Assembly: GCA_025361365.1 (NCBI GenBank)
Contig: JANYAM010000138.1
Coordinates: forward strand, 1 to 37,860
From: Opitutus sp.
GTDB lineage: Bacteria > Verrucomicrobiota > Verrucomicrobiia > Opitutales > Opitutaceae
DNA: 37,860 bases
Reading direction: 5' to 3'
Under the pieces are notes generated by a model that was not told the origin of the DNA, did no database searches, and saw only the letters and a program-made list of their open reading frames with translations. Below, piece after piece: positions 1-37,860 of the stretch (positions are counted from its first letter, which is position 1; every line of letters starts with the position of its first letter). Made by a program: the position numbers and the translations under genes.

Positions 1-644
1 TAGCCCCATTGGTATTTGGTGGCGGAGGGCGCATGCACCCGCACACCGCGCCGGGCCCAGACCCGGCGGATCACCGGCAACAGTCCGTAGCGGTGCTCGT
101 CGAGCACCCACAGTCGCACCGGCTGGCCGGGCGCGGGGCCCACCACTGCCGTCAACCGGGCCGGCAGCTCCCGTTTGAACTTGGCGGCCTTGGCTGGATC
201 TTTTTTCGCGTGGCTCTTGCGCGGCACCTTCAGCTTGCCGCCCAGCCGGCGTAAAATCTTGCGCACCCCGCTCTCGCTCAGGCTCCGCCGGGTGCGTTTT
301 TTGATCCAAGCCTGCGCGTCCCGGGCCTGCCGGAACTGGCCGGCCTCCAAGCGCTGGATAAACTCCTCGGCCACCGCCCCGCGCACCGCCGGCTGGCGCG
401 CCCCTTTCCAGTCGCGCTGGAGCAAGCCCGCCACGCCTTTGGCCACCAAGGTGTCCCGGTAAGTGAAGATCGTCTGCCGGCTCACCTCGCACACCCGCAT
501 GATCTCGGCCGCCGTCAGCTCATGCTGCGCGATCAGCCTGACGACCCGCAGGCGCTCGCGCGCCCACTCCGGCTGGGGCTGCGCCCACGCCGCCTCGATC
601 TGTTTGATCAACTCTGCTCCTAACGGTGGAAACGTGCGGGCCAT
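1..644 (-). CDS. IS630-family-like transposase, 3' end truncated by the window edge
   Basis: Manual reverse-strand translation from ATG at 644 is open to base 1: MARTFPPLGAELIKQIEAAWAQPQPEWARERLRVVRLIAQHELTAAEIMRVCEVSRQTIFTYRDTLVAKGVAGLLQRD...RRSLSESGVRKILRRLGGKLKVPRKSHAKKDPAKAAKFK...LWVLDEHRYGLLPVIRRVWARRGVRVHAPSATKYQWG. HTH N-terminus followed by the first DDE-type Asp region. Absent from the ORF track because it has no stop in the window. Confidence 0.85.
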   Translation of the reverse strand, partial: MARTFPPLGAELIKQIEAAWAQPQPEWARERLRVVRLIAQHELTAAEIMRVCEVSRQTIFTYRDTLVAKGVAGLLQRDWKGARQPAVRGAVAEEFIQRLEAGQFRQARDAQAWIKKRTRRSLSESGVRKILRRLGGKLKVPRKSHAKKDPAKAAKFKRELPARLTAVVGPAPGQPVRLWVLDEHRYGLLPVIRRVWARRGVRVHAPSATKYQWG

Positions 645-770
645 GCCTTCATCTCAGCGATTTCCGTCTCCCTAGTAAAGTCTAATAGCTAACGGACGTT
701 GGTATTACAAATAAATTTCCCGGAGACTGCTGGACCCGGCGGCGCCAGACCAGTCGTCCCGACACCTGGA

Positions 771-799
771 TAATTTGTAACGTATTACGTTACAAATTA
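771..799. promoter_or_regulatory. Perfect 12-5-12 dyad, candidate operator
   Basis: TAATTTGTAACG-TATTA-CGTTACAAATTA. Confidence 0.5.
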
Positions 800-865
800 G
801 ATTGGACGTAAGCCTGAGAAGGAGGGGCGTCGAGACTGGCGACGGGCAAGGGCGTCGCGCGGGAA

Positions 866-1363
866 TTAGTCGCCGAGTGCGGCGACCCGCGTGTGGACCG
901 GCTCGGGCACCGGCTGGAACGCGGCAATCACGACCCCCACGAGATTTTCCGCCAGCACCGGTTCCATGTCCTGGCGGCTGTTGTTCAACCCGGCGACGCG
1001 CCAACCGTCGTGCGTCTTCGCTACCAGCACATGGGCGACGATCTTGTGCTCGTGGTTGCGGTAGAGGACGGTCTGGCCGCGTTCGAGCAACTCAAAGGGG
1101 AATCGCTGCAGCACCATGATGGTGCCCGGGCGATAGAGCGGCTGCATCGACTGGCCGGAGCCGACGAGCACGAAGGCGTAGGGCGCTTTTTCCGCGACGG
1201 CACTGGCGTGCTGCCAGGCGTCGGTCTCGGCGAGCGTCACGGGCCGCGGCGATTTACCGGTGAAGACCCCGCGGATCCACGGGTCATCGGTCTCCCGCGT
1301 CCCGGCGGTGAGCCCACTGCACAAAAGCAACCCCGCCAGGAGACATGGCACGCGCCGGAACAT
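866..1363 (-). CDS. Secreted S24/S26 signal-peptidase-like domain protein
   Basis: 165 aa; N-terminal hydrophobic segment (VPCLLAGLLLCSGLTAG), then GSGQSMQPLYRPGTIMVLQRFPFELLERGQTVLYRNHEHKIVAHVLV, resembling the LexA/signal peptidase catalytic Ser region. Confidence 0.6.
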   Translation of the reverse strand: MFRRVPCLLAGLLLCSGLTAGTRETDDPWIRGVFTGKSPRPVTLAETDAWQHASAVAEKAPYAFVLVGSGQSMQPLYRPGTIMVLQRFPFELLERGQTVLYRNHEHKIVAHVLVAKTHDGWRVAGLNNSRQDMEPVLAENLVGVVIAAFQPVPEPVHTRVAALGD

Positions 1364-1483
1364 GTCTCCAGCTTCTGCAGGCCACGGGCCAAGACGAGGC
1401 CGGGCTGCTAGTGTTCATCCCCCACGGCGTGGGAGTGAAACACTGCAGTCGATTGGCCTTGATCCGGCGCCGCCGGAGCGGCC

Positions 1484-3652
1484 TCAGAAGCTCGTGCGCA
1501 CCATGACGCGCACGGCCAGCGGCGAGCCCGGCGAGATGTTCGTGTTGCTGTCCGCGTTGAGGTAATATTTCCGGTCGAGCAGGTTCTCGACGTTAGCCTG
1601 CAGGTGCCACGTGGGACTGAGGGCGTAGTAAACGGCCGCATCAACGCGGGTGTAACCTGGCACCGTGACCGTGTTGTCCACCGCGGCGAACATGTCGGAG
1701 CGATGGATGACGCCAAGGCCGAGGCCCAGCCGCGGGAGAAGCTGGTATTTATTCCACAGGGAGAAATTATGGCGGGGCACCTGGGCGACGTGGGCGCCCG
1801 CGGGCGCCGCCGTGGTGGCGCTGCGGATGGTGGCGTCCTGATACGCGTAGCCGCCGCTCACGCTCCAGTGCTGGGTGAGGCTGCCGGTCACGCCGAGCTC
1901 ATAGCCGTGGGTGCGGGTGCGGCCCGTCTGGATGATGCGGGTCGGGTCGGCGGGATCGGTTGCACGGGTGTTGGTGCGATCCAGCCGGTAGACCGCGATG
2001 GTCGCGGAGAACGACGGATTGATTTCCCACTTGGCCCCGAACTCGTAGTTCGTGAATTTTTCCGGCTTCACCTGCTGGGTGACGGTGGTCAGCGACGAGA
2101 ACTGGTCACCGGAGCTGGGGAGGTAGGACACGCTGTAGTTGGCGTAGAGGGAGGATTGGGTGACGGGCTTGTAGATGACGCCGGCGCGCGGGGAAACGAG
2201 GTCGTCCTGCCGGCTCAGTTTGTCGCCATTCCGGTTGTTGTGATATTCCAGATCGAAGGAATCGAAGCGCAGGCCTACAATGGCCTGCCATTCATGGGAG
2301 AATTCGACCTGGTCCTGCACGTAGAGGCCGGCCAGATCGGTGTTGAGATGATTGTCGGCGTCGGTCGCGCTCTGGCGAAAAGTAACGGGCGTGCTGATGA
2401 CTGTCTGTTCATACGGCACCAGCAGCGAGGTGGCGGTGTTGTTGAAGAAGCCGGTGTTGCGGAAATTGTCCGTCCGCTGGGTGCCCAGTTCGAGGCCGCC
2501 GAGCAGCGTGTGCCGGATGGTCCCCGTGGTGGTGATGTAAGTCAGGTCGGTCTGGTTGAAAAGATTCTGCCGCTGGGTGGCATTGTTGTAGGCGGTGAGG
2601 CTGACCTGGGTCTGGGCAGCATTCACCGCGCCCGGGACATAGTTCTGGTAGGATCGGTCGTAGTCACCGAAGAGCGTGCGGTTGCGGATATTCAGGGCGC
2701 CCGCCTGATGTTCGACGCTGGCCGACAGAAAATTCACGGCGGCGCGCACGTGGCTGTCCGCGGGATTGCCATAGAAGGTATCGAGGGGAACGGAAGCCGG
2801 ACGGCCTTGGAAGGAAGTGATGCCGCGGTCGGCGGTGCGGACATCGTGCAGGTGCTCATAGGAGAAGGTGAGCTTGGTGGCCTTGGCCGGCACAATGGTG
2901 AGTGTCGGATTGATGGCGGAGCGCTGGAGTGTGACGGAATTCCGGAAGCTGGCGGAATCCTCATAAAGCGCATTGAGCCGGAAGGCGGTCCGGTCGCTCA
3001 AGGGTTCGTTCACGTCGACCGTCACGCGCTTGTGGTCATGGGGGCCCGCTTGGAGCGTGATCTCGCGGATCGGATTGAAGCCGGCCACCTTGAGCACGCG
3101 GTTGATCAGGCCGCCGCCGCCGCCGCGGCCGAAGAGCATGGCGTTGGGCCCGCGCAGGACCTCCACGCGGCTGAGGTTGTAGAGGTCGCGGTAGTATTGG
3201 ACGTCGTCCCGGACGCCGTTGAGGAAGAAGTCGGCGGAGGAGCTGTTGCCGCGAAACACGATCTGGTCGCGGTTGTTTTCGCCCTGGTGGGCGGTGAGGC
3301 CGGGCACGTAGCGCACCACATCGCCCAGGCCCAGCATCTGCTGATCCTTGATCTGCTGCTCCGTCACAATGGTGATGGACTGGGGCACATCGAGCAGCGG
3401 GGTGTTGGTCTTGGTGGCGGTGAGGCTCTCCTGGACCTTGTAGTTCTTGGACTCAACCCGCTCGCCGATGACCGAGATGGCTTCGAGTTTGACCGTTTCG
3501 TCGGCCATCTCACCGAGGGCGGCGTTCTTGGCCTCACCCAGCCGGGCGAGGAGAGGAGTGGCCAGCGCGGTGCAGGTCAGGACCAGCACGCGCAGGAGGG
3601 GCATCTTGGAACGAGAATTTCGGGTGGAATAGATGGTGTATGCAGGCTTCAT
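1484..3652 (-). CDS. TonB-dependent siderophore receptor
   Basis: 722 aa; plug motif LLDVPQSITIVTEQQIKDQQMLGLGDVVRYVPGL, RVEVLRGPNAMLFGRGGGGGLINRVLK, C-terminal beta-barrel NVENLLDRKYYLNAD...VRVMVRTSF. Confidence 0.93.
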   Translation of the reverse strand: MKPAYTIYSTRNSRSKMPLLRVLVLTCTALATPLLARLGEAKNAALGEMADETVKLEAISVIGERVESKNYKVQESLTATKTNTPLLDVPQSITIVTEQQIKDQQMLGLGDVVRYVPGLTAHQGENNRDQIVFRGNSSSADFFLNGVRDDVQYYRDLYNLSRVEVLRGPNAMLFGRGGGGGLINRVLKVAGFNPIREITLQAGPHDHKRVTVDVNEPLSDRTAFRLNALYEDSASFRNSVTLQRSAINPTLTIVPAKATKLTFSYEHLHDVRTADRGITSFQGRPASVPLDTFYGNPADSHVRAAVNFLSASVEHQAGALNIRNRTLFGDYDRSYQNYVPGAVNAAQTQVSLTAYNNATQRQNLFNQTDLTYITTTGTIRHTLLGGLELGTQRTDNFRNTGFFNNTATSLLVPYEQTVISTPVTFRQSATDADNHLNTDLAGLYVQDQVEFSHEWQAIVGLRFDSFDLEYHNNRNGDKLSRQDDLVSPRAGVIYKPVTQSSLYANYSVSYLPSSGDQFSSLTTVTQQVKPEKFTNYEFGAKWEINPSFSATIAVYRLDRTNTRATDPADPTRIIQTGRTRTHGYELGVTGSLTQHWSVSGGYAYQDATIRSATTAAPAGAHVAQVPRHNFSLWNKYQLLPRLGLGLGVIHRSDMFAAVDNTVTVPGYTRVDAAVYYALSPTWHLQANVENLLDRKYYLNADSNTNISPGSPLAVRVMVRTSF

Positions 3653-3660
3653 CAGGAATG

Positions 3661-3672
3661 AATCATATGATT
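3661..3672. promoter_or_regulatory. Perfect 12-bp palindrome AATCATATGATT just upstream of the TonB receptor start
   Basis: AATCATATGATT equals its own reverse complement; it begins 9 bp upstream of the start codon at 3652. Confidence 0.4.
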
Positions 3673-3689
3673 ATGAGACGCATTCTCAT
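3673..3689. promoter_or_regulatory. Fur-box-like dyad 1 (ATGAGA-CGCAT-TCTCAT)
   Basis: Perfect 6-5-6 inverted repeat upstream of a siderophore receptor gene. Confidence 0.6.
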
Positions 3690-3703
3690 GTCAATGACGT
3701 ATT

Positions 3704-3718
3704 TGAGAATCCGTCTCA
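3704..3718. promoter_or_regulatory. Fur-box-like dyad 2 (TGAGA-ATCCG-TCTCA)
   Basis: Perfect 5-5-5 inverted repeat; its reverse complement TGAGACGGATTCTCA differs from dyad 1 (TGAGACGCATTCTCA) at one base. Confidence 0.6.
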
Positions 3719-3773
3719 TGCGTAATGAATAACGGGCATTGACCTGCGCAAGTAGCTGGCTTTAAACGACTCC

Positions 3774-4859
3774 ATGCCGCAGAAGCTCACAGTCGAATTG
3801 GGGTCGAGAAGTTACCCGATTCATTTCTTACGCAATAGCAGTGCGGCCATTCAGCAGGCGGTGACCGAAGCAGTTACGAAGGGACAGCAGTCCATTCTCC
3901 TGACCGATGACCGTGTGGCCGCAGCACAGGCGGAATTTTTGTCCAAGTGTTTTGGCGCGGTCCCGCGGCTGACCATCAACGCCGGTGAAAAAGCCAAGTC
4001 CCTGGAGAACCTCGGTCGGGTGCACGATTTTCTGGCCGCCAATAAAATCACCCGCCAGGGCCTTTTGTGGGTGGTCGGTGGCGGGGTCATGGGCGATCTC
4101 GGCGGTTTTGCGGCGGCCACCTACCTGCGCGGCATCCAGTATGTGCAGGTGCCGACGACGCTGCTCGCGATGGTGGACAGCTCGGTTGGCGGCAAAACGG
4201 GCATCAACCTCGCGGCCGGAAAAAATCTCGTCGGGGCCTTTTATCACCCGTGCGCCGTGCATATCGCCATGGATTTCCTTGCGACGCTGCCGGCGCGCGA
4301 GTTTGCCGCGGGCCTGGCGGAAGTGATCAAATACGGCTTGCTCGGCGACGCGGCCCTCTTTGCCCAGCTGGAGAAGGCCGTGCTCACGCCGTCGCATCCT
4401 GATTTGCCCGCCATCATCCGCCGTTGCTGCGAGCTCAAGGCCGGAATCGTGCGCGCGGACGAGCAGGAACTCGCCGTCGAGGACGGTCGGGCGCTGTTGA
4501 ATCTCGGCCACACCTTCGGCCATGCCATCGAGCAGGTCACGGGCTACACCGCTTACCTCCATGGCGAGGCGGTCGCCGTCGGGCTGGCGGGTGCCGCGCG
4601 GCTGTCGCAGAAACTCGGGCTCATCCCGGCGAGCGATGTGGCGCGGATCGACCGCGTGCTCGCGGCGCACCAACTGCCGGTGAAGTTGCGGACCCCGCTG
4701 CCGGTGGCGGAACTGCAGGCCGCCACCACGCGCGACAAGAAGAACCGCGCCGATGGCGTGCGCTTTGTCGTGCTAAACTCCATCGGCGCGGCCGCGACCC
4801 GGTCCGGCCTCCCGCCGGCGGCGGTCGAGGCGGTCTGGCGCGAACTGGGCGCCGTCTAG
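3774..4859 (+). CDS. aroB: 3-dehydroquinate synthase
   Basis: 361 aa; VVGGGVMGDLGGFAAATYLRGIQYVQVPTTLLAMVDSSVGGKTGINLAAGKNLVGAFYHP, LLNLGHTFGHAIE, HGEAVAVGL, RDKKNRADGVRFVVL. Confidence 0.97.
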   Translation: MPQKLTVELGSRSYPIHFLRNSSAAIQQAVTEAVTKGQQSILLTDDRVAAAQAEFLSKCFGAVPRLTINAGEKAKSLENLGRVHDFLAANKITRQGLLWVVGGGVMGDLGGFAAATYLRGIQYVQVPTTLLAMVDSSVGGKTGINLAAGKNLVGAFYHPCAVHIAMDFLATLPAREFAAGLAEVIKYGLLGDAALFAQLEKAVLTPSHPDLPAIIRRCCELKAGIVRADEQELAVEDGRALLNLGHTFGHAIEQVTGYTAYLHGEAVAVGLAGAARLSQKLGLIPASDVARIDRVLAAHQLPVKLRTPLPVAELQAATTRDKKNRADGVRFVVLNSIGAAATRSGLPPAAVEAVWRELGAV

Positions 4860-4903
4860 ATTTGGGGTGCTATCCCGGCGCAAATAGCTAGATTGCCCGA
4901 CCC

Positions 4904-5545
4904 ATGTCAGCCATCGACGAAGGCATTGTCCGCGAGTATTTCGAGCAAAACGGCTTTCTCGTGCGGCAGGTGCGCAAATATCAGGTGCAGGCGCGCCGCA
5001 AAACCGGCGACGAGGAAGTGGACCTGGTTGTCTACAACCCCGCTTACGTCCGCAGTTCGCGTCGGCCGGAATTTTTCCTCTTCGCGAACGAACTGGCCTA
5101 CATTCACCGCGCCATCGTCGTGGTGAAGGGCTGGCACACCGGCCGGTTCACGCCGAACATGCTGAAGAGCAGCCCCGAAATCTTCCGCTTCCTCGAGGAG
5201 AATGTGCTCAAGGAGGTCACGCGCTTTTTTCCGGTGGACGCCGAGGAACCGGGCAACGCGCCCGACGTCACCAAGATCCTCGTGCTGCCGAGCCTGCCCA
5301 CCGCCGAGCCCTTCCGCTCCCAGAGCGTGGCCATGCTCAAGGAGCACGGCATTGACGGCATCATTTCCTTCCGCTCCATGCTGCTCGACATCATCGACCG
5401 CGTGGAAATCAACAAGAGCTACGGCAAGTCCGACACGCTGCAGGTCATCCGCATCCTCAAGAACTACGATCTCCTGAAGGACGCGCAGCTCGACCTGCTG
5501 GCGGAGCGCCAGCCCGGCCAGCGCCGCAACAACCCGAAGGCATGA
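4904..5545 (+). CDS. Conserved hypothetical protein
   Basis: 213 aa; co-directional between aroB and lpxA with a 4-bp overlap with lpxA. Contains EEVDLVVYNP...RAIVVVKGWHTGRF. Confidence 0.75.
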   Translation: MSAIDEGIVREYFEQNGFLVRQVRKYQVQARRKTGDEEVDLVVYNPAYVRSSRRPEFFLFANELAYIHRAIVVVKGWHTGRFTPNMLKSSPEIFRFLEENVLKEVTRFFPVDAEEPGNAPDVTKILVLPSLPTAEPFRSQSVAMLKEHGIDGIISFRSMLLDIIDRVEINKSYGKSDTLQVIRILKNYDLLKDAQLDLLAERQPGQRRNNPKA

Positions 5546-6294
5546 GCATCCATCCCAGCGCAATCGTCGAGGAGGGCGTCAAGCTTGGCGCCGGTTGCGT
5601 GCTGCATGCGCATGCCGTCATCCGGAAACACACGGTGCTCGGCGACGGCGTGGTGGTGCACCCGTTCGCTGTTGTGGGCGGCGACCCGCAGTATCTGAAG
5701 TTCGACCCGGCGACGGCTTCGGGGGTGCGCGTGGGGGCCGGGACGGTGATCCGCGAGCACGTCACCCTCAATCGCTCGATCCATGCCGGGAAGGACACGG
5801 TCGTCGGCGCCCGGTGTTTCCTCATGGCGGGTTCGCACGCCGGGCACGACTGCGAGCTGGCCGACGATGTCGTGCTGGCGAACAACGTCATGCTCGCGGG
5901 CCATGTCACGGTCGGCAGCTTCACCTTTGTCGGCGGCGGCGCGGGCATCCACCAGTTCGTCCGCATCGGCGAGGGCGTGATGGTGGGCGGGCTCACCAGG
6001 CTGACCAAGGACGTGGCGCCGTTCCTCCTGGTCGCCGAGCGCGACGAGGTGCCGGGTTTCAATGTGGTCGGCCTCAAGCGTCGCGGGTTCAGCCGCCCGA
6101 CCATCAGCGAGCTCAAGGACTGCTACCGCACGGTGTTTGCCGGCGGGGATCCGCGCAAGGCGGCCGCCGCCCGGCTCGCGGCCGGAGTCACCAGCGCCGA
6201 GGCCCGGCGCTTCCTGGAATTCTTTGCCGCGGGCAAGCGCGGCTTTGCCCGGCCGACGGTGGACGGAGGCGGGAGTGACGACGATGCCGGCTAA
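5542..6294 (+). CDS. lpxA: Acyl-ACP--UDP-N-acetylglucosamine O-acyltransferase
   Basis: 250 aa hexapeptide-repeat protein; HAGHDCELADDVVLANNVMLAGHVTVGSFTFVGGGAGIHQFVRIGEGVMVGG...NVVGLKRRGFS. Confidence 0.94.
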   Translation: MSIHPSAIVEEGVKLGAGCVLHAHAVIRKHTVLGDGVVVHPFAVVGGDPQYLKFDPATASGVRVGAGTVIREHVTLNRSIHAGKDTVVGARCFLMAGSHAGHDCELADDVVLANNVMLAGHVTVGSFTFVGGGAGIHQFVRIGEGVMVGGLTRLTKDVAPFLLVAERDEVPGFNVVGLKRRGFSRPTISELKDCYRTVFAGGDPRKAAAARLAAGVTSAEARRFLEFFAAGKRGFARPTVDGGGSDDDAG

Positions 6295-7276
6295 GCTCGC
6301 ATTCACCTGCGGCGATCCCGCCGGCGTCGGGCCGGAAATCATTGCGCAGTGGCTCGCCGCCCATCCCGGCGAGGCGGCCGACGTGGCCATCATCGGCCCG
6401 GCGCAATGGCTCGCGACGCTGCCCGCCGCGGGCGCGAAAATTGCGGTGGGCCTCGAGGAATCTGTCACAAAGCCCGGCCAGCCCGACGGCGAGGGCGCGC
6501 TGGTCGCCTGGGCTGCGATGGAACGCGCGGCGGCGGGCTGCAAGTCCGGCGAATTTTCCGGCGTCGTGACCGGTCCCATCAGCAAGGCCGCGCTGGCGAG
6601 GATCGGCTACGGGTTTCCCGGCCAGACGGAGTTTTTCGCGGCGAAGTGGGGCGGCGACCCGGTCATGGCTTTCTGCGGCGGCAAATTGCGCGTCGTGCTC
6701 GCGACCTGGCACGTGCCGCTCCACGAAGTTGCGCGCCTGCTCGGTCCGCATCTCCTGCACCGCACGGTCGCGGCGGCCGATGCGCTCGCGCGCGCCTTCC
6801 CTGCTGTGGGAGCTAGCTTGCTCGCGACAGGGGCAGAGTCGCGAGCAAGCTCGCTCCCACAAAATACCGGCTCTTTCATTCCGCGCATCGGCGTGTGCGG
6901 GCTCAACCCCCACGCCGGCGAGGGCGGCCTGCTTGGTTACGAGGAAAAAGACCTGCTCGATCCTGCGCTGACCCATCTGCGTGCTGAATTTCCCGGACTC
7001 TCGCTTTGCCAGCCCGGCGACACGCTGTTTGCGCGCGCGCTGCGCGGCGAGTTCGACGTGGTGGTGGCGCTCTATCACGACCAAGGGCTCGCGCCGCTCA
7101 AGGCGGTTGATTTCGACGAGGCGGTGAATGTCACGCTCGGCCTGCCGTTCGTGCGCACGAGTCCGGACCACGGCACGGCCTTCGGGATCGCGGGGCAGGG
7201 GAAGGCCAGCCCGCGCAGTTTTGCCAATGCGGTCGTCGTGGCGCGGCGCTTGATAAAATCCCGTTCCGGCGCATGA
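6284..7276 (+). CDS. pdxA: 4-hydroxythreonine-4-phosphate dehydrogenase
   Basis: Start moved to ATG 6284 (MPAKLAFTCGDPAGVGPEII) from ORF-track 6062. VTGPISKAAL, GLNPHAGEGG, YHDQGLAPLKAVDFDEAVNVTLGLPFVRTSPDHGTAFGIAGQGKA. Contains an in-frame palindromic insertion at 6805-6861. Confidence 0.93.
   Translation: MPAKLAFTCGDPAGVGPEIIAQWLAAHPGEAADVAIIGPAQWLATLPAAGAKIAVGLEESVTKPGQPDGEGALVAWAAMERAAAGCKSGEFSGVVTGPISKAALARIGYGFPGQTEFFAAKWGGDPVMAFCGGKLRVVLATWHVPLHEVARLLGPHLLHRTVAAADALARAFPAVGASLLATGAESRASSLPQNTGSFIPRIGVCGLNPHAGEGGLLGYEEKDLLDPALTHLRAEFPGLSLCQPGDTLFARALRGEFDVVVALYHDQGLAPLKAVDFDEAVNVTLGLPFVRTSPDHGTAFGIAGQGKASPRSFANAVVVARRLIKSRSGA
6805..6861. repeat. REPIN-like palindrome (GGAG class) inside pdxA
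   Basis: TGTGGGAGCTAGCTTGCTCGCGAC-(AGGGGCAGA)-GTCGCGAGCAAGCTCGCTCCCACA; 24-bp arms with 23/24 complementarity; total 57 nt. Confidence 0.85.
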
Positions 7277-7665
7277 GTGACCGCGTGTCCGCCGTTTCCA
7301 CCATGCCGCCGCTGCCCGAGGGGGTCCGCGAGGGCGGCGAGCAGCTCGTCCGCCTCACGCCCGAGGCGGGCGCCAAGGTCGCCGCGCTCATCGCGCGCGA
7401 GCAATCGGGCGATTATCTGCGCATCGCGATCACCGGCGGCGGGTGCAACGGCCTCAGTTACAAGCTGAAGTTTGCGCCCGAGTTGCGCCGGGGCGACATC
7501 CTGGTGCGCTCGGCGGGGGTGCCGGTGGCCGTGGACCCCAAGACGGCGCTCTACCTGAAGGGCACGGTGCTGGATTACTCGGGCAAGATGGTGGCGGGCG
7601 GATTCAAGTTCTCGAACCCCAACGCCAAGGCCAGTTGTTCCTGCGGAGAGAGTTTCAGCGTCTGA
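7273..7665 (+). CDS. HesB/IscA/ErpA-family A-type iron-sulfur carrier
   Basis: 130 aa; VRLTPEAGAKVAALIA...LRIAITGGGCNGLSYKL...YLKGTVLDYSGKMVAGGFKFSNPNAKASCSCGESFSV. Confidence 0.92.
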   Translation: MSDRVSAVSTMPPLPEGVREGGEQLVRLTPEAGAKVAALIAREQSGDYLRIAITGGGCNGLSYKLKFAPELRRGDILVRSAGVPVAVDPKTALYLKGTVLDYSGKMVAGGFKFSNPNAKASCSCGESFSV

Positions 7666-7668
7666 AAA

Positions 7669-7729
7669 GGCCGGTTTTTCGCTCTAATAATAGGTGTTGT
7701 CATCACCCGCGTTAGAGGCAAAAACAGCC
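7669..7729 (+). promoter_or_regulatory. Possible structured leader upstream of infC, or terminator/attenuator
   Basis: GGCCGGTTTTTCGCTCTAA pairs imperfectly with TTAGAGGCAAAAACAGCC; inner GGTG...CACC stem. Confidence 0.35.
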
Positions 7730-7765
7730 CCCCGACCAACCTGACCAGCAATCCCTCCTATCTGA

Positions 7766-8428
7766 ATGGCACTATCTTCTCCTTCGCCCGGCGGCCGCCC
7801 CCCCTATAACCGCGACAACCGTCGCAACAACGATCCCTTCGCCGCTATCCGCCGTAACATGCGGATCAAGTCGCCCCAGGTCCGCGTCATCAGTCCCGAA
7901 GGCCGCCAGTTGGGCATCATGGACACGCAGAAGGCCATCGCCCTCGCGCTGCAGTTCAACCTCGACCTCGTGGAGGTCGCCGCCGCCGCCACGCCGCCCG
8001 TGTGCCGCATCATGGATTTCGGCAAATACGTCTACGAGGAGCAGAAGAAGCACGCCCACAGCAAGCCGGCTGGCGCCAAGCTCAAGGAAATCGAGTTCAC
8101 CGTCCGCATCGAGAAGGGCGACTTCAACACCAAGGTCCGCCACGCCGAGGAATTCCTCGACCACGGCAACAAGGTGAAGCTCCGCCTCAAGTTCCGCGGC
8201 CGCGAGATGGCGCACACCGAGATGGGCTTCGAGGTCATGAAGCGCGCGCTGACCGACCTCGAGACCATGGGCACGCCCGACTCGCCGCCGAAGCTGAGCG
8301 GCAAGCAGATCAATGTCATGCTCTCGCCGCTGCCCGTGAACAAGCGCAAGCCCAAGTTCCACGTGCGCGCGCCGAACCAGCCCACGTCCCCGGCTCCGGC
8401 CACCCCGCCGCCGCCCGCCGCTCCGTAA
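7766..8428 (+). CDS. infC: Translation initiation factor IF-3
   Basis: 220 aa; RVISPEGRQLGIMDTQKAIALALQFNLDLVEVAAAATPPVCRIMDFGKYVYEEQKK...EIEFTVRIEKGDFNTKVRHAEEFL...VKLRLKFRGREMAH. Confidence 0.96.
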   Translation: MALSSPSPGGRPPYNRDNRRNNDPFAAIRRNMRIKSPQVRVISPEGRQLGIMDTQKAIALALQFNLDLVEVAAAATPPVCRIMDFGKYVYEEQKKHAHSKPAGAKLKEIEFTVRIEKGDFNTKVRHAEEFLDHGNKVKLRLKFRGREMAHTEMGFEVMKRALTDLETMGTPDSPPKLSGKQINVMLSPLPVNKRKPKFHVRAPNQPTSPAPATPPPPAAP

Positions 8429-8444
8429 GCCGGAGGCCGATGCC

Positions 8445-9611
8445 ATGGCGCGGTTCTCCGCACGCGGCCTGGCGCTGCTCCTCCCCTGGCTGACCGCCTG
8501 CTCGGCGCCGGCCCAGAACAAGCCGGCCCCGCCCGCCGCGGCCCCCGCCAAGGCTGCCCCGGCGCCGGCCCCCGTGGCGAAAGTCGAGGAACCCGTGCGC
8601 GTCGCCCCAACCCGCCCGGTGGCCCCCGTGCTCTGGCCCACCACGACGCTGCGCGGCGCCGACTACGTCAGCCTGCGCGACATCGCCAAACGGTTCGACC
8701 TCAAGGCGACGTGGACGAAGGCCGACACCGTGTTGAAGCTCGGCGACGCACGCGGCCCGCAGTTTGTCTTCGAGGCGAACCAGAAGGATTTTTATCTCGA
8801 CGGGCTGCGCGTGTTTCTGGGCACACCGGCCGTGCTGCACAAGGACAGCCTCTGGATCAGCCTGCTCGATGTCATCAAGATCGTCGCCCCGCTGGGCCGG
8901 CCGGCCGACCACGCCGCCCAGCTGCCGGCCACCGTGCCCAAGACCATCGTGATCGACCCCGGGCATGGCGGCGCGGATCCCGGCACGCTCAACCCGAAAC
9001 TCGGGCTCAACGAAAAAACCCTCACCCTCGATGTCGCCCTGCGCCTGAAAAAAATCCTCGAGCCGCGCGGCTGGCGCGTGTTACTCATCCGCGACAAGGA
9101 CACCGAGCTGTCCCGCGACAAGAAGAAGGACCTGCTCATGCGCGACGAGTTCGCCAACCTGAACCAGGCGGATCTTTTCCTCAGCATTCATTTCAACAGT
9201 GCCGGCCCCGCCGTCACGGGCGTGGAGACCTATGTGCTGGCGCCGCAGTTCATGCTGTCCGCGGGCGACGAGTCGGGCGACGACATGACGAAGGTCGCCT
9301 ATCCCGGCAACCGGCTCGATTACGCCAATCTGGCTTTCGGCGAACAGCTCCACCGCGCCATGATCGGCGGGCTGAAGACGTCGGACCGCGGTTACAAACA
9401 CGCGCGCAAGGCCGTCCTGCGCATGCTCGACTGCCCCGGCGCGCTCGTCGAGTGCGCCTACCTGTCGAACGACGCCGAGGCCCGGCGCGTCGCCACGCCG
9501 GAATACCGCCAGCAGATCGCCGAAGCGATGGCCGAGGGTGTGGCGAACTATGCCGCCGCGCTCGCGGCCTTGCGTCCCGCCGCGCCATTGGAACCCGTGA
9601 AGGTCAAATAA
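8445..9611 (+). CDS. N-acetylmuramoyl-L-alanine amidase (Amidase_3), probable lipoprotein
   Basis: 388 aa; LTAC lipobox-like signal, Ala/Pro linker, KTIVIDPGHGGADPGTLNPKLGLNEKTLTLDVALRLKKILEPRGWRVLLIRDKDTELS...FLSIHFNSAGP...VECAYLSNDAEARR. Confidence 0.92.
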   Translation: MARFSARGLALLLPWLTACSAPAQNKPAPPAAAPAKAAPAPAPVAKVEEPVRVAPTRPVAPVLWPTTTLRGADYVSLRDIAKRFDLKATWTKADTVLKLGDARGPQFVFEANQKDFYLDGLRVFLGTPAVLHKDSLWISLLDVIKIVAPLGRPADHAAQLPATVPKTIVIDPGHGGADPGTLNPKLGLNEKTLTLDVALRLKKILEPRGWRVLLIRDKDTELSRDKKKDLLMRDEFANLNQADLFLSIHFNSAGPAVTGVETYVLAPQFMLSAGDESGDDMTKVAYPGNRLDYANLAFGEQLHRAMIGGLKTSDRGYKHARKAVLRMLDCPGALVECAYLSNDAEARRVATPEYRQQIAEAMAEGVANYAAALAALRPAAPLEPVKVK

Positions 9612-9664
9612 GCTGAGCGCTATTCGCTTCACTCGGAAGAACGAGACTGCTAAAAAACCCGGCC

Positions 9665-10797
9665 ATGAGAAAATCTTCACCCCGGTTTGTGTCCGCCGTG
9701 ATCCGCGCTCGCGGTGCGGCGTTTCTGATCGCCCTCTCGGTTGTCGTCGGTCCGGTTTTGGCACAGCCCGTGACATTTGTCTCCGGCGGCGCCACCCATA
9801 GTTTGTTCATAAAGGCTGACGGCACTTTATGGGGCATGGGCTCGAATTCGGTTAGTGAACTGAGTGGCACGGGTGAGAAACTATCGCCGGCGCAGATGGC
9901 GACAGGAGTTACATTGGCGGCAGGTGGCGGCTCGCACACGGTGTTCGTGAAGTCCGACGGCACCATGTGGGGGGTGGGGGCAATGGCTATGGCCAGCTCA
10001 GTGACGGTAGCACTCAGCGCATTGATCCGCCGATACAACTCGCCACCGATGTAGTCACGGCTTCGGCATATTACCGCCATACCCTTTTCATTTTAAAGGA
10101 TGGCACGCTCTGGGCCATGGGACGCAACGAGTCGGGGGAGCTCGGCGATGGCGCTAAGCAAACCCGACGTTCTCCCGTGATGGTGGCTAGCAACGTGGCT
10201 TCCGTCTCCACCGGAAACAACTACACGATGTTTGTTAAGGCAGACGGCACGCTCTGGGCCACGGGAAGCAACGACTCGGGGCAGCTCGGCGATGGCACTC
10301 AGGATTCCCGGTTAACTCCCGTGCAGGTGGCCACTGATGTCAGGTCAGTTTCTGCCGGTTACGAGCACACGATGTTCATCAAAAGGGATGGCACGCTCTG
10401 GGCCATGGGCGCCAAGAGCGCCGGCTCATTTGGGGACGGAAATGATAGAAACTACGCGCGCCAGGTGTTGAAACCGATAAAAATTTTGGATGGCGTTGCG
10501 TCTGTATCAGTCGGTTACGGCGACGCACATACCATGCTTGTGAAGAAGGACGGCACGCTGTGGATTACCGGCTCCAATTTCAAAGGTCAGCAGGGCGACG
10601 GTGCGTCCACCGATAGATATGCTTGGAGACAGGTGGACTCCGGTGTCCTCTCGGCCTACGCGGGCAACGGCACTTCCTTTTATATCAAGTCCGATGGCAC
10701 GCTCTGGGCCGCCGGTCTAAACGAGTCGGGGCAACTCGGCGATGGCACCAAGATCGATCGCCATAGCTTCATCCGGGTGAATACCGGACAACCATAG
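9665..10797 (+). pseudogene. RCC1-repeat (alpha-tubulin suppressor-like) secreted protein split by a -1 frameshift
   Basis: ORFs 9665-10054 and 9967-10797 encode parts of one repeat protein (HTLFILKDGTLWAMGRNESGELGDG repeats). The frame is lost near 9969-9980 (G6-T-G5). Could also be phase-variable or a sequencing error. Confidence 0.7.
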
Positions 10798-10820
10798 CCT
10801 CGACCAGGTTGAGGCTTTAG

Positions 10821-10856
10821 GCCGTTCGACCGGCTGAATGCGGTCGAACGGCTTTT
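10821..10856 (+). terminator. Intrinsic terminator after the RCC1-repeat gene
   Basis: GCCGTTCGACCG-(GCTGAATG)-CGGTCGAACGGC followed by TTTT; 12-bp perfect stem. Confidence 0.75.
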
Positions 10857-10938
10857 GAGCGAGATGGGGGGTGGTGGCTGTTTGTGAGCGAGGTGGATTC
10901 TTCGCTTCGCTCACCTGCCCAAAACTGCTAGCTACTTC

Positions 10939-11967
10939 ATGATGAAAAGAACGTTCCCGCTGTTTACCCTTCTCGTGCTTACTGTCAGTGTTCGCGCTTG
11001 GGATTATGAGGGCCACCGCATGGTCAACCAGCTGGCGCTGGCCGCGCTGCCGGCGGACTTTCCCGCCTTCGTGCGCGAGCCGGCCAACGCCGACCGCATC
11101 GCCTTCCTCGCGGGCGAGCCCGACCGCTGGCGCAATGTGCCGGACGGGGTGATCAAGCAGTCCGGCGGCAGCTGGACCGACCACTTCTGCGACCTCGAGC
11201 AGCTGCCGAATGCCGGCCTCGATCCGGCCAAGGTGCCGTCGTTCCGTTTCGATTTCATCCTCCAGTTCGCCGCGGGCCGCGCCACGCATCTCGACAAGTT
11301 CCCGATTATCGATCCCACCAAGGACACTGACCACACTGCCGAGTGGCCCGGTTTCGCCCCGTGGGCCATCACCGAATATTATCAGCGGCTGAAGTCCGGT
11401 TTCGCCTACCTCAAGGTGCTCGAGGAGCTCGGCACACCCGACGAGGTCGCCAACGCCCGGGCCAACCTGGTCTACGTCATGGGCGTGATGGGCCACTACG
11501 TCGGCGACTGCGCCCAGCCGCTGCACACTACCGTCCACCACAACGGCTGGGTCGGCGCCAATCCGAACGGCTACACGACCTGGCAGGGCTTCCACAGCTG
11601 GATTGACGGCGGCTTCGTGGCGAAGGCCGGCATCAAGCTCGCCGACGTTGCCCCGGGCATTGTTCCCGCGCAGCCCCTTGTTCTAGTCAAGCAGGCCGAT
11701 GGCCGCGACCCGTTCTTTGTCCAGGCCATGAACTACCTCATCGAGCAGAACAAACTCGTCGAGCCGCTCTACGCCCTGGAAAAGAAAGGCATCTTCAAGG
11801 CCGAGGTCGCCGCCACCAGCACCGAGGCGCAGGACTTCATCAAGGCCCGCTTCCGCACGGGCGGGCAGATGCTCGCCTCCATCTGGGTGACGGCGTGGAA
11901 GAACGCCGAGGACGACAAATTTCTGCGGGCCTCGCTGATCAAGCGGGCGACCAAGAACACGCCGTGA
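10939..11967 (+). CDS. S1/P1 nuclease / zinc-dependent phospholipase C-like secreted protein
   Basis: Signal peptide then WDYEGHRMVNQLALAALP (mature N-terminal Trp typical of this superfamily), WTDHFCDLEQL, VMGVMGHYVGDCAQPLHTTVHHNGW. Confidence 0.75.
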   Translation: MMKRTFPLFTLLVLTVSVRAWDYEGHRMVNQLALAALPADFPAFVREPANADRIAFLAGEPDRWRNVPDGVIKQSGGSWTDHFCDLEQLPNAGLDPAKVPSFRFDFILQFAAGRATHLDKFPIIDPTKDTDHTAEWPGFAPWAITEYYQRLKSGFAYLKVLEELGTPDEVANARANLVYVMGVMGHYVGDCAQPLHTTVHHNGWVGANPNGYTTWQGFHSWIDGGFVAKAGIKLADVAPGIVPAQPLVLVKQADGRDPFFVQAMNYLIEQNKLVEPLYALEKKGIFKAEVAATSTEAQDFIKARFRTGGQMLASIWVTAWKNAEDDKFLRASLIKRATKNTP

Positions 11968-12335
11968 ACGTCCTACCGGCACTGCTGTGGGTGGCCTTGG
12001 GCGGCGCGGCCGGCTCGGTCGCCCGTGCGCTGGTGGCACTGTCGCTGCCCGGACGTTTTCCGTGGGCCACGCTGCTGATCAACGTGCTTGGCTCGATGCT
12101 GATCGGCTGGCTCATGGCGCGGCTCGGGCCGATCGAGACCACGACGGCCGCCTCGATGCGCAACCTGCTCGTCACGGGTTTCTGCGGCGGCTTCACCACC
12201 TTTTCGACTTTTAGCTGGCAGACCCTCGAGCAGATGCAGAAGGGGCAATGGGGCGCCGCGGCGGCCAACGTGCTGCTGTCGGTGTCACTCTGCCTGCTGT
12301 CGGTGTGGCTGGGCTGGAAAATGGGCAGCCAGTGA
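11964..12335 (+). CDS. crcB: CrcB/Fluc fluoride ion exporter
   Basis: Probable GTG start at 11964 overlapping the upstream stop; VNVLPALLWVALGGAAGSVARALVALSLPGRFPWATLLINVLGSMLIGWLMARL...LLVTGFCGGFTTFSTFSWQT. Confidence 0.9.
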   Translation: MNVLPALLWVALGGAAGSVARALVALSLPGRFPWATLLINVLGSMLIGWLMARLGPIETTTAASMRNLLVTGFCGGFTTFSTFSWQTLEQMQKGQWGAAAANVLLSVSLCLLSVWLGWKMGSQ

Positions 12336-12431
12336 AAGTGAGGGTGAAAGTGGGAAATGCCCGGGCGTTCGGCCGCGGCATTGTGCAAAGCCTGCTTTTC
12401 ACTCTCATTCTCACTTTCCCTTTCACCCTCC
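12331..12431. repeat. Imperfect inverted repeat of GTGAAAGTGAG-type words
   Basis: Left arm AGTGAAAGTGAGGGTGAAAGTGGGAA (12331-12356); right arm TTTCACTCTCATTCTCACTTTCCCTTTCACCCTCC (12397-12431). Confidence 0.65.
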
Positions 12432-13984
12432 AAGCCGAGGGCTTGGAAGCCCGCGTCGTCATCCTGGCCAATTCGCGTCAGCCGGAATCAGTCCGGCTCG
12501 CCGAGTTCTACGCGGAGCAGCGCGCGGTGCCCGCGGCCAACATCATCGCGTTGCCGCTGCCCGAGGCCGAGAGCATCACCTGGCGCGAGTTCATCGACCA
12601 GGTCTGGCAGCCCGTGCAGGACGAACTGCTCAAGCGCGGCTGGATCGAGGGCACGACCAGCCGCCTGCTCGATAAACTGGGCCGGCGCCGCTACGCCCCG
12701 GCGAGCCACCGGATTTCCTATCTCGTGACCTGCCGCGGCGTGCCGCTGCGCATCTACAACGACCCGACGCTGCTGGAGGAAAAGCCGCTCAAGAAAATTC
12801 CCGCGGAACTCAACAAGAACGAGTCGGCGGTTGACGGGGAGCTGAGTCTCATCGCGGCGGGCGGCTATGACATCAACGCGTTCGTGCCCAATCCGCTCTT
12901 TGCCAGCGACCGGCTGCCTTCGCCGGACGCGGAGCTGGTGGTCAAGGTCTCGCGGCTCGACGGTCCGACCTGGGCCAGCGCCCGGCACCTCGTCACCGCG
13001 GCCCTCGAGGCCGAGCGCACCGGCCTGCTCGGCCGTTCCTACGTGGATCTCAAGGGACCGCACGCGATGGGCGACGAATGGCTGCAGGCCGTGGAGAAAC
13101 AGCTGCGGGAACTCGGCTTCGACGGCGACACGGAGTCCACGGGCGCGACCTTCGGCGGCGCGGCGCGCTTCGACGCGCCGGTGCTTTATTTCGGCTGGTA
13201 TGCCGGGAATCTCAACGGCCCGTTCGCCCGCGAGGGCTTCACCTTTCCGCCCGGTGCCGTGGCGCTGCACATCCACAGCTTCTCGGCCCCGACGCTGCAT
13301 TCCGACTCGGCGGGCTGGGGTGGGCCGCTCGTGGCGCGCGGGGTGACGGCGACCGTGGGCAACGTGTTCGAGCCCTACCTGGAGTTCACGCACCGGCCCA
13401 ACCTGCTGTTGCATGCCCTGGCGCAGGGGAAAAATTTCGGTGATGCGGTGTATTACGCGCTGCCGGCGTTGAGCTGGCAGGCCGTCGCCATCGGCGATCC
13501 ACTCTACCGACCGTTCCTGGTTCCGTTGGAGAACCAGGGCGCGTCGCCCTATGCGGCCATGCGGCGGGCGAACCTGCTGTTGCGCGCAGGGCGGAAGGCG
13601 GAGGCGCTCGCCCTGCTTCACGCCGCCCAGCGCGAGCAACCCAGCCTGCCCGTGGGGCTGGCGCTGGCGAAGCTGGCGGCGGAAAACGATTCCGCGGCCG
13701 CGACCGCGGCGCTCGGTTTCGCATCGTTGCTCAAGGCGGTTCGGCCGGAAGACTGGCCGCTGCTGCGCGAGGCGGCCCGCTTGCTGGCGGCCAATGGCGC
13801 GCGATCGGCGGCGCTGCAGGTTTATGTGAACCTCGCCCGGACCAAGGCGCCGTCGCCGGAGACCTTGAAAGAGCTGCTGGTCGAGGCGCGGTCGGTGGCG
13901 GACGCCGCCGGCGACCTGACGCACTCGCTGGAATTCGCGCGGCAGCTCAGCGAGCTGACGCCGCCGCCCGCGCCGGCCAAATAA
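12332..13984 (+). CDS. TIGR03790-like secreted protein with C-terminal helical repeats
   Basis: Probable GTG start at 12332 overlapping the crcB stop; signal segment QSLLFTLILTFPFTLQAEG, then ARVVILANSRQPESVRLAEFYAEQRAVPAANIIALPLPEAESITWREFIDQVWQPVQDELLKRGW...YLVTCRGVPLRI. Confidence 0.75.
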   Translation: MKVRVKVGNARAFGRGIVQSLLFTLILTFPFTLQAEGLEARVVILANSRQPESVRLAEFYAEQRAVPAANIIALPLPEAESITWREFIDQVWQPVQDELLKRGWIEGTTSRLLDKLGRRRYAPASHRISYLVTCRGVPLRIYNDPTLLEEKPLKKIPAELNKNESAVDGELSLIAAGGYDINAFVPNPLFASDRLPSPDAELVVKVSRLDGPTWASARHLVTAALEAERTGLLGRSYVDLKGPHAMGDEWLQAVEKQLRELGFDGDTESTGATFGGAARFDAPVLYFGWYAGNLNGPFAREGFTFPPGAVALHIHSFSAPTLHSDSAGWGGPLVARGVTATVGNVFEPYLEFTHRPNLLLHALAQGKNFGDAVYYALPALSWQAVAIGDPLYRPFLVPLENQGASPYAAMRRANLLLRAGRKAEALALLHAAQREQPSLPVGLALAKLAAENDSAAATAALGFASLLKAVRPEDWPLLREAARLLAANGARSAALQVYVNLARTKAPSPETLKELLVEARSVADAAGDLTHSLEFARQLSELTPPPAPAK

Positions 13985-13985
13985 T

Positions 13986-14035
13986 GGATGGCCGGCCTCC
14001 CGGCCGGCCGCGGTCGGTCAGGAGACCGACCCTCC
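13986..14035. repeat. REPIN-like element
   Basis: GGATGGCCGGCCTCCCGGCCGGCCGCGGTCGGTCAGGAGACCGACCCTCC; two hairpins (GGCCGG/CCGGCC; TCGGTC/GACCGA) in inverted arrangement. Confidence 0.7.
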
Positions 14036-14040
14036 AAAAT

Positions 14041-14073
14041 AAAAAAGCCCGCCGGGGGGCGGGCTTGATTTTT
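14041..14073. terminator. Bidirectional intrinsic terminator
   Basis: AAAAAAGCCCGCC-GGGG-GGCGGGCTTGATTTTT between convergent TIGR03790-like and clpP genes. Confidence 0.85.
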
Positions 14074-14127
14074 GTAGGGCCGGTGCTTGTCGCCGGGCCG
14101 CGGTCCGCCGGCAAGCGGCGACCCTAC
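14074..14127. repeat. REPIN-like element, GTAG heads on both ends
   Basis: GTAGGGCCGGTGCTTGTCGCCGGGCCGCGGTCCGCCGGCAAGCGGCGACCCTAC. Confidence 0.75.
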
Positions 14128-14138
14128 GGAGATTTCGT

Positions 14139-14789
14139 TTAGATCTTTTCGACGATCTTGTCGGCCAGGCCGTAGGCGATGGACTCCTCGGCGTTCAGGT
14201 AGAAGTCGCGGTCGGAATCCTTGGCGACCTTGTCGAACGGCTGGCCCGAGGCGTCGGCGAGGATCTGGTTCAGCTCCAGGCGGAGTTTTTCCATTTCCTT
14301 CGCCTGGATGTTGATGTCCGAGGCGGGGCCGACCATCCGGCCGGTGATGAGCGGCTGGTGGATGAGCACGCGCGCGTGCGGGTAGATGTAGCGGTTCCCC
14401 TTCTTGGCGGCGGACAGGAGGATTGAGCCCATCGAGGCGGCCATGCCGGTGACGACGATCTTCACGGGCGAGGTGATGAGCTTGATGGTGTCGTAGACCG
14501 CCATGCCGGCCGTGATGGAGCCGCCGGGCGTGTTCATGTAAAAGGTGATCTCCTTGCCCGGGCCGGTGGCCTCAAGGTAAAGCAGCTTCTCGGTCAGGTC
14601 TTTCGCGGTCTCGTCGGTGACGGCGCCCCACAGGAAGATTTTCCGCTGCTCCAGGAATTTTTTCTGGATCAGGGCGCCGACCGGCGCGGCGGTGGGCTTC
14701 GGAGTGGGATCGTCGCGGTCATCATCGTCGTCGTCGAGACGGGGGGTGACCGGGCTCTGGTATTCGCGGGTGAGATTGTGAGCGGACAT
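14139..14789 (-). CDS. clpP: ATP-dependent Clp protease proteolytic subunit
   Basis: 216 aa; FYMNTPGGSITAGMAVYDTIKLITSPVKIVVTGMAASMGSILLSAAKKGNRYIYPHARVLIHQP...AKDSDRDFYLNAEESIAYGLADKI; acidic N-terminal extension RLDDDDDDRDDP. Confidence 0.94.
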   Translation of the reverse strand: MSAHNLTREYQSPVTPRLDDDDDDRDDPTPKPTAAPVGALIQKKFLEQRKIFLWGAVTDETAKDLTEKLLYLEATGPGKEITFYMNTPGGSITAGMAVYDTIKLITSPVKIVVTGMAASMGSILLSAAKKGNRYIYPHARVLIHQPLITGRMVGPASDINIQAKEMEKLRLELNQILADASGQPFDKVAKDSDRDFYLNAEESIAYGLADKIVEKI

Positions 14790-14865
14790 GAGGTCGAAAC
14801 GTGCACCGGTCGGCCCGTTTTGCGAGTAGTTTTTATTCGCCGCCGGGACGGGCCGCGGGGGCGGC

Positions 14866-17280
14866 TCAGTCCGTGCGGAGGGCCACGAGGGGGTCCAGTT
14901 TCGCGGCGCGCCAGGCGGGGATCAGGATGGCCAGGGTCGCGGCGACGGCGACGACGGCCGCCGCGAGCAGGAGCGGCAGGGCGGTGAGGCCGTCCATGCC
15001 GTAGACGAGCTTCTTCAGCACGGAGGCCAGGGCGAGACTGCCGCCGAGGCCAAGCAGGAGCCCGACCGCGACCCAGCGCAGGCCCTGGCCGAAGACCAGC
15101 CGGAGGATGTCGCCGCCGACCGCCCCGATCGCGAGGCGCACGCCGATTTCACGGGTGCGCTGCACGATTTGATAGCTGAGCGTGCCGTAGAGGCCGACCG
15201 CCACGAGCCCGAGCCCGGTGGCCATGAAGAAATCGACGACGCCGGCGACGGCGCGCTCACCGGCGGTGGAGTCGCGCACGACCTGGTTGAGGGTGCGGAT
15301 GTTCTCCAGCGGGAGCTCGTGGTCGAGGCCGGCGACGGTGGAGCGCAGCAGCGGGGTCAGGAAGGAAGCGGGCTGGGTGGAGCGCAGGTTGATGTGCAGG
15401 CTGTTGCCCCAATGGCCCAGCGGGGTGGTATACATCTCGGGCTGGATCTTGGCCGTGGCGTTATACTGGCGGACATCCTCGACGACCCCGACCACCGTGG
15501 CGGTATACCACGGATCCTTCGCCTGGTTGGCGCGGAAGACCTGCCCGATCGGGTCCTTGTTCGGCCAGCACTTCTCGACAAAGGCGCGGTTGACGACGAC
15601 CCCGAGGTGGCCGTCCTTGCCCATGTCGTCGGCGGGCGTGAGGTTGCGGCCGCGCACGAGCTTGATGCCCATGGTATCAAAATAACCGGCGGTGATGGAG
15701 GAGCGCTCGACGCTGGTCCGGCGCTGCGCGGGATCGTAGGCCTCGTCGTTGACGAGCGCGTCGGTGTTGCTGCCGCCCTCGAGCGGGAGCTTGGAGGTCA
15801 GGCCGACGGCGGTGACGCCGGGGAGCGCCGCGAGTTTTTCGGTGAGCGCCGTCCAGAAGCGGACCCGGGCCTCGTTCTCCTTGTAGGTGTCGCCGCGCAG
15901 GCTGAGCCCGGCCGTGATGACGTAGTCGGTGGCGAGGAGTTTGTTCTGCTCGATGATCTTGAAGTAACTGGCGGAGAAAAGGGCGGCGCCGTTGGCGAGC
16001 ACGAACGCGACGGCGATCTGCGCGATGATGAGGGAGCGCAGCATGACATGGCGGGAACGGGAGCCGACGGCCCCGCGCGCGTCGCTGCGGATGATGCCGG
16101 CAAGGGAGGTGCGCGCGGCAGCCAGCGCCGGCGGCAGGCCGGCGAGCAGGGCGGTGAGCAGGCCGGCGCCGGCGGCGAAGAGCACGGCGGTGCCGTCGAC
16201 GGCGAGGGCGGCCTTGCGGGCCGCGGTGGTGGGCGTGATGACCTGCAGCACCTTGATGCCGCCGAAGGCAAAGACCAGGCCGAGTGCGACGCCGAGCGTG
16301 GCGAGCAGCAGGCTTTCAGTGAGGGCGAGCCGGACCAGGCGGGCACGGGTGGCGCCGAGGGCGATCCGCACGCCGAACTCGCCCTGGCGCTGGGCGCTGC
16401 GGGCGAGAAGCATCGAGGCGACGTTGGCGCAGGCGACCAGCAGCACAAGGGCGACGGCGCCGAACAGCATCCAGACCTTCCCGCTGACGTCCTTCGTCAT
16501 CTCCTCGCGCAGGGAGCGCACGAGGAATTCCTTGCGGGTGTTGGAGTCGGGATAAAGTGCGGTCAGCTTCTTGCCGATGGCCTTCACCTCGGCGTCGGCC
16601 GCGCCGACCGTGACACCGGGCTTCAGGCGGGCGACGCCGCAGAGGTAATGGCTGTCCCGCTGCTTGCGCTCCTTCTCGGTGAAACGGTAGGGCAGCCAGA
16701 CCTGGCAGTCCTGGGTGCGCATCCACGGCGCGGCGAACTCGAAGCCGGCGGGCATGATGCCGACCACGGTGGCGTCGGCGCCGTTGAGGCGGATGGTGCG
16801 ACCGATCAGGTTCGGGTCGCCGGCGAAAGTCTGCTGCCAGAGGCTGTGGCTGATGACCGCCACCGGCGCGGCGCCTTCGAGGCAGTCATCGGGCCCGAAG
16901 AAGCGGCCGCGGAACGGCGCGATACCGAAGGTGGGCAGAACCCCGGCCGTGGCCCGCACACCGGTGACGGCTTGCGCATTCTCGAGGCCGATGTTGGCGG
17001 TGCCCGGGGCGTAGACGCCGAAGGATTCAAAGGAGGTGCCTTGCTCGTGCTGGTCGAGGAAGTCCGCCGGGGAGAGGGGCCAACCGCCGTTGCCGCCCGA
17101 CCAGATTTGCACGATCGCGTCGGAGTCGGGGTAGTCGAAGGGATGGACGACGAGAGTCCGCAGCGAACTGAACATGGCGGTCGAGGCGCCGATGCCGACC
17201 GCGAGCGTGAAGGTGGCGATGAAGGCAAAGCCGCGGGCTTTGGCCAGCTGGCGGAGGGCGAGGCGCAGGTCGGTGAGCAT
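14866..17280 (-). CDS. MacB/FtsX-type ABC transporter permease (ADOP-like)
   Basis: 804 aa; MLTDLRLALRQLAKARGFAFIATFTLAVGIGASTAMFSSLRTLVVHPFDYPDSDAIVQIW; two membrane permease modules, no ATPase domain. Confidence 0.88.
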   Translation of the reverse strand: MLTDLRLALRQLAKARGFAFIATFTLAVGIGASTAMFSSLRTLVVHPFDYPDSDAIVQIWSGGNGGWPLSPADFLDQHEQGTSFESFGVYAPGTANIGLENAQAVTGVRATAGVLPTFGIAPFRGRFFGPDDCLEGAAPVAVISHSLWQQTFAGDPNLIGRTIRLNGADATVVGIMPAGFEFAAPWMRTQDCQVWLPYRFTEKERKQRDSHYLCGVARLKPGVTVGAADAEVKAIGKKLTALYPDSNTRKEFLVRSLREEMTKDVSGKVWMLFGAVALVLLVACANVASMLLARSAQRQGEFGVRIALGATRARLVRLALTESLLLATLGVALGLVFAFGGIKVLQVITPTTAARKAALAVDGTAVLFAAGAGLLTALLAGLPPALAAARTSLAGIIRSDARGAVGSRSRHVMLRSLIIAQIAVAFVLANGAALFSASYFKIIEQNKLLATDYVITAGLSLRGDTYKENEARVRFWTALTEKLAALPGVTAVGLTSKLPLEGGSNTDALVNDEAYDPAQRRTSVERSSITAGYFDTMGIKLVRGRNLTPADDMGKDGHLGVVVNRAFVEKCWPNKDPIGQVFRANQAKDPWYTATVVGVVEDVRQYNATAKIQPEMYTTPLGHWGNSLHINLRSTQPASFLTPLLRSTVAGLDHELPLENIRTLNQVVRDSTAGERAVAGVVDFFMATGLGLVAVGLYGTLSYQIVQRTREIGVRLAIGAVGGDILRLVFGQGLRWVAVGLLLGLGGSLALASVLKKLVYGMDGLTALPLLLAAAVVAVAATLAILIPAWRAAKLDPLVALRTD

Positions 17281-17335
17281 GCGCCGGAGAGAACTCCGGG
17301 GCCGCGCCGGGGTTACATAAAAAATCCGGGTGACC

Positions 17336-17806
17336 TCAATACTTCACCTTGTCCGACTTGGCCGCCCAGCCCTTGAAACTGCTCAGCGCGGCGTCTCGCA
17401 GGAAAGGCTGCATCCGGATCGCGCGCTTCTCGGGGGGGAGGGGCACCTGCTGGTAGATGAAGTCGTCGTCGAAGCCGATGGCGGCTGCGTCCGTCCGGGT
17501 GTTGCCATAATAAACCACCGGGATGCGCGCCCAGTAGATCGCCGACAGGCACATCGGGCACGGCTCGCAGCTGGTGTAGAGCTCGCAGTCGGTGAGCTGG
17601 AAGGTCTTCAGGCTCGCGCAGGCGTCGCGGATGGCCGTCACCTCGGCGTGGGCCGTCGGGTCGTTGGTGGAGGTGACGCGGTTGTTGCCGCGGCCGACGA
17701 TCTGGCCCGCCCGGACCACGACGCAGCCGAAGGGCCCGCCGCGGCCGGAGGCCATGCCCTCGTCGGCCAGCCTGATCGCTTCGTGCATGAAATTTTCGTT
17801 ACTCAT
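17336..17806 (-). CDS. Nucleoside/guanine deaminase (CDA fold)
   Basis: 156 aa; PTAHAEVTAIRDAC...LYTSCEPCPMCLSAIYWARIPVVYYGNTRTDAAAIGFDDDFIY; HAE and PCxxC zinc motifs. Confidence 0.88.
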   Translation of the reverse strand: MSNENFMHEAIRLADEGMASGRGGPFGCVVVRAGQIVGRGNNRVTSTNDPTAHAEVTAIRDACASLKTFQLTDCELYTSCEPCPMCLSAIYWARIPVVYYGNTRTDAAAIGFDDDFIYQQVPLPPEKRAIRMQPFLRDAALSSFKGWAAKSDKVKY

Positions 17807-17938
17807 TCACCCGTCATGAGAGCAAAATACCAGCCTGAGGCGAGCCCGGGTTGCTCCTTCCCCCCACGGTCAGGTTAACGAATACCACTCTGGTGCTGAC
17901 AGCGCGGGGCTTCCCGGCTTTGCTATCCCGCTACCAAC

Positions 17939-19531
<1,593 letters not shown>

Positions 19532-19536
19532 TTCTC

Positions 19537-20049
19537 ATGCCGACGACGCTTGCCGCGCTCAATGGCGCCGACCGCCCCGCGTTCACCGCGGCGCTCGGCC
19601 ACCTGTTCGAGCATTCGCCGTGGGTGGCGGGGCAAGGCTGGCTGCGGCGACCCTTCGCCTCCGCCGAGGCCCTGCACGCCGCGCTGTGTGCTGCCATGCG
19701 CGCCGCGCCGGCGGAATGGCAGATGTCGCTCATCAGCGCGCATCCCGACCTCGCCGGGCGCCTGGCGCAGCAAAAGAAGCTCACGGCCGAGTCCAACCGC
19801 GAGCAAGCCAGCGCGGGACTCGACCAGCTGACCGACGCCGAGCTGGCGGAATTCACCCGGCTCAACGACGCCTACAAGGCGAAGTTTGCCTTTCCCTTCA
19901 TCATCTGCGCCCGACTCAACGCCAAGGCCGCCATCCTCGCCGCCATGGCCGCTCGCCTGCCGAACGCGTGGCCGGTCGAGCGCGACACCGCGCTGGCCGA
20001 AATCGAAAAAATCGCGTGGCTTCGACTCACGGATCTTCTGAAAGCTTAG
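19537..20049 (+). CDS. uraD: OHCU decarboxylase
   Basis: 170 aa; FEHSPWVA, LISAHPDLAGRLAQ, LTDAELAEFTRLNDAYKAKFAFPFIICAR. Confidence 0.92.
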   Translation: MPTTLAALNGADRPAFTAALGHLFEHSPWVAGQGWLRRPFASAEALHAALCAAMRAAPAEWQMSLISAHPDLAGRLAQQKKLTAESNREQASAGLDQLTDAELAEFTRLNDAYKAKFAFPFIICARLNAKAAILAAMAARLPNAWPVERDTALAEIEKIAWLRLTDLLKA

Positions 20050-20138
20050 ACAGAATGAACAAAATTAACAGAATCGAAAAAAATCAGGCGGCGGCCTTGG
20101 GCAAAAACGATTCTGTCCATTCTGTTAATTCTGTCTAA
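20046..20138. repeat. Inverted repeat of ACAGAATNAACA-type words spanning the uraD-uraH junction
   Basis: Left arm TTAGACAGAATGAACAAAATTAACAGAATC (20046-20075); right arm GATTCTGTCCATTCTGTTAATTCTGTCTAA (20109-20138). Confidence 0.75.
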
Positions 20139-20148
20139 ACCTGCTCCC

Positions 20149-20493
20149 ATGCCCGGCAAACTCAGCACCCACGTCCTCGACCTCACCACCGGCCGGCCCG
20201 CCGCCGGGATGCGCATCGAGCTTTGGAAAAACGACGGCAAGCACATGCTGCTCAAGGCCGTCACCACCAACGCCGACGGCCGCACCGACGGCCCGCTGCT
20301 GGCCGGCGCCGAGATGGCGGTCGGCAGCTACGAGCTGATTTTCTTTGTGAAAGATTATTTCGTCACGCACCTGGAGGACAGCCCGTTCCTCGACCGCGTG
20401 CCGGTCCGCTTTGCCATCGCCGACGCGGCCGCCGGCTACCACGTCCCACTGCTCGTCACGCCCTGGGCCTACAGCACCTACCGCGGGAGCTGA
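20149..20493 (+). CDS. uraH: 5-hydroxyisourate hydrolase
   Basis: 114 aa; [22 protein letters not shown]...[18 protein letters not shown] (transthyretin-like YRGS C-terminus). Confidence 0.95.
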
Positions 20494-21128
20494 TGCCCGG
20501 TATGAAACTGAGATGGACAGTTATTGTCGTGATCTCTTTGACGTGGATTGCTGCGCCAGGGGCTAAGGTGGACGATACCTATGACCCGCTCGTTGAATTC
20601 GCCAAGTGGGAAAAGCCTCAACTCTTAGAGCCGGACGTAGCGATCCAAGCAGCAGAAGACGCTGCGAAAATCACGGTATATGAAGGACTGCCTCACCAGT
20701 TGCTCGAAAGCAGAGCCTTTCGTCGTGAGGCTGAGCGCTCGGATGTTCTTTGGGTGCATGGCGTGCCGTTTTACTCAACGCCGATGGAAATCAACCCTAT
20801 AGATCTGAAACTACTGACGGTTCTTTATCTGGATAAGAAATCTCACGAAAAGAGCTCAGCACCCAAGTTGTGTGGCGGCTTTCACCCGGACTACTATGTA
20901 GTTTGGAAAAAGAGGGAAGAGTGGGTCGGAGCCATGATCTGCCTTGGTTGCGCAGAGTGGATATCGCTTAACGATGAGGGTTATCGCTATGAAGATATCT
21001 CCGAGGAGGCACACGATCGGTTGAAGAAAATTCTGCAGAAATATGTGTCTCAGCGCCCTAAGAATGAAATCGCGCACACGGAGAAATTGGTCGATTTGCC
21101 ATCTATGCCGAAAGAAAAGAAAAAATAA
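20493..21128 (+). CDS. Secreted hypothetical protein
   Basis: ATG 20493 or 20502; N-terminal signal KLRWTVIVVISLTWIAAPGA; CGGFHPDYYVVWKKREEWVGAMICLGCAEWISLNDEGYRYEDISEEA. Confidence 0.7.
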   Translation: MPGMKLRWTVIVVISLTWIAAPGAKVDDTYDPLVEFAKWEKPQLLEPDVAIQAAEDAAKITVYEGLPHQLLESRAFRREAERSDVLWVHGVPFYSTPMEINPIDLKLLTVLYLDKKSHEKSSAPKLCGGFHPDYYVVWKKREEWVGAMICLGCAEWISLNDEGYRYEDISEEAHDRLKKILQKYVSQRPKNEIAHTEKLVDLPSMPKEKKK

Positions 21129-21132
21129 CGGC

Positions 21133-22389
21133 ATGTCTTCGATAAAAACCAACGCCGCGCAGCTCCTCGTCTCGATGCTGGACGAGCTCGGCCACCTCAC
21201 GGACGAGCCCGGCCGGCTGACCCGGACCTTCCTGTCCCCAGCCATGCAGCGGGCCAACCGGCTCGTGGGCGATTGTATGCGGGCCGCCGGGCTGCAGGTG
21301 CGGGTGGACTCCGTGGGCAATCTCATCGGCCGTCTTGAAAGCCCGGACCCCAAAGCCAAGACCCTATTGCTCGGCTCGCACCTCGACACCGTGCGCGACG
21401 CCGGCCGGTTCGACGGGCCGCTTGGGGTGCTGCTGCCGATCGTCGCGCTGGCGGATTTAAAGGTTCGCGGCGTGGAGCTGCCGTTCCATGTCGAGGTGCT
21501 CGGTTTCTCTGAGGAGGAGGGCGTGCGTTTTGCCAGTGCCTACCTCGGCAGTGAGGGCTACACCGGCCGGTTGAAACCGGCCACACTGGCGCTGCGCGAT
21601 GCCGCCGGAATTTCCGTTGGCGAGGCGCTAGAGGAATTCAATGGCGGCAAGTTTTCCTTGCCCAAGCCGGCCCACCAGCGCGGCGACCTGCTCGGCTATG
21701 TCGAGGTGCACATCGAGCAGGGCCCGGTGCTCGAGGCGAAGAAACTCGCGGTGGGCGTCGTCTCCGCCATCGCCGGGCAGAGCCGCTTCAAGCTGACTTG
21801 GACCGGGAAGGCCGGCCACGCCGGCACGACGCCGATGGCGCTGCGGCGCGACGCGCTCGCCGGCGCCGCTGAATTCATTGCGGGCGTCGAGGCCATCGCG
21901 CGCCGCATGCCCGGATTGGTGGCGACCGTCGGAGCGCTCACGGTTTCGCCCGGCGCGGCCAATGTTATTTCCGGCGCGGTGGTCCACACCCTGGATGTCC
22001 GGCATGCCGATGACCGCCGGCGTCGCTCGGCGCTGATGGCGATCGGCCGCCTGGCCACGCAGATTGCCGGCCGCCGGAAACTCACTCGCGCCTGGCAACG
22101 CACCCAGGAGAACGGTGCTGTCGCCTGCTCGCCTTCCTTGACCGCCCGGCTCGAACAGAGCGTGAAGGTCGTCCAGGGCAAATCGCTTTCGCTTGTCAGT
22201 GGCGCCGGTCATGACGGCGTGGTGATGTCCACCCTCACGCCGGTCGCCATGCTCTTTGTGCGGTGCCGGGACGGATTGAGTCATCACCCGGACGAATACG
22301 CCTCGCCCAAGGACCTGGCGGTGGCATTGGCAGTGATGACGGATTTCCTGCGGGGACTCGCCACGGATTACACGGATGAACACGGATAA
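21133..22389 (+). CDS. Allantoate amidohydrolase-like M20 hydrolase
   Basis: Start moved to ATG 21133; LLLGSHLDTVRDAGRFDGPLGVL, EVLGFSEEEGVRFASAYLGS, VEVHIEQGPVLEAKKLAVGVVSAIAGQSRFKLTWTGKAGHAGTTPMALRRDAL, SGAGHDGVVMS. Confidence 0.88.
   Translation: MSSIKTNAAQLLVSMLDELGHLTDEPGRLTRTFLSPAMQRANRLVGDCMRAAGLQVRVDSVGNLIGRLESPDPKAKTLLLGSHLDTVRDAGRFDGPLGVLLPIVALADLKVRGVELPFHVEVLGFSEEEGVRFASAYLGSEGYTGRLKPATLALRDAAGISVGEALEEFNGGKFSLPKPAHQRGDLLGYVEVHIEQGPVLEAKKLAVGVVSAIAGQSRFKLTWTGKAGHAGTTPMALRRDALAGAAEFIAGVEAIARRMPGLVATVGALTVSPGAANVISGAVVHTLDVRHADDRRRRSALMAIGRLATQIAGRRKLTRAWQRTQENGAVACSPSLTARLEQSVKVVQGKSLSLVSGAGHDGVVMSTLTPVAMLFVRCRDGLSHHPDEYASPKDLAVALAVMTDFLRGLATDYTDEHG
22362..22389. repeat. Short quasi-tandem CACGGAT repeat at the 3' end of the allC-like gene
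   Basis: CACGGATTA-CACGGATGAA-CACGGATAA; encodes the terminal DYTDEHG and the stop. Confidence 0.7.
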
Positions 22390-22396
22390 CAAAATT

Positions 22397-22446
22397 GGAG
22401 GGCCCAGCTCCAGCTGGGCCGCGGCTCAGCTGGAGCTGAGCCCTCC
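22397..22446. repeat. REPIN-like element, GGAG heads on both ends
   Basis: GGAG-GGCCCAGC-TCCA-GCTGGGCC-GC-GGCTCAGC-TGGA-GCTGAGCC-CTCC; the two stems differ by a compensatory pair. Confidence 0.85.
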
Positions 22447-22467
22447 ACAAGCCAAGGATCAGCGCGG

Positions 22468-23865
22468 ATGAAGCGGCGCGGAAAGAACCTGGTCGAGGCG
22501 ACCGAACCCGAAGTGCTCGACCTCGTGGTCCGGGGCGGCCGCGTCGTGACGCCGGACGGGGTGCAGGCCGCCGAGCTCGGCATTTTGCACGGCAAGATCG
22601 TCCGGCTGGCGCCGGAGGTCACCGACCCGACGCACGCGGAGCTCGATGCGGCCGGCCGTTATGTCTTTCCGGGCATCATCGACGCCCACGTGCATTTCAA
22701 CGAACCCGGCCGGACGGAGTGGGAGGGGCTGGCCCATGGCTCGCTCGCGCTCGCGGCCGGCGGTGGCACGTGCTTCTTCGACATGCCGCTTAATTCCGAG
22801 CCACCGGTGCTGGACGCCGCCGCGCTGCGCGTGAAGCGCGAACTGGCCGAACAGCAGTCGTGCACCGACTTCGCGCTCTGGGGCGGGCTGGTGCCCGGCA
22901 ACCTCGACAAACTCGCCGGGCTGCGCGACGCGGGCGCGATCGGCTTGAAGGCGTTCATGTCGAACAGCGGCATCGACAGTTTCCCGCGCGTCGATGCCAA
23001 GTCGCTTTACGAGGGCATGAAGCGTGCGGCCAAGCTCGGGCTGCTGGTGGCGGTGCACGCGGAGGACGATGTGCTGGCGGCGAAATTCACGGCCGTGCAA
23101 CGGGTCAGGGGCAAGCAGGACGCAAAAGCCTGGCTGGATTCACGCCCGGTCGAGGTGGAATTGGCCGCGATTCGCCAGGCGCTTGAGTTCGCCGGTGAAA
23201 CCGGCTGCGCGCTGCATGTCGTGCACGTCAGCAGTCCGGAGGGTGTTGCGCTCATCACCGAAGCGCGGGCCCAGCGCGTTGATGTGACGGCGGAGACGTG
23301 TTCGCATTATCTTTTGTTGAACGACAAGGACGTCGCGAAGCTCGGCGCCCCGGCCAAATGCGCGCCGCCGATCCGCGACGAGAAGCGCCGGCTGGCGCTG
23401 TGGGCGGAGTTGCGCGCCGGCCACATCCAGACGGTCGGCTCCGATCACTCGCCGTCGCCGCCGGAGATGAAGACCGCCAAGGATTTTTTCGAAATCTGGG
23501 GCGGCATCGCCGGCGTGCAGCATGGTTTCCAGTTGCTGATGAACGAATGTGCGGAGACGGCGGACAAGGATTTGCCGCGGCTGGCGGCGGTGCTGGCGCG
23601 GAATGTCGCGCGCCGTTTCCGGATCGACGACCGCAAGGGCCTGCTGGCCGAGGGGCGCGACGCGGACTTCACGCTGGTCGAGTTCGGCCCCAAGCGGACC
23701 ATCAAGGCGGACGACCTGTGGACCCGCCACCGGATCAGCCCGTATATCGGCCGGGCCACCAAAGCGCGTGTGACCCATACTTATGTCCGCGGCTGCCCCG
23801 CATGGGCTGACGGCGGGGTTGCATCCGGCTCGCCGAAGGGTCAGTTTTTGCGCCCAACCGCGTGA
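22468..23865 (+). CDS. allB: Allantoinase
   Basis: 465 aa; VFPGIIDAHVHFNEPGRTEWEGLAHGSLALAAGGGTCFFDMPLNSEPPVLD, GLKAFMSNSGIDSFP, VHAEDD, HVVHVSSPEGVALI, VGSDHSPSPPEMK. Confidence 0.94.
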   Translation: MKRRGKNLVEATEPEVLDLVVRGGRVVTPDGVQAAELGILHGKIVRLAPEVTDPTHAELDAAGRYVFPGIIDAHVHFNEPGRTEWEGLAHGSLALAAGGGTCFFDMPLNSEPPVLDAAALRVKRELAEQQSCTDFALWGGLVPGNLDKLAGLRDAGAIGLKAFMSNSGIDSFPRVDAKSLYEGMKRAAKLGLLVAVHAEDDVLAAKFTAVQRVRGKQDAKAWLDSRPVEVELAAIRQALEFAGETGCALHVVHVSSPEGVALITEARAQRVDVTAETCSHYLLLNDKDVAKLGAPAKCAPPIRDEKRRLALWAELRAGHIQTVGSDHSPSPPEMKTAKDFFEIWGGIAGVQHGFQLLMNECAETADKDLPRLAAVLARNVARRFRIDDRKGLLAEGRDADFTLVEFGPKRTIKADDLWTRHRISPYIGRATKARVTHTYVRGCPAWADGGVASGSPKGQFLRPTA

Positions 23866-23939
23866 TCATGATCTGTCCTCCTACCTACGCCCAATCGGCT
23901 TTACCCACTCAGGGCTCAACGTAAAACCCTCACCTGACC

Positions 23940-24683
23940 ATGTCCGACCTTTTTGGCCACACCCGCGCCCGCATCGCCGCCCGCCACGCCCTGATCACGC
24001 CGGGCAACCACGTGAACAGCTCGGTGCCGGGCATCACGGGCGCGACGACGGTGGTCCTGATCAACGAGGCCATGGGCGCGAAGTTCGCGCAGCTGCTGGT
24101 GACTTTCACGGCCGACGGCCGCGCCGCGCAACCGGCGAGCGGCACGCAGACGGTCGGCTATGTCATGCACGGCGGCGGTGCCCTGACGGTGGGCAAGGAC
24201 AAGGCGAAGATCCATGAGGGCAGTTTTTTCTACGTGCCCGCCGGCCAGTCATGGAGCCTGGCTTCGCCGAAGGCCGGCACGCAGCTCACGCTTTTTCAGA
24301 AAAAATATGTCGCGCTGCCCGGCACGCCGCTGCCCAAGGCCATCATCGGTGATGTGGCCAAGGTTAAGGGCACGGCGTTCCTCGGCGACCCGGCGGCCAA
24401 CCTGCAGGTGTTGCTGCCCGACGAGCCGGCCTTCGACATGGCGGTGAACATCTTCGCCTACCAGCCGGGCGGCCACCTGCCGTTCGTCGAGGTGCACGTG
24501 ATGGAGCACGGCCTCGTCATGCTCGGTGGCGCGGGCGTCTACCGCCTCGAGGACCGCTGGTATCCGGTGCAGGCGGGCGACGCTATCTGGATGGCGCCGT
24601 ATTGTGCGCAGTGGTTTGTCGCGATGGGCAAGGTCCCGGCGAGCTATCTCTATTACAAGGATGTCAACCGTCCGGCTATTTGA
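23940..24683 (+). CDS. (S)-ureidoglycine aminohydrolase-like cupin
   Basis: 247 aa bicupin; NHVNSSVPGITGATTVVLINEAMGAKF...FNIFAYQPGG-like segment VNIFAYQPGGHLPFVEVHVMEHGLVMLGGAGVYRLEDRWYPVQAGDAIWMAPYCAQWFVAMGK. Confidence 0.88.
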   Translation: MSDLFGHTRARIAARHALITPGNHVNSSVPGITGATTVVLINEAMGAKFAQLLVTFTADGRAAQPASGTQTVGYVMHGGGALTVGKDKAKIHEGSFFYVPAGQSWSLASPKAGTQLTLFQKKYVALPGTPLPKAIIGDVAKVKGTAFLGDPAANLQVLLPDEPAFDMAVNIFAYQPGGHLPFVEVHVMEHGLVMLGGAGVYRLEDRWYPVQAGDAIWMAPYCAQWFVAMGKVPASYLYYKDVNRPAI

Positions 24684-27600
24684 CGGCCCGGCCGCCGCGC
24701 CGGCCACGCTCGACCTCATCGTCAACGGCCGCGCCGTCTCCACCGCGGGCGTGGCGCCGACCACCACGCTGCTGGCCTGGCTGCGCGCCAGCGGCCTGAC
24801 CGGTTCCAAGGAAGGCTGCGCCGAGGGTGATTGCGGCGCCTGCTCCGTGGCGCTGGTGGACCGCGACGCGAACGGCAAGCCGACCTACCGCGCCTTCAAC
24901 AGCTGCATCGCGTTGGTGCCGATGTTCGCCGGCCGCGAGATCGTGACGGTCGAGGGTCTCGCGAAATGCGGCGCCGACCAGAAACAACTTCACCCGGTGC
25001 AGGCCGCGATGGTCGAGCACTACGGTTCGCAATGCGGCTATTGCACGCCCGGCTTCGTCGTCTCGATGTTCGAGGCTTACTACCGCGACGGCTGCAAGGC
25101 CCCGTGGCAGGTCAGCGACCAGCTCTGCGGCAATCTCTGCCGCTGCACCGGCTACCGGCCGATCCGCGATGCCGCGGTCACGGCGCTGGCGGGTAGGGCG
25201 GCGACTCCGCTCGCCGCCGAGGCGCGGACGGAGTCCGCGCCCTACCAGGATCACTTTGCCACGCGGCTGCAGGTGCCGGTGCATCCGCCCGTCGCCCTCA
25301 ACTACACCGCGGGCGAGGCGAAGTTCTTCCGCCCGACGTCGCTGCCGGGGATGTTCACGCTGCTCGAGACCTACCCGACGGCCCAGCTGGTGGCCGGCGC
25401 GACCGAGATCGGCGTCGAGCTGAACAAGAAGTTCAAGGCGTTCCCCCTGCTCATCTCGACCGAGGGCGTGCCGGAGCTGACGCGCATCACCGCGACACCC
25501 GAGGCCTGGCACCTCGGCGCCGGCGCCACGCTGACCAATATCGAGGAGGCCATCGGCGCCGAATATCCCTCCATTGCGAAAATGCTCCGCGTCTTCGCCG
25601 CGCGCCAGATCCGCAACCGCGCCACGCTCGGCGGCAACCTCGTGACGGCGTCGCCCATCGGCGACAGCGCCCCGGTGCTGCTGACGCTCGAGGCGAGCGT
25701 CGTGCTCGTCACCGCCAAGGGCGAGCGCACGGTGCCGCTGGCCGATTTCTTCACCGCCTACCGCAAGACCGTGCTGAAGCCCGGCGAGGTCATGCGCGAG
25801 ATCGTGCTGCCGCGCGGCGGGCCGACCCGCGGCCTGACGCGGCGCGTCGACTTCCTGAAAGTTTCCAAGCGCCGCGAACTCGACATCAGCATCGTGGCCG
25901 CGGCGTTCTGCGTGGACCTCGACGCCGGCGGCGTCGTCCGCAAGGCGCGCATCGCCTACGGCGGCGTGGCGGCGATGCCGCTGCGTGCGCTGAAAGCCGA
26001 GGCGGCCTTGGTAGGCAAGAAGCTCAACGATCCGGCGGCAACACGCATCCTGCACGACACCTTCAAGCCGATCGACGATGCCCGCAGTGGCGCGGAATAT
26101 CGCCGCGGATTGGTCGTCAGCCTTTGGGAGAAATTTGTCTCCGGCGAGCAGAGCCAGGCGCAGGACGCAGATCTTGGTTTCGCCGGCGACAGCCGTTGGC
26201 CGGTCGAGGACGCGTCCCGAAACCTCGGCCACGAAAGCGCCGTCGGCCACGTGACCGGCCGGGCGCTGTATGTGGACGACACGGCGCAGCGCCGGAAGAT
26301 GCTCGATTGCTGGCCGGTCTGCGCGCCGCACGCCCGGGCGAAGATTTTGCGGCGCGACGCCACCAAGGCCCGGCAGGCGCTGGGCATCCATGCCGTGCTG
26401 CTGGCCGAGGATATTCCCGGCGAGAACAACACCGGCCCGGTGCGGCACGACGAGCCGCTGCTGGCGCAGGACGAGGTTCTCTTCCACGGCCAGATGGTGG
26501 CGTGGGTGGTCGGCGAGTCGCTGGCGGCCTGCCGCGCGGCGGCGGCGCTGGTTGAGGTGGACTACGAGCCGTTGCCCGCGGTGATCGGCCTGCCGGCCGC
26601 CATCGCGGCGGGCAGCTACCACACCGAGCCGCACGCGCTGACGCGCGGCGACGTGGCGACCGCGCTGGCGACGGCGCCGGCCCGGCTGGAGGGCGAATTC
26701 GAATTCGGCGGGCAGGAGCACTTTTATCTCGAGACGCACGCGGCCTGGGCGGAGGCGGGCGAGGACGGCACCGTGCTGGTGAATTCCTCGACGCAGCATC
26801 CGTCGGAAATCCAGGCCATCGTCGCCGAGGTGCTGCACCTCGCGCGGCACAAGGTCGTCGTGCAGGCCCCGCGCATGGGCGGCGGCTTCGGCGGCAAGGA
26901 GACGCAGGGCAACGGATTTGCGGCGCTGGTGGCGCTGGCGGCGGTGAAGACCGGCCGGCCGGTGCGCGTGCAACTCGACCGCGACCTCGACATGAAGCTG
27001 ACGGGCAAGCGCCACCCGTTCCACGCAAAGTTTTCCATCGGCCACGACAACGATGGGCGCCTGCTCGCCGCGCAGGTGGAACTCGTGTCGGACGGCGGCT
27101 GGTCGCTCGACCTGTCCACGGCGATCAACGATCGCGCGCTCTTCCACCTCGACAACGCCTACTACATCCCGGCGGTGCACTTCAGCGGGCGCGTCGCGAA
27201 GACCAACGTGACGTCGCACACGGCGTTCCGCGGCTTCGGCGGGCCGCAGGGCATGCTCGTCATCGAGGAGATCATCGACCGCATCGCGCGCCAGGTTGGC
27301 CTGCCGCCGGAGGTGGTGCGCGAGCGCAACCTTTACCACGGCACCGGCGAGACCAACCGCACGCACTATCAGGAAGACATTGGCGACAATCGCATCCAGG
27401 AAATCTGGGCGCAGGTGCTGGCCAAGGCGGAGTTCGCGAAGCGCCGCGCCGAGGTTAATGCCTGGAACCAGGCCAACCCGCATATGAAGCGCGGGCTGGC
27501 GGTGACGCCGGTGAAGTTCGGCATCAGCTTCACGCTCTCGCACTACAACCAGGCGGGCGCGTTGGTGCACATTTATCAGGACGGCTCGGTGCAGGTGAAC

Positions 27601-28563
27601 CATGGCGGCACGGAGATGGGGCAGGGGTTGCACACCAAGATCCTCGGCGTGGCGATGCGTGAGCTCGGCCTGCCCGCCGCGAGCATCCGGTTGATGACCA
27701 CGAGCACCGACAAGGTGCCGAACACGTCGGCCACGGCGGCGTCGAGCGGCGCGGACCTGAACGGCGCGGCGGTGGCGGCGGCGTGCGTCACGCTGCGTGA
27801 GCGACTGCTGCCGGTGGCGGCGACGCTGCTGGGTGAAACTTCACCTGTGGGAGCGACCTTGCTCGCGACTGTCGCGACCAAGGTCGCTCCCACAAATTCG
27901 GACCTGCAAGACGTCGTCTTCGAAAGCGGCGAAGTCTTCGCCCGCTCAAATCCCGCGGCCCGCCTCTCCTTCGCCCAGGTCTGCGCCAAGGCCTACACGG
28001 AGCGCGTCAGCCTTTCCACGACCGGCTTCTACAAGACACCCGGCGTGAAGTGGGACTGGGTGAAGGCCGAGGGCCGGCCGTTCCACTACTTCGCCTGCGG
28101 CGCGGCCGTGGCCGAGGTGGAGGTCGACGGCTTCTCCGGCATGCACCGGGTGCGGCGCGTGGACATCGTCCACGATGTCGGCGACTCGCTCAATCCGGGT
28201 ATCGACCGCGGGCAGATCGAGGGCGGCTTCGTGCAGGGCATGGGCTGGCTGACGCGCGAGGAATTGCGCTGGGACCCGCAAGGCCGGCTGCTTACGCACA
28301 GCGCGAGCACCTACCAGATTCCCGCGTTCAGCGACGCGCCCATCGAGTTCAATGTCACGCTGCTGCCGAAGGCCGCGCAGCCGAGCGTGGTCCACGGCAG
28401 CAAGGCCGTCGGCGAGCCCCCGCTGATGCTGGCGTTCTCGGTGCGCGAGGCGTTGCGCGACGCCGTCGCCGCGTTCGGCCAGCCTGGCGGCGAAGTGCCG
28501 CTGGCGTCGCCCGCGACCGGCGAGGCGATCTTCGCGGCGATTCAGGCGCGGCTGGCGCGCTGA
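24661..28563 (+). CDS. Single-chain xanthine dehydrogenase (2Fe-2S + FAD + molybdopterin domains fused)
   Basis: Start moved to ATG 24661. GCAEGDCGACSVAL, GYCTPGFVVSMF, LCGNLCRCTGYRPI, NRATLGGNLVTASPIGDSAPVLL, APRMGGGFGGKETQ, TAFRGFGGPQGM, HGSKAVGEPPLMLAFSVREAL. Confidence 0.94.
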   Translation: MSTVRLFDGPAAAPATLDLIVNGRAVSTAGVAPTTTLLAWLRASGLTGSKEGCAEGDCGACSVALVDRDANGKPTYRAFNSCIALVPMFAGREIVTVEGLAKCGADQKQLHPVQAAMVEHYGSQCGYCTPGFVVSMFEAYYRDGCKAPWQVSDQLCGNLCRCTGYRPIRDAAVTALAGRAATPLAAEARTESAPYQDHFATRLQVPVHPPVALNYTAGEAKFFRPTSLPGMFTLLETYPTAQLVAGATEIGVELNKKFKAFPLLISTEGVPELTRITATPEAWHLGAGATLTNIEEAIGAEYPSIAKMLRVFAARQIRNRATLGGNLVTASPIGDSAPVLLTLEASVVLVTAKGERTVPLADFFTAYRKTVLKPGEVMREIVLPRGGPTRGLTRRVDFLKVSKRRELDISIVAAAFCVDLDAGGVVRKARIAYGGVAAMPLRALKAEAALVGKKLNDPAATRILHDTFKPIDDARSGAEYRRGLVVSLWEKFVSGEQSQAQDADLGFAGDSRWPVEDASRNLGHESAVGHVTGRALYVDDTAQRRKMLDCWPVCAPHARAKILRRDATKARQALGIHAVLLAEDIPGENNTGPVRHDEPLLAQDEVLFHGQMVAWVVGESLAACRAAAALVEVDYEPLPAVIGLPAAIAAGSYHTEPHALTRGDVATALATAPARLEGEFEFGGQEHFYLETHAAWAEAGEDGTVLVNSSTQHPSEIQAIVAEVLHLARHKVVVQAPRMGGGFGGKETQGNGFAALVALAAVKTGRPVRVQLDRDLDMKLTGKRHPFHAKFSIGHDNDGRLLAAQVELVSDGGWSLDLSTAINDRALFHLDNAYYIPAVHFSGRVAKTNVTSHTAFRGFGGPQGMLVIEEIIDRIARQVGLPPEVVRERNLYHGTGETNRTHYQEDIGDNRIQEIWAQVLAKAEFAKRRAEVNAWNQANPHMKRGLAVTPVKFGISFTLSHYNQAGALVHIYQDGSVQVNHGGTEMGQGLHTKILGVAMRELGLPAASIRLMTTSTDKVPNTSATAASSGADLNGAAVAAACVTLRERLLPVAATLLGETSPVGATLLATVATKVAPTNSDLQDVVFESGEVFARSNPAARLSFAQVCAKAYTERVSLSTTGFYKTPGVKWDWVKAEGRPFHYFACGAAVAEVEVDGFSGMHRVRRVDIVHDVGDSLNPGIDRGQIEGGFVQGMGWLTREELRWDPQGRLLTHSASTYQIPAFSDAPIEFNVTLLPKAAQPSVVHGSKAVGEPPLMLAFSVREALRDAVAAFGQPGGEVPLASPATGEAIFAAIQARLAR
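25193..25245. repeat. REPIN-like element (GTAG heads) inside the xanthine dehydrogenase gene
   Basis: GTAGGGCGGCGACTCCGCTCGCCGCC-GA-GGCGCGGACGGAGTCCGCGCCCTAC; stems GGCGGCGA/TCGCCGCC and GGCGCGGA/TCCGCGCC. Confidence 0.85.
27846..27894. repeat. REPIN-like palindrome (GGAG class) inside the xanthine dehydrogenase gene
   Basis: TGTGGGAGCGACCTTGCTCGCGAC-T-GTCGCGACCAAGGTCGCTCCCACA; 23/24 complementarity; near-identical arm to 6805-6828. Confidence 0.88.
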
Positions 28564-29351
28564 CGGTCCCGCTCGGTCAGGAGCTGGGCGGCGATGCTGA
28601 GGGCGATTTCGCGCGGATCGTTGTTGCCGAAGGGAAGGCCGACGGGACAGTGAAATTCCTTCGCGCGCTTCGGCGGCAGGCCGGCGGCGATCAGTTCCTG
28701 TTGCAGCACCTTCGCCTTGGCGTCGCTGCCGATGACGCCGACAAAGGGAAAGGTTCGTTCCGCCAGCGCGCGCTGCAGCACGGGGCGGTCGGAAGCGTGG
28801 CCCTTGGTCAGGCAGAGCAGGAAGGCATGGTCGGGCATCGTCGGGACCAGGTCGGCCGGCTCGGCGGCCTCGAGATAGCGGGCGTTGCGGGCCCGCGGCA
28901 GCTTGTCGAGCCACTCGCGACGCGGATCCACCACGGTAATCTGGCAGTCGAGCGGGGCGAGCACGGGCACGAGCGCCTGCACGACATGGCCGGCGCCGAA
29001 GATCCAGATGGGCCACGCCGCGCCGGCGCCGCCCCCCGCGTGCGGTTCGAAATAAAGCTTCACCGAGCCGCCGCACGTCATGCCGACGTCGGTCTTGAGC
29101 GCCCAGTTGACGAATTTCGGCTGGCCGGTCGCGTCCGCGAGCAGCTCCTGCGCGACGCTGATGGCCTTGGCCTCGACCTTGCCGCCGCCGACGGTGCCGG
29201 TGTGAAGGCCGGCGGCGGTGACGAGCATCTTCGCGCCGGTGTCCTGCGGCGTGCTGCCGAGCGACTCCGTGAGGATGACGAGCACGAACGCAGTGCCGTC
29301 GCGCTCGAGGGCGACCAGTTGTTCGTAGAAAGAAGCGGCGGGGTCCGACAT
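28542..29351 (-). CDS. xdhC: XdhC-family molybdenum cofactor insertion/accessory protein
   Basis: 269 aa; LTESLGSTPQDTGAKMLV, GTVGGGKVEAKAI, TCGGSVKLYFEP, IWIFGAGHVVQALVPVLAPLDCQITVVDPRREW, FVGVIGSDAKAKVL, CPVGLPFGNNDPREIALSIAAQLL. Confidence 0.92.
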   Translation of the reverse strand: MSDPAASFYEQLVALERDGTAFVLVILTESLGSTPQDTGAKMLVTAAGLHTGTVGGGKVEAKAISVAQELLADATGQPKFVNWALKTDVGMTCGGSVKLYFEPHAGGGAGAAWPIWIFGAGHVVQALVPVLAPLDCQITVVDPRREWLDKLPRARNARYLEAAEPADLVPTMPDHAFLLCLTKGHASDRPVLQRALAERTFPFVGVIGSDAKAKVLQQELIAAGLPPKRAKEFHCPVGLPFGNNDPREIALSIAAQLLTERDRQRASRA

Positions 29352-29388
29352 GGGCCCCAGTCAGCCACGGATTGGGCCGCTGGGCACG

Positions 29389-29432
29389 GTTAAAAAGATT
29401 GCCGGACGGAGGTCACTACCCCTCCGCCCGGC
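29389..29432 (-). terminator. Intrinsic terminator downstream of the minus-strand methyltransferase-like gene
   Basis: Minus strand GCCGGGCGGAGG-GGTAGTGA-CCTCCGTCCGGC followed by AATCTTTTTAA; 11/12-bp stem. Confidence 0.65.
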
Positions 29433-29575
29433 ATCACTTGCGCACTACACTGACCGGCTTGCGCCGGGAGTCTGGTTCCCGCCCGGCGACCCCGGCATGC
29501 GCGCGCTCCGCGGCAGGCCGTCGTCGGGTTGGGGAGAAAAAAAGTGGGGAGCCATCGTGAGCGGGAAGGATGGGC

Positions 29576-30076
29576 CTACTTGAGGGCGAGGGTGCACAGG
29601 CAGCCGTCGGGCAGCCGGACGCGGCGGATGACGGTGAGGTCGGCCGCCCGGTAGGGGCTGCCCGGGGGCGCGATCAGGTGCAGATCGAACAGCAGCCCGC
29701 CCGGTTTCAGCAGGTGCGCGATCTCCGGCAGGTCGATCCCGCTGGGCTGCGACAGGCGCAGCGCGAGGTGGAAGGTGCCGGTCAGGTCGGGCAGATGGGC
29801 GGCGTCGGGCTGGATCCAGACATTCTGCCGCATGCTCGCGCGCACGGCCTGCCGGGCGGCGCCGCGCTCATAGGCCGAGGCTTCCAGGCCGTAGAAGCGG
29901 CTGCGCGGAAAACGCTGGGCGAGGAAGAGGAGGGATTCCGCCCGGCCGCAATTCGCGAGCAACAGGTTCACGCCCTGGTCCAGACGGGCGATGGAGCCGG
30001 GAGCCTGGGTCAGGATCAGGTCGAGGAGTTGCTCGTCGGTGAGCGCAGAGGAAGCGGATTGGCTGAGGACACACAT
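29576..30076 (-). CDS. Methyltransferase-like (Rossmann) protein, divergent
   Basis: Starts MCVLSQSASSALTDEQLLDLIL (or at 30112); VNLLLANCGRAESLLFLAQRFPRSRFYGLEAS, LLKPGGLLFDLHL. Confidence 0.6.
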   Translation of the reverse strand: MCVLSQSASSALTDEQLLDLILTQAPGSIARLDQGVNLLLANCGRAESLLFLAQRFPRSRFYGLEASAYERGAARQAVRASMRQNVWIQPDAAHLPDLTGTFHLALRLSQPSGIDLPEIAHLLKPGGLLFDLHLIAPPGSPYRAADLTVIRRVRLPDGCLCTLALK

Positions 30077-30154
30077 GTTAGGACGGAAAGTGATGCAATA
30101 CGACGTTACCAAAACACCCTGGCCCGTCGAAACGGCACAAATTGCGTAACGGTT

Positions 30155-30168
30155 TGGAAATATTTCCA
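30155..30168. promoter_or_regulatory. Perfect 14-bp palindrome TGGAAATATTTCCA, candidate operator
   Basis: Self-complementary sequence upstream of the 29576-30076 gene. Confidence 0.35.
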
Positions 30169-30322
30169 GCCGGAGTTCGGGTCGCCTGCGCGGCCGCGGC
30201 CGCGCGCGGACACTTGAGCCGACAGAGGTGAAAACGGGGCGCGGAGGGGCATGAACGCCGAAGCAAACCAGCCCGGACCAGCGCGCAACTTCCGGCGGGT
30301 GGGCCGGTCGGCTAAGGCGCGC

Positions 30323-30955
30323 TCAGCCCTTGAACGAGGTCCGGCGCCACTCCTGCCAGCGTTCACGGCCGGCGAACATGGGCACGGAGTCGTTGACCGG
30401 TGAATCCTTCACCAAAAGAAAATAGCGCGCGAACAGCTCGTCCGCCGTGCCCCAGGCGAAGCCGTAGGGCGGGCCCTCCGAGATCACCGGTTTCTGGTAG
30501 TAGAAATAGCCGAGCAGCGAGCCCTGGTATTTCAACAGGCTGGCCATGCGGGCGCGGTAGACCTCGCGCCGCTCCGGTAGCAGCGCGCAGAGGAAGGCGC
30601 GCTCGTAGACATAGTCGAACGAGTTGGGCACAAAATCGTGGCTGAAGAAATCCCCGAGGATGATGCGGCTCGCCAGCGCTGTGCCGTTCAGGCGGCGGGC
30701 GCGTTCGACGGCCCCGGGCGCGAAGTCGATTGCCGTGACATCGTAGCCGGCCTGGGTGAACGCCTTGATCTCGTGGCCGAGGCCACAGCCGGGAATGAGC
30801 ACCTTGCCGCGCGCCTGCGGGTTGGAACCGGTGTCCTTGCGCTTGAGGAATTCCTTCAGGTCAGCCGGCACGCCGTCAAAATCCCACGGCGTGTTCGCGC
30901 CGAGGTAGCGCGAACTCCAGAATTCCGGGTGACTGGGAGGGATGTCGTCCAACAT
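30323..30955 (-). CDS. TPMT-superfamily SAM-dependent methyltransferase
   Basis: 210 aa; HPEFWSSRYLGANTPWDFDGVPADLKEFL, GKVLIPGCGLGHEIKAFTQAGYDVTAIDFAPGAVERAR, YVYERAFLCALLPERREVYRARMASLLK, EGPPYGFAWGTADEL. Confidence 0.88.
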   Translation of the reverse strand: MLDDIPPSHPEFWSSRYLGANTPWDFDGVPADLKEFLKRKDTGSNPQARGKVLIPGCGLGHEIKAFTQAGYDVTAIDFAPGAVERARRLNGTALASRIILGDFFSHDFVPNSFDYVYERAFLCALLPERREVYRARMASLLKYQGSLLGYFYYQKPVISEGPPYGFAWGTADELFARYFLLVKDSPVNDSVPMFAGRERWQEWRRTSFKG

Positions 30956-30999
30956 GGCGGCGGGAGAGCGGGAGGGACAGACGGCCGGTTCGGGCCCCG

Positions 31000-31641
31000 T
31001 TAGTCAAGTCCGACCAGCGTGATATGGCGCAGCTCGAAGGGCGCGCCCTCGAACTGGAAGCCGATTTTACCCTCTCGTAACGAACCGCCGGTGACGCGGT
31101 TCTGCGCCACGCCGTTGACCGTGACCTCGATCGTGTCGCCGCGGCAGGTGATGTCGGCGGTGTTCCACTCGCCGGCGGGCTTTTCGCTGTCGGGCGCCGT
31201 GTGCGCCTTGATCGCCGTGGCGGCGCCGGGCGCGCTCGTGAGCGGCTCGGCGAACGTGGCGCCGGCCATCGGCAGGAGGTCGCCCGCGGACTTGTTCTTG
31301 GTCTGCACCTGGAAGCTGAGCGGCCAGGCCCGGTCCTTCGGCCCGGAGCTGATGTGGAGGAGCACGCCGCCGTTGCCCGGCTTGCCCGGCCAGCGCCACT
31401 CGACGTGCAGGCGGTAGTTGGCGTGCGGGGCCGTGGTGGCGATGTAGCCCACCGGCGCGCCGGCCGCGGCGATCACGCCATCGGCTTGGACCGTGCACAC
31501 GGTGGCGATCTCGGTGGCGGGACTGGTCGTCAATTCCCAGCCGGCGAGGTCGCGGCCATCAAAGAGTTCGCGGGGCTCGGCCGCGCGCGCTGGGGCGGTC
31601 GCCAGCGCGAGGAGGGCAAGAACGGGGACAAGGCAACGCAT
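31000..31641 (-). CDS. DUF1080 (3-keto-disaccharide hydrolase-like) secreted protein
   Basis: Start at ATG 31641; signal peptide LVPVLALLALATAPARAAEP; ELFDGRDLAGWEL...NYRLHVEWRWPGKPGNGGVLLHIS...DTIEVTVNGVAQNRVTGGSLREGKIGFQFEGAPFELRHITLVGLD. Confidence 0.88.
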   Translation of the reverse strand: MRCLVPVLALLALATAPARAAEPRELFDGRDLAGWELTTSPATEIATVCTVQADGVIAAAGAPVGYIATTAPHANYRLHVEWRWPGKPGNGGVLLHISSGPKDRAWPLSFQVQTKNKSAGDLLPMAGATFAEPLTSAPGAATAIKAHTAPDSEKPAGEWNTADITCRGDTIEVTVNGVAQNRVTGGSLREGKIGFQFEGAPFELRHITLVGLD

Positions 31642-31729
31642 GCCTTCACCCTTAGCAGTTGGTCGCCGATTTGCAAGGGGGGCGGAGTCCCGGCTTGAGC
31701 CGCGGCGTGGCCGGGCGCATTTTGCCCGG

Positions 31730-32689
31730 ATGAAACCCCTTTCCCTGGCCCGGCTTGGGCTGATTGCGCTGGCCCTCGGCGCGCGCACCTTGGCGGCCGA
31801 TTCCGGTGACACCGTGCTGCTTTTCAGCTACTTCACAGGCAACGGCGAGGACGGCCTGCACCTGGCCACGAGCGAGGACGGCCTCAAATGGACGGCGCTG
31901 CGCGGCGGCGCGTCGTTTCTCCAACCGGTGGCTGGCGAAAACAAGCTCATGCGCGACCCGTGCCTGCTGCTCGGGCCCGACGGGATTTTCCGGATGGTGT
32001 GGACGACCTCGTGGGCCGGCGGGACCATCGGTTACTCGAGCTCGGACGACCTCGTGCACTGGACGAAGCAAAAGACCCTGCACGTCATGGACCACGAGCC
32101 GGCCACCGCGAACTGCTGGGCACCGGAGGTCATCTACGATGCGGCGCAGCAGCACTACCTTATCTTCTGGTCGTCAACGGTGCCGGGCCGATTCCCCGTG
32201 CCCGACGAGGCCGAGCGCAAGGACAAGACCAAGCCGCCGCGCAACCACCGGCTGTATTCCACCACGACGAAGGACTTCGCGACGTTCACGCCGACGAAGC
32301 TGCACTACGAGCCCGGCCTCAATGTCATCGACGAGACGATGGTGCGCGACGGCGACGGCTGGGTGATGTTCGTGAAGAACGAGACGGAGCTCCCGGTGCC
32401 GGCGAAGAACATCTACCTCGTGCGGGCGCCGTCGCCCGACGGCCCGTGGACGGCGCCCAGCGCGCCCGTGACGCCGCCCGGCCTGTGGGTCGAGGGCGGC
32501 ACCGCCATCAAGATCGGCGACTGGTGGCACCTTTACTACGACATCTACCGCGAGAAGAAATACGGCGTGCTGCGCACAAAGGATTTCACCACGTGGGAGG
32601 ACCTCACAGCCGAGCTCGTCATGCCGAAGGGCATCCGCCACGGCACCGTGCTGCGCGTGCCACGCGCGGTGGTGAACCTGCTGAAGTGA
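31730..32689 (+). CDS. Secreted GH43-like five-bladed beta-propeller glycosidase
   Basis: Start at ATG 31730; signal peptide; LMRDPCLLLGPDGIFRMVWTTSW, SSDDLVHWTKQKTL, CWAPEVIYDAAQQHYLIFWSS, VIDETMVRDGDGWVMFVKNE. Confidence 0.8.
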   Translation: MKPLSLARLGLIALALGARTLAADSGDTVLLFSYFTGNGEDGLHLATSEDGLKWTALRGGASFLQPVAGENKLMRDPCLLLGPDGIFRMVWTTSWAGGTIGYSSSDDLVHWTKQKTLHVMDHEPATANCWAPEVIYDAAQQHYLIFWSSTVPGRFPVPDEAERKDKTKPPRNHRLYSTTTKDFATFTPTKLHYEPGLNVIDETMVRDGDGWVMFVKNETELPVPAKNIYLVRAPSPDGPWTAPSAPVTPPGLWVEGGTAIKIGDWWHLYYDIYREKKYGVLRTKDFTTWEDLTAELVMPKGIRHGTVLRVPRAVVNLLK

Positions 32690-32701
32690 GCCGTGTAAAC
32701 A

Positions 32702-32733
32702 GGTAGGGCGCGGACTCCGCTCCGCGCCCTGCC
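32702..32733. repeat. Single REP-like hairpin with GTAG head between convergent genes
   Basis: GGTAGGGCGCGGA-CTCCGC-TCCGCGCCCTGCC; 12/13-bp stem. Inner sequence closely matches the right REP of 25193-25245. Confidence 0.75.
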
Positions 32734-33285
32734 TCAGATGAGCCCGAGCTTCATCTTTCCTTCCTCGGAAATCATCGACTGGTTCCAGGCTGGCTCCCAG
32801 GTGATGCGGACATCGGCGTTGGCGACACCGGGAACGAGCAGGATCTTGCCCTTGGCGTCCTCGGCGATGGCCGGACCCATGCCGCAGCCGGGCGCGGTGA
32901 GCGTCATGGCGACGTCCACCTTGAAGCCGCCGTCGTCCTGCTTGCCGACATCCATCGAGTAGACGAGGCCGAGGTCGACGATGTTCACCGGGATCTCGGG
33001 ATCGAACACCTTGCGCAACTGGTCCCAGATCGCCTCGGGGTCGGGCGCGCCATCGGCCAGCGTGGCGGCGGTGACGGTCTGCACGGCGACGGTCTCGCCG
33101 ATCGCGTCGGCGTCCTTGCCGTCGAGCCGGTAGAGGCCGGTCGAGGTCTGGATGGTGTAGCTGCCGCCGAGCACCTGATGAATGAAGACGGTTTCGTTGG
33201 CGAAGAGCGTCTGCTTGTCGCCGCTGGGGATCTGCGTGACGGTAACCTCGCGGGTCAGGATGCGGTCGCGTTTGTCGGTGGTCAT
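32734..33285 (-). CDS. sufT: SufT-like Fe-S assembly protein (DUF59/MIP18 domain)
   Basis: Probable start MTTDKRDR at 33285 (ORF-track start 33321 reads into a repeat). DPEAIWDQLRKVFDPEIPVNIVDLGLVYSMDV...MTLTAPGCGMGPAIAEDAKGKILLVPGVANADVRITWEPAWNQSMISEEGKMKLGLI. Confidence 0.88.
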   Translation of the reverse strand: MTTDKRDRILTREVTVTQIPSGDKQTLFANETVFIHQVLGGSYTIQTSTGLYRLDGKDADAIGETVAVQTVTAATLADGAPDPEAIWDQLRKVFDPEIPVNIVDLGLVYSMDVGKQDDGGFKVDVAMTLTAPGCGMGPAIAEDAKGKILLVPGVANADVRITWEPAWNQSMISEEGKMKLGLI

Positions 33286-33297
33286 GAGAAGAGGAGT

Positions 33298-33366
33298 CAC
33301 CACGAAATACACCAAATACACGAAAGAGTCGGATTGGTTTTGGTGTATTTCGTGTGTTTCGTGGTG
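33298..33366. repeat. Inverted repeat of CACGAAATACAC-type words in the sufD-sufT spacer
   Basis: CACCACGAAATACACCAAATACACGAAA ... TTTTGGTGTATTTCGTGTGTTTCGTGGTG. Confidence 0.8.
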
Positions 33367-33372
33367 ATCAAG

Positions 33373-34710
33373 TCAGGTTTTGAATTTTTTGCGGATGATG
33401 TCGGTCAGCGTGTCGTGTAGTTCCTGGTTCTCGATTTTGCCGAGGACTTCCTCGAAGAAGCCGAACACAAGGAGTTCCTGCGCCTGGGCGGCGCGGATGC
33501 CGCGGGACTCGAGGTAGAATTCCTGCTCGCGATCGATGCGGGACGAGGTGGCGCCGTGCGTGCAGCGCACGTCGTTGGCCTGGATCTCGAGGCCGGGCAG
33601 CGAGTTGGCCTCGGCCTCGTCGCTGAGCATCAGGTTGCGGTTGCTCTGGTAGGCGTCGGTCTTCTGGGCGTCGGGATCGACGACGATCAGGCCGGAAAAG
33701 ATGGTCTTCGCCTGGTCGAGCAGCGCGTTCTTGTAGAGCAGGTTCGAGGTCGTGTTCGGCGCTTGATGCAGCTGCAGCGTGCGCTGGTCGAACTCCTGCG
33801 TGCCGTGCGCGACGGTCAGCGCGAGCATCTCGGAGTGGGCGCCGGGAGCGGCCAGCTGGGAGAAGGACTCGTGCCGCGCCTGACGGGCGCCGGCGTGCAG
33901 GTTGAGCGAGAGGACCTTGGCGTCGCGGCGGGCGACGGTGGCGTTGAACTGGAAGGAGAGGGTCGCTCGGCTCCAGTCCTGCATGGCGATGTAGGTGACC
34001 TGCGCGCCGTGGCCGACGTAAAGGTCGTTGCCGCCGCAGGCGAAATGGGTCTGGGGTTTGGCGTCTGGGGTCTGGGCATCAGACCGGAAGAAGTCGGCGA
34101 CGGTGATCTTCGCGTTCTCCTCGGCGATGACGAGAGTGTGCGGGAAGACCGCGGTGCCGGCGCCGCAAGCGTAGTGGAATACGCCGACGGGCAGCGTGGC
34201 GGTGACACCCTTCGGCACATAGATGAAGGCGCCGTCCTCGAGGAAGGCCTCGTGTAGCGCGGCGAACTTGTCGGAGCCGAGCTTCGACGGCTGCGTGAGC
34301 AGATGGGCCTTCACCAAGTCGGCGTGCTGGAGCAGCGCGTGCTGGAGCGTGTCGAAGATGATGCCCGAGCCGGCGGTGCTGGCGTCGATCGCCTGCGAAG
34401 CGACGAGCCGGTTGTTGGCGAACACGAGGTGGCCGGCGCCGGTAACGCCAAGCTCGCGGTGCGCCATCTGGTCGAAGCGGCAGGCGGCGGGTGTGGCGTT
34501 GAAGCCGTCGAGCGTCAGCGTGGCCAGGTTGGAGAAGCGCCAGCCCTCGTTGGTGCGCTTGGGCATCGGCGCGGCGGCGAACCGCTCGTAGGCGGCGCGC
34601 TTGCGGTCGAGCCACCAGGCGGGCAGGTGCTTCACGCGCTCGAGATGAGCGGCGAAGGCTTCGCGCGTGAACGAGCCGGTGAGATTAGTGGAAGTGGCGA
34701 CGGAAGACAT
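33373..34710 (-). CDS. sufD: SufD, Fe-S cluster scaffold component
   Basis: Probable start MSSVATSTN at 34710. FVYVPKGV-like [116 protein letters not shown]. Confidence 0.95.
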   Translation of the reverse strand: MSSVATSTNLTGSFTREAFAAHLERVKHLPAWWLDRKRAAYERFAAAPMPKRTNEGWRFSNLATLTLDGFNATPAACRFDQMAHRELGVTGAGHLVFANNRLVASQAIDASTAGSGIIFDTLQHALLQHADLVKAHLLTQPSKLGSDKFAALHEAFLEDGAFIYVPKGVTATLPVGVFHYACGAGTAVFPHTLVIAEENAKITVADFFRSDAQTPDAKPQTHFACGGNDLYVGHGAQVTYIAMQDWSRATLSFQFNATVARRDAKVLSLNLHAGARQARHESFSQLAAPGAHSEMLALTVAHGTQEFDQRTLQLHQAPNTTSNLLYKNALLDQAKTIFSGLIVVDPDAQKTDAYQSNRNLMLSDEAEANSLPGLEIQANDVRCTHGATSSRIDREQEFYLESRGIRAAQAQELLVFGFFEEVLGKIENQELHDTLTDIIRKKFKT

Positions 34711-34726
34711 CTTAGGAATTATTTTG

Positions 34727-34790
34727 AACCACAGAGGCACAGAGACACGGAGCAGAGTCCGGAACTTTGTGCCTTCGTGTCTTTGTGGTT
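34727..34790. repeat. Inverted repeat of ACAGAGACAC-type words in the sufB-sufD spacer
   Basis: AACCACAGAGGCACAGAGACACGGAG ... CTTTGTGCCTTCGTGTCTTTGTGGTT. Confidence 0.8.
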
Positions 34791-34792
34791 AA

Positions 34793-36247
34793 TCAGCCGA
34801 CCGATCCCTCCATCTCCAGGTCGATGAGCCGCTTGAGCTCGACGGAGTACTCCATCGGGAACTCGCGGGCGAGGTCGTTGATGAAACCGTTGACGGCGAG
34901 GCTCATCGCCTGCGCCTCGGTCAGGCCGCGCGACTGCATATAGAAGATCATGTCCTCGCTGACCTTCGACACGCTCGCCTCGTGCTGCGTGGCGTTCTTG
35001 TCGCCGCGGACGCTGATGGCCGGGTAGGTGTCGGTGCGGCTGTTGGTGTTGATCAGCAGGGCGTCGCACTCGGTGTTGTTCTTGCAGCCCTTGAGGTGCT
35101 TCGGGATGTGGACGACGCCGCGGTAGGTGGAGCGGCCCTGGCCGACGGAGATCGATTTGGCGATGATGTTGGACGTCGTGTTGTTCGCGGCGTGGATCAT
35201 CTTCGCGCCCGTGTCCTGGTGCTGGCCATCGTTGGCCAGCGCGATGGAGAGCACCTCGCCGCGGGCGCGCTCGCCCTTCAGGACGACGCCCGGGTATTTC
35301 ATGGTGAGGCGGCTGCCGATGTTGCAGTCGATCCACTTGATCTCGGCGTCCTCGTGCGCGACGCCGCGCTTGGTGACGAGGTTGAACACGTTGTTCGCCC
35401 AGTTCTGGACGGTGATGTATTGGATCTTGGCGCCCTTGAGCGCGACGAGCTCGACGACCGCGCTGTGCAGCGTCGAGGTGGAGAACTTCGGGGCGGTGCA
35501 GCCCTCCATATAAACGATCTCGGCGCCCTCGTCGGCGATGAGGAGGGTGCGCTCAAACTGGCCGAAGTTCTCGGCATTGATGCGGAAGTAGGCCTGGAGC
35601 GGCTGCGCGACCTTCACGCCCTTCGGCACGTAAATGAACGAGCCGCCGGAGAACACGGCGCTGTTGAGCGCGGAGAACTTGTTGTCGCCGGTCGGGATGA
35701 CCTTGCTGAAGAATTTCCGGAAGATCTCCGGGTGCTCGCGGAGGCCCTCGGTGGAGTTGACGAAGATCACGCCCTGCTTGGCGACGATATCCTTGATGTT
35801 CGAGTAGGCGGCCTCGGAGTCGAACTGGGCCTCGACGCCGGCGAGGAACTTGCGCTCCTGCTCGGGGATGCCGAGGCGCTCGAAGGTCTTCTTGATGTCG
35901 TCCGGCACCTCATCCCAGGTGCGCTTGGGTTTCTGGCCCTGCGAGAGGTAATAGCGGATCTTGTCGAAATCAATGTTCTCGAGGTCCTTCGTCGCCCAGT
36001 GCGTGGGCATGGGTTTTTCGCGGAAGGTCTTCAGGGCCTTCAGGCGGAAATCGAGCAGCCACGGCTCTTCCTTCTTCACCGAGCTGATGTAGCGGACCGT
36101 GTCCTCGGTCAGGCCCGTGCCGGCGTCGAAGGCGTAGTCGACCTTGTACTGGAAGTCGCCCTTGGTCTGGTCGATGCCGACGACGGGGTTGGCCGCCGTT
36201 TCATCCGCGGTGGTGGTCATGCCTTCGGTCTCGGTAAGTGGCTTCAT
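34793..36247 (-). CDS. sufB: SufB, Fe-S cluster scaffold component
   Basis: Start MKPLTETEG at 36247 likely (36283 or 36220 also possible). [130 protein letters not shown]. Confidence 0.96.
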
Positions 36248-36273
36248 GGTGATGGGTCCGGGTGCGTGCGGCG

Positions 36274-36373
36274 GAACGCTCAACGTCCAACGCTCAACGT
36301 TGAACTTTTAAGTGAAGAAGAACGGGCGGCGGGCATTGAGCGTTAAGAGTTAAGCGTTGAGAGTTGAGCGTTC
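36274..36373. repeat. Inverted repeat of ACGCTCAACG-type words in the sufC-sufB spacer
   Basis: GAACGCTCAACGTCCAACGCTCAACGTTGAAC ... TTGAGCGTTAAGAGTTAAGCGTTGAGAGTTGAGCGTTC. Confidence 0.75.
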
Positions 36374-36381
36374 GCCTGGCG

Positions 36382-37149
36382 TCAGGCATTGGCGGCGGCG
36401 AATTCTTGCTTCACCCAGTCGTAGCCCTTGGCCTCGAGCTCGAGGGCGAGGGACTTGTCGCCGCTCTTCACGATGCGGCCGTCGTGCATGACGTGCACGA
36501 AGTCCGGGACGATGTAGTCGAGCAGGCGCTGGTAGTGGGTGATGAGCATGATGCCGGGGGCGGCGGCGGACTTGCGCTGGGCGTTGACGCCGTCGGCGAC
36601 GATGCGGAGCGCGTCGATGTCGAGGCCGGAGTCGGTCTCATCCATCAGGGCGATCTTGGGCTCGAGCATGGCCATCTGGAGGATCTCGCAGCGCTTCTTT
36701 TCCCCACCGGAGAAACCTTCGTTGACGGAACGGGAGGTGAACTTCCGGTCGATCTTCAGCATATCCATTTTCGCGTAGAGTCGCTTGTAGTAACCGGTGG
36801 CGTCCAGTTCCTCTCCCTCGGTCATACGGGCCTGCACGGCGGCCCGGAGAAAGTTGGCGATGGAAACGCCGGGGATCTCGCTCGGATATTGGAAAGCGAG
36901 GAAAAGTCCGGCGCGGGCGCGTTCGTCGGGCTCCATGGCGAGGACCGACCCGCCGTCGAGCAGCACTTCGCCGCTCGTGATGGTGTAGTCCGGGTGGCCG
37001 GCGATGGCCTTGGCGAGCGTGCTCTTGCCGGTGCCATTCGGCCCCATGATGGCGTGCACCTCGCCCTGCTTGATGGTCAGGGTGAAGCCCTTGACGATAG
37101 TTTTGTCGCCGATGCTGATGTGAAGGTCGTGGATGACGAGTTGGGACAT
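36382..37149 (-). CDS. sufC: SufC, Fe-S assembly ATPase
   Basis: Start at ATG 37149 (ORF track extends upstream through a repeat). [110 protein letters not shown]. Confidence 0.96.
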
Positions 37150-37186
37150 GAGAAAAGTGAAGGTGAGAGGGAGGTGTGGTCGCGCC

Positions 37187-37228
37187 CGTTCGACAGGCTC
37201 AGGACGTGGCCGGCTTCGCCGAGCCACG
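37187..37228. repeat. TTCGACAGGCTCAGG-type dispersed element with hairpin, overlapping the 3' end of the fur-like gene
   Basis: CGTTCGACAGGCTCAGGACGTGGCCGGCTTCGCCGAGCCACG; CGTGGC-CGGC-TTC-GCCG-A-GCCACG stem. Confidence 0.55.
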
Positions 37229-37630
37229 AAAATTCAGCTCGATGCTGCTGGCCTGGAAGCCGGGGGGCAGGACCTCGCGCAGGCGGGTCATGATTTCGGC
37301 GGGCAGGTCCACGTCGTGGATTTTGCCGGACTGCTCATCGTGAAAATGCGCGTGTTCGTGGAGGTTTGGACAGTAGCGGGTGGGAGCGCGCTCCAAGTTG
37401 ACCTGGCGGACGATGCCGCAGCCGACGAGGGTCTCGAGGCAGTTGTACACCGTAGCCAGCGAGATGGTGGGCATCTGGGCCTTCACGCGGGCGAAAATCT
37501 CATCGGCGGTGGGGTGGTCGCGCTTTTCCAGAATGACTTTGAGCACGACCTCGCGTTGCGGGGTGGGGCGGACATCGCAGGACTTGAGCCGTTCGGAAAG
37601 GACTGCGTGCTTTTCAGATTGGGTGGACAT
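37199..37630 (-). CDS. Fur/PerR-family metalloregulator
   Basis: Start [11 protein letters not shown] at 37630; [88 protein letters not shown]. Confidence 0.93.
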
Positions 37631-37684
37631 CGGTGGAGAGAGTCCGACAAAGCAACGCACCCGCGACACGGTTTCAAGTAAGAA

Positions 37685-37699
37685 TTAGAATAATTCTAA
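37685..37699. promoter_or_regulatory. PerR/Fur-box-like operator upstream of the Fur-family gene
   Basis: Perfect 7-1-7 dyad TTAGAAT-A-ATTCTAA; overlaps a second perfect 7-3-7 dyad AGAATTA-GAA-TAATTCT at 37681-37697. Confidence 0.7.
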
Positions 37700-37778
37700 A
37701 TAGATGCATATCGGACTGAAGACCATATATATAACCAGCCAATCAAGTGTGTCACATGAAGTGATCTAGCTTAGAGCT

Positions 37779-37834
37779 GGAGCGGCGGTCTATGACCGCC
37801 GGCTCTGAAACCGGCGATCATAGAGCACCGCTAC
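37779..37834. repeat. REPIN-like element with GGAG left head and GTAG right head
   Basis: GGAGCGGCGGTCTATGACCGCCGGCTCTGAAACCGGCGATCATAGAGCACCGCTAC; left hairpin GGCGGTC-TAT-GACCGCC; right arm partially degenerate. Confidence 0.65.
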
Positions 37835-37860
37835 AGCAAACGGACCAGGCACCGGGCGTC

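Follow-up and report, generated by a model that had tools for sequence, protein, structure and literature searches.

In a fused xanthine dehydrogenase (xdh) from an Opitutus sp., the linker joining the Fe-S to the FAD domain is confirmed to contain a REPIN that preserves the reading frame. It is very probably a mobile element accommodated by a tolerant linker, one of the same few protein loops that resident REPIN families have repeatedly colonised across the genus. The element belongs to a family dispersed through its genome, the same position is empty in some same-genus orthologs and filled in others, and the gene tree requires several changes between these states. Because the palindromes present at this spot in relatives are different ones and unrelated to it, a few protein loops appear to serve as repeated landing places for such elements.

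The REPIN in the xdh linker

The window, by which the whole analysed stretch of 37,860 nucleotides is meant, encodes xdh as an ORF of 1300 residues, running by translation from the ATG at 24661, which overlaps the end of the upstream cupin gene, to a stop codon ending at 28563 (Table 1). Pfam domains Fer2, Fer2_2, FAD_binding_5, CO_deh_flav_C, Ald_Xan_dh_C, MoCoBD_1, and MoCoBD_2 were detected, the protein scores above the cut-off for the NCBIfam models xanthine_xdhA and xdhB, and all expected domains are present. Genes for an M20 peptidase, an amidohydrolase, and the cupin precede xdh, and the set looks like a purine-degradation cluster.

Table 1. Coordinates of xdh and of the palindromic elements discussed, as positions in the window.
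Feature	Position	Strand	Basis
xdh, fused xanthine dehydrogenase (2Fe-2S, FAD, and molybdopterin domains)	24661..28563	+	translation, Pfam, NCBIfam
Class A REPIN GGTAGGGC...GCCCTACC, 55 bp, in frame as GRAATPLAAEARTESAPY	25192..25246	.	
Variable-arm REP hairpin GTAGGGCGGCGACTCCGCTCGCCGCC	25193..25218	+	sequence, family comparison, DNA fold
Constant-arm REP hairpin GTAGGGCGCGGACTCCGTCCGCGCC	25221..25245	-	sequence, family comparison, DNA fold
Class E REPIN (TGTGGGAGCGA..TTGCTCGCGAC dimer), in frame as VGATLLATVATKVAPT, same xdh	27846..27894	.	repeat I6, pattern search, ortholog alignment
Class E REPIN in pdxA ORF	6805..6861	.	repeat search, pattern search; PdxA by Pfam
Constant-arm class A REP, not in frame in any gene by the test used	32703..32730	+	

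The insert, GGTAGGGCGGCGACTCCGCTCGCCGCCGAGGCGCGGACGGAGTCCGCGCCCTACC, follows the second 2Fe-2S domain and precedes the FAD domain, opening with GGTAG and closing with CTACC. It is composed of two inverted REP hairpins with their GTAG heads directed outward, an arrangement that fits the structure of a REPIN. Folded as DNA the element forms two hairpins (z -3.7), and folded as RNA it forms a single long hairpin (z -4.2) that is more stable than the two separate ones.

A GTAG-headed REPIN in frame at positions 25193-25245 had been proposed in a first-pass annotation of this DNA, and the sequence, its translation, and the copies elsewhere in the genome all bear this out; the place was right, and the full element (25192-25246) proved to be one base longer at each end. 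The same annotation had described two stems of different sequence, each internally complementary, so that structure was kept while sequence varied. The stems are indeed as described, but they differ because nearly every class A member is built in this way, and the pairing of a constant with a variable arm is the design of the whole family rather than a structure-preserving change at this site. A local compensatory change in the xdh stems was accordingly rejected. The pdxA element had been assigned to a class distinct from that of the linker REPIN, correctly, since it is of class E; a second copy of the pdxA class, in frame in the same xdh gene at 27846-27894, had been overlooked.

The class A family and its copies within genes

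A genome-wide search for the repeat, as the first-pass annotation had advised, located the hairpins elsewhere: the 17-base motif GTAGGGCG-NNNN-CTCCG is matched exactly at 75 places in the 3.56 Mb genome, compared with 0 for its reversed control. In the window, allowing up to two mismatches, eight matches were found versus 2.6 expected. Among the regions taken, 39 paired units were extracted, showing a dispersed family of high copy number. About 30 of the 39 combine a constant arm, either CGCGGACTCCG or a sequence differing from it by one base, with one variable arm (G-T-G, G-C-G, G-G-C, etc.), each variable arm having its own matching complement, and the other nine form a second family with GAATCC-type arms.

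The census of in-frame copies took in 59 places with the class A motif, retrieved region by region, 11 of which fall inside an ORF with coding-like codon use on both sides. Seven of these 11 are dimers, all in one frame (GRA-x-TPL), in xdh, mfd, lpxB, gcvP, mutL, tatD, and mnmA, genes that are unrelated to one another; in-frame palindromic inserts are thus present in unrelated protein genes. The GGGCAC variable arm is found in four of the seven intragenic dimers, numbers too small for a bias between intragenic and intergenic copies to be interpreted. Single motif copies occupy four further places, in genes for a DEAD-box helicase, a TsaD-family protein, a NuoG-like protein, and a TPMT-like methyltransferase; the last of these, at window position 30464, may be a chance match, since the sequence there shows no matching stem.

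The identical frame in all seven genes, together with the strong RNA fold, could be taken as a sign that the linker peptide or the mRNA hairpin is selected for a function in linker length, translational pausing, or mRNA stability. However, the carriers are unrelated proteins with unrelated functions, close orthologs lack the element, and half-REPIN and decayed states exist. The shared frame is also explicable without such a function: of the two remaining frames of the class A dimer, one is open and yields an arginine-rich peptide and the other contains a TAG stop, so survivorship suffices. Selection for a function therefore appears most improbable. Many insertions would have occurred, with only the in-frame ones in tolerant loops persisting.

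The linker in same-genus orthologs

Comparison of the linker covered 13 same-genus xdh genes, with the window genome designated G000 and the linkers of G008 and G015 being ambiguous. In four of the 13 the linker is empty (G010, G018, G006, and G003), and in two it holds a class A element (G000 and G011). Class B (GTAGGG..GCTTGC) occupies the linker of G012, G016, and G004 and is present as a half element in G009, while the G014 linker carries class D (GGTGGA..GGACG). Presence of an element thus differs between relatives, and the orthologs do not keep the linker residues, whose conservation would have spoken against the first-pass reading. In the G009 gene (L040, C172), where half of a class B REPIN is left, the Fe-S and FAD parts no longer share one reading frame, whether because the gene is truly split or because the assembly is wrong at the hairpin.

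Each linker family is dispersed in the genome of its own carrier. Class A has 87 copies in G011; class B has 77 copies in G012, 57 in G016, 43 in G004, and 11 in G009; and class D has 18 copies in G014. Class D was first recognised in the G014 linker and is dispersed in 13 of 21 genomes, with 0 matches for the reversed control.

On the xdh gene tree, a protein tree built without the linker, carriers pair with relatives in a different state: G011 with the empty G006 (99/98), G016 with the empty G003 (100/100), and G000 with the class B-bearing G012 (92/92). The four linker states require at least seven changes on this tree, and the AU test rejects a single clade of the two class A carriers and likewise a single clade of the class B carriers.

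The class A elements of G000 and G011 are alike at 50 of 53 bases and sit at the same codon, which may reflect shared ancestry with repeated loss, or transfer. Recombination between species that carried the linker segment together with its REPIN would account for the shared element and for the similar left flank (88-95% over 180 bases), but the right flank of this pair is just 57% identical over its first 60 bases, and the left flanks of G011 and G006 are about as close as those of G000 and G011. Recombination would also leave the other re-used sites, with their differing families, unexplained, and is considered very improbable. For G000 and G011 in particular, a transfer of the linker is unsupported on the right side by local identity.

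Other re-used coding sites

The second xdh site is empty in six or seven same-genus orthologs, with exactly 18 nt between the anchors. Its class E element occurs also in G018 and G006, a GGCTTTACGCC type is found in G014 and G009, and G012 holds a decayed element. In gcvP, mutL, tatD, and mnmA, one loop each contains different REPIN families or none depending on the species, the case of mutL being the weakest. Re-use by different elements was thus observed at all six coding sites tested (the xdh linker, the second xdh site, gcvP, mutL, tatD, and mnmA).

A common origin, in which a single ancient insert per site diverged into palindromes of different appearance, would explain why the elements of many species lie at almost the same codon. 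It has a precedent, as the authors of the Rickettsia japonica study preferred it for RPE-4, -6, and -7 (PMC3767692). Here, G012 and G009 share the right-hand flank CCCTACAACCGATCA of their class B element, and therefore some class B copies were probably inherited. As a general account it is quite improbable, however, because the heads, loops, and stems of the linker elements differ (GTAGGGCG..CTCCG, GTAGGG..GCTTGC, and GGTGGA..GGACG), each type being multi-copy in its own genome, and because the closest relatives have an empty linker and the empty second xdh site has exactly the same length in those six or seven orthologs.

In genomes other than that of the window, inverted repeats were detected in 30 of the 92 such loops, compared with 8.8% of random segments, a contrast whose significance is not to be taken at face value, as the 92 loops are non-independent and were chosen as filled in the window genome. 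With the window genome excluded, loop occupancy correlated with REP copy number by one automatic criterion (rho 0.65, p 0.002), and the other criterion disagreed (rho 0.22, p 0.35), so that the two together do not establish a dose dependence.

Nearly every filled tatD site begins directly after a conserved TGG (Trp) codon, and several empty tatD sites read GGTGGG at that point, resembling a REP head; some empty linkers likewise resemble head-plus-tail remnants. These features would suit a target preference of the RAYTs, or an attraction of new REPs by existing ones, which would add to repeated colonisation of tolerant loops rather than exclude it. In loops of only a few codons, however, frame and tolerance already limit the available positions, and the motif is not common to the empty sites in other genes; such a preference is therefore rather unlikely. 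It is unlikely, too, that a small, nearly saturated set of loops in this genus acts as shared landing sites at which one REPIN family takes the place of another at the same nucleotide, with RAYTs recognising a REP-like target or an existing REP.

Tolerance of the insert and its presumed mobilisation

In matches to solved XDH structures, the insert residues are unaligned and lie between the stretches that match the Fe-S and FAD domains. Residues 171-180 of the AlphaFold model, which hold most of the insert, have a mean pLDDT of 56, the minimum of the chain, for which the mean is 89. According to the repeated-colonisation account, the REPIN would be a mobile palindrome that is non-autonomous and presumably depends on a resident RAYT (Y1/HUH transposase) for its movement, and it would have entered xdh at an interdomain linker able to tolerate it. 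Its retention would be due to a length and frame that do not disrupt the reading of the protein, with about 18 residues added to a loop without fixed structure; the insert is probably nearly neutral and its peptide presumably translated. The same few loops would then be colonised time and again by the resident REPIN families of each genome, elements being lost or decaying in the intervals.

The genome has seven Y1_Tnp genes. As judged by eye, at least five of them have inverted palindromes of their own kind on their flanks; in one case these are class D REPs and in another REPs of the related GTAGGGCGGG type. None of the seven is a RAYT with exact class A REP flanks; the C171 RAYT comes closest to class A, but the loop of its REPs differs. 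The assembly consists of 297 contigs and may not include the gene that mobilises class A.

Relation to known systems

GTAG REP dimers located in frame inside ORFs were surveyed in 2013, with the highest number in Opitutus terrae; at about one site in Xanthomonas recB, different REPs were also reported (PMC3733652). The present elements resemble those cases in their GTAG head, their head-to-head dimers, their in-frame position in unrelated genes including those of DNA repair, and their occurrence in the family Opitutaceae. Unlike in that survey, one site is here compared across some 12-20 genomes of the same genus, with different REPIN families or none, and this for six sites. In-frame intragenic REP dimers are therefore already known, and what is added is the multi-family, multi-site, and multi-species comparison.

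The organisation of an inverted REP pair as a unit, with several families per genome, is shared with the REPINs of Pseudomonas described by Bertels and Rainey (PMC3116915, PMC8049555). In Pseudomonas the RAYT genes are flanked by matching REPs, which is partly the case here (class D and GTAGGGCGGG), whereas for class A no such gene was found among the seven. Moreover, the Pseudomonas REPINs are treated as mainly extragenic (PMC3116915, PMC8049555), whereas the present ones lie inside proteins.

Rickettsia palindromic elements (RPEs) also insert in frame in unrelated genes (PMC10969869), and different RPE groups have been found near one locus of orthologs, for which a hotspot and a common origin were both named and common origin was preferred (PMC3767692). 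The Opitutaceae elements are similar on both counts, being in-frame palindromes in unrelated genes with different groups near the same locus. Membership in the RPE family was rejected: RPEs are Rickettsiales elements of about 100-150 bp, whereas those described here are GTAG REP dimers of about 55 bp, in a genome that has RAYTs and whose nearest named relatives are Opitutaceae. In contrast to the preference expressed in PMC3767692, the class differences observed here point to repeated insertion, and the sequence comparison favours insertion into tolerant loops over divergence of one ancestral insert, which bears on the choice between hotspot and single diverged insert left open in the Rickettsia literature. 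For the question of how proteins gain new segments from short mobile palindromes, the linker is a clean natural experiment, and because several families hit the same linker in close species, it becomes possible to ask how far RAYT target choice, as against survival in tolerant loops, determines where they are found.

Additional repeats

Other repeat families seem to use the gcvP loop as well, which contains a non-palindromic, pyrimidine-rich repeat of CTGTCCTCCGACCTCCGTCC type in G014, G017, and G003 (L226, L234, and L235) and a CTCAACTCTCAAC repeat in G006. In the mutL linker of G000 and G014 (L201 and L203), a GCAGGGAGCAGGGAGCGGGGAGCAGGGA repeat, read as REQGAGSRE, adjoins the REPIN site. 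Within the window, a class B type REP pair (GTAGGGCCGGTGCTTG / GTAGGGTCGCCGCTTGC) is intergenic at 14074-14127, shortly past the end of an ORF, and inverted repeats of other types, including CAACGCTCAACG-like and CACGAAATACACCAAATACACGAAA-like ones, are present at 20046-20138, 22396-22447, 33297-33367, and 36274-36373. Positions 10099-10386 comprise two tandem 144-base copies with 71% identity.
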